Below are positions 1 to 64,000 of a stretch of 64,000 nt of DNA, piece after piece. The notes beneath the pieces are model-generated. The model made no database searches. It was given only the letters and a program-made list of their open reading frames with translations, and was not told where the DNA came from. Within the stretch, counting starts at the first letter, position 1, and every line of letters begins with the position of its first letter. The stretch comes from Janibacter alkaliphilus (lineage in GTDB: Bacteria; Actinomycetota; Actinomycetes; Actinomycetales; Dermatophilaceae): positions 1,178,001 through 1,242,000 of the forward strand of contig NZ_JACBZX010000001.1 in assembly GCF_013408565.1 (NCBI RefSeq), in the 5' to 3' direction. The position numbers and the translations under genes were made by a program.

Positions 1-178
1 CCTTCGTCGTGCCGAGGCGGAACCGGGTGTCCCTCTCTCCGTGACAACGAACCTACGGAGTCCCGTCAGCCGCGTGAATCCCTAGAAGTGGCGAGTTGCC
101 TCCCTACAACTGTGGAGCTGAGCCCCGCCTCGTGGTGAGGCGTCCGCTGCTGTCCGCAGCTCGTGCTTGGATCTGCCC
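1..178. other. Upstream non-coding stretch
   Basis: No credible gene is visible here. The open frames that cross it are arginine/serine-rich or antisense to the UvrA-like gene. It presumably holds the promoter of the gene starting at 179, but no clear -35/-10 pair or purine-rich ribosome binding site was found. Confidence 0.4.
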
Positions 179-2512
179 ATGAGCATCGCGGACGGGCACG
201 ACACGATCACGGTCCGGGGCGCCCGGGTCAACAACCTCAAGGACCTCGACGTCGACATCCCCAAGCGGCGGCTGACCGTGGTCACCGGGGTCTCCGGCTC
301 GGGCAAGTCGAGCCTCGTCTTCGGGGCGATCGCGGCCGAGTCGCAGCGCCTCATCAACGAGACCTACTCCGCCTTCGTCCAGTCCTTCATGCCGGCGATG
401 CCCCGGCCGGACGTCGACGAGCTGGCGAACATCACCGCCGCGATCATCGTCGACCAGGAGCGCCTCGGCGCCAACGCCCGCTCCACCGTCGGCACGACCA
501 CCGATGCGCTGGCCATGCTGCGGCTGCTGTGGTCGCGCTGCTCGACCCCCTACGTCGGGTCGGCCAAGGCATTCTCCTTCAACGCCGCCTCGGCGACCGG
601 CAGCGGGATGCTCAAGACGAACGGGGGGAAGGCGGAGAAGGCCACCTTCGAGATCATCGGCGGGATGTGCCCGGAGTGCGAGGGCAAGGGCACGGTGGCC
701 ACCGTCGACATCGACGCCCTCGTCGACCGGGAGCTCTCGCTCAACGAGGGCGCCATCCTCGTCCCGGGCCTGAAGGTGGGCAGCTGGCAGTGGCGCTCCT
801 ACGCCGAGGCCGACCCGCTGGACCCGGACAAGCCGCTGAAGGACTACACCGACGACGAGTGGCACTGGTTCATGCACCAGGACGAGACGAAGGTGAAGTT
901 CGCCGGGATCAACTACACCTACCTCGGTCTCATGGGTCGGGTGCGCCGCAGCTTCATCGACCGGGAGACCGAGTCCAAGCAGGCGCACGTCATCGCCTTC
1001 GCGGAGCGGGCGGCGACGGTCACCGCCTGCCCGGAGTGCGGCGGCACCCGCCTCAACGAGGCCGCCCGCACCGCGACGGTCGACGGGCGCACCCTGCCCG
1101 AGGTGACCGCGCTGCAGGTCAGCGACCTGCTCGACTGGGTCCAGGGGCTCGACGAGCCGTCGGTGGCACCGCTGCTGGCGCGGCTGCGGCACATGCTCGC
1201 CGCCTTCGTCGACATCGGTCTGGGCTACCTCTCCCTGGACCGGCCGGCCGGCACCCTCTCCGGCGGCGAGGCGCAGCGGGTGAAGATGATCAGCCACCTC
1301 GGCTCGGCGCTGACCGACATCACCTACGTCTTCGACGAGCCCACCGTCGGGCTGCACCCGCACGACATCTCCCGGATGAACGACCTGCTGCTGCAGCTGC
1401 GGGACAAGGGCAACACCGTGCTCGTCGTCGAGCACAAGCCGGAGGTCATGGAGATCGCCGACCACATCGTCGACCTCGGCCCGGGGGCAGGGCGGGACGG
1501 CGGTCGGATCGGCTTCGAGGGTGACGTCGACGGGCTGCGCGCCTCCGGCACCATCACCGGCCGCTACCTGGACCACCGGATCGGGCTGCGCGAGCAGCTG
1601 CGCGAGCCCACCGGGGCGCTGGAGATCAGGGGAGCCAGCACGCACAACCTCCAGGACGTCGACGTCGACGTGCCCACCGGGGTGCTCACCGTCGTCACCG
1701 GGGTCGCCGGCTCGGGCAAGTCCTCGCTCATCCACGGGTCGCTGGCCGGCCGCGAGGACGTGCTCGTCGTCGACCAGTCGGCGATCAAGGGGTCGCGGCG
1801 CTCCAACCCGGCCACCTACTCCGGTCTGCTGGAGCCGATCCGCACCGCCTTCGCCAAGGCGAACGGGGTCAAGCCCGCGCTCTTCAGCGCCAACTCCGAG
1901 GGTGCCTGCGAGGGCTGCGGCGGGCACGGGGTGATCTACACCGATCTGGCGATGATGGCCGGGGTCGTCGTGACCTGCGAGGAGTGCGGCGGGCGCCGCT
2001 TCAAGCCCGAGGTGCTGGAGTACCGGCTGCACGGGCTGGCGATCGACGAGGTGCTCGACCTGTCCATCGCCGGGGCAGCCGAGGTCTTCACCACCGGCAA
2101 GCCGAAGAAGATCCTGACCCGGCTGCTCGACGTCGGCCTGGGCTACCTCACCGTCGGGCAGCCGCTGACCACGCTCTCCGGCGGCGAGCGGCAGCGGCTC
2201 AAGCTGGCGGCCCAGCTCGGCGGCGAGGCCCGCACGATCGTGCTCGACGAACCGACGTCGGGGCTGCACCTGGCCGACACCGAGCAGCTGCTGGCGATGC
2301 TGCACGGCCTCGTCGAGGAGGGGCACTCGGTGATCGTCATCGAGCACAACCTCGCGGTCATCGCGCAGGCCGACCGGCTCATCGACATCGGGCCCGGGGC
2401 CGGGCACGACGGTGGGCGGGTGGTCTTCACCGGCACCCCGCAGGAGATGATCGACGGCGCGCAGACGCTGACCGCCGAGCACCTGCGGGCCTGGGTGGGC
2501 GCGGCCGGCTGA
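179..2512 (+). CDS. UvrA-like ABC ATPase (excinuclease subunit A family, short form)
   Basis: This is a UvrA-family tandem ABC ATPase of about 777 residues, shorter than housekeeping UvrA (about 950). The first P-loop (GVSGSGKSS) is near residue 40 and the second (GVAGSGKSS) near residue 510. Two LSGGE signatures are each followed by a DEPT Walker B. CxxC zinc-binding pairs (CPECEGKG, CPECGGT, CEGCGGHG, CEECGGRR) lie between the nucleotide-binding halves, as in UvrA. The short form with drug-resistance or UvrA2-like relatives is common in actinobacteria; whether it acts in excision repair with UvrB or in DNA protection is unknown. A TTG 12 nt upstream is in frame, but ATG at 179 is preferred. 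It stands alone on this strand. Confidence 0.9.
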   Translation: MSIADGHDTITVRGARVNNLKDLDVDIPKRRLTVVTGVSGSGKSSLVFGAIAAESQRLINETYSAFVQSFMPAMPRPDVDELANITAAIIVDQERLGANARSTVGTTTDALAMLRLLWSRCSTPYVGSAKAFSFNAASATGSGMLKTNGGKAEKATFEIIGGMCPECEGKGTVATVDIDALVDRELSLNEGAILVPGLKVGSWQWRSYAEADPLDPDKPLKDYTDDEWHWFMHQDETKVKFAGINYTYLGLMGRVRRSFIDRETESKQAHVIAFAERAATVTACPECGGTRLNEAARTATVDGRTLPEVTALQVSDLLDWVQGLDEPSVAPLLARLRHMLAAFVDIGLGYLSLDRPAGTLSGGEAQRVKMISHLGSALTDITYVFDEPTVGLHPHDISRMNDLLLQLRDKGNTVLVVEHKPEVMEIADHIVDLGPGAGRDGGRIGFEGDVDGLRASGTITGRYLDHRIGLREQLREPTGALEIRGASTHNLQDVDVDVPTGVLTVVTGVAGSGKSSLIHGSLAGREDVLVVDQSAIKGSRRSNPATYSGLLEPIRTAFAKANGVKPALFSANSEGACEGCGGHGVIYTDLAMMAGVVVTCEECGGRRFKPEVLEYRLHGLAIDEVLDLSIAGAAEVFTTGKPKKILTRLLDVGLGYLTVGQPLTTLSGGERQRLKLAAQLGGEARTIVLDEPTSGLHLADTEQLLAMLHGLVEEGHSVIVIEHNLAVIAQADRLIDIGPGAGHDGGRVVFTGTPQEMIDGAQTLTAEHLRAWVGAAG

Positions 2513-2554
2513 CCTCGAGGTGGCGCCTCAGCGCTGAGAGGCGCGGGTACGTGC

Positions 2555-3352
2555 TCACTTCTGCAGGTACATCCCCTGACCCTGGTCGATGCTCAGGCGC
2601 AGCAGCACGTCCTGGCTGTCGTCGTGCTCCTCGTCGTAGTAGAAGAGCGTCCACTCGTGCACCGTCCAGCCGGCGTCGGAGCGCTGCAGCTCGAGGTTGA
2701 GCCCATAGGTCACGGCATCGACCTTCTCGCCGGTGGGCAGGGTGTACCCGTCGGTCGAGACGGCGACCTTGGTGAAGGTCCCGCCCGGGTCGGTGAGCGC
2801 ACGGTCCTCGGTGGCGCCCTCCCACGGGACCGGGTCGAGCAGGGACCCCGCGACCGCCCTGGCCTCGAGATCGGCCGCGTACGCGGCGCACACCTGGCAC
2901 GAGCTGGCTGTCAGAGCGGTCAGGCCCGAGGGATTGCCGGTGCTCGTCGCCGCCAGCAGCTGCCCCCAGTAGTGCTCGGTGAAGGCCACGGCCCCGTCGT
3001 CGGTGCCCGCCCGCGCGGCGGACGGGACGGGCGCTCCCACCTCGGGGATCTGTGCCGCGCCGTTCCCGGTCGTGGACCCTGACCCGCGGTCGGACCCGGA
3101 GCCCTGGGTCGACCCGGAGGTGGCCTCGGTGCCTGGCGCGGCGGTCGGGGACTCTCCGGAGGACGCGCCGGCGCTGCCGAACGGTGACCCGGCGGCGCTG
3201 GCCGACGACGGCTGGGAGGTCTCCGTGGAGCTCGCCGTGCGCGAGCCGGTCGCGCCCGGGTCGTTGTCCCCGGTGCTGGCGCAGCCGGCCAGCAGCAGCG
3301 CCGTCGCGGCGCTGGCGGCAGCGGCGATCGAGAGGGGCCGTCGTGAGTGCAT
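2555..3352 (-). CDS. DUF6318-family lipoprotein
   Basis: A predicted lipoprotein of 265 residues. The N-terminus has a short basic start, a hydrophobic alanine/leucine stretch and the lipobox LLLAGC near residue 22, so it should be lipid-anchored outside the membrane. A Ser/Thr/Gly/Pro-rich linker covers about residues 25-120. A folded C-terminal domain contains the CQVCAAYAADLEARA-like pattern seen in actinobacterial DUF6318 proteins. The start is set at the ATG before the signal peptide; the upstream arginine-rich extension is not plausible. The function is unknown. It converges with the UvrA-like gene, with 42 nt between stops. Confidence 0.75.
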   Translation of the reverse strand: MHSRRPLSIAAAASAATALLLAGCASTGDNDPGATGSRTASSTETSQPSSASAAGSPFGSAGASSGESPTAAPGTEATSGSTQGSGSDRGSGSTTGNGAAQIPEVGAPVPSAARAGTDDGAVAFTEHYWGQLLAATSTGNPSGLTALTASSCQVCAAYAADLEARAVAGSLLDPVPWEGATEDRALTDPGGTFTKVAVSTDGYTLPTGEKVDAVTYGLNLELQRSDAGWTVHEWTLFYYDEEHDDSQDVLLRLSIDQGQGMYLQK

Positions 3353-3589
3353 GGCGCACCGTCCGTCCTGGTCAGCGGACCACCGGTGCGGTCGCGCGCA
3401 CCGGTGAGGTGATCTGCGCTGCACGCTAGCCAGGTAGCGGGTATCCGCCGCGGAGTTCTCCACAGGTCCGGCGTCGGCCCGCCGACCAGCTGACGGGCGA
3501 CGTTCTCTGCCCGGCTCCGCCAGGTGGCGCCACCGTCGGTATCGCCGATCATGTGGTGCCACTCTCGGCGGCACCCCTCTCGGCGGGTG

Positions 3590-4213
3590 TCAGCCGCGTC
3601 GGCGTCGTCGCCGCGGCTCCTCGCGGAAGGGGCTGCCCGGCGGAGCGGTCAGCTCCATGTCCGCGCCGTGCTCGGTAAAAGGAACCCCGGCACGCTCGCA
3701 CCACGTGCGCAGCTGCTGCCGCGCGTGCGCATGGCCCGCGCGCCCGTGGGTGGGGAGGGTGATGATCCGCTCCGGCGCGTTGGGGCCCGGCACGTCGTAG
3801 CGCCCACCGGTGGGGCGCACGAGCACCCCGCTCGCCGAGGACCAGGCCACCCAGCCGACCTCGAGCAGGTCGGCCCAGGCGTAGCTGCGCGAGGCGCCCA
3901 GCTCGGTCGTGCGCAGCCCGTCTGCGTCGACCGTGAGCGTCGAGCCGCGCCGCCGCCACGCCTTGACGAGGACGTAGACCGCCAGAGCGGCGAGGAACAG
4001 GTCGACCTGCAGGGCGCCCTCGGTGAGGACGATGCCGGCGACGCTGAGGGCGACCAGCGCCACGGCCACGACGAGGTAGACCAGCGTCCACCGAGGGTTG
4101 GCCGCGCGCAGCACGAGCGGTTCCGGGGCCCCACCCTGATCTGCCCCGTTCACGCCCGACTCGTTCGCGCCCGACTCGTTCGCGCCCGACTCGTTCACGC
4201 CCGCGCCGCTCAT
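3590..4213 (-). CDS. Membrane-anchored bacterial PH-domain protein (downstream paralogue)
   Basis: A protein of 207 residues. The N-terminal 35 residues contain a short NESGA-type repeat, followed by two adjacent hydrophobic helices (about residues 45-90). A small PH-like domain then follows (STLTVDADGLRT, YAWADLLEVGWV, LVRPTGGRYDVPGP), ending in an ArgArgArg-rich tail. It resembles the bPH_6 group of actinobacterial membrane proteins. Its ATG overlaps the stop of the upstream paralogue by 4 nt (ATGA), so translation is probably coupled. The two products share the GWxA, RPTGG and DMEL-APPGSP-R segments, which indicates tandem duplication. The biochemical role is unknown. Confidence 0.75.
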   Translation of the reverse strand: MSGAGVNESGANESGANESGVNGADQGGAPEPLVLRAANPRWTLVYLVVAVALVALSVAGIVLTEGALQVDLFLAALAVYVLVKAWRRRGSTLTVDADGLRTTELGASRSYAWADLLEVGWVAWSSASGVLVRPTGGRYDVPGPNAPERIITLPTHGRAGHAHARQQLRTWCERAGVPFTEHGADMELTAPPGSPFREEPRRRRRRG

Positions 4214-4770
4214 GCCCGCCGCTTCAGCCATCGCCACGCCGCCGAGCCGCCGCGCGCGGTCCGGTACGGGCTGCCCGGCGGTGCGTTGAGCTCCATGTCC
4301 TGCCCGTCGACGGCGTAGGCGACGCCGGTGTGCTGGCACCAGGCGGCGAGCGCCTCCCGCGCCTCGGCAGCGGCTCGCCGACCGGAGCGCGGCAGCACGA
4401 AGATCCACGCCGGGTGGTTCGGTCCAGGGTCGTCGAAGAGGCCGCCGGTGGGTCGCGCCACCAGCCCGCTGACCGGACCTTGCGCCGCCCAGCCGAGCTC
4501 GAGCAGCTCGTCCCAGCGGTAGCTGTGCCGTCGGCGGCGCATCACCGCGGTCACCCCGTGGGCGTCCAGGGTCAGGTGCGACCCGCGCTCGCGCCAGACC
4601 GCGACGAGCATGAGGACGCCGAGACCGGCGGTGACGGGATCCAGACCGCGGGTGAGCGTGATCCCGGTGAGCCCGAGGACGACCACGATCGCCGCGATCC
4701 AGGCCAGCACGGCCCACGAGCGGTCCGCCCGGATGGTCACCGGTTCCGGGGACGAGGGCGAAGGGGGCAC
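4210..4770 (-). CDS. Membrane-anchored bacterial PH-domain protein (upstream paralogue)
   Basis: The first gene of a coupled pair of paralogues. It encodes two transmembrane helices (around WAVLAWIAAIVVVLGLTG and the stretch after it), then a PH-like domain (SHLTLDAHGVTAV, YRWDELLELGW, RPTGGLFDDPGP) and a C-terminal DMELNAPPGSP segment shared with its partner. The GTG at 4770 is chosen (186 residues) because the residues encoded further upstream, back to an ATG at 4941, are Cys/Arg/Pro-rich and look non-coding; the start is therefore uncertain. The function is unknown; a membrane-associated scaffolding or regulatory role is only inference. Confidence 0.65.
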   Translation of the reverse strand: MPPSPSSPEPVTIRADRSWAVLAWIAAIVVVLGLTGITLTRGLDPVTAGLGVLMLVAVWRERGSHLTLDAHGVTAVMRRRRHSYRWDELLELGWAAQGPVSGLVARPTGGLFDDPGPNHPAWIFVLPRSGRRAAAEAREALAAWCQHTGVAYAVDGQDMELNAPPGSPYRTARGGSAAWRWLKRRA

Positions 4771-4967
4771 CGCCCCATCATCGGGGATCGCGGGCCCCGA
4801 CGTGCCGCATCGCCGCCTTCGGGCTCTCCTCGGGCAGCAGCGTGGTGGAGGGGACAGGGGGGAACCGGCCCCGGCATCTCGGCATCCCGCTCGCAGGCCC
4901 GGCGAAGGGGTCGTCTGGGTTGGCGAAGGGGTCGTAGGCATCTGGCCGCCCCTGGCACAGTGGCCGC

Positions 4968-6236
4968 ATGAGGTCCTACTGCGCGGTGCACGTCGACGTC
5001 GGCTACCTGCTCGCCTCGGCGGCCACCTTCGTCACCGGGTCATCGCTGCGCCGCGGGATCACCGTGGACTACCCCGCGCTCATCTCCCGGCTGGTGGCCC
5101 AGGCCGAGGCCGACGCGGACCTGCCGCTGCTGCGGGTGAACTGGTACGACTCCGGCGCGCGGCCCGGCGGCATGCCGGACTACACCCAGGAGTCCATCGG
5201 CATGCTGCCGCGGGTCAAGCTGCGGCTGGGGCGGCTGTCCTACAGCGGCGACCAGAAGGGCGTGGACATCCGGATCGGTCTCGACCTGGCCATCCAGAGC
5301 CGGCACCGGGTGGCCGACGTCGTCTACCTCGTCACCGGTGACGACGACCTCACCGAGGCCGTCGAGGAGGCGCAGGCCCACGGCGTGCAGGTCGTGCTGC
5401 TCGCGGTGCCGGACCAGCGCGGCGGGGTGCACGGGGTCTCCAAGCACCTGCGCCGCGAGGTCGACGCGGTGCTGGTCATCGACCCCGAGACGATCACCGA
5501 GACCGTGCGTACGGTCGCCATCCCGGACGAGCTCGTGCCGGGGAGCGCCGACCCCGGCGACACCACGACCGAGCCCGGCGCGACCGCCGACGGATCGGAC
5601 ACGGTCGGGAGCGCTGCCAAGCCGGCGGACCCGGGTGCGCCCACCGACGCCGGGCACGGGCACGAAGGGGAGCGCGAGAGCGATCCCGAGGACGGCGCGC
5701 CGGGCACCTCCGCCGCGGGCACGGCCATCGTCGGCGGGTCCGGCACAAGCGCCGGGGTCGCGGCGTCGGCGCCTGCGCCGGTCCGAGGGTCCACCGGATC
5801 CCAGGGGGTGACGGAGCAGGCGGCATCCCAGGGGGTGACGGAGCAGGCGGCCGAGACCGCGACCGAGCAGACGACCGAGACGTCGACCCGCTCGGCGCCC
5901 GGGGTGCCGACGCCGTCCCTCTTCGCCCGCCGCAAGGCGACCGGTCTCACCCTTCCGGGTGGTGCCCCCGACGGGCCCGAGGTCACCGACGGGCAGGTCA
6001 CCGACGCCCTCGTCGACGACGTCGCCAAGCAGGTCGTGGCCTCGTGGTGCGCCACCGCCACCCCCGAGGCCCTCGTCGGGCTGCGCGACGGTCGACCGAT
6101 CGTGCCCAGCGAGCTCGACCGGGCGCTGCTGCTCGACCTCTCCGGCCGCGCGCAGGACGACGACCTCGACGACACGGCCCGGCACCGGCTGCGGGAGCGC
6201 TTCTGGTTCCACGTGGACCGGGTACGGATGCAGTGA
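4968..6236 (+). CDS. NYN-domain (PIN-like) putative ribonuclease with long disordered linker
   Basis: A protein of 422 residues. The N-terminal domain (about 1-175) is a NYN/LabA-type PIN-like nuclease fold: an early Asp (HVDVGYLL), a KGVDIRIGLDL block and a TGDDDL motif supply the acidic residues expected to bind metal. Residues about 185-320 are an acidic, Ala/Thr/Gly-rich low-complexity linker that includes a twice-repeated TEQAASQGVTEQAA-like unit. A C-terminal helical domain of about 90 residues follows. The family acts on RNA in known cases; the target here is unknown. There is no clear Shine-Dalgarno sequence; a CACAGT box lies 6 nt before the ATG, which fits a leaderless mRNA. The gene is followed by a strong hairpin. 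Confidence 0.8.
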   Translation: MRSYCAVHVDVGYLLASAATFVTGSSLRRGITVDYPALISRLVAQAEADADLPLLRVNWYDSGARPGGMPDYTQESIGMLPRVKLRLGRLSYSGDQKGVDIRIGLDLAIQSRHRVADVVYLVTGDDDLTEAVEEAQAHGVQVVLLAVPDQRGGVHGVSKHLRREVDAVLVIDPETITETVRTVAIPDELVPGSADPGDTTTEPGATADGSDTVGSAAKPADPGAPTDAGHGHEGERESDPEDGAPGTSAAGTAIVGGSGTSAGVAASAPAPVRGSTGSQGVTEQAASQGVTEQAAETATEQTTETSTRSAPGVPTPSLFARRKATGLTLPGGAPDGPEVTDGQVTDALVDDVAKQVVASWCATATPEALVGLRDGRPIVPSELDRALLLDLSGRAQDDDLDDTARHRLRERFWFHVDRVRMQ

Positions 6237-6250
6237 GGCCGCGCGCCGCG

Positions 6251-6295
6251 GTCGAGGTGATCCACGCCGCGACACAGGGCGCAGATCACCTCGAC
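6251..6295. terminator. Perfect 12-bp inverted repeat after the NYN gene
   Basis: The arm gtcgaggtgatc (6251-6262) and its exact complement (6284-6295) enclose a 21-nt loop. It lies between the converging NYN gene and the small secreted-protein gene, so it can serve as a bidirectional terminator. A 14-mer from this element, gaggtgatctgcgc, recurs at 3406-3419, so it may be one member of a dispersed intergenic repeat. Confidence 0.55.
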
Positions 6296-6324
6296 CCGGC
6301 TAGACCGACCACCAGCGCGGCGGC

Positions 6325-6564
6325 TCAGTAGACGCGGACCGTCCTGGTGCCCGCCTCCGGCAGGCTCGTCGGCGAGACGCTGCTCGCGGAGGCCGCGGCG
6401 TAGGTGGACGCCGGGGAGTGCCCGGTGGTGACGACCCCCGCCTGGGTGGCGTTGGCCGGGATCGCGGCCGGTCCGACCACGGCGATGGCGGAGGCGCTGA
6501 TGACGGCCCCGGCGACGCGAAGCGTGGTGCGGACCGGGTGGTGCGTGCGGGCGGCGCTGCTCAT
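6325..6564 (-). CDS. Small secreted protein of unknown function
   Basis: A protein of 79 residues. It starts MSSAARTHHPVRTTLRV, then a hydrophobic segment (AGAVISASAIAVVGPAAI) and a plausible signal-peptidase site after ANA, leaving a short Ser/Thr/Ala-rich mature peptide of about 40 residues. An excellent ribosome binding site (AGGAGAT) sits 6 nt before the ATG, which is the best evidence that the gene is real. No recognised family. It is transcribed away from the downstream membrane-protein gene pair. Confidence 0.6.
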   Translation of the reverse strand: MSSAARTHHPVRTTLRVAGAVISASAIAVVGPAAIPANATQAGVVTTGHSPASTYAAASASSVSPTSLPEAGTRTVRVY

Positions 6565-6726
6565 GGCGATCTCCTGGCGGTCGTGGTCTCCGGGGCCGGG
6601 TGCTCCGGCCTCGCTGCCGCCTTCGCTCGGCGACAGCACCCACTCTCCGCCGCGACCTTGTGCGCCTCTTGTGACCCTCGTGTGACGGGTCCCAGACCTC
6701 GCGCCGGCATCACCGGCGCCCCGCGG

Positions 6727-7266
6727 CTACTTCCGGCGGACCAGCCAGAGCACCAGACCGATGACCAGCACGAGGAAGCCGATGCAGCACAGCACGCCGC
6801 CGCCGCTGGCGACGAGGATGCCGCCGGTGGAGATGCCGTCACCGAGGACGAAGGGGGCCGAGCACGAGATCGTGTACTCGCCGGACTGCTCCGCCTCGAC
6901 AGCGAAGGCACGCTCGTAGGAGTCGTTGCCCCAGCTGACCGTCTGCTCGCCGTTGCTCGCGTCGGGGACGCTGGAGCCGTCCGGGGCGATCGCGCTGCAC
7001 GTGGCGTACGTGCCCTCCTCGACCCAGGCGTTGGTGCTCTCGCCCTCCCCCAGGGTGACCGTGGTGCTGCCGGTGATCTGCTCGGCCTCGCCGATGTCCT
7101 GCATCTGCGGGACGGCCATGAAGCCGCCGATGCCGCACAGCACGAGCGAGAGCAGCACGATGATCCCGCCGCTGATCAGCAGCCAGGGCTTGCCGCCCTT
7201 CGAGGTGTTGCCGGACTGGCCGGGCTGACCGGGCTGCTCGTAGGGCGGGGGCGCGGAGTAGGACAT
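6727..7266 (-). CDS. Proline-rich two-TM membrane protein with extracytoplasmic domain
   Basis: A protein of 179 residues. A Pro/Gly/Gln-rich N-terminus (MSYSAPPPYEQPGQPGQSG) precedes a first transmembrane helix (WLLISGGIIVLLSLVLCGIGG). An external domain of about 90 residues with two cysteines follows (YATCSAI and TISCSAP, possibly disulfide-linked), then a second helix and a short RRK tail. The layout is typical of actinobacterial small membrane proteins of unknown role. TACGGT lies exactly 6 nt before the ATG, which suggests leaderless transcription. Divergent from the exonuclease gene. Confidence 0.7.
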   Translation of the reverse strand: MSYSAPPPYEQPGQPGQSGNTSKGGKPWLLISGGIIVLLSLVLCGIGGFMAVPQMQDIGEAEQITGSTTVTLGEGESTNAWVEEGTYATCSAIAPDGSSVPDASNGEQTVSWGNDSYERAFAVEAEQSGEYTISCSAPFVLGDGISTGGILVASGGGVLCCIGFLVLVIGLVLWLVRRK

Positions 7267-7316
7267 GGGCACACCGTACGGCCTGGTGGGGGCGGGGTCG
7301 TGCACCGTTCATGGAG

Positions 7317-7338
7317 CGTCGGTGCCGGGTGCGAGGAT
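7317..7338 (+). promoter_or_regulatory. Weak PafBC/RecA-NDp-like promoter before exonuclease III
   Basis: CGTCGGTG (7317-7324), 8 nt, then GAGGAT (7333-7338), ending 7 nt before the GTG start. This matches the mycobacterial DNA-damage promoter layout TTGTCRGTG-N8-TANNNT only partly: the first T is missing and the -10 box is poor. It is noted because a DNA-repair gene follows and three strong versions occur at 32-34.5 kb. Confidence 0.3.
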
Positions 7339-7345
7339 CGCCGGT

Positions 7346-8272
7346 GTGCTGAGAGTCGCCACCTACAACGTCAACGGCATCCGGGCTGCGCAGCGCCGCG
7401 GCTTCGAGACGTGGCTGGCTGCCCGGGACCCGGACGTGCTCGCCCTTCAGGAGGTCCGCAGCCCGGTCGAGAAGGTGCCCGCCGAGGTCTTCGCCGGCTG
7501 GCACGCGACCTACGACCCGGGCCGGCTCGCCGGGCGCAACGGCGTCGCCGTGCTCACCCGCCAGCCACCGGCCGCGGTGCGGACGTGGTCCGGGCGGGCG
7601 ACCGCCTTCGCCCCGGGGTCGGCGCCGGTCGAGATCGAGGCGCCCACCCCGACCCTGGCCCGCGGGCTCTCCCGGTACGCCGACGAGGGTCGCTACGTCG
7701 AGGTCGACCTGGCCGACCAGCCGCTGACGGTGGCCTCCCTCTACCTGCCGAAGGGGGGTCTGCCCGTCGAGCTGCAGAAGCCCGGACGGATGCGGGAGGA
7801 GCCGGACGGCGGTGCCCGGTACGAGCGGAAGATGCACTTCATGTCCGCCTTCGCCCGCCACCTGGACCGGGTACGACGCCAGGCGCGCCAGGCAGGGCGC
7901 GAGCTGCTGCTGCTCGGCGACCTCAACATCGCCCACCAGCCGTACGACGTGACCAACTGGCGCCGCAGCCACCAGTCCGAGGGCTTCCTGCCGCAGGAGC
8001 GGGCCTGGCTGGACGAGCTCATCGGGCCGCGGACGCTGATCGACGTGCTGCGCCGCGAGCACGGCGAGGTCGACGGGCCGTACTCGTGGTGGTCCTGGAT
8101 GGGGCAGGCCTTCGAGAAGGACGTCGGCTGGCGGATCGACTACCACCTGGCCACCCCGGGGCTGGCCCGCACGGTCGCCCAGGTGGAGGTGGACCGCGAG
8201 CCGAGCCGGGAGGAGCGGGTCAGCGACCACGCCGCCGTCGTCGCCGACTACGCCTTCCCGCCGGCCCCGTGA
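7346..8272 (+). CDS. xthA: Exodeoxyribonuclease III
   Basis: A Mg-dependent exonuclease/AP endonuclease of base-excision repair, 308 residues. The exonuclease-endonuclease-phosphatase fold is clear: ATYNVNGIRAA at the start, LALQEV with the metal-binding Glu, LYLPKG, the GDLNIAH motif with catalytic Asp/Asn, and DYHLATP plus SDHAAVV with the terminal Asp-His. The GTG at 7346 gives the family-typical MLRVATYNVNG start; the in-frame extension back to 7265 overlaps the divergent gene. A weak damage-promoter-like motif sits just upstream. Confidence 0.92.
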   Translation: MLRVATYNVNGIRAAQRRGFETWLAARDPDVLALQEVRSPVEKVPAEVFAGWHATYDPGRLAGRNGVAVLTRQPPAAVRTWSGRATAFAPGSAPVEIEAPTPTLARGLSRYADEGRYVEVDLADQPLTVASLYLPKGGLPVELQKPGRMREEPDGGARYERKMHFMSAFARHLDRVRRQARQAGRELLLLGDLNIAHQPYDVTNWRRSHQSEGFLPQERAWLDELIGPRTLIDVLRREHGEVDGPYSWWSWMGQAFEKDVGWRIDYHLATPGLARTVAQVEVDREPSREERVSDHAAVVADYAFPPAP

Positions 8273-8373
8273 CCCCGCCGGCCCGTACACCCTGATCTGG
8301 CCCACCGGCCCGTGACCCGCCGGTCTCGTGGACGCCAGGAACACCTCGCCCGCCGAGACGGTTGGCCCTCAGC

Positions 8374-9576
8374 GTGACCACCGACGCCGCCGCCCGACCT
8401 GACACGCGACCCGCCGAGCGCCCCGTGCCCATGCCCGCGCTCGCGCCGGACAGCACCGCACCGCCGGCCTCGCCGGAGGACCCCGAGAGCGGTCCGCTGC
8501 TGCTGCGCCCGATCACGCTGCGCGGGCTGACCGTGCGCAACCGGATCTGGCTGGCCCCGATGTGCCAGTACAGCTGCGAGGCCCGGGACGGGGTGCCCAC
8601 CGACTGGCACCTGGTGCACCTCGGCGCCCGCGCCAGCGGCGGCTTCGGGCTGGTCCTCACCGAGGCGGCCGCGGTCAGCCCGGAGGGGCGGATCAGCCCG
8701 CACGACGCCGGTCTGTGGGACGACGCCCAGCGGGACGCCTGGGCCAGGATCGTCGACTTCCTGCACGCCCAGGGCAGCGCCGCCGGGGTCCAGCTGGCGC
8801 ACGCCGGCCGCAAGGCCTCGACCCACCGCCCCTTCGTCGGCGAGCCGACCGGCAGCGTCGCGCCCGAGGACGGCGGCTGGGAGACGATCGGCCCCAGCGC
8901 CGTCCCCTTCGAGGGTCTGGCCACGCCGCGGGCGATGACCCAGGAGGACATCGACCGGGTGGTCACCGCCTTCGCCGACAGCGCCCGGCGCGCCGACGAA
9001 GCCGGCTTCGACGTCGTCGAGGTGCACGGCGCCCACGGCTACCTGCTGCACGAGTTCCTCTCCCCGCTGAGCAACGAGCGCACCGACGGCTATGGCGGCG
9101 ACCTCGCCGGCCGCGCCCGGATGCTGCTCGAGGTGGTCGACGCCGTCCGCGAGGTCTGGCCCGAGCACAAGCCGCTGCTGGTCCGCCTGTCCGGCACCGA
9201 CTGGACCGACGGCGGGTGGGACGTCGAGCAGACCGCCACGCTCACCGGCTGGCTGGCCGAGCGCGGCGTCGACCTCGTCGACGTCTCCAGCGGCGGCAAC
9301 GTGCTGGCCGACATCCCGGTCGGCCCCGGCTACCAGGTGCCGCTGGCCGCGCGGGTGCACGAGACCGGGGTGCCGACCGGCGCCGTCGGCCTGATCACCG
9401 ACCCCGCTCAGGCCGAGCAGGTCCTCGCTGCCGGCTCGGCCGACGTCGTGCTCCTCGCCCGCGCCGGCCTGCGCGAGCCGGCCTGGCCGCAGCGCGCCGC
9501 GCACGAGCTGGGCGTCGGCTGGCGCGAGGCGCCCTACCCGCTGCAGCACACCCGCGGCGCCTGGCCGCGCGGCTGA
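8374..9576 (+). CDS. NADH:flavin oxidoreductase, YqjM-like old yellow enzyme
   Basis: A protein of about 400 residues. The first 45 residues are Pro/Ala-rich and probably disordered. Then an FMN-binding TIM barrel of the YqjM (thermophilic-like) OYE class follows: RNRIWLAPMCQYSCE with the class-specific Cys, TEAAAV, QLAHAGRKAS, EVHGAHGYLLHEFLSPLSN with the His/His substrate pair, and VDVSSGGN. Such enzymes reduce activated C=C bonds with NAD(P)H; the physiological substrate is not known. GTG at 8374 is taken as the start; a TTG lies 12 nt earlier. The gene follows xthA by about 100 nt. Confidence 0.88.
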   Translation: MTTDAAARPDTRPAERPVPMPALAPDSTAPPASPEDPESGPLLLRPITLRGLTVRNRIWLAPMCQYSCEARDGVPTDWHLVHLGARASGGFGLVLTEAAAVSPEGRISPHDAGLWDDAQRDAWARIVDFLHAQGSAAGVQLAHAGRKASTHRPFVGEPTGSVAPEDGGWETIGPSAVPFEGLATPRAMTQEDIDRVVTAFADSARRADEAGFDVVEVHGAHGYLLHEFLSPLSNERTDGYGGDLAGRARMLLEVVDAVREVWPEHKPLLVRLSGTDWTDGGWDVEQTATLTGWLAERGVDLVDVSSGGNVLADIPVGPGYQVPLAARVHETGVPTGAVGLITDPAQAEQVLAAGSADVVLLARAGLREPAWPQRAAHELGVGWREAPYPLQHTRGAWPRG

Positions 9577-9619
9577 GGCGCAGCCGACCCGAGCGGAGGC
9601 GAAGCCTGACCCGAGCGGC

Positions 9620-11029
<1,410 letters not shown>

Positions 11030-11063
11030 CTACGACCCGCCGCCCGCCGCTAGGGTCGGCGGC

Positions 11064-11420
11064 ATGGCCGACGTCACCGTGCTGCACAACCCCCGCTGCG
11101 CCACCTCCCGGCACGCCCTCGAGGTCATCGAGGCCGAAGGGGTCGACGCGCAGGTCGTCCCCTACCTCAAGGAGCCGCTCGATCAGCCGGCGCTGCGTCG
11201 GCTGATCGACCAGCTCGAGGACGAGCCGACCGCGCTGGTCCGCCGGGACGCGTTCTTCCGCGACCAGGGCCTGACCGACGCGGACGTCGCCACGGTCGAC
11301 CAGGTCGTCGCCGTGCTCGTGCAGCACCCTCGCCTCATGGAGCGGCCGGTGATCGTCCGCGACGGCCGGGCGATCATCGGACGGCCGAAGGGGAGGGTCG
11401 CCCCCTTCGTCACCGGCTGA
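11064..11420 (+). CDS. ArsC-family glutaredoxin-fold reductase
   Basis: A protein of 118 residues, matching the E. coli-type ArsC/YffB thioredoxin-fold family. The N-terminal active site is HNPRCATSR with the single catalytic Cys; YLKEPLDQPALRRLI, RRDAFFRD and MERPVIVRDGRAIIGRP follow the family pattern. No arsenic transporter or ArsR gene is adjacent, so an arsenate role is not supported by context. TAGGGT stands 7 nt before the ATG with no Shine-Dalgarno sequence, indicating a leaderless mRNA. Confidence 0.85.
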   Translation: MADVTVLHNPRCATSRHALEVIEAEGVDAQVVPYLKEPLDQPALRRLIDQLEDEPTALVRRDAFFRDQGLTDADVATVDQVVAVLVQHPRLMERPVIVRDGRAIIGRPKGRVAPFVTG

Positions 11421-11575
11421 GCGGGACCACGCCGGACGGCCGTGGTCGCGTCCCGACGCCGACCTGGCGCGATGCCTCGGGTCTGGCACGTGACGACAAC
11501 CAGCCCTCAGGATTTTCACCCCTCGGAATCTGTCCACGATGTGGACGGTGCTGGCAGGGTGTCACTCGTCCCCTG

Positions 11576-12878
11576 ATGCGCGAGGCCCGAGGAGCCCCCC
11601 TGACCACGACCCGACGCGCCGCCCGCCTGGGCGTCACCGCTGCCCTGACCGGCAGCCTGATCGTCGGCGCGCTCGCCACCCCCGGTACCGCCGACCCCGC
11701 CGACCCGGCCCCGGACCGGGGCGCCGCCGCGAAGGAGGCGGCCCAGGCGGAGCGGGCCGTGGCCGACGTGCGTCGCATCGATCCGCGGGTGCGCCACCAG
11801 GACCGGCGCGCCTGGTGGTCCCAGCGCGCGGCCCGTCAGGAGATCGTCGACGGGCTCGAGGCGGAGGGGCACACCGCCGTCGTCGCCCGGGTCGAGCGCG
11901 GCCGCTACGACTGGTCCGGCGGAGCCGGGGTGCGCGAGGCCGGGAAGCGCCCCTCGGCGCACGGTCACGAGACCTTCCGGGCGGCCAGCAACACCAAGCC
12001 GATGGTGGCCACCCTGGTCATGCAGCTCGTCGAGGACGGCACCTGGACCCTGGACACGACCGTCGGCGAGGTGCTGCCCGACCTCTTCCCGGCGAACCGG
12101 GCAGGACGTCACGATCCGTCAGCTGCTGCAGCACACCTCCGGGCTGAGCACCGGCACGCACATCGCCATCGCGCTGCGCGCCGGCGGCGCCAGCGACATG
12201 GAGTCCTTCTTCGAGGCGGCCGGCTCCGACTTCACCGAGCAGGAGCTCATCGACGCGGCGCTCTACCTGCCCTGGTTGGGTCAGCCCGGCACCCGCTACA
12301 GCTACTCCAACGCCGGCGACGTCACCCTCGGCATGATGCTCCAGGAGCAGACCGGGCAGAGCGTCGGGCGGCTGCTGGAGCGGCGCGTCTTCCGGCCGGC
12401 CGGGATGACCCGCACCGAGTACTCGACCGACGCACGGGTGCCCGGCGCCTTCCTCGTCGGCTCCACGGACACGACCGAGGGCAACTTCACCGAGCGCGGG
12501 CTGAGCCCGACGATGTTCGCCGCGTCCGGCGCGGTGACCTCCAGCACCCGTGACCTCAACCGCTTCAGCGAGGCGCTGGTCACCGGCCGCCTGCTCGACC
12601 CCGCGCTCGTCGAGCAGATGACCGACACCACCGGCTTCGGCTACGGCCTGGGCATCTACCGGATCCCGGACCCGTGCGCGCCCGAGGGCTCCGACGAGAC
12701 CCTCGTCGGCCACGACGGTGCGTCCTTCGGCACGCTGAGCATGATGTTCACCTCCGAGGACGGCAGCCGGCAGATCAGCGTCGCGGTCACCCGGCGCAGC
12801 TTCTCCGTGCCGCAGACGCGCGAGCAGGCGCTGAAGATGCAGCAGGCGGCCGCCGAGCTCATGGCCACCGCCTGCTGA
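11576..12878 (+). pseudogene. Beta-lactamase-family serine hydrolase, frameshifted
   Basis: An exported serine hydrolase (class C beta-lactamase/D-Ala-D-Ala carboxypeptidase fold) broken by one frameshift. The first part (11576 to about 12100) gives a signal peptide (LGVTAALTGSLIVGALA), the catalytic FRAASNTKPM (SxxK) region and QLVEDGTWTLD. The reading frame then shifts by +1 near the ggg at 12097-12100 and continues as QDVTIRQLLQHTSGLSTG, YSYSNAGD (YxN) and VGHDGASFGT to the stop at 12878. One extra base restores a single protein of about 433 residues. All motifs are intact, so this is either a very recent mutation or a sequencing error. The start is uncertain: ATG 11576 has no ribosome binding site, while GAGGAG precedes an in-frame CTG. 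Confidence 0.75.
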
Positions 12879-12933
12879 GAGTCGACGCTCCGCGCGTCGA
12901 GGCCGACGCGAGGGCGGGTGTGGTCGGGCCGGC

Positions 12934-13884
12934 TCAGCCGGCCTCGTCCAGCCGGCCGAGCTGGTCCGCGGTCAGCTCGGCGCGGGCCGCGTCCAGCGCG
13001 GAGGCGAGCTGCTCGCCGCGGCTGGCGCCGATGATCGGGCGCCAGCCGCGGGCGAGCATCCAGGCGAGCACCACCTGACCGGCGTCCAGCCCGGTCTCGG
13101 CCGCGACCACGTCGAGCACGGCGAGGCGCGCGGTGGTCGCCGGATGGTCGTAGGCCCGGGGGAAGGGGCGCTCCTGGCGTCGGGTGTAGGCGCCCAGCAC
13201 GAGCGGGGAGTAGACCCACAGCTCGGTCCCAGGACGGGCGTCGAGGTAGCTGAGGGTGTCTGCGGTGACCCAGCCGTAGGGGTTGTCCTTGCCCTCCACC
13301 GGGGTGTCCGGCCGCGGCGAGACGTAGGAGGTCGTCAGCTGGATCGCATCGACCGCCGGCAGCCCGTCGGCGGCCGCGGCCTGCCGCGCCTGCTCGACCT
13401 GCCAGGCCGGGAAGTTCGACAGCCCGACCCGGCGGGTCAGCCCCTCGGCCGCGACCGCCCCGAAGGTGCGCCCGACCTCGTCGGCGGGAGTGGCGGGGTC
13501 CGGGATGTGCGCCCAGTAGAGGTCGAGATGGTCGGTGCCCAGCCGCTCCAGCGAGCGGCCCAGCTCGCGCCGGACCACCTCGGCGGACAGGCCCTCGGTG
13601 CCGGTGATCCCGTGCTCCGGGGTGAAGGGGGAGACCGGCTCGGCCCCCACCTTCGTCGCGATCTCGACGTCGTTCCTGGCCCCCCGGGCCCGTAGCCAGG
13701 AGCCGATCACCGGCTCGGACTGGCCGCCGTGGCCGGTGTCGCTGACCCAGAAGGAGTAGCAGTTCGCGGTGTCGATGGTCCGCCCGCCGGCCTCGACGAA
13801 CTGGTCCAGCAGCGCGTGCGCCGCGGGCTCGTCGGTGCGGGTGCCGAAGTACATGGTGCCGAGGACGAGGTCGCTGATCGCCAT
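12934..13884 (-). CDS. Aldo/keto reductase
   Basis: An NADPH-dependent oxidoreductase of the AKR superfamily, 316 residues. Features of the (beta/alpha)8 barrel are FGTRTDE, DTANCYSFW (catalytic Asp and Tyr), EIATKVGAE (Lys), DLYWAHIPDP (His), RVGLSNFPAW and the cofactor loop PIIGASRGEQL. The substrate is unknown. TAGGGT lies 6 nt before the ATG, a likely leaderless start. Convergent with the serine-hydrolase gene and divergent from the DUF3152 gene. Confidence 0.9.
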   Translation of the reverse strand: MAISDLVLGTMYFGTRTDEPAAHALLDQFVEAGGRTIDTANCYSFWVSDTGHGGQSEPVIGSWLRARGARNDVEIATKVGAEPVSPFTPEHGITGTEGLSAEVVRRELGRSLERLGTDHLDLYWAHIPDPATPADEVGRTFGAVAAEGLTRRVGLSNFPAWQVEQARQAAAADGLPAVDAIQLTTSYVSPRPDTPVEGKDNPYGWVTADTLSYLDARPGTELWVYSPLVLGAYTRRQERPFPRAYDHPATTARLAVLDVVAAETGLDAGQVVLAWMLARGWRPIIGASRGEQLASALDAARAELTADQLGRLDEAG

Positions 13885-13978
13885 CCCGGCACCCTACGGT
13901 CCAGCCGTCGGCCGATGCACGCCGCGAGTGTGGATGCGGCGGTGCGCCGCCCGGGCCGGGCGCCTACCCTCGGGAGAC

Positions 13979-14806
13979 GTGAGCACCGCGCGCAGCACCA
14001 TCGCCCGGCACCGGGTCGTGGTGCTCGTCGCGGCGCTGCTCGTGGCCGCGCTGCTCGTCCTCACCTTGACCACGTGGAGCGGCGGCGACGAGGCGTCGGC
14101 GGGGGATCAGGCTGCCTCCTCGGGTGCCGGGAGCGGCGGTGCTGCGGCCGGGGACGGTGGCGGCGACGGGACGGACGGCGCGGGATCAGGCGCGTCGGCC
14201 GGCGACGCGTCGGCAGCCGACCCGAGCGCCACCCAGCCGGAGGTGGTCGAGTCCGGCAACGGGCGGATCGCACCGGTGCAGACCTGGGGCGAGGACAGCG
14301 AGCGGGCGGGCCGGGAGATCCGGTGGAGCGTCGAGGCCGAGCAGGGTCTGGGTCTGGACCTCGACCAGTTCGCCACCGCCGTGCGGCGCACCCTGGTCGC
14401 CGAGAAGGGGTGGGAGGCGGCCACCGACGTCCACTTCGTGCGGGTGCCGGCGTGGCAGGTCGAGCAGGGCGCCCGGGTCGACGTGCGGGTGACGCTGGCC
14501 AGCCCGGAGACCACCGACGAGCTGTGCGCGCCGCTGCAGACCGGTGGGCGGGTCTCCTGCTGGCGCGACGGCCGGGCGGTGATCAACAGCTACCGCTGGG
14601 TGAAGGGGGCCGGCACCTTCCGCGGCCGGATCTGGGAGTACCGCACCTACCTGATCAACCACGAGGTCGGGCACGGCCTGGGCTTCAGCCACGAGGCGTG
14701 CGCCGGTGAGGGGTCGCGGGCGCCGGTGATGCTGCAGCAGACGCTGCGCCTGGACGGGTGCTGGGCCTGGGAGACCCCGGCCGACGACGGCAGCCGGTTG
14801 CGCTGA
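13979..14806 (+). CDS. DUF3152 secreted/membrane-anchored putative zinc metalloprotease
   Basis: A protein of 275 residues. An uncleaved signal anchor (VVVLVAALLVAALLVLTL) is followed by a Gly/Ala/Ser-rich linker to about residue 95, then a DUF3152 domain. The domain carries HEVGHGLGFSHE, an HExxHxxGxxH zinc-binding signature of metzincin type, so peptidase activity is plausible although the family is uncharacterised. Four cysteines (ELCAPL, VSCWRDG, HEACAGE, DGCWAWE) could form disulfides in the exported domain. GTG 13979 is preferred: a GGGAG run sits close upstream and TACCCT lies 8 nt before it. Confidence 0.82.
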   Translation: MSTARSTIARHRVVVLVAALLVAALLVLTLTTWSGGDEASAGDQAASSGAGSGGAAAGDGGGDGTDGAGSGASAGDASAADPSATQPEVVESGNGRIAPVQTWGEDSERAGREIRWSVEAEQGLGLDLDQFATAVRRTLVAEKGWEAATDVHFVRVPAWQVEQGARVDVRVTLASPETTDELCAPLQTGGRVSCWRDGRAVINSYRWVKGAGTFRGRIWEYRTYLINHEVGHGLGFSHEACAGEGSRAPVMLQQTLRLDGCWAWETPADDGSRLR

Positions 14807-14905
14807 CCGAGGCGCGCGTTGCTGGGTGCGCCTGACCGGGTGCGCGGTGCTGGCTGCGCTGACCGAGGTGCGCGGTGCTGGCTGCGCTGACCGAGGCGCA
14901 GGGTC
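14801..14905. repeat. Imperfect ~28-bp tandem repeat after DUF3152
   Basis: The heptamer ctgaccg recurs at 14803, 14832, 14859 and 14887, with shared flanks (gaggtgcgcggtgctggctg). About four degenerate units start in the last codons of the DUF3152 gene and run into the intergenic space. Not coding. Confidence 0.6.
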
Positions 14906-15022
14906 ACGCAGGGCCCTGACGCAACGCGTCGGCGCTTTTCACCCCTTCGGGGGGATCGGCGGGGGTCGGCTGCTTCCTAGGGTCGAAGGGGTCCGCCGAC
15001 CACGGGCCTGAAGAGGTCCCTG

Positions 15023-15568
15023 ATGCTCGCCCGTCGACGCCACCGACGTGCCCCCCTGCTGACGTACGTGGTGGACCCCTACTCGGCCGTCGCCCGTGAC
15101 TGGGTGCCGGCCGTGCGCGAGCTGGCGCTGGTGGTCGGCGATCACCTGCCGATCGAGGTCGTCTGCACCGGGGACCGGTCGTCGCTGCGGGAGGACTCCG
15201 TCGCCGCGGGCGCCGGGGTGCACGCCCTGCTGGCCACCGAGCGGCTGCACCCGGTGACGGTCGTCGAGGACGTGCTGCGCGCTTTCGCCGACCACGGTGC
15301 GGACATCGCCGACCCGAGCACCATCGCCGAGCTGGCGGCCGCCCGACGGCTGGACCGGGACGCGGTCAAGCTCGTCGCCGCCTCGGACGACGCCCGGGCG
15401 ATGGCCCGGGAGGACCGCGAGCTCGCGCGGGGCCTGGGCGACCCGTCCGGGGCCAGCCTGCTCTACGCCGCCGGGGACCACCTGCACCGCCTGCCCGGCC
15501 CGGGCAGCACCCCCCGCGAGCTCGTCTCCGCCTGGCGCACCCTCGCCCCCATATCCACAACCCCCTAG
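15023..15568 (+). CDS. Putative thioredoxin-fold (DsbA-like) protein lacking CxxC
   Basis: A protein of 181 residues preceded by a GAAGAGG ribosome binding site. After a basic start, LTYVVDPYSAVARDWVPAVRE resembles the first strand and active-site helix of DsbA/FrnE-like proteins, but the usual CxxC is replaced by SAVA. A helical insertion and a C-terminal ASLLYAAGDHLHRLPG stretch follow. If the fold assignment is right, it is redox-inactive. The assignment rests on pattern resemblance only and could be wrong. A ccccttcgggg hairpin lies about 80 nt upstream. Confidence 0.5.
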   Translation: MLARRRHRRAPLLTYVVDPYSAVARDWVPAVRELALVVGDHLPIEVVCTGDRSSLREDSVAAGAGVHALLATERLHPVTVVEDVLRAFADHGADIADPSTIAELAAARRLDRDAVKLVAASDDARAMAREDRELARGLGDPSGASLLYAAGDHLHRLPGPGSTPRELVSAWRTLAPISTTP

Positions 15569-15629
15569 GCAGCTGCATTCGCTCACCCTGCAAGCGCAGC
15601 GGCTGGGACGAAGGTGAGCGGCTGTCGCC
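15559..15629. repeat. Dispersed 71-bp intergenic element, copy 1
   Basis: A 71-nt sequence beginning aaccccctaggcagctg and ending gaaggtgagcggctgtcgcc. It recurs at 50164-50234 with about 85 percent identity and identical length. In this copy CAGC (15570) plus CGCTCACC (15580-15587) can pair with GGTGAGCG (15613-15620) plus GCTG (15621-15624), giving a stem-loop. It overlaps the stop codon of the preceding gene and may act as terminator or structured RNA. Confidence 0.6.
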
Positions 15630-15735
15630 TGGTCAGGGTCGAGAGGTCGCCATCCGGGCCGGAGTCGGTCGAGAGCCGGGCCCGGCTGGGCGAGGTCTTG
15701 GGCTGGGCCGGGTTGGGGAGCGCGGACGGGCGGGA

Positions 15736-15812
15736 GCTGGGCAGGATCGCGGGCCGGACGAGGGCTGGGCAGGGTCGCGGGCCGGACGAGGGCTGGGCAG
15801 GACGGCGGGTCG
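15736..15812. repeat. 28-bp direct repeat, 2.6 copies
   Basis: gctgggcag begins at 15736, 15764 and 15792, so the period is exactly 28 bp; the unit continues with gatcgcgggccggacgagg. It lies directly upstream of the App1 promoter. No coding potential. Confidence 0.65.
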
Positions 15813-15839
15813 GCTGCCTCGTGACGCTAGGCTCGCCGC

Positions 15840-17042
15840 ATGCCGCGCCCGCACCTCGCCGCGATCCTCGAGGACGCCTGGCGCGCCCAGCTCATGGGCA
15901 TGATGCGCCGCCGCGGGTGGGGCACCCGCGTCCTCGCCTTCACCGGCTACGGGGTGGCCGCCAGCACCGACCAGACCAGCGCCGACGAGACCCTGCCCGC
16001 CTCCCGGCGCGGCGGCTCGCTGCGCGTCCTCGGCCGGGTGCTCATGACCCGCCGCCCGTATGCCCCCGCGGCCGCCGACGCCAACGCCACCTGGGTCGAG
16101 CTGCGCAACGCCGACCACGAACGCCGCGGCTGGCGGGCCTTCTTCGGCACCCCGGCGATGGGCGAGCCGGTGACCGTCGTCCTCGGCGACCGGGAGATCC
16201 GCACCCGTGCCGACCGCACCGGGCTGCTCGACCTGACCATCGGCGACCACGGACTCGAGCCCGGCTGGCACCAGGTGCGGCTGCTCTCCCCGCGGGCCGC
16301 CGAGACCACCGCCACGGTCCGGGTGGTCGACCCCGCCGAGACCGTCGGCATCGTCAGCGACATCGACGACACGGTGATCACGACGACCATGCCGCGCCCG
16401 ATGATCGCCGCGTGGAACACCTTCTTCCGCCACGAGGGCACCCGCCGCGCGGTGCCGGGGATGGCCACGATGTACCGCGAGCTGCTCGAGGCGCACCCTG
16501 GCGCCCCCATCGTCTACGTCTCCACCGGTGCGTGGAACGCCGTCCCGCAGCTCACCCGCTTCCTCAAGCGCGCCGGATACCCCGTCGGGCCGCTGCTCAT
16601 GACGGACTGGGGCGCGACGAACACCGGCTGGTTCCGGTCCGGGCAGGACCACAAGCGGGCCTGCCTGCACCGGCTGGCGCGCGAGATGCCGCAGGTGCGC
16701 TGGATCCTCGTCGGTGACGACGGGCAGCACGACCCGACGCTCTACGGCGAGTTCGCCGAGCAGCGCCCGGACCGGGTGCGGGTCATCGCGATCCGGATGC
16801 TCTCGGCGGCCCAGCAGATGCTCTCCCACTTCACCCCGGTCGCGACGAACGACTTCGAGCAGCACGTCGGCGTCGAGCTGCCGGTCTGCCGCGCCGGGGA
16901 CGGGTACGCGCTGCTCGACCAGATGCGCGAGGCCCTCGGCGAGGACCTGGGCGCCGCCGCGGCCGGGGAGTCGGCGGGGTCCGGGCGGGAGCCGACGGGA
17001 GCGGTTCGCGAGTCGACGGGCGCGGGAGCACGCGGTGCCTGA
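15840..17042 (+). CDS. App1-family phosphatidate phosphatase-like protein (DUF2183)
   Basis: A protein of 400 residues. The catalytic DUF2183/App1 domain shows the HAD-type motif DIDDTV (DxDxT) near residue 178, a VYVSTGAWN motif II with the conserved Ser/Thr, an HKR Lys motif and VGDDGQHDP as motif III/IV acidic residues. An N-terminal beta-rich domain of about 150 residues precedes it. Yeast App1 is a phosphatidate phosphatase; the bacterial substrate is untested. TAGGCT stands 6 nt before the ATG, so leaderless translation is likely. The C-terminal 25 residues are low complexity and overlap the Fpg gene by 8 nt. Confidence 0.85.
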   Translation: MPRPHLAAILEDAWRAQLMGMMRRRGWGTRVLAFTGYGVAASTDQTSADETLPASRRGGSLRVLGRVLMTRRPYAPAAADANATWVELRNADHERRGWRAFFGTPAMGEPVTVVLGDREIRTRADRTGLLDLTIGDHGLEPGWHQVRLLSPRAAETTATVRVVDPAETVGIVSDIDDTVITTTMPRPMIAAWNTFFRHEGTRRAVPGMATMYRELLEAHPGAPIVYVSTGAWNAVPQLTRFLKRAGYPVGPLLMTDWGATNTGWFRSGQDHKRACLHRLAREMPQVRWILVGDDGQHDPTLYGEFAEQRPDRVRVIAIRMLSAAQQMLSHFTPVATNDFEQHVGVELPVCRAGDGYALLDQMREALGEDLGAAAAGESAGSGREPTGAVRESTGAGARGA

Positions 17043-17895
17043 GCTGCCCGAGGTGCAGGCGCTCGTCGACTTCCTCGACGAGCGGATGGCCGGTCAGGCC
17101 GTCGGGTCCCTGGAGCTCGCGAGCTTCACCGTGCTCAAGACGGTCGACCCGCCGCCGCAGGCGCTCGCCGGCGCCCCGGTCGACGCGGTCCGCCGCCACG
17201 GCAAGTGGCTCGACATCGACTGCGACGGAACGCATCTCGTGCTGCACCTCGCGCGCGCGGGCTGGATCCGCTGGTCCGACTCCCTGCCGAGCACCCCGGT
17301 CCGCCCCGGAAAGGGACCGGTCGCGCTGCGCCTCCGGCTGGCCGACGGGGCCGGCTTCGACCTCACCGAGGCCGGCACGAAGAAGTCGGTCGCCGCCTAC
17401 CTCGTCCGCGACGTCACCGAGGTGCCGCGCATCGCGACGCTCGGGCCCGACCCGCTGGCCGAGGACTTCACCCGGGAGGCGCTGGCCGGCATCCTCGCCG
17501 GCCGCCGGACCCAGGTGAAGGGGGTGCTGCGGGACCAGTCGATCATCGCCGGCATCGGCAACGCCTACTCGGACGAGATCCTGCACGTGGCGCGGCTGTC
17601 CCCCTTCGCCCTGGCCGGGGGGCTGGACGACGAGGCGGTCGACCGGTTGCACTCGGCGATCCGCTCGACCCTCGTCGACGCGGTGGCGGCCTCGGCCGGC
17701 AAGCCGGCGAAGGAGCTCAAGGACGCCAAGCGCTCCGGGATGCGGGTGCACGGTCGCACCGGCGAGGCGTGCACGGTGTGCGGTGACGTGGTGCGCGAGG
17801 TGAGCTTCGCCGACTCGTCGCTGCAGTACTGCGCCACCTGCCAGACCGACGGCAAGCCCCTGGCGGACCGGCGCACCAGCAGGTTCCTCAAGTAG
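17035..17895 (+). CDS. Fpg/Nei-family DNA glycosylase
   Basis: A base-excision repair glycosylase/AP lyase of 286 residues. After the start codon the mature N-terminus is PELPEVQ, with the catalytic N-terminal Pro and following Glu. Other marks are the VKGVLRDQSIIAGIGNAYSDEILH helix-two-turn-helix segment and a C-terminal zinc finger CTVCG...CATC ahead of RRTSRFLK. Damage specificity (oxidised purine versus pyrimidine) cannot be read from sequence, so no symbol is given. GTG 17035 is fixed by the invariant PELPE start, has a GGGAG ribosome binding site, and overlaps app1 by 8 nt, implying co-translation. Confidence 0.93.
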   Translation: MPELPEVQALVDFLDERMAGQAVGSLELASFTVLKTVDPPPQALAGAPVDAVRRHGKWLDIDCDGTHLVLHLARAGWIRWSDSLPSTPVRPGKGPVALRLRLADGAGFDLTEAGTKKSVAAYLVRDVTEVPRIATLGPDPLAEDFTREALAGILAGRRTQVKGVLRDQSIIAGIGNAYSDEILHVARLSPFALAGGLDDEAVDRLHSAIRSTLVDAVAASAGKPAKELKDAKRSGMRVHGRTGEACTVCGDVVREVSFADSSLQYCATCQTDGKPLADRRTSRFLK

Positions 17896-18029
17896 GTCGG
17901 TCGGCGCGGTGCCGACCGTGGCCCTGCTGGTGACGCCGACCCTGCCCGCGACCTTGCAAGACCCTGCCCGCGCCCCCGCGGAAGACCCTGTTCTGCCCGT
18001 CATCCTGCCTGCGACCCTGCCCCCGCCTG

Positions 18030-19133
18030 TCACCCTGCGGGAGACCCTGCCGACGCCCCGCCGTGGCGCGGGTAGTCCGTGTAGCCGCCCGGCCCCGGGG
18101 TGTAGAGCCGGGCCTCGTCGAGAGGGTTCCACGGCAGGTCGTGGCGGAGCCGGTCGACGAGGTCGGGGTTGCGCAGGAAGCCACGACCGAAGGAGACCGC
18201 GTCCGCGTGACCGGCGGCGAGCACCCGCTTGGCGCTCGCCCGGGTCGTCGCCTCCCGGTTCTCCCCGACGTTGGCGACGAGGGTGCCCCGCCAGCGCGGC
18301 CGCAGGTCGGCCAGCGCGGGGTAGCGGTCGTCGTCGGTGAGGTGCAGGTAGGCCAGCCCGTGCCGGTCGAGCTCGCCGAGCAGCGCCCGGTAGAGAGGGG
18401 CCGGGTCGCGCTCGACCATCCCGAACTGCGGGTTGCCCGGGGAGAGCCGCACGCCGACCCGGTGGGCGCCGACGGCCTCGACCAGGGCCTCGACGAGCTC
18501 GACGGCCAGCCGCATCCGACCGACGGTCGAGCCGCCGTATCCGTCGCGCCGCAGGTTCGTCCCGTCGGCGAGGAACTGGTGGGTGAGGTAGCTGTTCGCG
18601 CCGTGCAGCTCGACCCCGTCGAAGCCGGCGTCGATCGCCCGTCGGGCCGCCGCCGCGTGGTCTCGGACCACCCGGTCGATGTCGCCGGTGCTCAGCTCGG
18701 CCGGGACGGGGGATGGCGCGGTCGTCCCGTCCGGCAGGTGCACGTGCTCGGGGTCGGCGACCGGCGAGGCGCCCGCGGGCAGGCTCCCGTCCGCGCGGGC
18801 GTCGGGGTGCCCCTTCCGCCCGCCGTGCATGAGCTGGGCGACGATCCGGCCGCCCGCGGCATGGACCGCGTTGGTGACCGAGCGCCAGCCGGCGGCGTGC
18901 CGCTCGGTCTGCAGGCCGGGCACCCGCCACTCGCTCTGGCCGTCGCTGCTGGGCCAGATCCCTTCGGTGACGATGAGTCCGGCGTCGGCCCGCTGGCGGT
19001 AGTACTCGGTCATCTCCGGGGTCGGGGTGCCGTCGGTCTCGGCGCGCAGCCGGGTCATCGGGGCCATGACGATCCGGCTGGGCAGACGGAGCGCGCCGGC
19101 GGTGACGGGGGTGAAGAGGGTCGTGTCGCTCAT
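18030..19133 (-). CDS. Old yellow enzyme, NemA/alkene-reductase type
   Basis: An FMN-dependent ene-reductase of 367 residues, the classical OYE class, distinct from the YqjM-type gene at 8374. Signatures are SRIVMAPMTRLRA, QLMHGGRKGHP, VELHGANSYLTHQFL with the His/Asn substrate-binding pair, RDGYGGS and VSFGRGFLRNPDL. It probably reduces electrophilic alkenes, quinones or nitro compounds. TACGGT lies 6 nt before the ATG. A MerR regulator is divergently encoded 180 nt away, so OYE expression is probably controlled by it. Confidence 0.9.
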   Translation of the reverse strand: MSDTTLFTPVTAGALRLPSRIVMAPMTRLRAETDGTPTPEMTEYYRQRADAGLIVTEGIWPSSDGQSEWRVPGLQTERHAAGWRSVTNAVHAAGGRIVAQLMHGGRKGHPDARADGSLPAGASPVADPEHVHLPDGTTAPSPVPAELSTGDIDRVVRDHAAAARRAIDAGFDGVELHGANSYLTHQFLADGTNLRRDGYGGSTVGRMRLAVELVEALVEAVGAHRVGVRLSPGNPQFGMVERDPAPLYRALLGELDRHGLAYLHLTDDDRYPALADLRPRWRGTLVANVGENREATTRASAKRVLAAGHADAVSFGRGFLRNPDLVDRLRHDLPWNPLDEARLYTPGPGGYTDYPRHGGASAGSPAG

Positions 19134-19145
19134 GGCGTGACCGTA

Positions 19146-19300
19146 GGATCTGACATGGATGTGAGGTTCAACCCGTGGGGTCCGACCCGTGGGGGCAACC
19201 CGTGGGGTCCGACCTCGTGAGGTTCAGCCCGTGAGGTCCGTCCTGAGGTGAGGGCCCGACGTGAGGTCCAGACGTGAGGCCCAGACCTTAGGCCGGCGAA
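19146..19300. repeat. Degenerate direct repeats in the OYE/MerR divergent promoter region
   Basis: Short units of the type cccgtggggtccgacc recur about six times with drift (aacccgtggggtccgac, gtgaggtccagacgtgaggc and similar). No gene lies here. The MerR operator and promoter should be in this segment, but no unmistakable 19-20 bp MerR spacer dyad was found. Confidence 0.4.
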
Positions 19301-19314
19301 GGGAGGTCAGCCCG

Positions 19315-19674
19315 GTGAAGATCGGTGAGCTGTCGCGACGCACCGGGGTGAGCGTGCGCTCGCTGCGCTACTACGAGGAGCAGGGGCTGCTCGTCGCGGA
19401 CCGCACGCCCGGCGGGCACCGGACCTATCCGGAGACGGCGGTGGACCGGGTCGTCCGGATCCAGGAGCTCTACGCCGCCGGGCTGTCCTCACGGGTCGTC
19501 GGCGAGCTGCTGCCGTGCATGCGGGACCACGACGGCGGGCCCTCGACCGAGGCGACGCCCTGGCTCGTCGACGAGCTCACCCGCCAGCGAGGTCTGCTCG
19601 ACCGGACGATCGGTGACCTCGAGCGGAGCCGGGAGGTCCTCGACGAGGTCATCGAGGCCGCCGCGGGTGACTGA
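19315..19674 (+). CDS. MerR-family transcriptional regulator
   Basis: A protein of 119 residues. The N-terminal winged-helix motif KIGELSRRTGVSVRSLRYYEEQGLL and the second helix GGHRTYPETAVDRVVRI define the MerR family; a coiled dimerisation helix with one Cys (LLPCMRDHD) follows. It lacks a metal-binding CxxC pair, so a small-molecule or redox signal is more likely than a metal. GTG 19315 has a strong GGGAGGT ribosome binding site. Placed back-to-back with the OYE gene, its probable target. Confidence 0.88.
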   Translation: MKIGELSRRTGVSVRSLRYYEEQGLLVADRTPGGHRTYPETAVDRVVRIQELYAAGLSSRVVGELLPCMRDHDGGPSTEATPWLVDELTRQRGLLDRTIGDLERSREVLDEVIEAAAGD

Positions 19675-19880
19675 CCGCCGGGGGTGACTCACCGCCGCCG
19701 GTGACTGACCTCGCCGCGGACAACGTCACAGTCACCCCCCTTCGGCGCTGACCTCGCTGCGGGCACCGGCACCGCCATCCCCTTCGGCGCTGACCCGGCA
19801 CGGGCCCCAGGGCAGTCGATCGCGAGCCCGTGGACCTTGATCTCTTGCTCCGCCCCGCGCGACCAGCCTGGCGAGAACCT

Positions 19881-19940
19881 CTCGTTCCCCCGAGAAGCCT
19901 TCTCGGGGGAACGAGCCTTTATCGGGTAACCCGATAAAGG
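19881..19940. terminator. Two abutting perfect palindromes between convergent genes
   Basis: The first hairpin has arms of 16 bp (ctcgttcccccgagaa, 19881-19896 and 19900-19915) with a 3-nt loop. The second has arms of 12 bp (cctttatcgggt, 19916-19927 and 19929-19940) around one base and starts with no gap. They sit between the merR stop (19674) and the DUF4097 stop (19956), as a bidirectional terminator would. The A/T content of the second palindrome is unusual here. Confidence 0.7.
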
Positions 19941-19955
19941 GGAGGTGGGTGAGGT

Positions 19956-20657
19956 TCACCGGGGGGAGAGGGTGGCCTCGCCCACGTCGACGCCGACGTC
20001 CACGACGTTCTCGGCCTGCGGGTCGTCGCCGAGGGTGTTGGTCAGCGACCCGGTCTCCGTGCCGGCGGTCACCCGGTAGTCGGCCTCGCCGGGCAGGGTG
20101 ACCGAGGCGTCGCCGACGTCGGTGCGCACCGTGGTGCGTCGGGGCGGCTCGGCCGCGTCGACGGTGGCGCTGCCGACACCGACCTGCACCGAGATCTCCT
20201 CGGAGGTCGCCTCCAGCACCTCCACCTCGCCGACCTCGAGGTCGACGTCGAGGTCTCCGCTGATCTCGCTGGCCCGTACGGAGCCGACGTCGCCGCGGAG
20301 CTCGATCTGCGTGCCGGCCGGCACGGCGATCTGCCAGTCGGTGTTGCACTTCCCGAAGGTAGGACCGTCGCAGCTGCCGCGCAGGGTGGTCGTGCCGTCG
20401 GTGCTGCTCGTGGAGACCTCGGGCCGCTGCAGCCCCCAGGTCTCGGTGACCTGGACCTCCGGCTCGGCGCCGACCTCGGCCTCGCGGACGACGACCTCGC
20501 CGACCGAGTTGTCGACGACCAGCCGGGTCATCTCGGCCGGCACCTCGAGGGGTCGGCTCTCGGAGCGTTCCAGCGCGGAGCCCAGCAGGCTGATCGACCC
20601 GCCGAGGGCGAGCACCAGCGTGATGATTCCGGCCACGGTGCGGATGAGTGCGGTCAT
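19956..20657 (-). CDS. DUF4097-like beta-repeat exported protein
   Basis: A protein of 233 residues. A single N-terminal transmembrane/signal segment (IIRTVAGIITLVLALGGS type) is followed by a repetitive beta-strand domain with recurring VGEVVV, VGSVRAS, VGEVEVLE, VGSATVD and VGDASVT units, the pattern of DUF4097 putative adhesin/beta-helix proteins. It begins 3 nt after the response-regulator stop with a GGAGG ribosome binding site, so it belongs to the two-component operon and may be an envelope-stress partner or target. Confidence 0.75.
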   Translation of the reverse strand: MTALIRTVAGIITLVLALGGSISLLGSALERSESRPLEVPAEMTRLVVDNSVGEVVVREAEVGAEPEVQVTETWGLQRPEVSTSSTDGTTTLRGSCDGPTFGKCNTDWQIAVPAGTQIELRGDVGSVRASEISGDLDVDLEVGEVEVLEATSEEISVQVGVGSATVDAAEPPRRTTVRTDVGDASVTLPGEADYRVTAGTETGSLTNTLGDDPQAENVVDVGVDVGEATLSPR

Positions 20658-20660
20658 GGG

Positions 20661-21350
20661 TCAGTCCTCCTGCTCGAGCCAGCGGAGCACGGCCAGCACC
20701 CGACGGTGGTCACCCTCGGTCGGGGGCAGGTCGAGCTTGGTGAAGATGGAGCTCACGTGCTTCTCCACGGCCCCGTCGGAGACGTAGAGGGTCTGGGCGA
20801 TGGCGCCGTTGGTGCGTCCCTGGGCCATGAGGTCGAGCACCTCGCGCTCGCGGGGAGACAGGCTGGCCAGCGGGTCGGAGTGCCGCGCCCGGGTCAGCAG
20901 CTGGGTGACCACCTCGGGGTCGAGGACGGTCCCGCCGCCGTGCACCTCGCGCAGCGCGGCGAGGAAGTCGTTGGTGTCGGCGACCCGGTCCTTGAGCAGG
21001 TAGCCGACCCCCGTGCTGCGCGAGGCGACGAGCTCGGTGGCGTACTGCTCCTCGACGTACTGGCTGAGCACCATCACCGCGGTCTCCGGGTGCTGCTCGC
21101 GCACGACGAGCGCGGCCCGGATGCCCTCGGAGGTGAAGGTGGGCGGCATCCGCACGTCGACGACGACGAGGTCGGGCTCGTGCTCGGCCACCGACCGCAG
21201 GAAGGTCTCCGCGTCGGGGCAGGCGTCCGCCACCGTGAAGCCGGCGGACCCGAGGAGCCGGACCAGCCCGTCGCGCAGCAGCACGGAGTCCTCGGCGATG
21301 ACCACGGTCGGGTCCTGGGTCTGGGTCTGGGGCGTGGAGGTGGTCATCAC
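20661..21350 (-). CDS. NarL/LuxR-type response regulator
   Basis: A protein of about 229 residues. The receiver domain has the acidic pair AED near residue 20, phospho-acceptor Asp in LVVVDVRMPP near residue 65, and Lys in YLLKDRV. A C-terminal LuxR-type helix-turn-helix follows (LSPREREVLDLMAQGRTNGAIAQTLYVSDGAVEKHV). The start is GTG 21350 or ATG 21347; both overlap the kinase stop (GTGATGA), so translation is coupled. Partner of the adjacent kinase; it probably controls this operon and other envelope genes. Confidence 0.93.
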   Translation of the reverse strand: MMTTSTPQTQTQDPTVVIAEDSVLLRDGLVRLLGSAGFTVADACPDAETFLRSVAEHEPDLVVVDVRMPPTFTSEGIRAALVVREQHPETAVMVLSQYVEEQYATELVASRSTGVGYLLKDRVADTNDFLAALREVHGGGTVLDPEVVTQLLTRARHSDPLASLSPREREVLDLMAQGRTNGAIAQTLYVSDGAVEKHVSSIFTKLDLPPTEGDHRRVLAVLRWLEQED

Positions 21351-22948
21351 TGGCTCCGTCCGGGTCGCAGGTAACGGGTGGCGAGGGGGTCGTTCGGCTC
21401 GGGTCGGGAGCCGGCCAGCAACGGCTGGGTGGCTCCGGGCGTGGCCGGCCCGGGGGGTCCGAAGGGGGGAGCGCCGCCCGCTTCGCCGGACCGGGGTCCG
21501 GTGCCGGCCGGGGCCTCAGGCCGCGCTCCGGTCGGAGGCTGCGACCCGGTCGGAGGCTGCGACCCGGCCGGAGCCTGCGGTCCGCGGGGGCCGGGGCGTC
21601 GGGTCTCGTTCTCGCGCAGCGGGAGCCGGGCCGCGAGCGTGGTGGGTCCGCCCTCGGGGGAGGAGACCCGCAGGTCGCCGTCGATGGAGCCCACCCGCTG
21701 ACGCAGCCCGGTGAGCCCGGTGCCGAGCATCGGGTCGGCGCCGCCGCGGCCGTCGTCGGTGACGGTCACCGCCAGCTGCTGGCCGCGCGGACCGCGGGTG
21801 ACCCCGACGTCCACGGTGGCCCGGTCGGCCCCGGAGTGCTTGGCGACGTTGGTCAGCGCCTCGCTGACGACGAAGTAGGCGATCGCCTCGACCGTCGGGT
21901 CGACCCGGCCGACGTCGCGGACGTCGACGTCCACCGGCACCGGGGAGCGGGCGGCCAGCGCCGACAGCGCCGCGTCCAGGCCCCGGTCGGAGAGCACCGG
22001 CGGGACGATGCCGCGAGCCACGTGACGCATCTCGACGATCGCCTCCTTCGCCGAGGTGTGCGCCTCGTCGACGAGCTCGGCCGCGGTGTCCGGGTCGGTG
22101 CGGATCGCCTCCTTCGCCATGCCGAGGCTCATCGCGATCGCCACCAGGCGCTGCTGCGGCCCGTCGTGCAGGTCGCGCTCGATCCGGCGGCGCTCGGCCT
22201 CGACCGAGTCGACGGTCTCGGCGCGGCTCTCGGTGAGGGTGTCCACCCGGGCGGCGAGCTCGCGCACCTGCTGGGCCTCGCTGCGGCCCAGCAGCCACCG
22301 GGCGAGGGTGACGTCGACCATCGTGGTCACCGCGGCCAGCGCCGGGAGCGCGAGCAGCGTGATCAGCGCCAGCAGCCACAGGGTGATCAGGGCGGGTGCG
22401 CCGTCGACGGTGAACGCCCACAGCAGGGTGATCCCGTCGTCCGGGATGTTCCCGGCGTAGAGCGGCATGGCGAGGATGAGCAGGCAGTGCGCCAGGACCG
22501 CGAGCGCGACCGCGCCGGTGGCCGCGCCCCAGAAGGTGTGCAGCACGAGGTAGCCTACGGACTTCCAGCTGTGCGCGTCGAGGAAGAGCCGCTTCCACAG
22601 CGGCTGGCCCGCCTGGCTGGCCGGCGGGTGGATCGTCTGGCCGGTCAGCGCGGCGACCCGGTGGCGCTCGGCGTGCCCGAGGACGCCGCACAGCCACAGC
22701 GTCGGCACGAGCATGACGATGCCGATGCCGGCGGCCGGGATGGACGAGATCGAGGCGACGACCAGCGACCAGCCGACGACGGCGATCGCCGCGGTGAAGA
22801 TGCTCGTGACCAGCAGCGTCAGGCTGCACCAGCCGAGCAGCCACCGGGTCACCAGCGAACGGCTGGGCCGCGCGTCGGCGTCCTGCCCGGCGGCTGGTCC
22901 GGTGCGCGGCTCAGCGGCGCCTGTCTGGGGAAGGACCTGTGTGCTCAT
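21347..22948 (-). CDS. Membrane sensor histidine kinase (HisKA_3 type)
   Basis: A protein of 533 residues. The N-terminal half has about five or six transmembrane helices (residues 40-90 and 130-215) forming a putative sensor domain. A coiled linker precedes the HisKA_3 motif ERDLHDGPQQRLVA with phospho-His about 261, then a HATPase_c domain with NVAKHS and DDGRGG. The C-terminal about 100 residues are an unusual Pro/Gly-rich tail with a repeated SQPPTG unit. TACGGT lies 6 nt before the ATG, so the operon kinase-regulator-DUF4097 probably begins as a leaderless transcript. Confidence 0.9.
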   Translation of the reverse strand: MSTQVLPQTGAAEPRTGPAAGQDADARPSRSLVTRWLLGWCSLTLLVTSIFTAAIAVVGWSLVVASISSIPAAGIGIVMLVPTLWLCGVLGHAERHRVAALTGQTIHPPASQAGQPLWKRLFLDAHSWKSVGYLVLHTFWGAATGAVALAVLAHCLLILAMPLYAGNIPDDGITLLWAFTVDGAPALITLWLLALITLLALPALAAVTTMVDVTLARWLLGRSEAQQVRELAARVDTLTESRAETVDSVEAERRRIERDLHDGPQQRLVAIAMSLGMAKEAIRTDPDTAAELVDEAHTSAKEAIVEMRHVARGIVPPVLSDRGLDAALSALAARSPVPVDVDVRDVGRVDPTVEAIAYFVVSEALTNVAKHSGADRATVDVGVTRGPRGQQLAVTVTDDGRGGADPMLGTGLTGLRQRVGSIDGDLRVSSPEGGPTTLAARLPLRENETRRPGPRGPQAPAGSQPPTGSQPPTGARPEAPAGTGPRSGEAGGAPPFGPPGPATPGATQPLLAGSRPEPNDPLATRYLRPGRSQ

Positions 22949-23064
22949 GGCTCAACCGTAGGGAGCGGCGGTGCCGACCGGCAGCACGGCGAGCACCCGA
23001 GCCGAAGGGGGGATATCCCCACCCGCGGATGTGCCGGCCGACCCCGCCTCCGCCCCTACGACGC

Positions 23065-23116
23065 GGGCTACCACGCAGGAAGTGTCGTGATCGCAGCACT
23101 TCCTGCGTGGTAGCCC
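23065..23116. repeat. Perfect 20-bp inverted repeat with 12-nt loop
   Basis: The arm gggctaccacgcaggaagtg (23065-23084) and its exact complement (23097-23116) flank a 12-nt loop. It lies in the 290-nt space between the divergent histidine kinase (start 22948) and lipoprotein (start 23240) genes, so it is not a terminator for either. It may be a mobile/REP-like palindrome or the site of an untranslated RNA. Confidence 0.7.
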
Positions 23117-23239
23117 GGTGGGTAGGTGGGTGCTCGGGGTCGGCGGAGGCGTCGCGTCGGCGGATCTGGGGACTGCGGACCGGCGAGCGGCACCGTTAGC
23201 GTCGCGGAGCGACAACATCGGGGCGAAGGGGGAGCCGTC

Positions 23240-23962
23240 ATGAGCAGGGTCGGCAGGGGTGGTCCCGGCGGAGGACGGACCATGGCGGCGGCCACGGCCG
23301 TGCTGCTGCTCGTCGGCTGCGCGGGCGAACCCGAGCAGGAGGCAGCATCGTCGGCGCAGGCGGCCTCGTCGCCGGCCTCGGCCTCGACCGGGCCGTCCGA
23401 GACGTCGCCGTCCACCTCGTCGAGCAGCAGGCGGACGACCACGACGACGGTCACCGCGACGCCGGGGGCGGAGGGCCCGACGGTGTCGGAACCTTCCTCC
23501 TCGACGTCGTCGGCGAGCACGTCGCTCTCGGCGCCCGACGACCCGGCGCCCGACGACCCGGCGGCAGCCGAGAGCGCGTCGACCGGGAGCGGGGACGTAC
23601 CCACCCTCGGCCTTCCGGACATGGGCGGTGACATCTACGGGACGGACGGCTTCGGGGTGGCCCGTCCGTCGACGGTCTACTACGGCGGCACCTCCTCGGG
23701 CATGGTGCAGGAGATCACGTGGTCGACCTGGGGCGGCGAGACGGCGTCGGGGACCGGCACCGGCTTCTACACCGCGCCCGGCGACATCGGCGCAGAGTCC
23801 ACGGCCGAGACCGCGGAGATCCTCGCCTACGACCTGACGACGTGCGACGGGCAGCCGGCCTACCGGCACGTCGTCTGGTGGTTCCCCGACCAGGGCCAGA
23901 CGTACGAGAGCGTCATGGCCCAGCGCGGCGGCGACGACGGGTACGACCTCTGCGACGCGTGA
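23240..23962 (+). CDS. Lipoprotein with Ser/Thr-rich stalk, unknown function
   Basis: A protein of 240 residues. A signal peptide with lipobox LLLVGC (Cys near residue 27) precedes about 90 residues of Ser/Thr/Pro/Asp stalk, typical of surface anchors in actinobacteria. The C-terminal domain of about 115 residues (GLPDMGGDIYGTDGFGVARP, VQEITWSTWGGETASGTG, two Cys) is not recognised. A GGGGGAG ribosome binding site supports ATG 23240. No operon partner. Confidence 0.7.
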   Translation: MSRVGRGGPGGGRTMAAATAVLLLVGCAGEPEQEAASSAQAASSPASASTGPSETSPSTSSSSRRTTTTTVTATPGAEGPTVSEPSSSTSSASTSLSAPDDPAPDDPAAAESASTGSGDVPTLGLPDMGGDIYGTDGFGVARPSTVYYGGTSSGMVQEITWSTWGGETASGTGTGFYTAPGDIGAESTAETAEILAYDLTTCDGQPAYRHVVWWFPDQGQTYESVMAQRGGDDGYDLCDA

Positions 23963-24084
23963 CCGCGGGTCGTGCGGCGGGTCGAGCGAGCGGGGTCGCG
24001 TCAGCGGGTGGAGCGAGCGGGGGGTCGCGTCGTCTGATCGCGTCAGCGCCGTCGTGTCGGCAGCGTGAGTCGGCGGGTGCCTGC

Positions 24085-24861
24085 TCAGGCGTAGCGCCGG
24101 GCGATCTGCACGGCCTGGCTGACGTAGCCGCCGCCGAAGAGCACCGCGTGCAGCATCACCGGGTGCAGCTGGTGCAGGCCGACCCGCTCGGGCCAGCCGT
24201 CGGCCAGCGGCGCGGCCTCGTCGTAGGCGCCGATGATCCGGGCGGTGTGCGGCCCCTGGAAGAGCAGCAGCATGGCCAGGTCGGTCTCGGCGTGCCCGCC
24301 GTGCGCCGCCGGGTCGATGAGCACCGCCCCGTCGCGGGTCCACAGCACGTTGCCGGACCACAGGTCGCCGTGGATCCGGGCCGGCGGGCGCCCGTCGTCG
24401 TGCTCGCCGGCGTGCAGGCGCTGTGCCACCGCCTCGAAGGGAGCGGTCTCGTCCGCCCACAGCCCGCGCTCGCGTCCCATCCGCAGGGTGTGCAGGATGC
24501 GCTGCTCGGCGTAGAAGGCGCCCCACGTCGGGGTCGGCTGCAGCGGCAGCGGCAGCGGCTCGTCGGCCGGGCCGAGGTAGCCGTGGCTGGGCCAGCGGTC
24601 CGGGGCGGAGCCGAAGGCGGCGGCTCCCGCGGCGTGGGTCCGGGCCAGCGCCCGACCGAGCTCGTCGGCCTGGACGTTGGTCGGCGGCGCCGGGGCGTAG
24701 CGGCGCAGGTCGAGGTGGTCGAGGTCGACGTCGAGCACCTCGGCGACCCGCGCGCCGCCGTCCGGCTCGGCCTCGGCGAGCCAGAGCAGCCCGGCGGCCT
24801 CCCACGAGGCGTAGCCGCGGGGCGCCGCGGAGGTGTCCTTGCGGAAGACGTCGTCGCTCAC
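24085..24861 (-). CDS. Fructosamine/ketosamine-3-kinase family protein
   Basis: A protein of 258 residues of the FN3K-like kinase family, which phosphorylates protein- or amino-acid-bound ketosamines and so reverses glycation. The APH-type kinase core shows the N-lobe Lys (VFRKDTSAAPRGYASWEAAGL), a Trp-rich middle (PTPTWGAFYAEQRI), the catalytic HGDLWSGNVLW and the metal-binding IDPAAHGGHAETDLAML, then LHQLHPVMLHAVLFGGGY. GTG 24861 is chosen because it gives the family-typical short N-terminus; TATCGT lies 8 nt upstream. The substrate in this organism is unknown. Confidence 0.87.
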   Translation of the reverse strand: MSDDVFRKDTSAAPRGYASWEAAGLLWLAEAEPDGGARVAEVLDVDLDHLDLRRYAPAPPTNVQADELGRALARTHAAGAAAFGSAPDRWPSHGYLGPADEPLPLPLQPTPTWGAFYAEQRILHTLRMGRERGLWADETAPFEAVAQRLHAGEHDDGRPPARIHGDLWSGNVLWTRDGAVLIDPAAHGGHAETDLAMLLLFQGPHTARIIGAYDEAAPLADGWPERVGLHQLHPVMLHAVLFGGGYVSQAVQIARRYA

Positions 24862-25040
24862 GGACCGCCACGATATCCGGCACGTCGGGTCCGTCTGCCG
24901 CCCGCACACGGGTACTCGGACTGCCCGCTCCATCACCCTGTCTTCGCTAGTATCAGACAGAGCCTAGATAGCGCCAGAAGGAGCCATCGACCCTCGCCCT
25001 TCACGTCGTGACCCCCTCGCTCGGTCGGCGGGAACTCTCC

Positions 25041-25281
25041 CGGAACTGCCCGGGCAAATTACGCACCCCTCCCGCAACTGCCCGGGCAATTCACGCACCC
25101 CTCCCGCAACTGCCCGGGCTAATCACGCACCCCTCCCGCAACTACCCGGGCAAACTACGCACTGGGCCCGCAACTGCCCGGGCAATTCACGCACTGGGCA
25201 CGCAACTGCCCGGGCAAATCACGCACCCCTCCCGCAACTGCCCGGGCAAATTACGCGCTGGGCCCGCAACTGCCCGGGCAA
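25041..25281. repeat. Eight-unit tandem repeat of exactly 32 bp
   Basis: The core aactgcccgggc (one unit has aactacccgggc) begins at 25044, 25076, 25108, 25140, 25172, 25204, 25236 and 25268: eight units, each exactly 32 bp apart. Every unit carries the palindrome cccggg; the rest (aattacgcacccctcccg or aattcacgcactgggcacg type) varies. The period is not a multiple of three and no protein is encoded. It occupies most of the 540-nt divergent space between the fructosamine-kinase and HAD genes, so it also lies in their promoter region. Confidence 0.9.
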
Positions 25282-25404
25282 ACGTCGTCAGGGGGTCGTG
25301 TCTCCCGCCCGAGAGCTGTGCGTAGGAGGTCTCTCGTCTCGGCCCGCCACTCCTTCGACGCGCCGGTGGTGGCGTGGATCACCCCGGCACGGGAGCATGG
25401 GGGC

Positions 25405-26244
25405 ATGACGGACGATCGCGCGCGGATGACGAACGACCCGGTCGACTGCTGGCTGACCGACATGGACGGCGTGCTCGTGCACGAGAACCATGCGCTGCCC
25501 GGCGCCTCGGACTTCATCACGGCGCTGCTGGAGAACGGCCAGCGCTTCCAGGTGCTGACGAACAACTCGATCTACACCCCGCGCGACCTGCGCGCCCGGT
25601 TGCTCGCTGGCGGCATCGACGTGCCGGAGCAGAACATCTGGACCTCGGCGCTGGCCACCGCGGAGTTCCTGCGCACCCAGCGCGACGGCGGCTCGGCCTA
25701 CGTCATCGGCGAGGCCGGGCTGACCACCGCGCTGCACGACGTCGGCTACGTGCTCACCGACCGCGACCCGGACTACGTCGTCGTCGGGGAGACCCGCACC
25801 TACTCCTTCGAGGCGATCACCAAGGCGATCCGACTGGTCGAAGGGGGAGCCCGCCTCATCGCCACGAACCCCGACCCGACGGGCCCGTCGCAGGAGGGAC
25901 CGCTGCCGGCGACCGGCGCGGTGGCCGCGCTCATCACCAAGGCGATCAACGTCGAGCCGTACTTCGTCGGCAAGCCGAACCCGTTGATGATGCGTAGCGC
26001 GCTGAACCGGATCGACGCGCACTCGGAGTACACGGTGATGATCGGCGACCGGATGGACACCGACATCGTCAGCGGTCTCGAGGCGGGGCTGCGCACGATC
26101 CTCGTGCTCACCGGCTCGACCCGCGAGGACCAGGTGGACCGCTACCCCTTCCGCCCGACCCGGGTGTGCGAGTCGATCGCCGAGGTGGTGCCGCTGGTCG
26201 CCGAGCTCTCCGCCGGCAGCCAGGCGGCCCCCGGCCTCGACTGA
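25405..26244 (+). CDS. HAD-superfamily phosphatase, NagD-like (class IIA)
   Basis: A protein of 279 residues. HAD motif I is [13 protein letters not shown] (nucleophile Asp and acid/base Asp), motif II LTNNS, motif III Lys in the VGKPNPLMM loop and motif [15 protein letters not shown]2-type cap lies between motifs II and III, as in NagD and p-nitrophenylphosphatases. The natural substrate is probably a small phosphorylated metabolite. ATG 25405 is chosen over the in-frame upstream extension, which would run into the repeat region. A second Met lies 7 codons in. A GC-rich hairpin follows. Confidence 0.88.
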
Positions 26245-26297
26245 CCGAGCCCGGTCCGCAACCTCCCGGGCTGACGCGCGCACCGGCTCGGGCATCT

Positions 26298-26313
26298 CCC
26301 GGGCAGTTGCGGG
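26298..26313 (-). repeat. Solitary inverted copy of the 32-bp array core
   Basis: The complement of this 16-mer is cccgcaactgcccggg, exactly the conserved core of the array at 25041-25281. A looser copy in array orientation (cgcaacctcccgggc) lies at 26257-26271. The HAD gene is thus bracketed by related repeats in opposite orientation. Confidence 0.75.
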
Positions 26314-26337
26314 GTCACCCACGTGCGAGACCCCGCC

Positions 26338-26369
26338 CTGCGCGTCGCGGGGCGGGGTGCGACGCGCAG
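26338..26369. terminator. Hairpin between HAD gene and GMC oxidoreductase remnant
   Basis: ctgcgcgtcgc (26338-26348) pairs perfectly with 26359-26369 across a 10-nt loop of G residues. It lies 94 nt after the HAD stop and before the convergent GMC gene end at 26494. The 120 nt that follow are further gcctggcc-rich inverted segments without coding potential. Confidence 0.55.
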
Positions 26370-26493
26370 GACGGGGCCGTCAGGGGACCTGGCTCGGGGG
26401 GCCAGGGGCCTGGCCGGTGCGTGACCGGACCAGGGCCTGGCCCGGCGCGGAGACCGGGCCAGGGGCGGGAAGGCGCGAAGGCGCCGGATCAGG

Positions 26494-28328
26494 TCAGGCG
26501 TCCTTGAGGATCTCCTGCGCCGCACGCTCGGACAGCTGCGCCACCGGGGCCCAGATGAAGCTCCCCGGGATCTCCCGGAAGGCCGACGCGTCGACCACCC
26601 GCAGCCCGGTGGTGCCACGCACCCGGTGCTTGGGGTCGAGCACGGCCGCCGGGTCGTTGCTCGCGCCGATCGGGTTGGTGCACGAGCCGTGGTGGCCGAA
26701 CTGCTCCTTGCGGATGTAGCTGTCCAGGTCGGCGTTCGGCCCGGGCGCGATCTCCTCGTAGCGGATCTTCGAGCGACGGTTGATCCGGCGAGCGGTCTCG
26801 ATGTCCTCCTTCACCGCGCCGACGTCGTAAGCGCCACCGCGCCCGTCGTCGAAGGAGCGCTTGTTGATCGCCGGGGGTGGCGGTCGGGTCGGCGCTGCGC
26901 AGCCGCACGGTCCCGGTCCGGCTCTGGCTGTAGGCCTTGACCGTGATCCAGGTGAACTTGTTGCTCGGCTTGCCCAGCGAGACGTCCACCCAGTCGGGCC
27001 GGAAGTTGTAGAACTCGCCGAGCACACCCAGCAGCGCGATCTCCGCCCGGCGCGGCCCCTTGCTGTAGCGGCGCCGGATGAAGAAGGGGGCACCGTTGCT
27101 GCCGTCGACGGAGAACTTGTTGAGCTTCTCCCACTTCGCCACGCCGGGGTCGTCCTCGGCGCCGGTGAGGTCGTAGTCGTCCAGGGCGCTGAAGGCGGTG
27201 TCCGTCTCGATCACCGTGGTCGCCTCGTGCCGGTCCTGGAAGTTGGTGCCGACCGCCGGCAGGTCCACCTTCGGCTCGATGCCGACCGAGCGAAGGTGGC
27301 TGGCCGGCCCGATCCCGGAGAGCATGAGCAGCTGCGGGGAGTTGAAGCAGCCGCCGGCGAGGATGACCTCCTTGCGGGCGCGGATGGTGCGGCGCCGGCT
27401 GGCGCGCTGGCTCTCGGTGAGGCTGGGTGCGTCCGGGCTGGCCTGGTAGAGGTGGTGCCCGGCGAGGTAGGTGACCCCGACGGCGCGCTGCTGCCCGCCG
27501 GGGGTGCGCTCGAGCAGCACCTTCTCGGCGAGGGCGTCGGTGACCACCGTCAGGCCGGAGTTCGCCCTCGGCGGCGGAGAGCAGCCGCTCGCGGGGGCTG
27601 ACCCGGGTGGCGCGGCGCGAGCTCTGCGGGGTGATGTAGAAGCCCTGCCCTCCGGTCCGGGTGTTGAGCCAGCCATTCGGGTCGGTGCCGACGCGGCGGC
27701 CGCCGCCCCACGGGATGGTCCAGTCGTCCTTGAGCGCGGCGATGGTCATGGCGTCGATCTTGAGGTCGGCCAGGGCGCGCGCCGGCAGGATCTGCTCGAC
27801 CGGCTGCCAGTCCAGGACCGACTGTCAGTGCTCCCACATCCGGTCCGGGTGGAAGGTGCGGTCGCCGGTCGCGTCCTGCAGGCTGCGCCAGTCGTCCGGC
27901 GAGGCGTTGATCGTCACCATCGCGTGGTGGGTGGTGCAGCCGCCGATGGTCGCCGAGCGCGGGTAGAGCACACCGTCCTGCTCCGGGACGAACTGCTCGC
28001 CGTGCTTGCTGGCGTCGCTGTAGTGGCGGATGTAGTAGTCCCAGCGCACCTGCGGGTCGCTGACCGTGCGCGGCCACAGCGCCGGGATCTTGTAGTAGGT
28101 CTGGTTGCCGTGCGCCGGGCCGGCCTCGAGCACGGCCACGGTGAAGCCCGCTTCGGCGAGACGCGCGGCGACTGGCGAGCCGCCCGGGCCGGAGCCGACG
28201 ACGACGTAGTCGACCTCGTCGGGCTCGTCCGCGTTGGCGGCCGAGGCGACGCCCGGGTGCAGCAGCGTCGCTGCCCCGGCGCCCGCCAGGCCGGAGAGCA
28301 CATGGCGACGACTTGGAATGGTGTTCAT
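26494..28328 (-). pseudogene. GMC-family flavin oxidoreductase, multiply disrupted
   Basis: A Tat-exported GMC (glucose-methanol-choline) oxidoreductase of about 610 residues with three lesions. The N-terminus (28328 down) has a twin-arginine signal (SRRHVLSGLAGAGAATLL) and the FAD motif YVVVGSGPGGSPVAARLAEAG. TGA at 27827-27825 interrupts MWEH*QSVLDWQ, where Trp is likely. Frame +1 shifts follow near 27575 and near 26870 (in a C run). Translation then continues through AGGCFNSPQLLMLSGIG (GMC signature 2) to HGSCTNPIGASNDPAAVLDPKHRVRGT and LRVVDASAF. All domains are present and little diverged, so decay is recent or some lesions are sequencing errors. Confidence 0.8.
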
Positions 28329-28399
28329 GCTACCGAAGAGTAATTTACCGACAGGTAGCGAGCCAGTGACTTGGTGAACTCGACGTCGATCTCGTTCGG

Positions 28400-28413
28400 C
28401 CGAACTAGTTCGG
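28400..28413. promoter_or_regulatory. 14-bp perfect palindrome upstream of the GMC gene
   Basis: ccgaactagttcgg is self-complementary and lies 72-85 nt before the GMC start. Its AACNNGTT core is of the type bound by TetR-family repressors such as KstR, but the outer T/A of that consensus is missing. Possible operator. A second imperfect dyad (gctacc...ggtagc) covers the ATG region at 28329-28360. Confidence 0.4.
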
Positions 28414-28454
28414 GGTGCGCCGTTGGAAGCGGGTAGGGGTATGCGGCCGCTTCG

Positions 28455-29957
28455 TCAGGGGGTGGTGCCCACCTGCTCGATGGCGTCGGCGTCGCTGGGC
28501 GAGGAGACCCGCGCGCCTGCGCTGCCACGACCCTTGCTCCGGGGGGTGGCCCCGCCGCCGTCGCTGGCGCTCTTGCCGTCGCCGGCGATCGCGGTGGCGA
28601 CGGCGTCGGTGACGTCGGAGTGGAAGACGCTGGGGATGATGAAGCTCGCGTTGAGCTCCTCGTCGGTGACCACGCCGGCGATGGCGTCGGCGGCCCGGAT
28701 GAGCATCTCGATCGTCACGTCCTCGGCGTCGGCGTCGAGCAGCCCGCGGAAGACCCCGGGGAAGGCGAGCACGTTGTTGATCTGGTTGGGGTAGTCGGAG
28801 CGCCCGGAGGCGACGACCGCGGCGAAGGGGGCGGCCTCGCCGGGGTCGATCTCAGGGTCGGGGTTGGCGAGCGCGAAGACGATCGGGTTCTCGGCCATGT
28901 CGTCGCGGATCCAGTCGGCCTTGAGGATGCCGGGCGCGGAGACCCCGATGAAGACGTCCGCGCCGTCGAGCCCGGCCTGCAGGTCGCCGCGCACCTGGCG
29001 GGGGTTCGTCCAGGTGGCGAGCTCCGCCTTCGCCGGGGGCAGGCTGTCGTCGTCACGCGAGAGGCAGCCCTCGCGGTCGTACATGACGACGTCCTGCGCG
29101 CCGGCGGCCATGAGCAGGGTGACGATGGCGGTGCCGGCAGCACCCGCCCCGGAGACGACGATCCGGGCGGTGCTGAGGTCCTTGTCGACGACCCGGAGGG
29201 CGTTGCGCAGGGCGGCGAGCACGACGATGGCGGTGCCGTGCTGGTCGTCGTGGAAGACCGGGATGTCCAGGCTCTCGCGCAGCCGACGCTCGATCTCGAA
29301 GCACTGCGGGGCGGCGATGTCCTCGAGGTTGATCCCGCCGAAGCCGGGGGCGATGAGCTCGACGGCGCGGACGATCTCGTCGGGGTCCTGGCTGGCGAGG
29401 CAGATCGGCCAGGCGTCGATGTCGGCGAACCGCTTGAAGAGAGCAGCCTTGCCCTCCATGACCGGCATGGCGGCCTCGGGGCCGATGTTGCCGAGGCCGA
29501 GGACGGCGGACCCGTCGGTGACGACCGCGACGGTGTTGCCCTTGATGGTCAGGCGACGGGCGTCCTCGGGCTGCTCGGCGATGGCCGAGCTGACCCGCCC
29601 CACGCCGGGGGTGTAGGCCATGGAGAGGTCGTCGCGGGTGCGCAACGGGACCTTGGAGCGGACCTCGATCTTGCCGCCGAGGTGCAGCAGGAAGGTGCGG
29701 TCGGAGACCTTGTGCACCTTGACGCCCTCGACCTGCTCGACGGCGGCGACGAGCTCGTCGGAGTGTGCCGAGTCGAAGCCGGAGCAGGTGACGTCGACGA
29801 CCAGCCGGTCGTGGCGGGAGTCGGCGACGTCGATGGCGGTGACGATGCCGCCCTGCTCGGCGATCTTCGTGGCTACCTGACCGACGACCGCGTGGTCGGG
29901 GCTGGTGTGCAGGCGGACGGTGATCGAGTACGACGACGGCGTGGCAGCGGGGGACAT
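28455..29957 (-). CDS. NAD(P)-dependent malic enzyme with N-terminal ACT domain
   Basis: Oxidative decarboxylation of malate to pyruvate; 500 residues. Residues 1-90 form an ACT-like regulatory domain (SITVRLHTSPDHAVVGQVATKI). The malic-enzyme core follows: MAYTPGVGRVSSAIA (catalytic Tyr), VVTDGSAVLGLGNIGP, MEGKAALFKRFADIDAWP (catalytic Lys), GINLEDIAAPQCFEIE, FHDDQHGTAIV (metal-binding Asp) and the dinucleotide fold IVVSGAGAAGTAIV. A 35-residue Gly/Ser/Ala tail is unusual. It is a single gene; the neighbouring GMC gene is in the same direction 127 nt downstream. Confidence 0.93.
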   Translation of the reverse strand: MSPAATPSSYSITVRLHTSPDHAVVGQVATKIAEQGGIVTAIDVADSRHDRLVVDVTCSGFDSAHSDELVAAVEQVEGVKVHKVSDRTFLLHLGGKIEVRSKVPLRTRDDLSMAYTPGVGRVSSAIAEQPEDARRLTIKGNTVAVVTDGSAVLGLGNIGPEAAMPVMEGKAALFKRFADIDAWPICLASQDPDEIVRAVELIAPGFGGINLEDIAAPQCFEIERRLRESLDIPVFHDDQHGTAIVVLAALRNALRVVDKDLSTARIVVSGAGAAGTAIVTLLMAAGAQDVVMYDREGCLSRDDDSLPPAKAELATWTNPRQVRGDLQAGLDGADVFIGVSAPGILKADWIRDDMAENPIVFALANPDPEIDPGEAAPFAAVVASGRSDYPNQINNVLAFPGVFRGLLDADAEDVTIEMLIRAADAIAGVVTDEELNASFIIPSVFHSDVTDAVATAIAGDGKSASDGGGATPRSKGRGSAGARVSSPSDADAIEQVGTTP

Positions 29958-30326
29958 GTGACCAGGGTCTCACTGCTCGGCTCGTCGCGTGACCTCGGCT
30001 GGCCGGTCACCTGCGATGCGTGAGGCCTACCGCAGCTTGCGCGTGGAGATGGAGCGAAGGCGACCAGGCGTGTGGCGGAGACGACCAGGCGTGAAGGGCG
30101 GAGCACGACTCGACGTGAAGGGCGGAGCGTCGCGGCGCTGCCGCGATGGTCCTAGATGGTCGAGCCTCAGGTGCGGGTGGAGCTGACCGTGGTGCTCGCC
30201 GTCGGTCAGCGTCAAGGCGAGGGCGGCGCTGAGGTGAGCATGACGCTGGAGTGAGGGCGGCCCTGCGGTGAGCTCGTCGCTGGGGTGAGGGCGGCACCGA
30301 GGTCAGACGGTGCTGATCACGCGGTG
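29958..30326. repeat. Intergenic region with short direct repeats, no gene
   Basis: 369 nt between malic enzyme and the DUF222 gene. It contains paired direct repeats (cgaccaggcgtg twice, cgtgaagggcggagc twice) and several gtgagggcggc units. No ORF with plausible composition and no convincing terminator hairpin were found. Confidence 0.45.
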
Positions 30327-32066
30327 TCACCGTCGGTCGCGGACGAGGGTGAGCCGTCGTCGAGGACCGTCACGGCTGATCTGTGCGTGGTAGCCGCGGT
30401 CGAGCAGGCGGTGGTGGTGCCCGCAGAGGGGGACCGCGTTGTCGAGGTCGGTGCGGCCGCCGGACCGCCACGCGGCGAGGTGATGGATCTCGGACCAGGC
30501 GAAGGGCACGTCGCAGCCGCCGATCGCGCAGGTGTCGTACCTGGTCGCCAGGGCGGCGCGCTGGGTCGAGGTGAAGAAGCGGGTCTGACGGCCGAGGTCG
30601 AGCGGCTGCCCGTCGGTGCCGAGGACGGCGGGGATGATCCCGGCCGCGCACGCCAGCTGTCGCAGCTGCCCGGCGGAGACAGGGTGACCGGTGTCGCTGG
30701 CTCCGACCCTGGGGCCGCCGGACCGCGTCCCGTTCGACCCTGGTGCCTGCAAGTTCGGCACGCTCGACTCCGCACCTGGTGAGCCTGACCCGGTCGCGCC
30801 TCGCTGCGGGGTGCTCGGGCCGCTCTGGCCGGTGCCGGCGGCGCCCTTCTGCAGGTCGTGCAGGCGGGTGGTGACGACGAGGGTGGCGGCGGTCTTCTCG
30901 TGCAGGTGGTCGGTCGGCAGATGGGTGAGCAGGGTGGCGAGGTCCTGGCCCTGGCGACGCATCCGAGCCAGGCGACGGTCCTTCCAGGTCATCGACGGGT
31001 CGTACCAGGAGGGCTCGGCGCCGTCGTTCGCCCCCGAAGAGGCACGCCCTGTGCTTCCGTCGACCCCTCTGCGCCCGTCGACCCCGGTGCTTCTGTCGCA
31101 GTCATTGCCGCTGTCTCGTGCCGGTGTGCGCCGGCGTGGGGAGGACATCGCGTCGAGGACCTTCTTCAGCACCAGCCCGGGGACGGTGGGCACGGTGAAC
31201 TGCCCGAACATCGTGCCGTCGTCGTTGTCCTTGATCCAGAACGAGCACCGTTCCCACGCGGCGTCCTCCTCGCGGGTGACGACGGTGCTCTCGTGGGTGT
31301 CGGCCGCGGCGGTGTCGCCGGTGACTCGTTCCAGCACGCGCGCGGCCAGGCGTCGTAGATCCCGCGGCGCGCGCCCCCTGGCCAGGCGCACCAGCTCGAC
31401 CTCGCACCGCGCTCGGACCTCGGCGCCGGTCCCGTCCGGCAGGTCACCCATGACCCCGGTGATGACGTCGACCTGCTCCGGCGAGAGATCGCCCGCCAGC
31501 TGTGCCCGTGCCACGAGTGACAGGCCGGCCCGCGGTGACGTCGCCGCCTCGGCAGGGTCCGTGTCGGACGGACCGCTCGGGCCGGTCGGCCCTCCAGCGC
31601 CCTCTCCACCGACACCCGATCCGTCAGACGCCGGTCCGTCCGGCGCCGATCCACCGGCCATGTCACCGCCCACCTCTGTCGTATCGCTCAGATCCGTCCC
31701 GAGGAGGCCCTCGCCGAGGGCCTCCACCCGTCGCGCCTGGCGGTGCGCCGTGCGCGGGTCAGTGCCGGTCACCCCAGCCACCCACGCTGCCGGGGTCCGC
31801 GCCCCACCTGCTTCGTCGGCGCGGGCGGCGCTGGCGATCGCGGCACCCTTGTCACGCAACGCCTGCGTCCGGTTGACCAGCCGCGTCAGCTCCCGCAGCA
31901 CTGCTGCCAGGTCGTGCGAGGTGACCCCGCGAGCGCGTGCCAGCGCGTCGAGCTCGTGGTCGAGCAGGTCCAGCCCCGCGTGCAGCTGACCGCAGACCCC
32001 GCCGGCGCACCGGTCGACACCGGAGGTGGCTGCCTCCGGGGTCTGCACGAGCGTGTCGCCTGCCAT
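30327..32066 (-). CDS. DUF222 / HNH endonuclease (13E12-repeat family)
   Basis: A protein of 579 residues. The N-terminal DUF222 helical domain (LLDHELDALARARGVTSHDLAAVLREL, AWVAGVTGTDPRTAHRQARR) is interrupted by Gly/Pro/Ser-rich linkers. The C-terminal HNH nuclease has CAIGGCDVPFAWSEIHHL and LCGHHHRLLDRGYH. The family corresponds to the mycobacterial 13E12 REP proteins, several of which are SOS-induced. The role is unproved; DNA processing is likely. The start ATG 32066 is set by the promoter: TATGTT ends 6 nt before it, preceded by TGTCGGTG, with a LexA-like box overlapping. Coding beyond 32066 would run through that promoter. Confidence 0.88.
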   Translation of the reverse strand: MAGDTLVQTPEAATSGVDRCAGGVCGQLHAGLDLLDHELDALARARGVTSHDLAAVLRELTRLVNRTQALRDKGAAIASAARADEAGGARTPAAWVAGVTGTDPRTAHRQARRVEALGEGLLGTDLSDTTEVGGDMAGGSAPDGPASDGSGVGGEGAGGPTGPSGPSDTDPAEAATSPRAGLSLVARAQLAGDLSPEQVDVITGVMGDLPDGTGAEVRARCEVELVRLARGRAPRDLRRLAARVLERVTGDTAAADTHESTVVTREEDAAWERCSFWIKDNDDGTMFGQFTVPTVPGLVLKKVLDAMSSPRRRTPARDSGNDCDRSTGVDGRRGVDGSTGRASSGANDGAEPSWYDPSMTWKDRRLARMRRQGQDLATLLTHLPTDHLHEKTAATLVVTTRLHDLQKGAAGTGQSGPSTPQRGATGSGSPGAESSVPNLQAPGSNGTRSGGPRVGASDTGHPVSAGQLRQLACAAGIIPAVLGTDGQPLDLGRQTRFFTSTQRAALATRYDTCAIGGCDVPFAWSEIHHLAAWRSGGRTDLDNAVPLCGHHHRLLDRGYHAQISRDGPRRRLTLVRDRR

Positions 32067-32069
32067 GAA

Positions 32070-32085
32070 CCGAACATACGTGCGA
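32070..32085 (-). promoter_or_regulatory. LexA (SOS) box candidate
   Basis: On the minus strand this reads TCGCACGTATGTTCGG, matching the actinobacterial SOS consensus TCGAAC-N4-GTTCGA at 10 of 12 defined positions. It overlaps the -10 box of the DUF222-HNH gene, an effective position for repression. Confidence 0.6.
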
Positions 32086-32094
32086 CCACCGACA
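32073..32094 (-). promoter_or_regulatory. PafBC/RecA-NDp-type promoter of the DUF222-HNH gene
   Basis: TGTCGGTG (32094-32087), exactly 8 nt, then TATGTT (32078-32073), 6 nt before ATG 32066. This agrees with the LexA-independent DNA-damage promoter TTGTCRGTG-N8-TANNNT known from mycobacterial recA. The position implies a leaderless mRNA. Confidence 0.7.
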
Positions 32095-32194
32095 GCGTCA
32101 GCCCACCTTCTGGTGCTGTGGACCGTCGGTGTCTCGTCGCCACGCATGTGCACTGTCACGGCCCGCGCGGCGCCCAGGTTGAGACGATCAGTCG

Positions 32195-32734
32195 GTGATC
32201 CCGCTGGCCACCGCCCGGCTCCGGCTGCGCCCCTTCGACATGGGCGACGTCGACGCGATCCTGGCCATCCACCAGAGCCAGCAGCTGCGTCGGTTCATCC
32301 CGACCCAGGTGCTCGAGGACGAGTCCGAGGTCCCGGCGCGGGTCGCCCGCTTCGCCCGCTTCGACGACGACCCGACCCTCGGCATCGTCGCCCTCGAACG
32401 ACTCGGAGACGGCTGCGTCGTCGGCCTCGTCATGGCCCAGCCGATCCCCGCGTCGGAAGGCGTCGCCCTGAACGACGTCGAGATCGGGTGGCGCGCGCAC
32501 CCCGAGCACAGCGGGCAGGGATACATCACCGAGGGGGCGAGAGCGGTCCTTCACCACCTGCTCGGCTCCGGCCTGCCGCGGGTCGTCGCCGTGACAAGTC
32601 CCGACAACCACGCCTCCCAGGCCGTGTGCGAGCGCATCGGGATGCGCCCTGCCGGGACCACCACGGACTACTACGACACGTCGACCATCCTCTTCGTCGC
32701 CGAGGCAGAGCCCAGCGACACGTCAAGGCTGTGA
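32195..32734 (+). CDS. GNAT-family N-acetyltransferase (RimJ/RimL-like)
   Basis: A protein of 179 residues. It has the GNAT fold of the RimJ/L type: LATARLRLRPFDMGDVDAI at the start, ALNDVEIGWRAHPEHSGQGYITEGARAVL covering the acetyl-CoA pyrophosphate loop (Q/RxxGxG-like SGQGYI), and SPDNHASQAVCERIGMR as the conserved C-terminal helix. The acceptor substrate is unknown. GTG 32195 is used. Transcribed divergently from the damage-type DUF222 gene, with about 130 nt between starts. Confidence 0.85.
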   Translation: MIPLATARLRLRPFDMGDVDAILAIHQSQQLRRFIPTQVLEDESEVPARVARFARFDDDPTLGIVALERLGDGCVVGLVMAQPIPASEGVALNDVEIGWRAHPEHSGQGYITEGARAVLHHLLGSGLPRVVAVTSPDNHASQAVCERIGMRPAGTTTDYYDTSTILFVAEAEPSDTSRL

Positions 32735-32856
32735 GCCAGCCGCGCATCACGCCGATGCCTTCCTATCCGGTGCTATTGCTCCTGCACTAGACATGAGGAG
32801 AGTCTGGTACCGAACCCGCTGGCGCGGAGTCGTGCATCGCGCGGTCATCGCCTCCC

Positions 32857-33216
32857 TCAGGTCGTCGACCACACCCCGAGCTCGTTGCCTGCCGGGTCGT
32901 GGAAGTGGAAGCGGCGCCCGCCCGGGAACTCGTAGGGCCCGTCGGTCACCGTGCCGCCCGCCTGGCGAACCGCCTCCACCGACGCGTCGAGGTCGTCGGA
33001 CCACAGCAGGACGAGCGGTCCGTCCGTCGAAGGCGGGCTCTGGGTGGTGATGCCGCCGGCCTCGCCGGGTGCCCCGAGCCGCTGGAAGCCGGCGTACGTC
33101 GGCCCCTAGTCGGTGAAGGTCCAGCCGAAGGCGCTCTCGTAGAAGGTCTTGGCCGCGTCGAGGTCGGTCGCGCCGAGCTCGACGTAGTCGATCGCGTGAT
33201 GAGTGTGCTCTGTCAT
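32857..33216 (-). pseudogene. Glyoxalase/VOC-superfamily gene with internal TAG
   Basis: A protein of 119 codons: ATG 33216 gives [20 protein letters not shown]..., a VOC-fold (glyoxalase/bleomycin-resistance/dioxygenase) small protein with FYESAFGWTFTD, PLVLLWSDDLDASVEAVRQAGG and FHFHDPAGNELGVWS. An in-frame amber codon (33108-33106) replaces what is probably Tyr in FTDYGPTY. No frameshift is present. Either a nonsense mutation or a base-call error. It has its own strong damage-type promoter immediately upstream, so loss would matter to the regulon. Confidence 0.75.
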
Positions 33217-33222
33217 GCGCCG

Positions 33223-33244
33223 ACCCTGGCACCGACCACCGACA
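33223..33244 (-). promoter_or_regulatory. PafBC/RecA-NDp-type promoter of the glyoxalase gene
   Basis: TGTCGGTG (33244-33237), 8 nt, then CAGGGT (33228-33223), 6 nt before ATG 33216. The spacing is identical to the neighbouring damage-type promoters; the first base of the -10 box is C instead of T. Confidence 0.6.
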
Positions 33245-33298
33245 GCGCCCCTCCGCGCCAGCGACAGCCCCTCCGAGAGTGGCGGCAGCCCGAACGCC

Positions 33299-34429
33299 TC
33301 ACCGCGGCAGCCCCGCCGTCAGCCGCGGCAGCGCCTTCTCCACCGGACCGGGCAGCACCCCGCCGAAGGGGGTGACCACCACCGGGTCGCTCGCGGCCCT
33401 CTTCCCCTTCGCCCGCTGCCACGTGCCGAGCGCTCGCCCGGCGCGGATCACGGTCGGTCGGAAGACCCCGTTCTTGCCCGGCACGACGTGCTCGCGCTCC
33501 TGCGCGTCGGTCATCACCGCGGAGCGGTCGCCGTAGCCGAGGACGATCTCGTCGAAGCCCGGCAGCAGCAGCGGCGCGCTCGTCGCCCGCTTCCGCGAGC
33601 CGTACGCCTCCAGCACCAGCGGATCCACCCAGTGCCGGGCGCCGCCGACCTTGATGCTGGTCAGCTCGGCGGTCGCCGTCTCCAGCACCGGGGCGATGTC
33701 GCGGCGCAGCAGCTTGCTCCACCAGAGGAACTCCTTGTCGGTCACCGGCCCGTGGCTGCGCAGGTAGCGCGCGCACCACCGCGCGACCGCCTCCTCGCGT
33801 GCCAGCGGCGTCTGCGGCGGCAGCCACCGCTCGCTGAGCACGAACCGCTGCTCCACCGACCCGCCCTCGGTGACCCACGTCGGTCCGAGGCAGAGGATCT
33901 GGGAGAGCGCGAGGTGGAAGATGAGGTGGTACCCGCGACCGGAGTCCACCGGCAGCTCGGCCTCCTCCCACACGGCGAGCAGCCCGGCGCGGGTCAGCCC
34001 CTCGGCGGGGATCGTCGCCCCGGCCAGCGCCTCGGCACGACCCAGGTGCTCATCGGTGAGCCCCAGCTCGGCGCGTCGCCGCGCCGTGGCCTGCTGGGTC
34101 GCCGCGCCCATGAGGTCGAGCATCCAGCCGAGGTCCTCCGCGGCGACGACGAAGAGGGTCCCGCGCATCGGCCAGGAGCGCACGATCTCGCCGGCGTCGT
34201 AGGCGGCGTGCACCTCGGCCAGCGAGCGCCGGGAGGTGCGCAGCGCCACCGACGTCGTCGACCCCGGCCAGTCCTGCCCCTGCGTGCACGTCAGGTGACG
34301 CACCACGTCGACCGGTCTCGCACCGGCGTCCGCCTGACCGGACCCCGCCGCGCCTGCCGCCTCGAGGGAGACCAGCCGCTGGGAGAGCAGCCGCATCCGG
34401 GCGACGTCGTCGAGGCTCCAGCGGGTCAT
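33299..34429 (-). CDS. AlkZ-like (HTH_42, winged-helix) DNA glycosylase
   Basis: A protein of 376 residues. A HTH_42/DUF1006 winged-helix protein, the family that includes Streptomyces AlkZ and E. coli YcaQ, glycosylases acting on bulky alkyl adducts or interstrand crosslinks. Near residue 50 the sequence [10 protein letters not shown] carries a QxQ motif in the place of the AlkZ catalytic Gln-x-Gln. [22 protein letters not shown] and the C-terminal [17 protein letters not shown] are typical of the family. Transcription from a damage-type promoter with TAGCGT 6 nt before the ATG supports a repair role. Substrate and activity are untested. Confidence 0.82.
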
Positions 34430-34435
34430 GCCCCG

Positions 34436-34457
34436 ACGCTAGCCCTCACCACCGACA
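34436..34457 (-). promoter_or_regulatory. PafBC/RecA-NDp-type promoter of the AlkZ-like gene
   Basis: TGTCGGTG (34457-34450), exactly 8 nt, then TAGCGT (34441-34436), 6 nt before ATG 34429. The best match of the three promoters in this cluster. It lies 3 nt from the stop codon of gnd, so the promoter fits entirely in the 30-nt gap between the genes. Confidence 0.7.
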
Positions 34458-34459
34458 GC

Positions 34460-35899
34460 TCAGTCCGCCGACACCTCGGACCGGTCCCCCGACCACAGCG
34501 TGTGGAAGACCCCGTCCCGGTCGGTGCGCCGGTACGTGTGTGCGCCGAAGAAGTCCCGCTGCCCCTGGATCAGCGCCGTGGGCAGCTGCTCGGCGCGCAG
34601 CCCGTCGTAGTAGGCCAGGCTCGAGGAGAAGCCCGGCGCCGGGATGCCCGCCTGCGCCGCGGTCACCACCACCCGCCGCCACGCCTCCTGGGCCTCGCCG
34701 AGCGCCTGCCGGAAGTACGGCGCCAGCAGCAGCGCGGACAGGTCCGGGTCGTCGGCGTAGGCCTCGGTGATCCGCCCGAGGAACTGGGCGCGGATGATGC
34801 AGCCGGCCCGCCAGATCTTCGCGACGTCCCCCTTCGCGATGTCCCAGCCGTGCTCGGCCGCCCCGGCGGCGATCTCGTCGAAGCCCTGCGAGTAGGCGAC
34901 GATCTTCGAGGCGAAGAGGGCCTGCCGCACGTCCTCGACGAAGGTCTCCGGGTCGTCGACGGTCCACTCCTGGGAGGGGCCGGGCAGCCCGCGGGCGGCC
35001 TCCCGCTGACCCAGCCGCGAGGACAGCGAGCGGGCGAAGACGGCCTCGGCGATCCCGGAGACCGGCACGCCCAGGTCCAGCGCGGTCTGCACGGTCCAGG
35101 CACCGGTCCCCTTCGCGCCGGCCGCGTCGAGGATGACGTCGACGAGCGGCTCGCCGGTGGCCTCGTCGGTCTGCCGCAGCACCTCGGCGGTGATCTCGAT
35201 GAGGTAGGAGGCCAGCTCGCCGGAGTTCCACTCCTGGAAGACGTCGGCGATCTCCGCCGGGCTCTTGCCGGTGCCGCGGCGGATGAGGTCGTAGGCCTCG
35301 GCGATGAGCTGCATGTCGGCGTACTCGATGCCGTTGTGCACCATCTTCACGAAGTGGCCGGCGCCGTCGGTGCCGACGTGGGTCACGCAGGGCTCGTCCT
35401 CGGCGACGGCCGCGATCGAGGCGAGGATCGGGCCGAGCGTCTCGTAGGACTCGGCGGGGCCGCCGGGCATGAGCGAGGGCCCGTTGAGGGCGCCCTCCTC
35501 GCCGCCGGAGATGCCGCAGCCGACGAAGTGGATGCCGGTGTCGCGGATCGCGGCCTCGCGGCGGATGGTGTCGGTGAAGAGGGCGTTGCCGCCGTCGACG
35601 ATGATGTCGCCCGGCTCGAAGACCTCGGTGAGCTCGTCGATGACGGCGTCGGTGGCCGCCCCGGCCTTGACCATGATGATCGCCGTGCGCGGTCGCTGCA
35701 GGCTGTCGGCAAGCTCCTGAACGGTGGTGGTCCGCACGAAGCCGGCCTCGGGGTGCTCGGCGATCAGCTCGTCGGTCTTGGCGGTGGTGCGGTTGTAGAC
35801 GGCGACCGTGTTGCCCTCGCGGCTGGCGAGGTTGCGGGCGAGGTTGCTGCCCATGACGGCGAGTCCGACGACGCCGATGGTGGCGGTGGCCTGAGGCAT
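34460..35899 (-). CDS. gnd: 6-phosphogluconate dehydrogenase, decarboxylating (NADP)
   Basis: Oxidative pentose-phosphate pathway enzyme, 6-phosphogluconate to ribulose 5-phosphate; 479 residues, the long-chain form. The Rossmann start [26 protein letters not shown] (Arg/Thr for NADP), [54 protein letters not shown] (catalytic Lys) and the C-terminal [21 protein letters not shown] are all conserved. Ribosome binding site GAAAGGA before ATG 35899. Divergent from the ACC deaminase gene. Confidence 0.96.
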
Positions 35900-36016
35900 G
35901 CGGGGTCCTTTCGCGGTGGCCTCTCCAGGCTAGGACCGTTCACGAGGGGCAGCCAGGCGAGCCGCGGTCCCATTGCCGGAACCTCCCGGACACCGCCGGG
36001 GAGTAGGTTCGCCGGC

Positions 36017-37042
36017 ATGAGGCTCGACGACTTCCCCCGGCACCCGCTCACCTTCGGCCCCAGCCCGGTGCACCACCTGAAGCGGCTCACCGACCACCTC
36101 GGCGGGGCGCAGGTGTGGGCCAAGCGGGAGGACGTCAGCAGCGGGCTCGCCTTCGGCGGCAACAAGACCCGCAAGCTCGAGTACATCGTCCCGGACGTGC
36201 TGGCGAAGGGGGCCGACACCCTCGTCTCCATCGGCGGCTACCAGTCCAACCACACCCGCCAGGTCGCCGCCGTCGCCGCCCACCTCGGGCTGGGCTGCCG
36301 GCTGGTGCAGGAGAAGTGGGTGCCGTGGGACGACCCGACCAACGACCAGGTCGGCAACATCCTGCTCTCGCGGATGATGGGCGCCGACAGCCGGCTCGAC
36401 CCGGCCGGCTTCGACATCGGGATCCGGGACTCGTGGAAGGACGCCATCCGCGAGGTCGAGGAGGCCGGCGGGGTGCCCTACCCGATCCCGGCCGGGGCGA
36501 GCGAGCACCGGCTCGGGGGACTGGGTTTCGCGCGATGGGCCTTCGAGGTGGCCGAGCAGGAGCAGCAGCTCGGCGTCACCTTCGACACCATCGTCGTGTG
36601 CACGGTGACCGGCTCGACGCACGCCGGGATGATCGCCGGCTTCGCGGCGCTGGAGGAGGTCACCGGGGTGCGGCGCCGGGTCATCGGCATCGACGCCTCG
36701 GCGACGATCGACAAGACCCGCGACCAGGTGGCCCGGATCGCCCGGCACACCGCCGAGCTCATCGAGCTCGGACGCGACGTGCGGGACGAGGAGATCGAGG
36801 TGCTCGAGGGGTGGGCCGGCGACCTCTACGGCATCCCGGTGGACTCGACGATGGCGGCGATGGCGGCCGGCGCGCAGCTGGAGGCGATGATCACCGACCC
36901 GGTCTACGAGGGGAAGTCGCTCGCCGGGCTGATGGACCTGGTGCGCTCGCGGGAGATCCCCGCGGACTCGACGGTCCTCTACGCGCACCTCGGCGGGCAG
37001 CCGGCGATCAACGCGTACCACGGGTTGTGGGACCCGGCCTGA
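36017..37042 (+). CDS. acdS: 1-aminocyclopropane-1-carboxylate deaminase
   Basis: A PLP enzyme degrading the ethylene precursor ACC to ammonia and 2-oxobutyrate; 341 residues, as in the Pseudomonas enzyme. [12 protein letters not shown] holds the PLP Lys; [30 protein letters not shown] and [11 protein letters not shown] are conserved. The residues that separate true ACC deaminase from D-cysteine desulfhydrase, Glu in VYEGKS and Leu in YAHLGG, are both the deaminase type. The trait is typical of plant-associated bacteria. TAGGTT stands 7 nt before the ATG. Confidence 0.92.
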
Positions 37043-37060
37043 GGCTGTCGGGCAGTCACC

Positions 37061-37669
37061 ATGAGCGAGATCCTGCTGTTCCACCACGTGCAAGGCCTGA
37101 CCAAGGGGTTGCGCGCGCTCGCCGACGCGCTCAGGGCGGACGGGCACACCGTGCACACTCCGGACGTCTTCGACGGGGAGACCTACGACTCGATCGAAGA
37201 GGGCTTCGCGGCGCTGGAGTCGCGTGGAGGCCCGGAGGCGATGATGGCGATGGCCGACGAGCTCGTGGCCACGCTGCCCGACGAGCTGGTCTACATCGGC
37301 ATCTCCCTCGGGGTCATGCCGGCGCAGCGGCTCGCGCAGACCCGCCCCGGCGCCGAGGGCGCGGTCCTCATCGCGGCCTGCGTGCCCACCGAGGCGTTCG
37401 GCGGCGCGGAGCTCGGCAGCGAGGAGCCCGGGCCAGGTTGGCCCGCGGGCGTCCCGGTGCAGGTCCACGGCACCGAGCGAGATCCCTTCTTCGCCGGCGA
37501 AGGGGACATCGACGCGGCCCGTGACCTCGTCGCTGCCACGAGCGACGGTGAGCTCTTCATCTATCCCGGTGACGGGCACCTCTTCGTCGACTCCTCGCTG
37601 CCGGACCACGACGCGGCGGCTACCGCGCTCGTCGTCGAGCGGGTGCGGGGCCTGCTGGCGCGTCTCTGA
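37061..37669 (+). CDS. Dienelactone hydrolase-family protein
   Basis: A protein of 202 residues with an alpha/beta-hydrolase fold of the DLH group. FHHVQGLTKGLRALADALRADGHTVHTPDVFDG forms the first strands, YIGISLGVMPAQRLA is the nucleophile elbow (Ser instead of the DLH Cys), and Asp (TERDPFF) and His (GDGHLFVD) complete a triad. The gene starts 19 nt after acdS and probably shares its transcript. The substrate is unknown. Confidence 0.82.
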   Translation: MSEILLFHHVQGLTKGLRALADALRADGHTVHTPDVFDGETYDSIEEGFAALESRGGPEAMMAMADELVATLPDELVYIGISLGVMPAQRLAQTRPGAEGAVLIAACVPTEAFGGAELGSEEPGPGWPAGVPVQVHGTERDPFFAGEGDIDAARDLVAATSDGELFIYPGDGHLFVDSSLPDHDAAATALVVERVRGLLARL

Positions 37670-37741
37670 GGCTGGCTCCTCGTCGCTGCCCAGTTGGAGG
37701 GTGGCGGGACGATCTCGCTGACCGGGTCCGGTGCAGGCATG

Positions 37742-38245
37742 TCAGCGTCGGCCGGTGGGGTCGCAGTAGTCGTCGGAGGCTTCGTAGGCGGCGATGTCGT
37801 CGGCCCACTGCTGCTCGGTGTAGTCGTGCTTGACGGGGTGCCAGTCGGGGATGAGGTGCCAGGGCCGGGGGTGTCGGCGCAGCTCCTTGATCCAGGAGTC
37901 GCGCAGAGGCTCCTCACCGTCAGCGAAGGGGACGTGCTCGTCGTAGTTGAAGGTGAAGTGGTAGGCGCCGTCGGCGTTGATGGTGCAGGTGAAGGAGAAC
38001 CACGTGCCAGTGCCCCGTTGGTACATCGCGTCCTGCAGATCGAGATCCTCGCGCGTCAGCCCATCGACGAGCAGGCTCTCGTCGCCGTCAAGCCGCCGAG
38101 CCCACGCCATGGAGGATCCAACGCCGGCGACTGCCATAGCCGTCATGTCGATGCTCTGCCAGCCGGGGGTCGCAGCGTCGACGCACGCCTGAGCGATGGC
38201 GGACTGGAGCTGCGGGACCCGCTGCGGGTTGGCGTCGGGCGGCAT
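37742..38245 (-). CDS. YezG/DUF600-like immunity protein
   Basis: A protein of 167 residues. The central part GTWFSFTCTINADGAYHFTFNYDEH and the preceding helix resemble the DUF600/YezG family, immunity proteins for polymorphic (LXG/YeeF-type) toxins in Bacillus. The C-terminus has HLIPDWHPVKHDYTEQQWADDIAAYEASDDY. No toxin gene is adjacent, so it would be an orphan immunity protein. Its last about 20 residues are nearly repeated by the small frame 2 nt upstream. The assignment is by pattern only. Confidence 0.55.
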   Translation of the reverse strand: MPPDANPQRVPQLQSAIAQACVDAATPGWQSIDMTAMAVAGVGSSMAWARRLDGDESLLVDGLTREDLDLQDAMYQRGTGTWFSFTCTINADGAYHFTFNYDEHVPFADGEEPLRDSWIKELRRHPRPWHLIPDWHPVKHDYTEQQWADDIAAYEASDDYCDPTGRR

Positions 38246-38246
38246 G

Positions 38247-38396
38247 TCAGCGGCTGCCGGTGGGGTCGCGGTAGTCGTGGGAGGCTTCGTAGGCGGCGAT
38301 GTCGTCGGCCCACTTCTGCACGGTGTCGCCCCGCGTGACGGAGCTCCACGTCGCCACCGCCGTGGCCCCGGTCGTCGTGTTCGTGCGTGTCGCCAT
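38247..38396 (-). CDS. Short frame duplicating the YezG-like C-terminal tail
   Basis: 49 codons from ATG 38396, with GGGGG 7 nt upstream. The first 25 residues are Thr/Ala-rich; the last part, WADDIAAYEASHDYRDPTGS, matches the C-terminus of the next gene (WADDIAAYEASDDYCDPTG). DNA identity over about 65 nt is near 90 percent (38250-38313 against 37745-37808). It is either a tiny expressed protein or a leftover of a tandem immunity gene array after deletion. Confidence 0.4.
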   Translation of the reverse strand: MATRTNTTTGATAVATWSSVTRGDTVQKWADDIAAYEASHDYRDPTGSR

Positions 38397-38497
38397 GGCG
38401 GCCCCCTGTCGGTCGCGTGCTGCGTCCTCAGCAGGCTAGGCCAGGTCCGTGCTCCCTTCCACCGGAACGGAGCACGTCACCCACAGCGCTGACCAGC

Positions 38498-39868
38498 TCA
38501 GCGCACGAGGCAGGGCCGCTTCGGGTCGAACTCCCACCCCGGGACGAGGTACTGCATCGCTGCGGCGTCGTCGCGGGCGCCGAGCCCGTGCTCGAGGTAG
38601 AGCGCGTGCGCCTCGGCGAGCCGGTCGCGGTCGAGCGTCACCCCGAGCCCCGGTGCGCTGGGCACCTCGATCGCGCCGTCGCGGATCTGCAGCGGGTCGG
38701 TCGTCAGGCCCTGACCGTCCTGCCAGATCCAGTGCGTGTCCAGCGCGGTGATCTCGCCCGGCGCAGCCGCGCCGACGTGGGTGAACATCGCCAGCGAGAC
38801 GTCGAAGTGGTTGTTGGAGTGCGAGCCCCAGGTGAGACCGAAGTCGTGGCACAGCTGGGCCACGCGCACCGAGCCGGCCATCGTCCAGAAGTGCGGGTCG
38901 GCCAGCGGGATGTCGACGGCGTGGCTGCTCACCGCGTGCGCCATCTGGCGCCAGTCGGTGGCGATCATGTTCGTCGCGGTCCGCAGCCCGGTCGCCCGCT
39001 TGAACTCGGCCATGACCTCCCGGCCGGAGTAGCCCCCTTCGGCCCCGCAGGGATCCTCGGCGTAGGCGAGCACGTCGCCGGCGTCGCGGAGCAGCCGGAC
39101 CGCGTCGTCGAGCAGCCAGCCTCCGTTGGGGTCCAACGTGATCCGCGCGTCGGGGAAGCGCTCGTGCAGCGCGGTGACCGCGGCGACCTCCTGCTCGCCC
39201 GGCAGAACGCCACCCTTGAGCTTGAAGTCGGCGAAGCCGTACCGGGCCTGGGCGGCCTCGGCGAGACGGACGACCGCCTCGGGCGTCATCGCCTCCTCGC
39301 GGCGCACCCGTTCCCAGCCGTCGGCGCCGCCGTCCCCACCGCGCTCCCGCAGGTAGGGCAGGTCGGTCGCGTCCGGGTCGCCGACGTAGAAGAGGTAGCC
39401 GAGCATCGGCACGTGGCTGCGCTGCTGCCCGTCACCGAGCAGCTCGGTGACGGGCACGCCGAGCTGCTGCCCGGCGAGGTCGAGCAGCGCCGACTCGATC
39501 GCGGTCACCGCGTGCACGGTGGTGCGCAGGTCGAAGGTCTGCAGCCCGCGCCCCCCGGAGTCCCGGTCGGCGAAGGCGGCCGCCACCTCCCGCAGCAGGG
39601 AGCGGTAGCGGACCACCGGCTCGCCGACGAGGATCTGCGCGGCGTCCTCGATGGTCGTCTGGATGGCGGCGCCGCCGGGCACCTCACCGACACCTTCGCG
39701 GCCGTCGGAGTCGGTGACGATGGCGATGTTGCGGGTGAAGAAGGGGCCGTGCGCGCCGCTGAGGTTGAGCAGCATCGAGTCGTGCCCGGCGACCGGGACG
39801 ACCTGCACGCTGACGATCGTCGGCGTCGCCAGCGACGCCGGGGCCGGGGCTGCGGCGGGCTGGGTCAT
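38498..39868 (-). CDS. gudD: Glucarate dehydratase
   Basis: Dehydrates D-glucarate (or idarate) to 5-keto-4-deoxyglucarate; 456 residues, enolase superfamily. Active-site elements are [14 protein letters not shown] (KxK base), ITLDPNGGW and [10 protein letters not shown] (metal ligands), [23 protein letters not shown] (His base) and ALDTHWIW (Asp of the His-Asp dyad). The ATG at 39868 overlaps the aldehyde dehydrogenase stop by 4 nt (ATGA), so it is the last gene of the kdgD operon. Confidence 0.94.
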
Positions 39869-41397
39869 CGCTCCAGCTCGCCGTCGACGCGGCGGGTCAG
39901 GCCCCACGGGTTGTCGTCGCGGATCGCCTCGGGCAGCAGGGCGCTCGGCAGGTCCTGGTAGGCGACCGGCCGCTGGAAGCGCTCGATGGCCAGCGACCCG
40001 ACGGAGGTGCTGCGGCTGTCCGAGGTGGCCGGGTAGGGGCCGCCGTGGACCATCGCGTGCCCGACCTCGACCCCGGTCGGCCAGCCGCCGACGAGGATCC
40101 GCCCGACGCGGGACTCCAGGGCGGGCAGCAGCGCGCGGGCGGCGTCGAGGTCGGCCTCGGCGTCCTCGTCGAGGTGCAGGGTCGCGGTGAGCTGGCCCTC
40201 CATCCCGGCGAGGTGGCGCAGCAGGTCGTCGGTGGAGGAGTAGCGGACGACGACCCCCGCGGCGCCGAAGACCTCGTCGGTGACGACCGGGCTGTCGGTG
40301 CCGGCCGCGGCGGCCAGCTGCGGGGCCGGGGCGTCGTCGCCGTCGCCGGGGCTGCCGGTGGCGAGCACCTCGACGTCGGCGGCGGACTGCTGGCGGGCGG
40401 TGCCCTCGGCGTAGGCGTCGGCGATGCCGGAGGTGAGCATCCGGGTGCCGGTGGAGGCGGCGACCGCCTCGGCGGCGGCGCGGAGGAAGGCATCGCCCCC
40501 TTCGCCGGTGGGCAGGAAGAGCAGGCCCGGGTTGGTGCAGAACTGGCCGGAGCCGAGGGTGAGCGAGCCGACGTAGGCCTCGGCCAGCGCGGCGGGGTCG
40601 CTGGTGAGGGCGCCGGGGAGGATCACGACCGGGTTGATCGAGGACATCTCGGCGTAGACCGGGATCGGCACCTCGCGCTCCGCGGCGCTGCGGGCCAGGG
40701 CGAGCCCGGCCCCGCGGGAGCCGGTGAAGCCGACCGCGGTGATCCGCGGGTCCTGGACGAGGGACTGGCCGAGGTCGATCTCGCTGGTGCCGCTGTCGCC
40801 GGCGAGGAGGAAGGAGAAGACCCCGGCGGGCAGGCCGGCGTCGGCGACGGCGCGGCTGACGGCGCGGGCGACGAGGTAGCCGGTAACCGGGTGGGCCGGG
40901 TGGCCCTTGACGACGACCGGGCAGCCGGCGGCCAGCGCGGAGGCGGTGTCGCCGCCGGCGGTGGAGAAGGCGAGGGGGAAGTTGCTCGCGCCGAAGACGG
41001 CGACCGGGCCGAGCGGCACCTGCCGCTGGCGGATGTCGGCGCGGGGGAGCGGGGTGCGCTCGGGCATCGCCGGGTCGATGCGCACGCCGAGGTGGTCGCC
41101 CTGGCGGACGACCGCGGCGAACATCCGCAGCTGTCCGGTGGTGCGCCCGACCTCTCCGGCGATCCGCGCCTCGGGCAGGTGCGACTCGGCGACGGCCGCG
41201 GCGGCGATGGCGTCACGGTCGGCCTCGATGGCGTCGGCGACCGCGTCGAGGAAGGCGCCGCGCTCGGTGGGAGTGGTGGCGCGGTAGGTGGCGAAGGCCT
41301 CCTGCGCGGCGGTGGTCGCGGCGGCGACGTCGGGGGTGCCCCCGTCGTCACCGGCGATGATCGAGCGGGGCTGGGTGGTCTGGGCGTCCGTGGTCAT
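39865..41397 (-). CDS. Alpha-ketoglutaric semialdehyde (2,5-dioxovalerate) dehydrogenase
   Basis: An ALDH-superfamily enzyme of 510 residues, the last oxidation step of hexarate/pentarate degradation, giving 2-oxoglutarate. Visible are [16 protein letters not shown] (active-site Asn), VVKGHPAHP (cofactor Lys), [10 protein letters not shown] (NAD(P) Gly loop), [12 protein letters not shown] (general base Glu) and [12 protein letters not shown] (catalytic Cys). It is closest in style to the type III/AraE-like KGSADHs. Flanked by kdgD and gudD in one operon, which is the main support for the specific substrate. Ribosome binding site GAGAGGA. Confidence 0.9.
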
Positions 41398-41457
41398 GGG
41401 GTCCTCTCAGCGGTCGCGGGGGTGGGCGCGGTGCGGCGGTCGTCTCGAGGGTGCCGG

Positions 41458-42375
41458 TCAGGCCGAGATCTTGTCGATCAGGGCGCCGAGCTCGCCGACC
41501 TCGGTCTGGGTGAGGTCGGTCAGCGGCGGGCGGACCGGGCCGGCCGGGCGGCCGATCGAGGTGAGCCCGGCCTTGACGATGGAGACGGCGTAGCCGGCCT
41601 GCCGGTCGCGGATGTCCAGGTAGGGGATGACGAAGTCGTTGAGCAGGCGGTAGACCTCGGTGTGGTCCTGGCGGCGGACGGCGTCGTAGAAGTCGATGGC
41701 CCAGCCGGGGACGAAGTTGAAGAGGGCCGAGGAGTAGGTGCTGACGCCGAGGGAGAGCAGCGGCAGCGCGAAGGTCTCGGCGGTGGGCAGGCCGCCGACG
41801 TACATGAGGCGGTCGCCCACCTTCGCGTAGGTGCGGGTCATCCGCTCGACGTTGCCGACGCCGTCCTTGAGGCCGATGAGGGTGGGGTTGGCGTCGGCGA
41901 GGCGGGCGACGGTCTCGTCCTCGAGGACCGCGTTGGCGCGGGAGTAGACGACGACGCCGAGGCCGGTGGCCTGGCAGACGCGGCTGATGTGCTCCTGCAG
42001 GCCGGCCTGGCTGGCCTCGGTGAGGTAGGGCGGCATGAGCAGGATGCCGTCGGCGCCGGCCGCCTCGGCGGTCCGCGCCTGCTGGATCGCCTTGACCGTG
42101 GAACCGGTGGCCGGGGCGAGGACGGGCACGGTGCCGGCGACCTCGTCGACCGCGGTGCGCACGACCTCCTCGGTCTCGGCGAGGCTCAGGCTGAAGCCCT
42201 CACCGGTGCCGCCGGCGGCGAAGAGCCCGGCGACCGGGTGCTCGGCCAGCCAGGACAGGTGGGTCCGGTAGGTCGGCAGGTCGAGGCTCAGGTCGTCGGC
42301 GAAGGGGGTGACTGGGAAGGACAGCAGCCCGCTCTTGAGCTGGGCCGCCAGGTCGGTCGGGCTGTAGTCGGTCAC
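41458..42375 (-). CDS. kdgD: 5-dehydro-4-deoxyglucarate dehydratase
   Basis: A class I aldolase-type (DapA/NAL superfamily) dehydratase-decarboxylase of 305 residues: 5-keto-4-deoxyglucarate to 2-oxoglutarate semialdehyde plus CO2. Typical segments are [47 protein letters not shown] (catalytic Tyr) and [10 protein letters not shown] (Schiff-base Lys). First gene of kdgD-KGSADH-gudD; a promoter with TTGGAC/TAGCGT and a dyad lies upstream. Confidence 0.94.
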
Positions 42376-42410
42376 GGCACGTCCTTGGGTGGGAGGCGGG
42401 TGTGTCGCTC

Positions 42411-42454
42411 ACGCTAGGGAGGGTGTGCGATGCCTGTCCAAGCCCGGTTTTGGA
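42411..42454 (-). promoter_or_regulatory. Promoter/operator of the kdgD operon, shared with tctC
   Basis: On the minus strand GGCTTGGACAGGCATCGCA (42444-42426) holds a -35 TTGGAC, followed after a 19-nt spacer by TAGCGT (42416-42411). The same block with two differences and the same spacer lies before tctC. An inverted tccaa/ttgga pair (42437-42454) overlaps the -35, as LysR or repressor sites often do. Confidence 0.6.
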
Positions 42455-42525
42455 TAGGGTGATGCTTTGGAGGTATGGACACCGGCCCTCGTGGCGATCA
42501 TGCGCTCGCCACCTACCCTCGACTC

Positions 42526-42762
42526 ATGGCCAGGGTCAGATCTGTGGAGCGAGGTTCTCAGGACATCAAGGTTCACCCCAGCGAGGTGGACTGCTTCTAC
42601 CAGACAGTCACGGACGGGTCCGGTCGTCGGCTCCTGCATCTGTCGACCTTCGGGTCTGATGGCCGGGAGAGCAGCCCGAAGAGCAGCCAGTCGTTGCAGA
42701 TCGACGAGCAGATGGCTCGTGAGCTCATGCAGGTGCTGCGTTCGGTGTTCCCCGGGATCTGA
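42526..42762 (+). CDS. Small conserved-looking protein of unknown function
   Basis: A protein of 78 residues starting MARVRSVERGSQDIKVHPSEVDC. It has a predicted mixed alpha/beta fold (VDCFYQTVTDGSGRRLLHLSTFGSD) and a C-terminal helix (DEQMARELMQVLRSVFPG). TACCCT lies 6 nt before the ATG, fitting a leaderless start. GC is lower than in the flanking hexarate genes. It converges on the GIY-YIG gene and may belong with it as a small DNA-handling or defence module; this is inference. Confidence 0.6.
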   Translation: MARVRSVERGSQDIKVHPSEVDCFYQTVTDGSGRRLLHLSTFGSDGRESSPKSSQSLQIDEQMARELMQVLRSVFPGI

Positions 42763-42839
42763 CCCGTGCCGTGTCAGGGCACGTCACGGTCGACGACGTG
42801 ACGGGAGGCGATCTCCGTCGCCCACGACATCGGTGCTGC

Positions 42840-43424
42840 TCACGCGTACAGCCGCGACTCCACCTTCGTCAGGTAGTGGTCTCGCTCGTGGTGCCAGATC
42901 TGTTCCCATCGCGCTGCAGCGGTGAAGGCCTCTTCTCGGGCATTGCCGACATGGATCGTCCCGAGCGTGCAGATCAGCAGCGACTCGATGTCGTGGACCG
43001 TGTGCGTCGAGTCCGTGAGCAGCTTCTTGGGCAGAGCGCGCAGGTTCTGGAGGCCTCGCTCGTCGGTGCTCTTGAGAGTGCCGTGCCAGCCGAACCAGGA
43101 GAATCTAGTCCACTTTCCGCGGTGAGGGCTTCCGTTGAGACCCAGGTAGTGCTGGCTGAGCCGCTTCCCCAGAGTCATCCCGCCACCGACGGTCTTGCCC
43201 ACGTAGTAGGGGCCGTGGTCGTTGTAGAGCACGTAGATGCCCCGCTGCTTCCAGAAGTTCGCGACCTGTAGGCGAGGGTTCCTCTGCCCGATCCTCCCGA
43301 GCAGCTCCTTGTGCGGCCTCGTCTCCTCACCGCGCCAGTCGACCTCGGCTGCGTCCCAGAACATCCCGTAGGAGCGGATGAAGCCGGACTTCGACCTCTG
43401 CTGCGTCTCCAGAGCGTCGGCCAT
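42840..43424 (-). CDS. GIY-YIG nuclease-family protein
   Basis: A protein of 194 residues. GIYVLYNDHGPYYVGKT is the GIY-YIG core (YVL for the second Tyr block, PYYVG for YIG), followed by the conserved Arg in LGKRLSQHY and Glu in HDIESLLI. The N-terminal 60 residues are unlike UvrC and could bind DNA or a partner. GC is low for this genome. Found between kdgD and a LysR gene, which it separates; it looks acquired. The ribosome binding site is a weak purine run (GAGAGAGGAA). Confidence 0.8.
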   Translation of the reverse strand: MADALETQQRSKSGFIRSYGMFWDAAEVDWRGEETRPHKELLGRIGQRNPRLQVANFWKQRGIYVLYNDHGPYYVGKTVGGGMTLGKRLSQHYLGLNGSPHRGKWTRFSWFGWHGTLKSTDERGLQNLRALPKKLLTDSTHTVHDIESLLICTLGTIHVGNAREEAFTAAARWEQIWHHERDHYLTKVESRLYA

Positions 43425-43519
43425 GTCGGGGTTCCTCTCTCGATGGTGGTGGATCGCAGACTAGGTGGACGCGTTGGTTGAGAGGTGGCTTTCGGGTTGG
43501 AGACGTCGACTCCTCTCGT

Positions 43520-44428
43520 TCAGGACATCGCGCCCACAACCCGAAGCACCCTTCGCACCACAGGACTGACGGTTCCCCGACGCCACACCGCGTACAGCTC
43601 CACCGGGCGCTCGGGATCGGCGTCGACCCGGTCATCCCCACCGCCGTGGTCCAGACCGACGAGCTCGACACCCGCCACCCCGAGCGAACCGGCTGAAGCT
43701 GGCGCAAGCGCGATGCCGCGCCCGGCGGACACCAGCAGCATCGCCGTGAGCACTTGGTGCACGCGCTGATCGACGCGCGGCTGGCTCGCCCCGAAGAAGC
43801 GCACCAACAGCTCGTGGAAGTAGCGCGACTGCTGCGGGTGGTAGCCGATCACCCCTTCGCCCTCGAGATCCGACGGCACCAGCGGCCGCCCCAGCCCAGC
43901 CAGGCGGTGCCCGGTCGGGACGACCGCCATGAGCGGCTCGCGCAGCACCACCTGCGAGTCGAGCAGATCCGTGTCGAAGGGCGGCCGTGCCAGCCCGACG
44001 TCCAGCTCGCCCCGGCGGATCCCGTCCTCCTGGGCGCTGCTCACCCGCTCCGAGAGGATCACCTCCACGTCCGGCAGCTCCGTCGACAGCCGCCGCAGCA
44101 GCGGCCCCAGCACCGAGATCGCCGACACCGCGGTGAAGCCCAGCCGCACCACCCCGGCCGCCCCGGCATCCACCCGACGAGCGAGGTCACCGGCGCCCTC
44201 GACCAGCGAGAGCATGCGGTAGGCCTCGTCGAGGAAGGCGACTCCGGCCCCGGTGAGCGCCACCCCGCGGTTGTCCCGGTCCAGCAGGCGCGCGCCCACG
44301 GACCGCTCCAGCCGCTGGATCTGCCGGGACAGCGGCGGCTGCGTCATCGACAGCCGCTCCGCCGCCCGGCCGAAGTGCAGCTCCTCGGCCACCGCGACGA
44401 AGCACCGGACCTGATCGAGAGTCATCAC
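43520..44428 (-). CDS. LysR-family transcriptional regulator
   Basis: A protein of 302 residues. The N-terminal HTH (TLDQVRCFVAVAEELHFGRAAERLSMTQPPLSRQIQRLE) and effector-binding domain (VRLGFTAVSAISVLGPLLRRL, VGLARPPFD, MAVVPTGHRLA) are typical, near the CatM/BenM/CbnR subgroup. It stands between the kdgD-gudD operon and the tct operon, which share a promoter motif, so it is the natural candidate to activate both in response to a hexarate or its product; inference from position. Confidence 0.92.
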   Translation of the reverse strand: MMTLDQVRCFVAVAEELHFGRAAERLSMTQPPLSRQIQRLERSVGARLLDRDNRGVALTGAGVAFLDEAYRMLSLVEGAGDLARRVDAGAAGVVRLGFTAVSAISVLGPLLRRLSTELPDVEVILSERVSSAQEDGIRRGELDVGLARPPFDTDLLDSQVVLREPLMAVVPTGHRLAGLGRPLVPSDLEGEGVIGYHPQQSRYFHELLVRFFGASQPRVDQRVHQVLTAMLLVSAGRGIALAPASAGSLGVAGVELVGLDHGGGDDRVDADPERPVELYAVWRRGTVSPVVRRVLRVVGAMS

Positions 44429-44548
44429 GGGCCCAGGCTATTGACGCCGGCACCAGGTCCCGCGCACGAGCACCGCACAGATCCGCACCCGCCGTCCGCC
44501 GCGCTGAGGGAGACTCGCCTCGTGGGCCAGCAGCGAGGTGAGGGCGAG

Positions 44549-44734
44549 ATGCAGATCGACGTGGCCGCGGGCGAGCGACTCACGCTCACGATGGACGACG
44601 ACGGGCGGCGCTTCCTACGGGCCAACATCCTCGAGGCGATAGCCGAGCTGGGGGAGGGCGAGTACGCGACCCGCACCGGCTTCTCCATCGAGCAGGGGCG
44701 TGCGGTTGCGGACGCTCTGCGGCCCAGTCCATGA
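44549..44734 (+). CDS. Small protein coupled to an immunity-like gene
   Basis: A protein of 61 residues, MQIDVAAGERLTLTMDDDGRRFL..., ending EQGRAVADALRPSP. A GAGGTGAGG run upstream of ATG 44549 serves as ribosome binding site. Its stop overlaps the next ATG by 4 nt (ATGA), so the two are co-translated. The sequence resembles short actinobacterial proteins of unknown function; no catalytic motif. Confidence 0.6.
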   Translation: MQIDVAAGERLTLTMDDDGRRFLRANILEAIAELGEGEYATRTGFSIEQGRAVADALRPSP

Positions 44735-45057
44735 CCGACGACCCGGGCGTGACCGACGCCGCCTACACCGACCTCTTCCGCCGTTACCTCGACGGAGCGA
44801 GTGACGCCCAGAGCTTCCGCCGCGACTTCTACGCGCTCATGCAGTGCGACGCCAGGATCGGTGACACGGTCCGCTACGCGATCCTGCAACGGGTCTTCTT
44901 CGCCGGCGAGGACCTCGTCCTCGACGCCGACCTGCTCGTCGGCGAAGGGCGGGACGACGACGAGATCGACGAGCCCACCTTCCGCCGGCGCATCGCGGCA
45001 GCCGCCCGTGACCTGGTCCGGCGCCCGGACGACTGGGAGAGCCAGCACCGCGCCTGA
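44731..45057 (+). CDS. Possible colicin D-type immunity protein
   Basis: A protein of 108 residues, mostly helical and acidic: YTDLFRRYLDGASDAQSFRRDFYALM, LQRVFFAGEDLVLDADLLVGEGRDDDEIDEPTFRRRI. The order of helices and the FxxxDxY-like acidic segment recall the colicin D immunity (Colicin_immun) family, common as orphan immunities in actinobacteria. Co-translated with the 61-residue protein upstream. Weak assignment; it could be an unrelated helical protein. Confidence 0.5.
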   Translation: MTDDPGVTDAAYTDLFRRYLDGASDAQSFRRDFYALMQCDARIGDTVRYAILQRVFFAGEDLVLDADLLVGEGRDDDEIDEPTFRRRIAAAARDLVRRPDDWESQHRA

Positions 45058-45175
45058 CAAGGGCAGCCCCCGACCGGCTCCGGACCGCACCAACCGCGCC
45101 CGACCCGTCACTCAGCGCCACAAAGCTCCGAACCGCCATCGCGATACCCCAAGAGCACCACTCCATGCCGAAGAA

Positions 45176-45209
45176 GGCTTGGACGGGCATCACAGCAGGC
45201 CCCTACGGT
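45176..45209 (+). promoter_or_regulatory. Promoter/operator of the tct operon, shared with kdgD
   Basis: GGCTTGGACGGGCATCACA (45176-45194) contains -35 TTGGAC; TACGGT (45204-45209) follows after a 19-nt spacer. It differs from the kdgD promoter block by two bases in 19, with the same spacer length. About 40 nt of leader precede the tctC ATG. Confidence 0.6.
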
Positions 45210-45250
45210 CGGTGAGCACGACGGACCCCCGTGGACCAGCAGGAGCAACG

Positions 45251-46248
45251 ATGCCCCGTTCGATCACCCGCACCGCCGCGCTCGCCGCGGTCACCGCCCT
45301 CACCCTCAGCGCGTGCGGCGGCGTCAAGACCACCCTCCCCGGCGGCGGCGACGGCCAGGAGTACCCGCGCGGCACGGTCGAGATGTACGTCGGCGCCTCG
45401 CCCGGCGGTTCCAGCGACCTCATCAGCCGCGCCGTCGGCAACGGGCTCTCCGAGTCGCTCGGCGGCACCTTCGCCGTCATCAACCGCGAGGGCGCCAACG
45501 GTGCCCTCGCCGCCGCCGAGACCGCGGTCGCCGACGCCGACGGCTCGACGATCTCCATCCAGAACGCCTCCCTCTTCGCTATCACCCCGCTGGCCGTCGC
45601 CGAGGACGAGGTCACCGACATCGACGACTTCGAGGTCGTCGGCGGCATCTCCCGCGACGACTACGTCATGGTCACCAACCCCGACAGCGGCTACACCTCG
45701 CTCGACGACATCAGCAGCGCCGGCTCCACCGTCACCTACGCCACGACCGGCATCGGCACCGGCGCCCAGCTCTCCTGCGGCCTGACCATGAAGAGCTCCG
45801 GCGCCCCCGCCGAGGCGGTCCCCTTCGACGGCGGCGCCCCGCCCTCACCGCGGTCCTCGGCGGCCAGGTCGACACCGCCTGCCTGCAGATCGGCGAGGCC
45901 ATCGAGAACATCGAGTCCGGCGAGCTCACCCCGCTCTCGGTCTTCAGCCCCGAGCGCATCGAGTACCTGCCGGACGTGCCCACCGCCACCGAGCAGGGCC
46001 TGCCGGTCGAGGTCTACCAGTACCGCTTCATGACCGTCCCGAAGGGGACCCCGCAGGAGGTCCAGGACCGTCTCGCCGAAGGGATGGAGGAGACCTTCGC
46101 GACGAGCGAGTACCAGGAGTTCAACGAGCAGAACAGCCTCACCCCGATGGAGATCACCGGCGAGGAGGTCGTCGAGCAGCTCGAGCTCGACAACCAGCGC
46201 TACGCCGACCTCATCGAGAAGTACGACCTCGACATGGGCACCGAGTGA
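45251..46248 (+). pseudogene. tctC: TctC-type substrate-binding lipoprotein, frameshifted
   Basis: The extracytoplasmic solute receptor of a tripartite tricarboxylate transporter, about 332 residues. AGGAG precedes ATG 45251; the lipobox LTLSACGG follows; then VEMYVGASPGGSSDLISRAV, INREGANGALAAA and TYATTGIGTGAQLSCG. Near 45830-45845 (ggcgccccgccctc) one base appears deleted: frame 1 runs on as PPSPRSS, while the next frame continues correctly as ALTAVLGGQVDTACLQIGEAI to LDMGTE at 46248. Restoring one G gives an uninterrupted receptor. The remaining operon is intact, so a sequencing error is quite possible. Confidence 0.8.
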
Positions 46249-46309
46249 CCGCCCCCGACGCGTCCGCCCCCGACCCCGCCACGACACGGAGCACAGACAG
46301 GACCAGGCC

Positions 46310-46888
46310 ATGAGCACCGAGAAGCCCACCAGCGCCGGGAGCAGCGCCAGCCCTAGCTCCGGAACCACGGCCGGCGCCACCGCCGAGCCGGACGTCCTCG
46401 CCGAGATCGAGCGCGAGGTCGCCCAGGAGCTCGAGGACGAGCGCCCCCCGGCCGGCGGCCCCGGCTACCAGGTCGTCGGCGCGCTCGTCGCCCTCGGCAT
46501 CGGCGTCCTCGGCGCCGCCCTTTCCTACGGCTACGGCCTCGGCGACCTGCGAGCGCCCGGCCCCGGCCTGTGGCCCTTCGCCGTCTCGGTCGTCATCGCC
46601 ATCCTCTCCGCCGGCCTGCTCATCAGCGGCCGCGGCCTGCAGGACAGCGAGCGCTTCACCCGCTCCAGCATCCTGCCGCTCATCGGCCTGGTGACCTTCG
46701 CCCTGCTTGCCTGGCTCATGCCGCTCATCGGCTTCGAGATCCCCTCGGTCGCGCTGTGCATCGTCTGGCTGCGCTGGCTCGGCGGCGAGTCCTGGCGGAT
46801 GAGCATCGTCGTCGCGGTCTGCACGGTCGCGGCCTTCTACCTCCTCTTCCTCTACGGCCTGCGCATCCCGCTGCCCCACCTCATCTGA
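46310..46888 (+). CDS. tctB: TctB-type small membrane subunit
   Basis: A protein of 192 residues. After about 50 Ser/Ala/Glu-rich cytoplasmic residues come four transmembrane helices (VVGALVALGIGVLGAALSYG; LWPFAVSVVIAILSAGLLI; ILPLIGLVTFALLAWLMPLIG; the C-terminal VVAVCTVAAFYLLFLYGL), as expected for the DUF1468/TctB subunit. Lies between tctC and tctA (9-nt gap) in the same operon. Confidence 0.88.
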   Translation: MSTEKPTSAGSSASPSSGTTAGATAEPDVLAEIEREVAQELEDERPPAGGPGYQVVGALVALGIGVLGAALSYGYGLGDLRAPGPGLWPFAVSVVIAILSAGLLISGRGLQDSERFTRSSILPLIGLVTFALLAWLMPLIGFEIPSVALCIVWLRWLGGESWRMSIVVAVCTVAAFYLLFLYGLRIPLPHLI

Positions 46889-46897
46889 GGACTCGAC

Positions 46898-48430
46898 ATG
46901 GACCTGACTGCCTTCATCGACGGCTTCGGCGTCGTCCTCCAGCCGGAGAACCTGCTCTACTGCCTCATCGGCGTCCTCATCGGGATGCTCATCGGCGTCC
47001 TGCCCGGCCTCGGCCCGGCCGCCACCATCGCCATCCTGCTGCCGATCGTCTACGGCGCCGACCCGGTCTCGGCGATCATCATGCTCGCCGGCATCTTCTA
47101 CGGCGCGCAGTACGGCGGCACGATCACCTCGGTGCTGCTGCGCCTGCCCGGCGAGGCCAGCTCGGTGGTCACCGTCTTCGACGGCTTCGCCCTGGCCAAG
47201 CAGGGCAAGGCCGGCACCGCGCTCGGCATCGCCGCGATCGGCTCCTTCGTCGGCGCCACCGTCTCGATCATCGGCCTCTCCCTGCTGGCCCCGGTCATCG
47301 CCGGCTACGCCCTCGACTTCGGCCCGCCGGAGATGGCCGCGCTCGCCCTGCTCGGTGTGCTGCTCGTCGCCACCATCGGCTCCGGCCACCGGGTCAAGGC
47401 GCTCGTCGCCGCCGGCGTCGGTCTGCTGCTGGCGACCGTCGGCCGGGACAGCTTCAGCGGTGCCGAGCGGCTCACCTTCGGCAGCGTCAACCTCTCCGAC
47501 GGCATCGACTTCGTCGTCGTGGCGATGGGCCTCTTCGGTGTCGGCGAGATCCTCTACAACCTCGAGGAGCGGCACGGCAAGGCGCACGCCCCGGCGAAGG
47601 TGGGCAACGTCTGGCCCTCCCGCAAGGACCTGCGCGACTCCTCCGGCGCCATCGCCCGCGGCTCCGGCATCGGCTTCTTCCTCGGCGTGCTGCCCGGCGG
47701 CGGCGCGGTGATGAGCTCGCTCGCCGCCTACGCCACCGAGAAGCGGATCAGCAAGCACCCCGAGCGCTTCGGCCGCGGCGCCGTGCAGGGTGTCGCCGCC
47801 CCGGAGACCGCGAACAACGCCGCCGCCACCTCCTCCTTCATCCCGCTGCTGACCCTGGGCATCCCGGCGAACGCGTCGATGGCGATCCTCTTCGGCGCGC
47901 TGCTCATCCTCGGGGTCACCCCCGGCCCGCAGCTCGTCGAGGAGGACCCGGACCTCTTCTGGGGCGTCATCAACTCGATGTACATCGGCAACCTCATCCT
48001 GCTGCTGCTGAGCATCCCGCTGGTCGGCCTCTTCGTGAAGATTCTGCGGGTGCGCCCGGCGATCCTCGCCCCGATCACCGTCCTCATCACGGTGCTGGGC
48101 GTTTACACGATCAACAACTCGACCTTCGACATCTACGTGATGATCGTCTTCGGTCTCATCGGCTACCTCATGAAGAAGGCCGGCTTCGAGCCCGGTCCGC
48201 TGGTCCTCGCCTTCGTCCTCGGCTCGATCGTCGAGGCCAACGTGCGCCGCTCGATGATCATCTTCGACGGCGACGCCAGCGGCTTCTTCTCCCGGCCGAT
48301 CTCCGGGACGATCCTCGTGATCTTCCTCGTCGCCGCGCTGTGGCCGATGATCGCGAAGGTCGTCCGTCGCCGCCGCGCCGGCGAGAGCGACCCCGAGTCC
48401 ACCCCCACCAAGGAGAACGAGCACGCATGA
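46898..48430 (+). CDS. tctA: TctA-type large membrane subunit
   Basis: A protein of 510 residues with about 11-12 transmembrane helices. Family marks are IGMLIGVLPGLGPAATIAILLPI, the GxxYGGxxTSVLLRLPGEASS pore motif, FFLGVLPGGGAVMSSLAAYATEK and TLGIPANASMAILFGALLI. A secondary transporter driven by an ion gradient together with TctC. Although named for citrate, its operon with a GlucD-type enzyme and the promoter shared with gudD argue that the substrate is a hexarate. Stop overlaps the next start (ATGA). Confidence 0.93.
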   Translation: MDLTAFIDGFGVVLQPENLLYCLIGVLIGMLIGVLPGLGPAATIAILLPIVYGADPVSAIIMLAGIFYGAQYGGTITSVLLRLPGEASSVVTVFDGFALAKQGKAGTALGIAAIGSFVGATVSIIGLSLLAPVIAGYALDFGPPEMAALALLGVLLVATIGSGHRVKALVAAGVGLLLATVGRDSFSGAERLTFGSVNLSDGIDFVVVAMGLFGVGEILYNLEERHGKAHAPAKVGNVWPSRKDLRDSSGAIARGSGIGFFLGVLPGGGAVMSSLAAYATEKRISKHPERFGRGAVQGVAAPETANNAAATSSFIPLLTLGIPANASMAILFGALLILGVTPGPQLVEEDPDLFWGVINSMYIGNLILLLLSIPLVGLFVKILRVRPAILAPITVLITVLGVYTINNSTFDIYVMIVFGLIGYLMKKAGFEPGPLVLAFVLGSIVEANVRRSMIIFDGDASGFFSRPISGTILVIFLVAALWPMIAKVVRRRRAGESDPESTPTKENEHA

Positions 48431-48822
48431 CCATCCTCATCGGGTACGTCCCCACCGCCGAGGGCGAGGCCGCCCTGCAGCACGGCCTCACCGAGGCCGC
48501 CGCCCACGGCGACGACGTCGTCATCCTCAACTCCCCGCGCAAGGGCAGCACCATCGACGCCGAGATGCTCCCGGAGGGCGAGGTCGCCCGGCTGCAGCAG
48601 ACCGCGCAGGACGCCGGGGTCACCGCGACCGTCGAGCAGGCCGAGCACGGCACCGAGATCGTCGACGTCTTCGACGACCTCATCGCCCGGACCGGTGCGT
48701 CGATGGTCGTCATCGGCCTGCGGCGGCGCAGCCCGGTGGGCAAGCTCGTCATGGGCAGCGACGCCCAGCGGCTGCTGCTGCAGCTCGACGTGCCGGTGCT
48801 GGCCGTCAAGCCCACCCGGTGA
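48427..48822 (+). CDS. Universal stress protein (UspA family)
   Basis: A protein of 131 residues, single Usp domain. TILIGYVPTAEGEAALQHGL at the N-terminus and VIGLRRRSPVGKLVMGSDAQRLLLQLDVPVLAVKP with the G-2x-G-9x-G(S/T)-type ATP-binding loop. ATGA overlap with tctA and GTGA overlap with the next gene place it inside the transport operon. Usp genes in Tct operons are recurrent; the role may be regulating transport. Confidence 0.85.
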   Translation: MTILIGYVPTAEGEAALQHGLTEAAAHGDDVVILNSPRKGSTIDAEMLPEGEVARLQQTAQDAGVTATVEQAEHGTEIVDVFDDLIARTGASMVVIGLRRRSPVGKLVMGSDAQRLLLQLDVPVLAVKPTR

Positions 48823-50150
48823 CCACCGGCCCCGGCACGTCCCACCCGGTGACCGCCGCCGATCCGGTGACCGCCGGCGGGCGGGGCTCGCGGATCGCGG
48901 CCGTCGAGGTCACCCCGGTGGCCTTCGCCGACCCGCCGCTGCTCAACGTCGTCGGCGTCCACCCGCCGTGGGCGCTGCGGGCGATCCTGCAGATCCGCAC
49001 CGACGACTGGCTGCTCGGGCTCGGCGAGACCTACGGCGACGAGGCCCAGCTGGCCCGGCTGCAGGCGGTGGCCGACCGGCTCGGCGGGCACGACCCCTTC
49101 GACCTGCACGACCTCCGGGCGCTGGTCGCCGACGTGCTGGCGCAGGAGCGCGGCGGCGCGGCGGCCGGGGCGAGCTTCGGCGGGATGCTCGACGTCGACT
49201 CCGCCCTGGAGACGGTGTACTCGCCCTTCGAGGTGGCCTGCCTGGACATCCAGGCACGCCGGGCCGGGGTGCCGGTCAGCGCGCTGCTCGGTGGCGCGGT
49301 CCGGGATGAGGTGCCCTTCTCCGGGTACCTCTTCTACCGCTGGGCCGGGCACCCCGGCGAGCCGGAGGACGGCTGGGGCGAGGCGCTCGGGCCCGACCAG
49401 CTCGTCGCCCAGGCCCGGCGGATTGTCGACGGCTGGGGCTTCGGGTCGCTCAAGCTCAAGGGTGGGGTGCTGCCGCCCGAGCAGGAGTGCGCGGCGGTCG
49501 AGGCGCTCGCCGACGCCTTCCCCGGGATGCCGCTGCGCCTGGACCCGAACGGTGCGTGGACCCCTACGACGTCGGTGCGGGTGGCCGAGCGGCTGGCCGG
49601 GGTCGTCGAGTACCTCGAGGACCCGACGCCGGGGATCGCCGGCATGGCCGAGGTGTCCGCGCAGGTCGACGTGCCGCTGGCGACGAACATGTGCGTCATC
49701 GCCATGGAGCACCTGCCGCCGGCGATCGCCGCCGACACGGTGCAGGTCGTGCTCTCCGACCACCACCTGTGGGGCGGGCTGCGGCGCTCGGCCCTGCTCG
49801 GCGGGATCACCCAGACCTGGGGGCTGGGGCTGTCGATGCACAGCAACTCCCACCTCGGGGTCTCGCTCGCCGCGATGGTGCACCTGGCCGCGGCGACGCC
49901 GAACCTCACCTACGCCTGCGACACCCACTACCCGTGGAAGACCCAGGACGTCATCCGGCCCGGGGTGCTCGACTTCGCCGGCGGCGAGGTGGCGGTGCCG
50001 ACGACGCCCGGGCTCGGCGTCGAGCTCGACGGCGACCTGCTCGGCGAGCTGCACGAGCAGTACCTGCGCTGCGGGGTGCGGCGGCGCGAGGACACGGTCT
50101 ACATGCGCTCGATCGACCCCACCTTCACCCCCAACACCTCCCGCTGGTGA
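48819..50150 (+). CDS. Glucarate dehydratase-related enolase-superfamily protein
   Basis: A protein of 443 residues, homologous to gudD in this window but clearly divergent. All catalytic positions are kept: [14 protein letters not shown] (KxK), LRLDPNGAW, EYLEDPTPG, LATNMCVIA, SMHSNSHLGVSLA (His) and ACDTHYPW (Asp). The N-terminus is extended by about 20 residues, and a middle insertion (GASFGGMLDVDSALETVYS) is seen. It may dehydrate an epimeric hexarate, or be a GudX-like helper. Last gene of tctC-tctB-tctA-usp; GTGA overlap with usp. Confidence 0.86.
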   Translation: MTTGPGTSHPVTAADPVTAGGRGSRIAAVEVTPVAFADPPLLNVVGVHPPWALRAILQIRTDDWLLGLGETYGDEAQLARLQAVADRLGGHDPFDLHDLRALVADVLAQERGGAAAGASFGGMLDVDSALETVYSPFEVACLDIQARRAGVPVSALLGGAVRDEVPFSGYLFYRWAGHPGEPEDGWGEALGPDQLVAQARRIVDGWGFGSLKLKGGVLPPEQECAAVEALADAFPGMPLRLDPNGAWTPTTSVRVAERLAGVVEYLEDPTPGIAGMAEVSAQVDVPLATNMCVIAMEHLPPAIAADTVQVVLSDHHLWGGLRRSALLGGITQTWGLGLSMHSNSHLGVSLAAMVHLAAATPNLTYACDTHYPWKTQDVIRPGVLDFAGGEVAVPTTPGLGVELDGDLLGELHEQYLRCGVRRREDTVYMRSIDPTFTPNTSRW

Positions 50151-50163
50151 ACCCCGAGACCTC

Positions 50164-50234
50164 AACCCCCTAGGCAGCTGGATCCCCCTACCTTGCAAGC
50201 CAAGCGCCTGCGACGAAGGTGAGCGTCTGTCGCC
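50164..50234. repeat. Dispersed 71-bp intergenic element, copy 2
   Basis: Same length and about 85 percent identity as 15559-15629, starting aaccccctaggcagctg and ending gaaggtgagcgtctgtcgcc. It again begins just after a gene end, here 14 nt after the stop of the enolase-superfamily gene. The long stem is less well conserved than in copy 1. Confidence 0.6.
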
Positions 50235-50280
50235 ACGGGGACGCACCGGCCCGCCGTGGGTGGTGCAGAGTCAGGGCGCG

Positions 50281-50472
50281 TCAGGTCTCGTTCGCAAGAT
50301 CACGGACCCATCCGGGGACCGGCTCGTCGATCCTCTCGGCAGCCTTCACGTACACCTTGGCGGCTTCACGCTTCACCGCCCGCGAGACGATGAGGCGTCC
50401 GTCCGCAGACCGCCGCTCATGGCTGCGGTCGTGGTACCTGACCTCTGGCTGCTGATCCTGCGACGTGGTCAT
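50281..50472 (-). CDS. Small basic protein, unknown
   Basis: A protein of 63 residues rich in charged residues (RYHDRSHERRSADGRLIVSRAVKREAAKVYVKAAERIDEP). Its ATG overlaps the stop of the upstream membrane protein by 4 nt (ATGA), the main evidence that it is a gene. No recognised domain. GC is lower than in the neighbours. Confidence 0.55.
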   Translation of the reverse strand: MTTSQDQQPEVRYHDRSHERRSADGRLIVSRAVKREAAKVYVKAAERIDEPVPGWVRDLANET

Positions 50473-50828
50473 CGATCGTCCTCCAGGCTCGTGCTCCCAG
50501 TGTGGTCCACCGACGGCGGGGTGTCCACGTCGTCGGTGGCCTCGAGGACGACCGACAGCGCGTGCACGGCGAAGCGCGACGCCTCTTCGCCGTCGCCCTC
50601 GTCCACGAGCTGTCGCAGCGCGGCGACGCCGAGCACGGTTCGCGGGTCATCGGCCGAGACGATCTGTTCGGACGCCCAGCGCGCCTGCTCCCACCAGCGG
50701 CTCTCTCGCTCGCGCATCTCCGCGCTCCGGCGGGCGTGCATGGCACCTGCGTAGGCCAGGGACGCGGCGACCACTGCGGCTGCGCCACCGAATCCTGGCG
50801 ACGACAACCATGCAAGAAGTCCGTCCAC
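50469..50828 (-). CDS. Small single-TM protein with cytoplasmic helical domain
   Basis: A protein of 119 residues. An N-terminal transmembrane helix (GFGGAAAVVAASLAYAGAM) is followed by a charged helical region (RRSAEMRERESRWWEQARWASEQI) and a repeat-like helical segment (RTVLGVAALRQLVDEGDGEEASRFAVHALSVVLEAT). Coupled by ATGA to the 63-residue gene. No known family; possibly a membrane-tethered adaptor. Confidence 0.6.
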   Translation of the reverse strand: MDGLLAWLSSPGFGGAAAVVAASLAYAGAMHARRSAEMRERESRWWEQARWASEQIVSADDPRTVLGVAALRQLVDEGDGEEASRFAVHALSVVLEATDDVDTPPSVDHTGSTSLEDDR

Positions 50829-50991
50829 GCGATGCCTCCCTTCGTCCGCGTCGTGCGTTGACGATACGAACCACGCACGACTGGCGATCTATCGCAGTTG
50901 GTGGTGTGGGCGACGGAGGGCGGGAGTGGCGGGATGTGGATGGGCCCTCGTCCGCACCTGGGCAGGGGAGGCGTCGAAGGGGGCCGTACGC

Positions 50992-51666
50992 TCAGCCGTC
51001 GACGCGCCGCCGCGTGCTCCCCAGGTGCACCCGCATCGCCGCCCGCGCCGTCTCGGCGTCCCCGGCGAGCACCGCCTCCGCGATCGCCTCGTGCTCGCGC
51101 TGCAGCCGGGCGACGTGCGCCGCGTCGGTGACCGAGTGCTCCTCGCCGAGCCGGGTGCGCGGCAGCAGGATCATCATCGGCCCCAGCGACTCGACGAGCT
51201 CGAGGTAGAAGCGGTTCCCGGTCGCCGCGGCCACCGCCCGGTGGAAGGCGAAGTCGGCGGCCACCGCCCCTTCGTGCCCGGCCCGGCCGAGCTCGGCCAG
51301 CGCCTCCCCGATCGCTGCCACGTCCGCGTCGCTGCGCTGCCGCGCGGCCAGCGCCGCCGCCTCCGACTCCACCCCGAGGCGGAAGTCGATCATCGCGAGC
51401 ACGTCGCCGTGCGAACGGATCTGGGCCGTCTCCCCGGCGAAGGGCGACGGCTCGGGCACCGCGAGCACGAAGGACCCACGACCCTGGTGCGTCTCCACGA
51501 GGCCCTCGGCGCGCAGCCGGGTCACCGCCTCGCGCACCACCGTGCGCGAGACGCCGAACTCGTCGATGAGCCGAGACTCGCTCGGCAGCTGCGAGCCGGG
51601 CGCCAGCGCGCCGCTGAGGATCTGCTCCTTGAGGCCGCTGACCACGCGGTGGGCGAGGGTCGTCAT
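50992..51666 (-). CDS. GntR/FadR-family regulator of the talarate/galactarate dehydratase operon
   Basis: A protein of 224 residues. An N-terminal winged helix (SGLKEQILSGALAPGSQLPSESRLIDEFGVSRTVVREAVTRLRAEGLV) plus an FCD effector domain (IDFRLGVESEAAALAARQ, DFAFHRAVAAATGNRFY, EHEAIAEAVLAGD) define the FadR subfamily, whose FCD domains often bind sugar acids via metal. ATG 51666 overlaps the dehydratase stop (ATGA). It probably represses its own operon through the AT-rich site near 52817-52842. Confidence 0.92.
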   Translation of the reverse strand: MTTLAHRVVSGLKEQILSGALAPGSQLPSESRLIDEFGVSRTVVREAVTRLRAEGLVETHQGRGSFVLAVPEPSPFAGETAQIRSHGDVLAMIDFRLGVESEAAALAARQRSDADVAAIGEALAELGRAGHEGAVAADFAFHRAVAAATGNRFYLELVESLGPMMILLPRTRLGEEHSVTDAAHVARLQREHEAIAEAVLAGDAETARAAMRVHLGSTRRRVDG

Positions 51667-52781
51667 GACCCCAGTGTCACGCTCTCCTTCGTCAGCTGCC
51701 GCATCCGCTCGCTGAGGGTGAAGCCCAGACCCGGCCGGTCCGGCACCCACATCCGCCCGTCGTGGATGTCGATGCGCTCCTCGAAGAGCGGGTTCAGCCA
51801 CTCGAAGTGCTCCACCCACGGCTCGATCGGGTAGGCCGCGGCCAGGTGCAGGTGGATCTCCATGGCGAAGTGCGGGGCGAGCGCGAGGCCGGCGTGCGAG
51901 GCCAGCGTCGTGAACCGCAGGAAGGGCGTGATCCCGCCGATCCGCGGCGCGTCCGGCTGCACGATCCCGCGGTAGCCGGCGTCGACGAGCGCCATGTGCT
52001 CCGGCACCGAGGTGAGCATCTCGCCGGTGGCGATCGGGGTGTCGAAGGTGCGCGAGAGATCGGCGTGCCCGAGGGCGTCCCAGGCGTCGAGCGGCTCCTC
52101 GATCCAGACGAGGTCGTAGCCCTCGAGCTCGCGGCACATCCGCCGCGCCCGCGCCCGGTCCCACTGCTGGTTGGCGTCGACCATGAAGGGGACGTCGCCG
52201 AGGTGCTCGCGGATCGCCTCGACCCGGCGCAGGTCCTCGCGCCAGTCCGGCTGCCCGACCTTGATCTTGATGCCGCCGATCCCGTTCGCCAGGGAGGCGT
52301 CCGCCTTCTCCTTGATCTCCTCGACGCTCGCCTGGAGGAAGCCGCCGGAGGTGTTGTAGACGGCGCACGAGTCGCGATAGCTGCCGAGCAGCTTGGCCAG
52401 CGGCAGGTCGGCGCGGCGGGCCTTGAGGTCCCAGAGGGCGACGTCGAGGGCGGCGACCGCCTGGGTGGCGACGCCGGAGCGGCCGACGGACGCGCCGGCC
52501 CACATGAGCGACTGGTAGATCCGGTCGATGTCGGCCGGGTCCTGCCCGATCGCGACCTCGGCGATCTCCTTGAGGTGCGCGTACTGCGCCGGGCCGCCGG
52601 CCCGCTTCGAGTAGCTGAAGCCCATGCCCTGGTGGCCCTGCTCGGTGCTCACCTCGACGAAGAGGAGGACGGTCTCGGTGAGCGGCTTCTGCCGGCCGGT
52701 GAGGACCTTGGCGTCGCTCACCGGGTTCTCCAGCGGGAGGACGACGTGGGAGAGAGTCAGGGAGCGGATCGCGTCTGCCAT
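51663..52781 (-). CDS. L-talarate/galactarate dehydratase-like enolase-superfamily enzyme
   Basis: A protein of 372 residues, mandelate-racemase subgroup. HVVLPLENPVSDAKVLTG and ETVLLFVEVSTEQGHQGMGFSYSKRAGG are typical of TalrD/GalrD. The active-site sequence is GGIKIKVGQPDW (KxK), FMVDANQQW, WIEEPLDAWD, PIATGEMLTS (metal ligands) and LAPHFAMEIHLHLAAAYP (His). Ribosome binding site GAAGGA before ATG 52781. A substrate among galactarate, talarate and glucarate is likely; products would feed kdgD. Forms an operon with the GntR regulator. Confidence 0.85.
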   Translation of the reverse strand: MADAIRSLTLSHVVLPLENPVSDAKVLTGRQKPLTETVLLFVEVSTEQGHQGMGFSYSKRAGGPAQYAHLKEIAEVAIGQDPADIDRIYQSLMWAGASVGRSGVATQAVAALDVALWDLKARRADLPLAKLLGSYRDSCAVYNTSGGFLQASVEEIKEKADASLANGIGGIKIKVGQPDWREDLRRVEAIREHLGDVPFMVDANQQWDRARARRMCRELEGYDLVWIEEPLDAWDALGHADLSRTFDTPIATGEMLTSVPEHMALVDAGYRGIVQPDAPRIGGITPFLRFTTLASHAGLALAPHFAMEIHLHLAAAYPIEPWVEHFEWLNPLFEERIDIHDGRMWVPDRPGLGFTLSERMRQLTKESVTLGS

Positions 52782-52816
52782 GAGGGTCCTTCGACGGTGG
52801 AGGTACGTGCTTATAG

Positions 52817-52842
52817 CATGAGTATGTAATTTGTATGATGAG
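52817..52842 (-). promoter_or_regulatory. AT-rich promoter/operator before the dehydratase-gntR operon
   Basis: A strikingly AT-rich stretch (catgagtatgtaatttgtat and on) with gtatg at 52822 and again at 52833, one helical turn apart. On the minus strand TGGACA (52850-52845) and CATACT, 18 nt later, form a fair -35/-10. It sits 36-61 nt before the dehydratase ATG and is the likely FadR/GntR binding site. Confidence 0.5.
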
Positions 52843-52911
52843 TTTGTCCAGCGGGTGGTGTGCGACCTTCTGGGTGGACCGGCAGATCGAGACGAAGGGC
52901 GGTGACGGCGC

Positions 52912-53817
52912 GTGGTCGTCGGGTTCGTGACGATCCTGCTCGTCATCGCCGTCGGCGCCGGGCTCGCCCACCGCAGGGTGCTCGACGAGCGCGCTGTCCA
53001 GACGATGGGGGAGATCGCCTTCTTCGTCGCCACCCCGGCGCTCATGGTGGTCACCATCGCCGGGATCGACCTGGCCGCCGCGGGCAGCAACATCGTCGCC
53101 TCCGCGGTGGCGCTCGGCCTGGCGCTGACGACCTACGCACTGGTCGCCCGGCTGCGGTGGCGGCTGCCGACCGGTGAGGTGGTCATCGGGTCGCTGGCCG
53201 CCTCGTACGCCAACGTCGGCAACCTCGGCGTGGCCATCGCCGCCTACGTGGTCGGTGACGTGGCGGTGGTCGTGCCGACGCTGCTGCTGCAGATGATGAT
53301 CGTGCAGCCGGCGGCGCTCATGGTGCTCGACCGAGCGCGCAGCGCGGGACTCGGGCTCGGGGCGGTGGTGCGTCGGCTGGTGACGAATCCGCTGACTGTG
53401 GCGGCCGTCGTCGGGGTCGTCCTGGCGACGACCGGCTGGACGCTGCCCGAGATCGTCGACGCGCCCCTGCAGCTGCTCGCCGGCGCGGCGATCCCGCTCA
53501 TGCTCGTCTCCTACGGGGCGGCGCTGCGCCTGTCACCCCCGGTGGGGCGCACCGGCCACGTCCGCGAGGTCACGCTCGCCGCCGGGCTGAAGCTCATCGT
53601 CATGCCGGTGGTGGCCTGGGCGGTCGCGGTCTCGCTCGGCCTGAGCGGCCCGGCCCTGCTCGGTGTCGTGCTCACCGCCGCGCTGCCGTCGGCGCAGAAC
53701 ATCTTCCTGCACGCCACCCGCTACCGCACCGGCCGGGACGTCGCCCGCGAGACCATCCTCGTCACCACCCTCGCCGCCCTGCCGCTGGCGATGGTGCTGG
53801 CGTGGGTGCTGGGCTGA
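52912..53817 (+). CDS. AEC (auxin efflux carrier) family transporter
   Basis: A protein of 301 residues with about ten transmembrane helices in two halves. FVATPALMVVTIAGIDL, SYANVGNLGVAIAAYVVGD, NPLTVAAVVGVVLATTGWTLP, LAGAAIPLMLVSYGAAL and AALPSAQNIFLHATRY follow the bacterial AEC/MleP-like pattern of organic-acid permeases. The location next to a sugar-acid dehydratase suggests an organic acid substrate, unproved. GTG start; divergent from the dehydratase. Confidence 0.87.
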   Translation: MVVGFVTILLVIAVGAGLAHRRVLDERAVQTMGEIAFFVATPALMVVTIAGIDLAAAGSNIVASAVALGLALTTYALVARLRWRLPTGEVVIGSLAASYANVGNLGVAIAAYVVGDVAVVVPTLLLQMMIVQPAALMVLDRARSAGLGLGAVVRRLVTNPLTVAAVVGVVLATTGWTLPEIVDAPLQLLAGAAIPLMLVSYGAALRLSPPVGRTGHVREVTLAAGLKLIVMPVVAWAVAVSLGLSGPALLGVVLTAALPSAQNIFLHATRYRTGRDVARETILVTTLAALPLAMVLAWVLG

Positions 53818-53899
53818 GGGAAGGGCGCGAGGCCAGGCGGCGCCGCGCAGCTGGCCTCCTGACTGGCGGCCGACGAGCCGCCGCTGCCACACTGCGCTG

Positions 53900-54568
53900 G
53901 TGCTGGGCATCACCGACCTCTCGAGCTACCTCGTCGGCCTCGTCGTCATCATCCTGCTGCCGGGGCCGAACTCGCTCTACGTGCTCTCGGTCGCGGCCCG
54001 CCGCGGGGTGCGTCAGGGCTTCCAGGGCGCGGCCGGGGTGTGGGTCGGCGACATCATCCTCATGACCCTCTCGGCCGCCGGGGTGGCCTCGCTGCTGCAG
54101 GCCAACGAGCTCGCCTTCGCCGTCGTGAAGTACCTCGGCGCCGGCTACCTCGGCTGGCTGGCCCTCGGGATGCTGCGCGGCGGCTGGTCGCTGTGGCGCA
54201 GCCGCCGCAGCGTCAGCGAGGAGATCGACGCGGCCGCCGCCGACCAGGGGCTGACGCCGGTCGCGGGGGAGCGGCCCTTCCGCCGGGCGCTGGTGATCAG
54301 CCTGCTCAACCCGAAGGCGATCCTCTTCTTCGTCGCCTTCTTCGTGCAGTTCGTCGACCCGGGCTACGCCCAGCCGTGGCTGTCCTTCCTCGCGCTCGGC
54401 ACGCTGGCCACGGTGGCGAGCATGGCCTACCTCAGCGTGCTCATCTTCGGCGGCACCCGCCTGGCTGATCTCTTCCGCCGGCGTCGTGGCCTGTCCGCGG
54501 CCGGCTCGACCGGCGTCGGTGCCGTCTTCCTCGGCTTCGCCGTCAAGCTGTCCATCGCCAGCGCTTGA
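53900..54568 (+). CDS. LysE/LeuE-type amino-acid exporter
   Basis: A protein of 222 residues with six transmembrane helices. LPGPNSLYVLSVAARRGVRQGFQGAAGVWVGD is the LysE/RhtB signature, followed by KYLGAGYLGWLALGMLR and SLLNPKAILFFVAFFVQFVD. Closest in wording to leucine efflux protein LeuE. The loop between helices 3 and 4 is long and acidic. GTG 53900 fits the family length; CACACT lies 6 nt before it. Confidence 0.87.
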   Translation: MLGITDLSSYLVGLVVIILLPGPNSLYVLSVAARRGVRQGFQGAAGVWVGDIILMTLSAAGVASLLQANELAFAVVKYLGAGYLGWLALGMLRGGWSLWRSRRSVSEEIDAAAADQGLTPVAGERPFRRALVISLLNPKAILFFVAFFVQFVDPGYAQPWLSFLALGTLATVASMAYLSVLIFGGTRLADLFRRRRGLSAAGSTGVGAVFLGFAVKLSIASA

Positions 54569-54704
54569 CGCAGCAGGGGCAGTCGAGCGGGGCAGCCTCG
54601 CCCGCGTCCGGGCACCCCCGCAGGCACGACGATGAGCTGCGGTTGCACCACGGGTACGGGGGCCCAACCCGTTCAAGATGCGCCCTTGTGGGAACCGCTC
54701 TACT

Positions 54705-54718
54705 GTTCGATCACGAAC
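54705..54718. promoter_or_regulatory. Inverted repeat upstream of the secreted-protein/ABC cassette
   Basis: gttcgatcacgaac: 5-bp arms around atca, 22 nt before the ATG of the secreted protein; cgaacgacg continues the pattern. This is the opposite arrangement to a LexA box, so not an SOS site. Possible operator. Confidence 0.35.
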
Positions 54719-54740
54719 CATCGAACGACGAGGAGTCGAC

Positions 54741-55154
54741 ATGCGTGAGAACACTGCAATGTCGGTGCGACGGACTGGAGTCGCCTTGGCAGCAACGGTT
54801 TCCGCCGTGGCGTTCGCATCACCCGCCTGGGCGGAGGGCTCCTGGAGATCCAGCCTCCGAGGCGTCATGGAAGGGTACGGATCCCGGACCTGGGTCGACA
54901 AGAACACCGACAGTTACAAGGGTCGTGTGGCCTTCTACGGATGCTCGGGCACCCAAACCAGCCGGCACGTCAAGGTGGCCGTGTATCGGAATCGTCAGTG
55001 GCCGGTACCTGACGTTAACGTCAAGCAGGGCAACACGTGCTCCAATACGACGCTGTACTACGGCGATGTCCAGCGTGGTGACTACCATTTCTCGATTAAG
55101 GATCTGTACGGCCGGTACAGCCTGAACGCTAACACCGTGATCGTGAGGTACTGA
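54741..55154 (+). CDS. Secreted two-cysteine protein, bacteriocin-like (lactococcin 972 context)
   Basis: A protein of 137 residues. GAGGAG ribosome binding site; a Sec signal peptide (VALAATVSAVAFASPAWA) is cleaved before EGSW, leaving about 107 residues that are beta-rich, aromatic and basic, with two Cys (FYGCSG and GNTCSN). Lactococcin 972 also matures at WAEGTW-like sites and is followed by ABC/membrane genes, but overall similarity is low and the mature domain is longer. GC is clearly lower than in the chromosome around it. The ABC ATPase starts 4 nt downstream. Function is inferred only. Confidence 0.6.
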   Translation: MRENTAMSVRRTGVALAATVSAVAFASPAWAEGSWRSSLRGVMEGYGSRTWVDKNTDSYKGRVAFYGCSGTQTSRHVKVAVYRNRQWPVPDVNVKQGNTCSNTTLYYGDVQRGDYHFSIKDLYGRYSLNANTVIVRY

Positions 55155-55158
55155 CTCT

Positions 55159-55887
55159 GTGGCAATCGCGCCCGGCCCTCTCGTGTTCTCCGAGCTCACC
55201 TACTCGTACGGGAGGGTCCGGGCGCTGACCACCGCATCAGGCTCGGTGCCGACGGTGGGCCGGACCCTGCTGCTGGGAGAGAACGGTGCGGGCAAGTCGA
55301 CACTGCTCAAGGTCCTCTCAGGAGCGACACGTCCGAGTAGCGGTCGCATCTCCATCGGGGGCCGCTCGCTGGACGAGCGGCGACGCCGCCAGCTGGTCGC
55401 CCTGATGCCTCAGCAGATCGTTCCGGTCCCTGGGCTGACCGTCCTGGAGCAGGTCACCTATGCCAGCTGGGTCGGCGGGTGCAGCAGTGCGGAGGCGGCG
55501 CGTCGAGCGAGCGAGGCTACCGGGCAGGTGGCGATGGACGAGCTGGCGGGGCGACCGGCCACCCAGCTCTCCGGGGGCCAGCTGCGCAGGCTCGGCGTCG
55601 CCGAGGCGCTGGCACGGCCGGGTCAGATGGTGCTGCTCGACGAACCGACCGCAGGGCTCGACCCCAAGCAGCGGGCCAGGTTCCGCACCCTGATCAGCGA
55701 GCTCACTGTCCCCTGCCTGCTGTCGACGCACCAGGTGGACGACGCCTCGGACATGTACGAGCACGTGATCGTCCTGCACCAGGGCACGGTCGCCTACCAG
55801 GGAGAGATGGTCGACTTCCTCCGGCGTGGTGCCGGACCACGGCCCGCGGAGAGCGCGTTCCTGAGCACGATCGGCGACTCCAGGTGA
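55159..55887 (+). CDS. ABC transporter ATPase of the secreted-protein cassette
   Basis: A protein of 242 residues. Walker A GENGAGKST, Q-loop MPQQIVPV, signature QLSGGQLRRLGVAEAL, Walker B MVLLDEPTAGLDP and H-loop STHQVDD. GTG 55159 lies 4 nt after the secreted-protein stop. GTGA overlap with the following membrane gene. The short spacing ties it to the secreted protein as exporter or immunity pump. Confidence 0.85.
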   Translation: MAIAPGPLVFSELTYSYGRVRALTTASGSVPTVGRTLLLGENGAGKSTLLKVLSGATRPSSGRISIGGRSLDERRRRQLVALMPQQIVPVPGLTVLEQVTYASWVGGCSSAEAARRASEATGQVAMDELAGRPATQLSGGQLRRLGVAEALARPGQMVLLDEPTAGLDPKQRARFRTLISELTVPCLLSTHQVDDASDMYEHVIVLHQGTVAYQGEMVDFLRRGAGPRPAESAFLSTIGDSR

Positions 55888-57059
55888 CCCTCGCACGATC
55901 CGTCCGCTGGTCGCATCTGATCCTCATCCTGCCGCTCATCCTGGTCGCCACAGCGCTTGCCCTGGCGGACGGCGCGCAACCTAACCGATACTCGGTGTCG
56001 GCCACGGCCCAGGCATGGATCTCGGCTGTCCTCAGCGCTCCCCTTCTCAGCGCATGGGCGGCGTGGGAGAGCGGTCGGCTCCGAGCGTGGGTGCGGGGAC
56101 ACGCTGCCGGGGGCGAACGTCTCCGAGCGTTGGTCCCGACCGTGCTCCGCCCCCTCGGCGCCGCTGCACTGATCACTGCTGCGATGATCGCCGTTGCCAA
56201 CCCTGACCTCGGTAGCGCTGGGGCGGTTGCGTGGAACGTGCTCGGCGCGATGACGCTGGTGACCGCGGTCGTCGCGGGAGCCGTCGCAGGCATCGTGCTC
56301 CCGCGGTACGCCGCGACCCCGGTGGCCCTCATCGGCTGGTACGCCTGGCTCGCCTTCCCTCTCGTGCTGATCGAGCCGTGGTGGCGGGCGTCGACCATCA
56401 CCGGAGGCGGAGCGATGTGCTGCCTCCCGCAGGAGCAGCTGGCGACGCGGACTCTGGTGACGACGCTTCTCGTCGCGGGGATCCTGCTCGTGGGCAGCCT
56501 GGTCACCCTGGCACGGCACCGTCATCTCGCGGCGACGGCGCTCGCGGTTCTCGTGGTCGCCGGATCGACGGCCTTCGTCCTCGGCAGGGGCGGCAGCGAG
56601 ACCGCGACGGAACCACGGCAGAGCGAGCTGGTCTGCCGGTCTGGTGAGGGCGTGGACGTGTGCGTGTGGCCGGAGAACGAGGACGACCTCTCCGCCATCG
56701 TGTCTTCGACAGCGTCAGTGACGACAGACCTCGGGGCCCTGGGCTCCCGGCTCCCCACGTCGTGGTCGGAGAACCCCGATGCCGCTGGTGTGACGTTCTC
56801 GTGGTCGCCGGACACGACACCTGAGGAGCAGCGCGGTGCCCTTGCGCTGTCCGTGGTTCAGCATCTCGGGTGCGACTCCGCGGGAGGCTCGGACGTGCGC
56901 TCGTTCGTGCTGCTGCAGAGCGGTCTCAGTCAGCAGGAGATCGACGAGAGGTTCGGTCCTGTATCGGAGCAGGCCGCGCGCGCATCGTCGCTCGGCGCTC
57001 CGGCTCAACGGGCATGGATCCAGCAGGCCGTAGCCGAGTGCGACGGATCTTCTGCATGA
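55884..57059 (+). CDS. Membrane protein of the cassette with exported C-terminal domain
   Basis: A protein of 391 residues. About seven hydrophobic helices in the first 235 residues (LILILPLILVATALAL, AWISAVLSAPLLSAWAAW, LITAAMIAVA, LVTAVVAGAVAGIVL, ALIGWYAWLAFPLVLI, LVTTLLVAGILLVGSLV, ATALAVLVVAGSTAFVLG). An external domain of about 150 residues with three or more Cys (LVCRSGEGVDVCVWPENE, HLGCDSAG) follows. The layout suits an ABC permease with a large extracytoplasmic tail. No firm family. Overlaps its neighbours by 4 nt on each side. Confidence 0.7.
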   Translation: MTLARSVRWSHLILILPLILVATALALADGAQPNRYSVSATAQAWISAVLSAPLLSAWAAWESGRLRAWVRGHAAGGERLRALVPTVLRPLGAAALITAAMIAVANPDLGSAGAVAWNVLGAMTLVTAVVAGAVAGIVLPRYAATPVALIGWYAWLAFPLVLIEPWWRASTITGGGAMCCLPQEQLATRTLVTTLLVAGILLVGSLVTLARHRHLAATALAVLVVAGSTAFVLGRGGSETATEPRQSELVCRSGEGVDVCVWPENEDDLSAIVSSTASVTTDLGALGSRLPTSWSENPDAAGVTFSWSPDTTPEEQRGALALSVVQHLGCDSAGGSDVRSFVLLQSGLSQQEIDERFGPVSEQAARASSLGAPAQRAWIQQAVAECDGSSA

Positions 57060-57643
57060 CGTGGTACCTCGCCTCCCGTCGAGCAACGGCGCTGGGTCTC
57101 GTCTCGCTGGTCGTGGTGCTGCTGGCCTCAGCCGCCGGCGGGATCGTCGAGCTGCCGGCCGTTCTCGGCGGCGGGAGCAGCGTCCTGCCCTGGACCGCGC
57201 TGCTCCCCCTCGCCTCGGCCATCGTGCTCGGCTGGGCCTTCCGGTCGCGCCTGACGCACCACGCGCAGACGGCGGCACGGCCGATCTTCGTCTTCGACGC
57301 GATCCTGCTGGCGTCCGTCGGGCTCTGCTCTCTGGCAGCCCTATCTCTCTCGGGCAGCGCCTCCCTCATGACAGGGCGCAACCTGCTGCTGTGCCTCGGC
57401 CTCGTCGGCGCCGCATCAGTGACCAGCTCCGTCGCGCTGGGACCTCTGGCAGCCGCCGGCGTGACCATGCTCTCGTTGGTGTACGGACCGGGGAACCCCG
57501 CAGCGCGGTACGTGCGGATCGTGCAGGCCGAACCGTCAGCGGAGTGGCCGTGGCTGGTCGCCGCAACGGTCTTCCTCATCGGCCTGGTGCTCACTGCGCT
57601 CGGCCCGCGACGACGGGACCCGGACGCGCACCACTTCGGTTGA
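57056..57643 (+). CDS. Second membrane protein of the cassette
   Basis: A protein of 195 residues with about six transmembrane helices (LGLVSLVVVLLASAAGGIV, LLPLASAIVLGWAF, IFVFDAILLASVGLCSLAAL, LLLCLGLVGAASVTSSVAL, LAAAGVTMLSLVYG, LVAATVFLIGLVLTALG). Probably the partner permease subunit. ATGA overlap with the preceding gene ends the four-gene unit; the 150 nt after it contain direct repeats cccgggctagctc and a cgcgtt-aacgcg hairpin at 57703-57717. Confidence 0.65.
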   Translation: MTWYLASRRATALGLVSLVVVLLASAAGGIVELPAVLGGGSSVLPWTALLPLASAIVLGWAFRSRLTHHAQTAARPIFVFDAILLASVGLCSLAALSLSGSASLMTGRNLLLCLGLVGAASVTSSVALGPLAAAGVTMLSLVYGPGNPAARYVRIVQAEPSAEWPWLVAATVFLIGLVLTALGPRRRDPDAHHFG

Positions 57644-57792
57644 CCTCGCCCGGGCTAGCTCTGGCCACCCATCGCGTCGACCCGGGCTAGCTCGCACCGG
57701 GCCGCGTTACGAACGCGTCCTACCCAGGTATCAGTCGAGGATCCGCCCTCCGACGGACGACCTGGGCACCGTGCTCCGGGAGAGTCGAGGAC

Positions 57793-58713
57793 ATGGATGT
57801 CGTTCGTACTCATCACCTGACCAAGCGCTACGGCAGGCGCACGGTCGTCGACGACCTCAACCTGCGGATCCCCGCCGGCTCGGTCTACGGGTTCCTCGGG
57901 CCCAACGGGTCGGGCAAGTCGACGACGATGAAGATGCTGCTCGCCCTGGTCCGCCCCACCGAGGGTGACGTCGAGATCTTCGGTCGCCAGATGACCCGGG
58001 ACACCCGCCGCCAGCTGCTCGGGGGCATCGGGTCGCTCATCGAGGCCCCGCCGGGCTACGGGCACCTCACCGGTGCCGAGAACATGATGATCGTCCAGCG
58101 TTCCCTCCGCCTGGAGCGGGCCCAGGTCGAGCGCGCCGTCGCCACCGTGCGGATGACCGAGCAGATGGACAAGCGGGTGCGCGAGTACTCCCTCGGGATG
58201 AAGCAGCGCCTCGGGATCGCCATGGCGCTGGCCCGCGAGCCCCACCTGCTCGTCCTGGACGAGCCCACCAACGGTCTCGACCCTGCCGGCATCGAGGAGA
58301 TCCGCGGGCTCCTGCGTTACCTCGCCGATCAGGGCATCACAGTGATGATCTCCAGCCACCTGCTCGAGGAGATCGACAAGGTCGCCGACCATCTGGGAAT
58401 CCTCAGCGCGGGGCGGGTGATCTTCCAGGGCACCCGGGATCAGCTCTTCGCCGCGTCCGCACCCGATCTGCTCATCGACACCTCGCAGCCCGAGCGTGCC
58501 GGCGAGGTCCTGCGGGACAAGATCTCGGTGCAGCTGGACAGCACCGGCCATGCCGAAGGGGGAACCCTCCGTCTGCCGGGGGTGGACACCCCGACCACCG
58601 AGCGGATCGTCGAGGACCTGGTCTGCGCCGGGGCGGCCGTGCACGGGGTGCGTCGCGACGAGCAGTCCCTCGAGCACGTCTTCATGAAGCTCACCAGCGG
58701 GGGCCAGCTGTGA
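57793..58713 (+). CDS. BcrA/LanF-type ABC transporter ATPase
   Basis: A protein of 306 residues. Walker A GPNGSGKSTT, signature YSLGMKQRLGIAMAL, Walker B LLVLDEPTNGLDPAGIEEIR and H-loop SSHLLEEIDKVADHLGIL. The C-terminal extension of about 80 residues is as in bacitracin- and lantibiotic-resistance ATPases. Two permease genes follow with tight spacing, the order of LanFEG self-protection transporters. Lies directly downstream of the secreted-protein cassette. Confidence 0.9.
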   Translation: MDVVRTHHLTKRYGRRTVVDDLNLRIPAGSVYGFLGPNGSGKSTTMKMLLALVRPTEGDVEIFGRQMTRDTRRQLLGGIGSLIEAPPGYGHLTGAENMMIVQRSLRLERAQVERAVATVRMTEQMDKRVREYSLGMKQRLGIAMALAREPHLLVLDEPTNGLDPAGIEEIRGLLRYLADQGITVMISSHLLEEIDKVADHLGILSAGRVIFQGTRDQLFAASAPDLLIDTSQPERAGEVLRDKISVQLDSTGHAEGGTLRLPGVDTPTTERIVEDLVCAGAAVHGVRRDEQSLEHVFMKLTSGGQL

Positions 58714-59447
58714 CCGCCCTCGCCGTGCGTACCGAGTACGCGAAGATGCGCCACCTGCGCGTCGGCCTGCTCGCCGTCGTCATGGTTCTCGGGATCGCCG
58801 GGCTGAGCCTGGTGAGCACCGCCGCCAGCGGAGCCGACACTCGAGACCTGTGGGCCACCGCCCTGGCCGGCCTCGGGTTGTCCACCGCCATGGTCTCCCC
58901 CCTGCTCCTCGCCGTGATCGCCAGCCGCACCATGGAGATCGAGCACCAGAGCAACGGCTGGCTGATGAGCATGACCGCCGGTTCCAGCCGTGGTCGACTC
59001 TGCCGGGCGAAGCTGGTCAGCACCGGCCTGGTCGTCGCCGTCGCCACCACCGCTGCCTCGCTGCTGGTCCTCGCCGCCGGATCCCTGCTGGGCGCGGTCA
59101 CTGCGACGCCGACCGGTCTCTGGGTGGGCTACACGCTCAGCGCGATCGTCGTGAACCTCGTCGTGCTCGCCCTGCACCTGATCGTGTCGGCACGCGTCGA
59201 GAACCAGCTGCTTCCGCTCGGCCTGGGCATCCTCGGGACCGTCATCGCGCTGTCGGCCGGCGCCTTCCCGGCATGGCTGGCCCACCTCACGCCGTGGGGC
59301 TACTACGCACTGATCGAGGCCGCCGAGTACCAGGGTGACCACGCCGTCACGCTGACACCCTCCTACCTCAGCGTGGCCGTGCTCGCCGCCCTCGGCGGCG
59401 CCCTCTTCTACTGGTTCACCCGTCGACTCGACCGCCAGGAGGTCTGA
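58710..59447 (+). CDS. ABC-2 type permease, LanE/LanG-like (first)
   Basis: A protein of 245 residues with six transmembrane helices of the ABC-2 (lantibiotic protection) kind: VGLLAVVMVLGIAGLSLV, TAMVSPLLLAVIASRTMEIEHQ, LVVAVATTAASLLVLAAGSLLG, AIVVNLVVLALHLIVSARVENQ, LGLGILGTVIALSAGAFPAWL, VAVLAALGGALFYWF. GTGA overlap with the ATPase gene. Confidence 0.87.
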   Translation: MTALAVRTEYAKMRHLRVGLLAVVMVLGIAGLSLVSTAASGADTRDLWATALAGLGLSTAMVSPLLLAVIASRTMEIEHQSNGWLMSMTAGSSRGRLCRAKLVSTGLVVAVATTAASLLVLAAGSLLGAVTATPTGLWVGYTLSAIVVNLVVLALHLIVSARVENQLLPLGLGILGTVIALSAGAFPAWLAHLTPWGYYALIEAAEYQGDHAVTLTPSYLSVAVLAALGGALFYWFTRRLDRQEV

Positions 59448-59449
59448 GC

Positions 59450-60202
59450 ATGCCGACCCTTCGTCCCGAGCTCATCAAGCTCAAGCGCTCGCAGAGCTGG
59501 ATCATCGTCGTCCTGCTGCCGGTGATCATGGCCGGCGCGGGCACCGTCAACACCGTCGTCTCGGGCGCCGCGCTCGACGACGGCTGGCACACGCTGTGGT
59601 TGCGCACCGTCGTCTTCTTCGGGCTCTTCCCGCTCGCCCTCGGCGTCGCGATCCTGGCGTCCTTGTCCTGGCGGGCGGATCACCGGGACGGCAACTGGAA
59701 CGCCCTCATGGCCGGCACCGCCACCTCCGGCAGCATCGTGCGGGCCAAGACGGCGGTGATCGCCGGCCTGGCGGCGATCATGCAGCTCGTCATGCTCGCC
59801 ACCGTCCTCGTGCTCGGCAAGGTCGTCTTCGGGCTGCCCGGGATGCTGCCGGCCGACCTGCTCGGGGTGAGCGTGCTCATCATGCTGGGGTGCATCCCGC
59901 TGGCGGCCCTGCAGTCCTGGCTCTCGATGCGCACCCGCTCCTTCGCGGCTCCGATCGCGGTCGCGCTCGTCGGGGCCGGCATCTCGGTGCTGCTGCTCAA
60001 CGCGAAGGTGACCGGCGCGATCTTCGTCCTGCCGTACGCGCTGGCGGCGCGCAGCACCCAGCTGTCCACCGGCACCTTCGGTGACTCCGGCACGCTCACC
60101 CTGGGCGCGGTCGGCGCCGTGCTCGCGGCCACCGCCCTACTCACGGTCGTGGTCGTGGCTGTGGCGGGGCGGTCGCTGGACCGTCGGGACGTGGCTGCCT
60201 GA
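59450..60202 (+). CDS. ABC-2 type permease, LanE/LanG-like (second)
   Basis: A protein of 250 residues with six transmembrane helices; starts RPELIKLKRSQSWIIVVLLPVIM, similar in plan to the preceding permease. WRADHRDGNWNALMAGTATSG matches the conserved loop of this family. ATG 2 nt after the upstream stop. The ATPase and two permeases form one exporter, probably for a peptide or antibiotic. Confidence 0.87.
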   Translation: MPTLRPELIKLKRSQSWIIVVLLPVIMAGAGTVNTVVSGAALDDGWHTLWLRTVVFFGLFPLALGVAILASLSWRADHRDGNWNALMAGTATSGSIVRAKTAVIAGLAAIMQLVMLATVLVLGKVVFGLPGMLPADLLGVSVLIMLGCIPLAALQSWLSMRTRSFAAPIAVALVGAGISVLLLNAKVTGAIFVLPYALAARSTQLSTGTFGDSGTLTLGAVGAVLAATALLTVVVVAVAGRSLDRRDVAA

Positions 60203-60252
60203 CGTCGGGCGGTGGGGTCCGATGCGGTCGAGGTCCGACCCCGTCGCTGGGC

Positions 60253-61062
60253 TCAGTTGCCGTTCAGACCGTGCCGCGTCGTGTCCAGCGCCTGCTTGAA
60301 GTGGGACTCGGCGTCGTTGATCACCGCCTGGGGAGTGGCCCGGTCGAAGACGCGCAGCACCGAGTAGCGGAAGGTGCTCGGGTCGAGGCCTCGCAGCCCG
60401 ACGTTGCCGCCGTGCCCGTCGGCGGCGTACGCCGACCAGCGCTGCCGGATCGTCTCGGCGCCGTCGGCCTTGCCGACGTACTGGCGTCCGTCGCGGGTGT
60501 CGGTGATGAGGTAGATGCCGGCGACGGACGACAGCGCGCTGCGCCAGTGCTCGTACCGGTGCTCGCGTAGCACCGCCTGCAGCGTCGCGTGGCTCAGCCG
60601 CAGCCGGTCGAACCCGGGGAAGGGCTCGCGCGCCGCGTCGGCGATCTCCAGCACCGGGTAGTCGGCGGCGGTGGCGCCGTGCACCCGCCAGGTGATCGGT
60701 GCCGGCCAGTGGATGACCAGCCGGTCCTGCAGGTCGGCCAGCGCGCCGGTCTCTCGGAGGTCGAAGTGGCGCAGCGTGTCGTCGCGGTGCACCTCGCCGT
60801 GGTTCTCCAGCACCCGCCACAGGCGGGCCCGGTAGGAGCCGTCGGTGACGAAGACGAGCCAGGTGCGCGGCGGGTCCGCCGGGAAGTGCCGCGAGGTCAG
60901 CGACTGGCGGCTGGTGTAGGCAAGGATCTCGGCGTCGGTCGAGTCCGCGTGGATCCCTGCCTCGCCGTCCTCGTGCATCGCCACGAAGCTGTGCCGGATC
61001 GCCAGCGCCTCACCAGGATCGATCGTCTCGCCCTGCAGGATGGTGCCGAGAGTCAGTGCCAT
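60253..61062 (-). CDS. GIY-YIG nuclease-family protein, long N-terminal domain
   Basis: A protein of 269 residues. The C-terminal GIY-YIG domain is AGIYLITDTRDGRQYVGKADG, with Arg in IRQRWSAYAADGHGGN and Glu in NDAESHFKQALDT. The N-terminal 170 residues (ILAYTSRQSLTSRHFPADPPRTWLVF, ARLWRVLENHG) match a domain found with GIY-YIG nucleases in conflict and restriction-like systems, of unknown role. Convergent with the ABC exporter. Confidence 0.8.
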   Translation of the reverse strand: MALTLGTILQGETIDPGEALAIRHSFVAMHEDGEAGIHADSTDAEILAYTSRQSLTSRHFPADPPRTWLVFVTDGSYRARLWRVLENHGEVHRDDTLRHFDLRETGALADLQDRLVIHWPAPITWRVHGATAADYPVLEIADAAREPFPGFDRLRLSHATLQAVLREHRYEHWRSALSSVAGIYLITDTRDGRQYVGKADGAETIRQRWSAYAADGHGGNVGLRGLDPSTFRYSVLRVFDRATPQAVINDAESHFKQALDTTRHGLNGN

Positions 61063-61085
61063 GACCGGCAGTGTGCCTCGCCGGG

Positions 61086-61556
61086 TCAGCGTGGGACGTG
61101 CATGAGCGAGACGTGCACCGTCGCGGGGTCACCAGGGTCCACGAGGACGTACCGCCACCAGCTCGGGTTGTCCGGGTCCACCGCGTCGCACGAGCGTGAC
61201 TCGGACGAGACCGGCAGGGCGCCCAGCACCGGCTCGTGCGTGGGGTTGAGGGTGACCGCCGGCAGCGAGCCGCCGAGGCCGCCCGAGCTGCAGAACTCCT
61301 CGACCTGGCTGCGGGCCAGCTGGAAGCTGACGGCGTAGGCCTCGTCGGCGTCCTCGACCTCGACGACGTCCAGTGACGCGGCCGTCGCCCCGGAGGGAAG
61401 GGCGAGACCCGCCCGGCCCAGAGCCTCGGCAGGGTCCGTCGCCACGTCAGAGCTCGAGGAGGCGCCGCTGCTGCGGTCGGTGCCCGGGGCATCGGTCGAG
61501 CAAGCCGCGAGCGCGAGGAGAGTGAGGGTGACGACGGCGAACGGGCGAAGGCTCAT
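61086..61556 (-). CDS. Lipoprotein coupled to the WXG100-type effector gene
   Basis: A protein of 156 residues. Lipobox LLALAACS at residue about 20; a short Ser/Asp linker; a compact domain with two Cys (EFCSSGGLGG, SRSCDAVDPDNPSWWRYVLVD). ATG 61556 overlaps the effector stop by 4 nt (ATGA), so it is made with the effector. An extracytoplasmic immunity protein is the natural reading, but no family is recognised. Confidence 0.65.
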   Translation of the reverse strand: MSLRPFAVVTLTLLALAACSTDAPGTDRSSGASSSSDVATDPAEALGRAGLALPSGATAASLDVVEVEDADEAYAVSFQLARSQVEEFCSSGGLGGSLPAVTLNPTHEPVLGALPVSSESRSCDAVDPDNPSWWRYVLVDPGDPATVHVSLMHVPR

Positions 61557-62734
61557 GAGACCTCTCCTGACGTGGTCTGCGGGGACGAGTTCCCGTACAT
61601 CGTGTACTCCCGAGCCAGCCCGGCACGGTGCAGCTCGGCGAGCTGCGCGTCGGTGACCTCGATCCCGAGGATGTCGACACCCTTCCCTTTGTCCCAGTTG
61701 TACTGGTCCCGGTAGTTGACGGTCCTCTCCGTCTCGTACCGGTAGGGCCCACCAGGCGTCTCCGGCGGGTAGACGGTGATCTGTCCGGTCTGGTTGTAGC
61801 TCATCCCGCCGGTGGCGAAGAACCAGTTCTTGCTCTCATCCTCGCCCAGGTAGTGCCCCGCCCATGGGGTGTTCACCGGGTAGGTCACCGGCTCGGTGAT
61901 CCCGTCGGCACGCGCCTGGTCGACGGCCTCCTGAGCCAGCTGGTCGGTCTGGGTGTCGACCTGCGCCTGGAAGCTCTCCACGTCCTCCAGCATCGCGTCG
62001 ACATCCTGCTCCAACGGGTCTCCGGAGTTTCCCAGGAAGTGCTGCAGGTTCCGGGACGCATCCGGCCAGGCACCGGCCAGCGCCAGGGCGCCCGCCTCTG
62101 CCGCGTACTTGGTGGCGAAGTCCTTGGGGCTGGCCCACTCCGAGTCGTACTCACCGGCACCCTGGTCGGGAGGAGACCACTTCGGTGGTTCGGGTTGCTC
62201 GTCCAGATCGGTCCCGGGGACGGGCTCACCGAGTCCCTTGGGCGGCGGGCTGCCACCGTCGGTCCCGTCCGAGCCCTCGCCGCTGCTACCTCGTCGGTCG
62301 ACGCTCGTACGCCCACGGTCCTGTCGGGCGCCCTCGGCCTCGCGAGCGTGGTCGTCAGGACCAGCGTCGGTCGGCGGAGGCAGGGCCGCAGCGACCGTCG
62401 CGGCGAGCGGGCTCGCGGCCGACGCCGCAGAAACCCCGTGCGGCGCCGCTGCTCCGGCGTGGGCGGCGCTGCCGTCGTCCTGCTGCTGTGCCTCCTCTTG
62501 CAGGCGTCGACCGAATGCACCCAGTGCGTCACCAGCGGCGACGATCTGACCGCGTGCGTGCTGCCAGTCGACCGACATGCGGTCGAGGTCGGGTCCTGCC
62601 CACGAACCAGCCAGCACCTCGATCATGCCCGTTCCGGAGCTCTCGACCTCGCGCATCCGGCCCGCCAGTGTCACCAGCTGGCTGCCGGTGCTCCTGAGCG
62701 CGGCCGTGTCTGCGCCATGCGTGACCGGAGCCAT
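61553..62734 (-). CDS. WXG100-like secreted effector/toxin candidate
   Basis: A protein of 393 residues. The N-terminal about 90 residues are a helical WXG100/ESX-type domain (STGSQLVTLAGRMREVE, LAGSWAGPDLDRM with the SWxG turn, GRRLQEEAQQQ). A Pro/Gly/Asp-rich linker follows to about residue 200. The C-terminal domain of about 190 residues ends YNWDKGKGVDILGIEVTDAQLAELHRAGLAREYTMYG, a segment typical of actinobacterial secreted proteins with unknown activity. ATG 62734 is preferred (GGGGG upstream); an in-frame ATG lies 5 codons earlier. No ESX genes are in the window. Confidence 0.72.
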   Translation of the reverse strand: MAPVTHGADTAALRSTGSQLVTLAGRMREVESSGTGMIEVLAGSWAGPDLDRMSVDWQHARGQIVAAGDALGAFGRRLQEEAQQQDDGSAAHAGAAAPHGVSAASAASPLAATVAAALPPPTDAGPDDHAREAEGARQDRGRTSVDRRGSSGEGSDGTDGGSPPPKGLGEPVPGTDLDEQPEPPKWSPPDQGAGEYDSEWASPKDFATKYAAEAGALALAGAWPDASRNLQHFLGNSGDPLEQDVDAMLEDVESFQAQVDTQTDQLAQEAVDQARADGITEPVTYPVNTPWAGHYLGEDESKNWFFATGGMSYNQTGQITVYPPETPGGPYRYETERTVNYRDQYNWDKGKGVDILGIEVTDAQLAELHRAGLAREYTMYGNSSPQTTSGEVS

Positions 62735-62881
62735 CTCCACTACCCCCATGGTTGTCAGTCTCGGGCAACACGTGCTCGTCGGGAGGCTAGCCGTGCCCTG
62801 GCGTGCGCGCGATGGGTAGCGCTCCCCACCACCAGCATGGTCGCCTCGGGAGGTGCGCCGGCGACGCGGCACGATGGAGGC

Positions 62882-63898
62882 ATGAGCACCCAGCGGTGGC
62901 GAGCAGCACGCGAGCGCGTGCAGCCACGCCTGGACGAGCTCGCCGCGCGCCGGGACGCGCTGCGGCAGAGGGTGACCGACCGCGCGACGACCGCGGTGGA
63001 GGCATCCCCGGCGCCGGTGCGGACCGCCCTTCGCCTGGGGATCGCCACCGTTCGGGACGCGATGAAGGACCGGGTGCCCGGGCTGGCCGCCGAGGTCGCC
63101 CTCTTCACCCTCATCTCGCTGCCGGCGCTGGTGCTCGTCGTCCTCGGCTCGCTCGGCTACGTCGCCGAGGCGCTCGGAGAGGACGGCCAGGAGGAGCTGG
63201 AGCGGCTGGTCTTCACCGTGCCGAGCGCGGCGATGTCCGACTCCACCTACGCCGCCTACGAGTCGCTGGTCCGCCCGGTGCTGGAGTCGGGGCGGGTCGA
63301 CGTCATCGGCATCGGGCTGCTGCTCGGCCTGTGGACCGGCTCGCGCGCGATGAACCGCATCCTCGAGACGATCACCATCGCCTACGATCTGCCGCCGCGC
63401 GCCAGCCGCGGCCGCACCCGGCTGCTGGCGCTGGGCCTGACCGTGGCCGGCCTGCTCGGTGCGGTGACGATCCTGCCGCTGCTCGTCCTGGGGCCGCGGC
63501 TGATCCGCGCGCTCGCCCCTGACGGCATCGCCGACGCCACCCTGCAGCTCCTCGACTGGGCGTACTGGCCAGCGATGGGCGCACTGGTCATCGCCGCTCT
63601 GGCCACGCTCTACCACGTCGGGGTGCCCTGGCAGACCCCGTGGCGTCGCGACCTGCCCGGGGCCGTGCTGGCGATGGCGCTCTGGCTGGCCGCGGCGGCC
63701 GGGCTGCGCGCGTACCTCTTCTTCGAGGGCAGCAGCATCGAGGGCGGCGAGCAGGTCTACCAGCAGCTCGGCACTCCGATCGCCGTCGTGCTGTGGCTGT
63801 GGGTCTCGGCGATCGCGGTGCTGCTCGGGGCCGAGCTCAACGCCGAGATCGAGAAGGAGTGGCCGACCCGCACGACCGACTCCTCGGTGGCAGGGTGA
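62882..63898 (+). CDS. YihY/BrkB-family membrane protein
   Basis: A protein of 338 residues. A basic cytoplasmic N-terminus of about 75 residues precedes the six-helix YihY/UPF0761 domain: VPGLAAEVALFTLISLPALVLVVLGSLGYVAEAL, GIGLLLGLWTGSRAMNRILETITIAYDL, LLALGLTVAGLLGAVTILPLLVLGPRL and TPIAVVLWLWVSAIAVLLGAELNAEIE. Often misnamed ribonuclease BN; the role in the membrane is unknown. Followed 4 nt later by the next gene. Confidence 0.9.
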   Translation: MSTQRWRAARERVQPRLDELAARRDALRQRVTDRATTAVEASPAPVRTALRLGIATVRDAMKDRVPGLAAEVALFTLISLPALVLVVLGSLGYVAEALGEDGQEELERLVFTVPSAAMSDSTYAAYESLVRPVLESGRVDVIGIGLLLGLWTGSRAMNRILETITIAYDLPPRASRGRTRLLALGLTVAGLLGAVTILPLLVLGPRLIRALAPDGIADATLQLLDWAYWPAMGALVIAALATLYHVGVPWQTPWRRDLPGAVLAMALWLAAAAGLRAYLFFEGSSIEGGEQVYQQLGTPIAVVLWLWVSAIAVLLGAELNAEIEKEWPTRTTDSSVAG

Positions 63899-63902
63899 GG
63901 TC

Positions 63903-64000
63903 ATGGCTCCTTCGCTGACCACCGTCCTGCAGCGCGCCGTCGACGACGGCACCGTCCCCGGAGCGGTCGCCCTGCTCTCCCGCGACGGGCAGCGCGAGCT
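63903..64000 (+). CDS. Serine hydrolase, beta-lactamase family (partial)
   Basis: Only the first 32 codons are in the window. MAPSLTTVLQRAVDDGTVPG followed by AVALLSRDGQREL matches the N-terminus of cytosolic beta-lactamase/esterase-family (class C-like) hydrolases, which read dGtvPGAVallsRdG. It begins 4 nt after the YihY stop and probably shares its transcript. The catalytic SxxK lies beyond the window edge, so the assignment is tentative. Confidence 0.55.
   Translation, partial: MAPSLTTVLQRAVDDGTVPGAVALLSRDGQRE

Follow-up and report, generated by a model that had tools for sequence, protein, structure and literature searches.

PafBC-type promoter boxes ahead of DUF222-HNH, VOC and AlkZ-like genes in Janibacter alkaliphilus

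The mycobacterial RecA-NDp/PafBC regulon was reportedly the subject of studies by Gamulin (2004) and Muller (2018). PafBC binding sites have been mapped to RecA-NDp and a complex of PafBC with the polymerase has been described (PMC6789036, PMC11804915). In M. tuberculosis, damage-induced genes of the SigG regulon (Rv0887c, Rv0911) encode domains of the glyoxalase/bleomycin-resistance type; induction runs via a sigma factor which RecA_NDp in turn controls, and the promoter is CGATGA-N18-GTCNNTA (PMC3776920). SiwR-dinS likewise combines a WYL activator, the -26 region and genotoxic stress, with a PF18029 glyoxalase-like gene next to siwR in some actinobacteria (PMC10693628).

The locus described here lies in a 64,000-nt window of the Janibacter alkaliphilus genome, in a different actinobacterial family from the mycobacteria. 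The -26 element, spacing and -10 are those of the mycobacterial regulon (PMC8151990, PMC11804915, PMC6789036, PMC8223512), whose layout is in print as TGTCGG-10N-TA-3N-T (PMC8151990), the same as here. Sequence reading and a script placed TGTCGGTG-N8-hexamer-N6-ATG exactly before three minus-strand genes. The DUF222-HNH gene (30327..32066; PF02720, PF01844) encodes 579 aa from the ATG behind its box; TGTCGGTG occupies 32087..32094 and the -10-like hexamer TATGTT 32073..32078, with the ATG (32066-32064) 6 nt on. A longer frame from GTG 32159 would include the box. The VOC-fold gene (32857..33216) is preceded by TGTCGGTG at 33237..33244 and CAGGGT at 33223..33228, 6 nt from ATG 33216-33214, and the 376-aa AlkZ-like gene (33299..34429) by TGTCGGTG at 34450..34457 and TAGCGT at 34436..34441, 6 nt from ATG 34429-34427. 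The -26 element TGTCRG(TG) is matched exactly in 3/3 promoters and the N10 spacing after TGTCRG (N8 after the octamer) is kept in all three, so that both the 8-nt and the 6-nt spacings given in an earlier note on this DNA were right. TANNNT is present in two of the three, CAGGGT being one position off. The sequence ahead of VOC ATG 33216 is accounted for by a predicted PafBC-type box.

The octamer is over-represented in the window as such (179 sites with at most one mismatch against 84 expected, about twice the count in shuffles), and the signal therefore lies in the layout rather than in the octamer. The full layout, with [TC]ANNNT at +8 and ATG 6 nt later, occurs only at these three among the 13 TGTCRGTG in the window, and in 0/300 first-order Markov shuffles. 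That TGTCGGTG is simply frequent in GC-rich DNA and the layout coincidental would fit the doubled octamer family. This explanation was rejected on the shuffles and on a reversed-pattern control, which gave no site in any of the 16 genomes of the genus; the presence of recA behind the box in 7/7 genomes and the conservation of the box at VOC orthologs also speak against it, and we regard it as extremely improbable.

Across the 3.32-Mb genome the strict motif TGTCRGTG-N8-TANNNT has 14 sites, its reversal none, and the genes behind it include recA (L014), uvrB (L012), sbcD (L011), DUF222 genes and one that is SprT-like. The distance from the hexamer to the start is mostly 6-8 nt, a difference from the mycobacterial regulon. 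All 16 genomes of the genus carry 6 to 14 strict sites. Both recA and sbcD stand behind the motif in each of the seven genomes read, and uvrA, uvrB, DNA polymerase III alpha-type and DUF222 genes do so in some of them. The 68 strict sites of these seven genomes precede 67 proteins, among them RecA (7), SbcD (7), DUF222 (8), UvrA (3), UvrB (2) and AlkZ-like (1), in a tally that lists 25 of 41 families. The earlier note had proposed such a scan, and recA and other repair genes do score in it. The motif was not found to be as frequent ahead of unrelated genes, despite a part of the sites lying ahead of transporters, a histidine kinase, unknown genes or others with no known repair role. In the mycobacterial regulon, too, recA, uvrA, uvrB and other repair genes lie behind the element (PMC8151990, PMC11804915, PMC6789036, PMC8223512). 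As in mycobacteria, pafB and pafC are present in this genome, as an adjacent pair matching solved PafBC proteins (E 4.6e-55 and 2.8e-46). Together with recA and sbcD in 7/7 genomes, these matches bear out the assignment of the boxes to the PafBC/RecA-NDp type.

The box could be real and damage-linked and still be read by ClgR or another WYL-domain activator. The genome has five WYL matches, a ClgR-like protein (ClpR) is reported to recognise the motif in mycobacteria (cited in PMC5656591, PMC3776920), and SiwR, also a WYL activator, acts through the -26 region (PMC10693628). SiwR itself, as described there, recognises an imperfect palindrome of 19 bp that contains a GGA triplet. The mapped PafBC sites and the polymerase complex (PMC6789036, PMC11804915) argue for PafBC itself. 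A WYL regulator encoded beside VOC was rejected: tblastn found none in the surroundings of 95 VOC loci (flanks of about 1.5 kb on each side for 15 and of up to 4 kb for 80, these being the best 80 among 540 relatives) while recovering its positive-control loci, and blastp, run without a positive control, found none near VOC loci either. A reader other than PafBC is in our view very unlikely.

We consider it likely that these are PafBC-dependent, LexA-independent damage promoters, that the VOC protein is protective and that the genes were gathered by accretion. At the level of sequence, this account is carried by the box, its spacing, the placement of the ATG, recA, uvrB and sbcD behind the box, the pafB-pafC pair and the retention of the box at VOC orthologs. 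By analogy with published mycobacterial work, damage would expose single-stranded DNA that PafBC binds via its WYL domains. PafBC would then join the sigma-A polymerase and read TGTCGGTG at about -26 instead of a -35 element, and transcription would start at or adjoining the ATG, giving leaderless mRNAs for the HNH-nuclease-like, AlkZ-like glycosylase and VOC genes.

The VOC gene has 119 codons, with an in-frame TAG at codon 37 (33106-33108), and is therefore not intact in this sequence; its product in this strain should be a 36-residue fragment. Other genomes have intact orthologs; that of Phycicoccus sp. HDW14 (L144), for instance, lacks the stop and carries the box. The earlier note, which had a glyoxalase taking part in the response, had overlooked this stop. 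PF00903, the glyoxalase/bleomycin-resistance domain, is found in 15/15 members of the VOC ortholog set A1 and Ble-like_N in 13/15. The best PDB match is 3oxh, Rv0577 (1.5e-18). The likeness to Rv0577-type VOC/bleomycin-binding proteins lies in this match and in Ble-like_N; VOC here differs in having a single domain, and for KbpA it scores 33.7 bits where the cut-off is 250. Y10, L67 and G113 stand at what we take to be the VOC metal-ligand positions, and the ligands thus appear replaced. On this presumed pattern, the earlier label of glyoxalase is doubtful. In relatives, the intact protein probably has a protective role: induced by damage, it would bind small genotoxic molecules or detoxify them, and would not be a metal-dependent glyoxalase I.

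An opposing reading takes the stop as a sequencing error or as read through, and the intact protein as a carbonyl-detoxifying glyoxalase here. While the frame, the stop apart, is open and its sequence well conserved, the assembly is a single contig of 99.99 percent completeness and the presumed ligand positions appear replaced, and we find this reading quite unlikely. Induction through SigG is described for two glyoxalase-domain genes of M. tuberculosis, for which methylglyoxal detoxification was proposed, but the susceptibility of the sigG mutant to methylglyoxal was unchanged (PMC3776920). These genes are also a precedent for glyoxalase-type proteins in the damage response, which the earlier note had thought would be new. 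The difference is that VOC carries a PafBC-type box directly here and is reached there through SigG.

At most one octamer mismatch being allowed, the box precedes VOC in 10/14 other family orthologs, where it is retained although the other flanking sequence has diverged. Among the best 80 of 540 relatives, comprising 65 actinobacterial and 15 other loci, it is found at 18/65 of the former and at 0/15 of the latter. The background rate of the VOC-type box is 4 of 28,996 start codons. Another 17 of the 65 actinobacterial loci in these best 80 have the form TGTCGTAC instead, and 30 have neither. Elsewhere, TGTCGTAC lies ahead of recA, ligA, uvrA, AlkZ-like and DUF222 genes. The TGTCGTAC class (box B) was set up after the fact, so its Fisher value is optimistic; the separate TGTCGTAC scans give more independent support. 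VOC is a minority product of damage boxes. By Pfam, with the rest judged by eye, the strict box precedes one VOC-superfamily protein (L240) among the 67 proteins of seven genomes; six genomes reached through named loci gave 65 matches, and the 30 loci viewed among these included one (L200). TGTCGTAC-TANNNT gave one (L342) among 42 proteins and TGTCGTAC-CANNAT 4/18, two of these four known beforehand.

We see an even chance that TGTCGTAC is a second -26 form (in Micromonosporales, Geodermatophilales and part of Streptosporangiales), read by a diverged PafB or a sister WYL activator, with recA, ligA, uvrA, pol IV, AlkZ-like, DUF222 and VOC largely behind both forms. The same evenly balanced reading makes a small VOC protein lacking the usual metal ligands a recurrent target of direct damage control in actinobacteria, where its task would probably be to guard against natural products that damage DNA. 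The direct placement of PafBC-type boxes on VOC genes seems new, although the M. smegmatis regulon table as published may list a VOC gene. VOC genes are boxed directly in several orders and reached via SigG in M. tuberculosis, which suggests selection for producing such a protein under DNA damage, and the question of its ligand becomes testable. A first search of S. venezuelae with the motif from M. smegmatis is reported to have pointed to a lack of conservation (PMC9380542), a result on which the TGTCGTAC form may bear.

AlkZ is an interstrand-crosslink glycosylase. The AlkZ-like protein aligns with AlkZ 5uuj over residues 40-363 (E 7.7e-12) and has both features of an AlkZ-like glycosylase, the PF06224 fold family and the QxQ motif, its QGQ being aligned to the QAQ of AlkZ. 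It is a distant homolog with a predicted activity, and unlike AlkZ its gene has no antibiotic cluster seen around it. Its box is kept in only 3/28 other family orthologs (L082, L083, L086) and was rejected as a conserved trait; in six others (L074-L078, L081) the hexamer fits TANNNT but the octamer has 2-4 mismatches. VOC and AlkZ-like genes are boxed directly here, a difference from the mycobacterial regulon as far as its published descriptions go (PMC8151990, PMC11804915, PMC6789036, PMC8223512), and the full M. smegmatis table may list such genes as well.

The earlier note had suggested a DNA-damage island; a rival reading makes it a functional one, its three genes kept together by a shared pathway. 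Three sites within 2364 bp have a probability of ~0.001, 0.0016 or 0.012 if 15, 20 or 39 sites, respectively, are scattered randomly, and in a sister genus a boxed DUF222 gene has AlkZ directly downstream and a malic enzyme nearby. That cluster, however, lacks VOC, and neither VOC nor AlkZ-like orthologs were found in 15 congeners. The surroundings of 95 other VOC loci, 80 of them the best 80 among 540 relatives, gave no match to AlkZ-like or DUF222 genes. The neighbouring gnd, considered as a stable neighbour, was rejected, having no match at E <= 1e-100 in the 15 congeners. The sister genus and the congeners rule out a conserved island, and a functional one is unlikely; the proximity of the three genes would reflect accretion of accessory regulon members.

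These boxes extend the PafBC-type damage response to this actinobacterial family and yield a short list of members with a little-studied damage role: DUF222-HNH, AlkZ-like, VOC, a mycothiol S-transferase-like protein and a small CxxC protein. A second VOC gene of the genome (L030) is a loose regulon member. It is boxed in its own genome, and of 29 others viewed among 82 other genomes with a match, three have the box as well: L277, with one mismatch, L282 and L285. A -10-like hexamer close ahead of the ATG is common among L030 relatives.

The DUF222-HNH (30327..32066), VOC-fold (32857..33216) and AlkZ-like (33299..34429) genes all lie on the minus strand, with ATG codons at 32066, 33216 and 34429, and each starts 6 nt behind a hexamer that itself lies 8 nt behind TGTCGGTG. 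The hexamers and spacings described in the earlier note were exact at all three genes when read from the sequence. The full layout is found at 3 of the 13 TGTCRGTG octamers in the window, those of the three studied genes only, and in none of 300 Markov shuffles of the window. Because the gap between hexamer and ATG is 6 nt, transcription would start at or beside the ATG and yield a leaderless mRNA. A possible degenerate second copy of the -26 element, TGTCGCTG, lies upstream of the VOC TGTCGGTG at a distance of 22 bp (window 33237-33266, minus strand).

Across the 3.32-Mb genome the strict pattern, TGTCRGTG-N8-TANNNT, has 14 sites, and its reversed control (the same pattern read backwards) has 0. 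Relaxing the hexamer to NANNNT gave 39 sites versus 4 reversed, and many of the 25 added sites are without a nearby start codon. Strict sites were present in 16/16 genomes of the genus at 6 to 14 per genome, and none of the 16 had a site of the reversed pattern. The gene at each strict site was read in the own genome (14 sites) and in six single-contig congeners (54 sites, one without a protein), giving 67 proteins. RecA and SbcD were each behind a strict box in 7/7 of the genus genomes read, and the matches listed for the 67 proteins (25/41 families) include DUF222 (8), UvrA (3), UvrB (2), exonuclease domain (4), AlkZ-like (1) and DNA polymerase III alpha-type (1) proteins. Own-genome strict sites also precede an SprT-like protein (L004), a histidine kinase (L001) and, as judged by eye, an ABC-type and an epimerase-like protein, while the relaxed hexamer adds DNA polymerase IV (L024), NAD ligase (L033), a mycothiol S-transferase-like protein (L021) and a second VOC protein (L030). 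The genome scan that the earlier note had proposed with this matrix therefore returned recA and other repair genes.

The own genome encodes a pafB-pafC pair, and the M. tuberculosis consensus printed in part of the text of PMC8151990, TGTCGG-10N-TA-3N-T, is identical in layout to the box. Excerpts of PMC11804915 and PMC6789036 describe how PafBC, activated by ssDNA, adapts the sigma-A polymerase to the -26 element. Together the recA, sbcD and uvr genes behind the strict box, the pafB-pafC pair and the printed layout support the original assignment, and we identify the boxes before the three genes as predicted DNA-damage promoters of the PafBC/RecA-NDp type, a promoter type that is already known.

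The VOC gene had been described as a glyoxalase gene, but its frame, otherwise open to codon 119, is interrupted by a TAG at codon 37 that the earlier note overlooked. VOC matches (E <= 1e-15) occur in 15/185 other family genomes, 0/15 with an internal stop, and in 0/15 congeners. The closest solved structure is Rv0577, and 13/15 VOC members have a Ble-like N-terminal match. Set against the usual VOC consensus, the three metal-ligand positions appear to be occupied by Y10, L67 and G113, which would make a metal-dependent glyoxalase an unlikely product.

Among the family matches, L056 is a distant relative; in the other 14 orthologs TGTCRGTG is exact in 5, within one mismatch in 10 and within two in 12, and all 12 have TANNNT with a start 6-7 nt on. 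The L053 ortholog has an octamer with 3 mismatches and the L052 ortholog is without such a box. A further 80 VOC loci, the best 80 of at least 540 relatives picked on protein similarity alone, comprised 65 actinobacterial and 15 non-actinobacterial loci. We scored box A as TGTCRGTG (<=1 mismatch) plus YANNNT, 6-7 nt from the start, and box B as TGTCGTAC (<=1 mismatch) plus CANNAT. Within this best-80 sample, 18 actinobacterial loci had box A, 17 box B and 30 neither, and 0/15 non-actinobacterial loci had A or B. Background in the actinobacterial loci was 4 A and 0 B per 28,996 ATG/GTG codons, and 0/959 at long frames. Box A was found in this sample at VOC loci of Micrococcales, Mycobacteriales, Propionibacteriales, Pseudonocardiales and Streptosporangiales. 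A quick VOC tree, with few columns and many open forks, needs 11 (A) and 7 (B) label changes. The role of a glyoxalase-type protein in the damage response, put forward as new, has a precedent in glyoxalase-domain genes induced by damage via SigG (excerpts of PMC3776920). Our literature search, its texts covered in part and the main 2018 regulon paper outside its scope, found no printed statement of a VOC gene as a direct PafBC target.

Other VOC-type and S-transferase genes of the own genome have related boxes. The second VOC protein (PF18029; L030, G000:C1:1597646-1598078) has TGTCGGTG-N8-CAGGGT-N6-ATG; its type is matched in 82/185 other family genomes, with a box in just 3/29 viewed. A third VOC-like protein, PhnB-type by eye (L022, G000:C1:852209-852230), is behind TGTCGGTG-N8-GACGCT with its start not adjoining, and a perfect box precedes the ATG of a congener PhnB-type protein (L240) by 6 nt. 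The mycothiol S-transferase-like gene (PF04978/DinB_2; L021, G000:C1:769828-769849) has TGTCGGTG-N8-CAGGCT-N6-ATG and belongs to the superfamily under SiwR control in M. smegmatis. A PF18029 gene adjoins siwR in some actinobacteria (part of PMC10693628).

Counts of TGTCGTAC-N8-TANNNT were 24 for Paractinoplanes maris, 13 for Micromonospora lupini, 6 for a Blastococcus and 2 for Nocardiopsis metallicus; neither Streptosporangium sandarakinum nor Phycicoccus sp. HDW14 had any, and the reversed pattern gave 1 site across all six genomes. Viewing 44/45 sites (one lay at a contig end) gave 42 proteins: DUF222 (12), AlkZ-like (2), one each of RecA, LigA, UvrA, pol IV, exonuclease VII, GIY-YIG/DnaQ-type exonuclease, PD-(D/E)XK nuclease, RadA-like and VOC, and a remainder of transporters and other or unknown proteins. 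TGTCGTAC-N8-CANNAT had 18 sites in 3/6 genomes (control 0); the proteins behind them include RecO, MGMT, a helicase and four VOC proteins, of which two had already been identified. The narrower TGTCGTACC-N7-CANNAT occurs in 13/16 genomes of Micromonospora (G186 plus a draw of 15 from its genus; control 0 in 16/16), and the box A and TGTCGTAC forms coexist in 4/6 genomes. The repair genes and control counts thus mark TGTCGTAC as a putative damage-type element in some Paractinoplanes, Micromonospora, Blastococcus, Nocardiopsis and Streptosporangium genomes (L167-L184, L302-L328, L329-L372), which may be read by PafBC or by a different activator. One recA frame behind a TGTCGTAC box (L332, N. metallicus, 1533-3020) includes a LAGLIDADG endonuclease domain and therefore probably carries an intein.

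The AlkZ-like protein aligns to AlkZ 5uuj, its QGQ falling at QAQ, and its box is retained in just 3/28 other family orthologs. AlkZ-like genes also lie behind box A in M. lupini (L212) and behind TGTCGTAC in P. maris (L330, L347). In two sister-genus genomes (L300, L301) AlkZ shares the strand of DUF222 and starts 96 and 76 nt past the point where the DUF222 match ends, and DUF222 itself has TGTCGGTG-N8-TATGTT-N6-ATG in one genome and TGTCAGTA-N8-TATGTT-N6-ATG in the other, so that AlkZ there may be under a damage box through an operon with DUF222. A malic enzyme is near the pair in both genomes.

Clustering of the three sites (P 0.001 to 0.012, varying with the number of sites counted) favors the functional DNA-damage island of the earlier note, but we consider such an island doubtful: searches of 15 congeners gave no AlkZ-like, VOC or adjoining gnd match within the cut-offs applied (including VOC E <= 1e-15 and gnd E <= 1e-100), and the sister-genus DUF222-AlkZ cluster is without VOC. 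We read the three-gene cluster as an accretion of accessory regulon members. The 6-phosphogluconate dehydrogenase gene beside AlkZ (window 34460-35899, minus strand) is without a match in the 15 congeners (E <= 1e-100), and this stretch therefore looks accessory.

One small protein, whose start is of the C-x2-C type (DCxTCPVxxxxCxxC), is a candidate uncharacterised damage-regulon protein; its own-genome member, L009, is without a Pfam match. It lies behind the box in 5/7 of the genus genomes read (L009, L218, L224, L235, L266), and likewise in Phycicoccus, Blastococcus and, with TGTCGTAC as the box, Micromonospora (L209, L210, L371).
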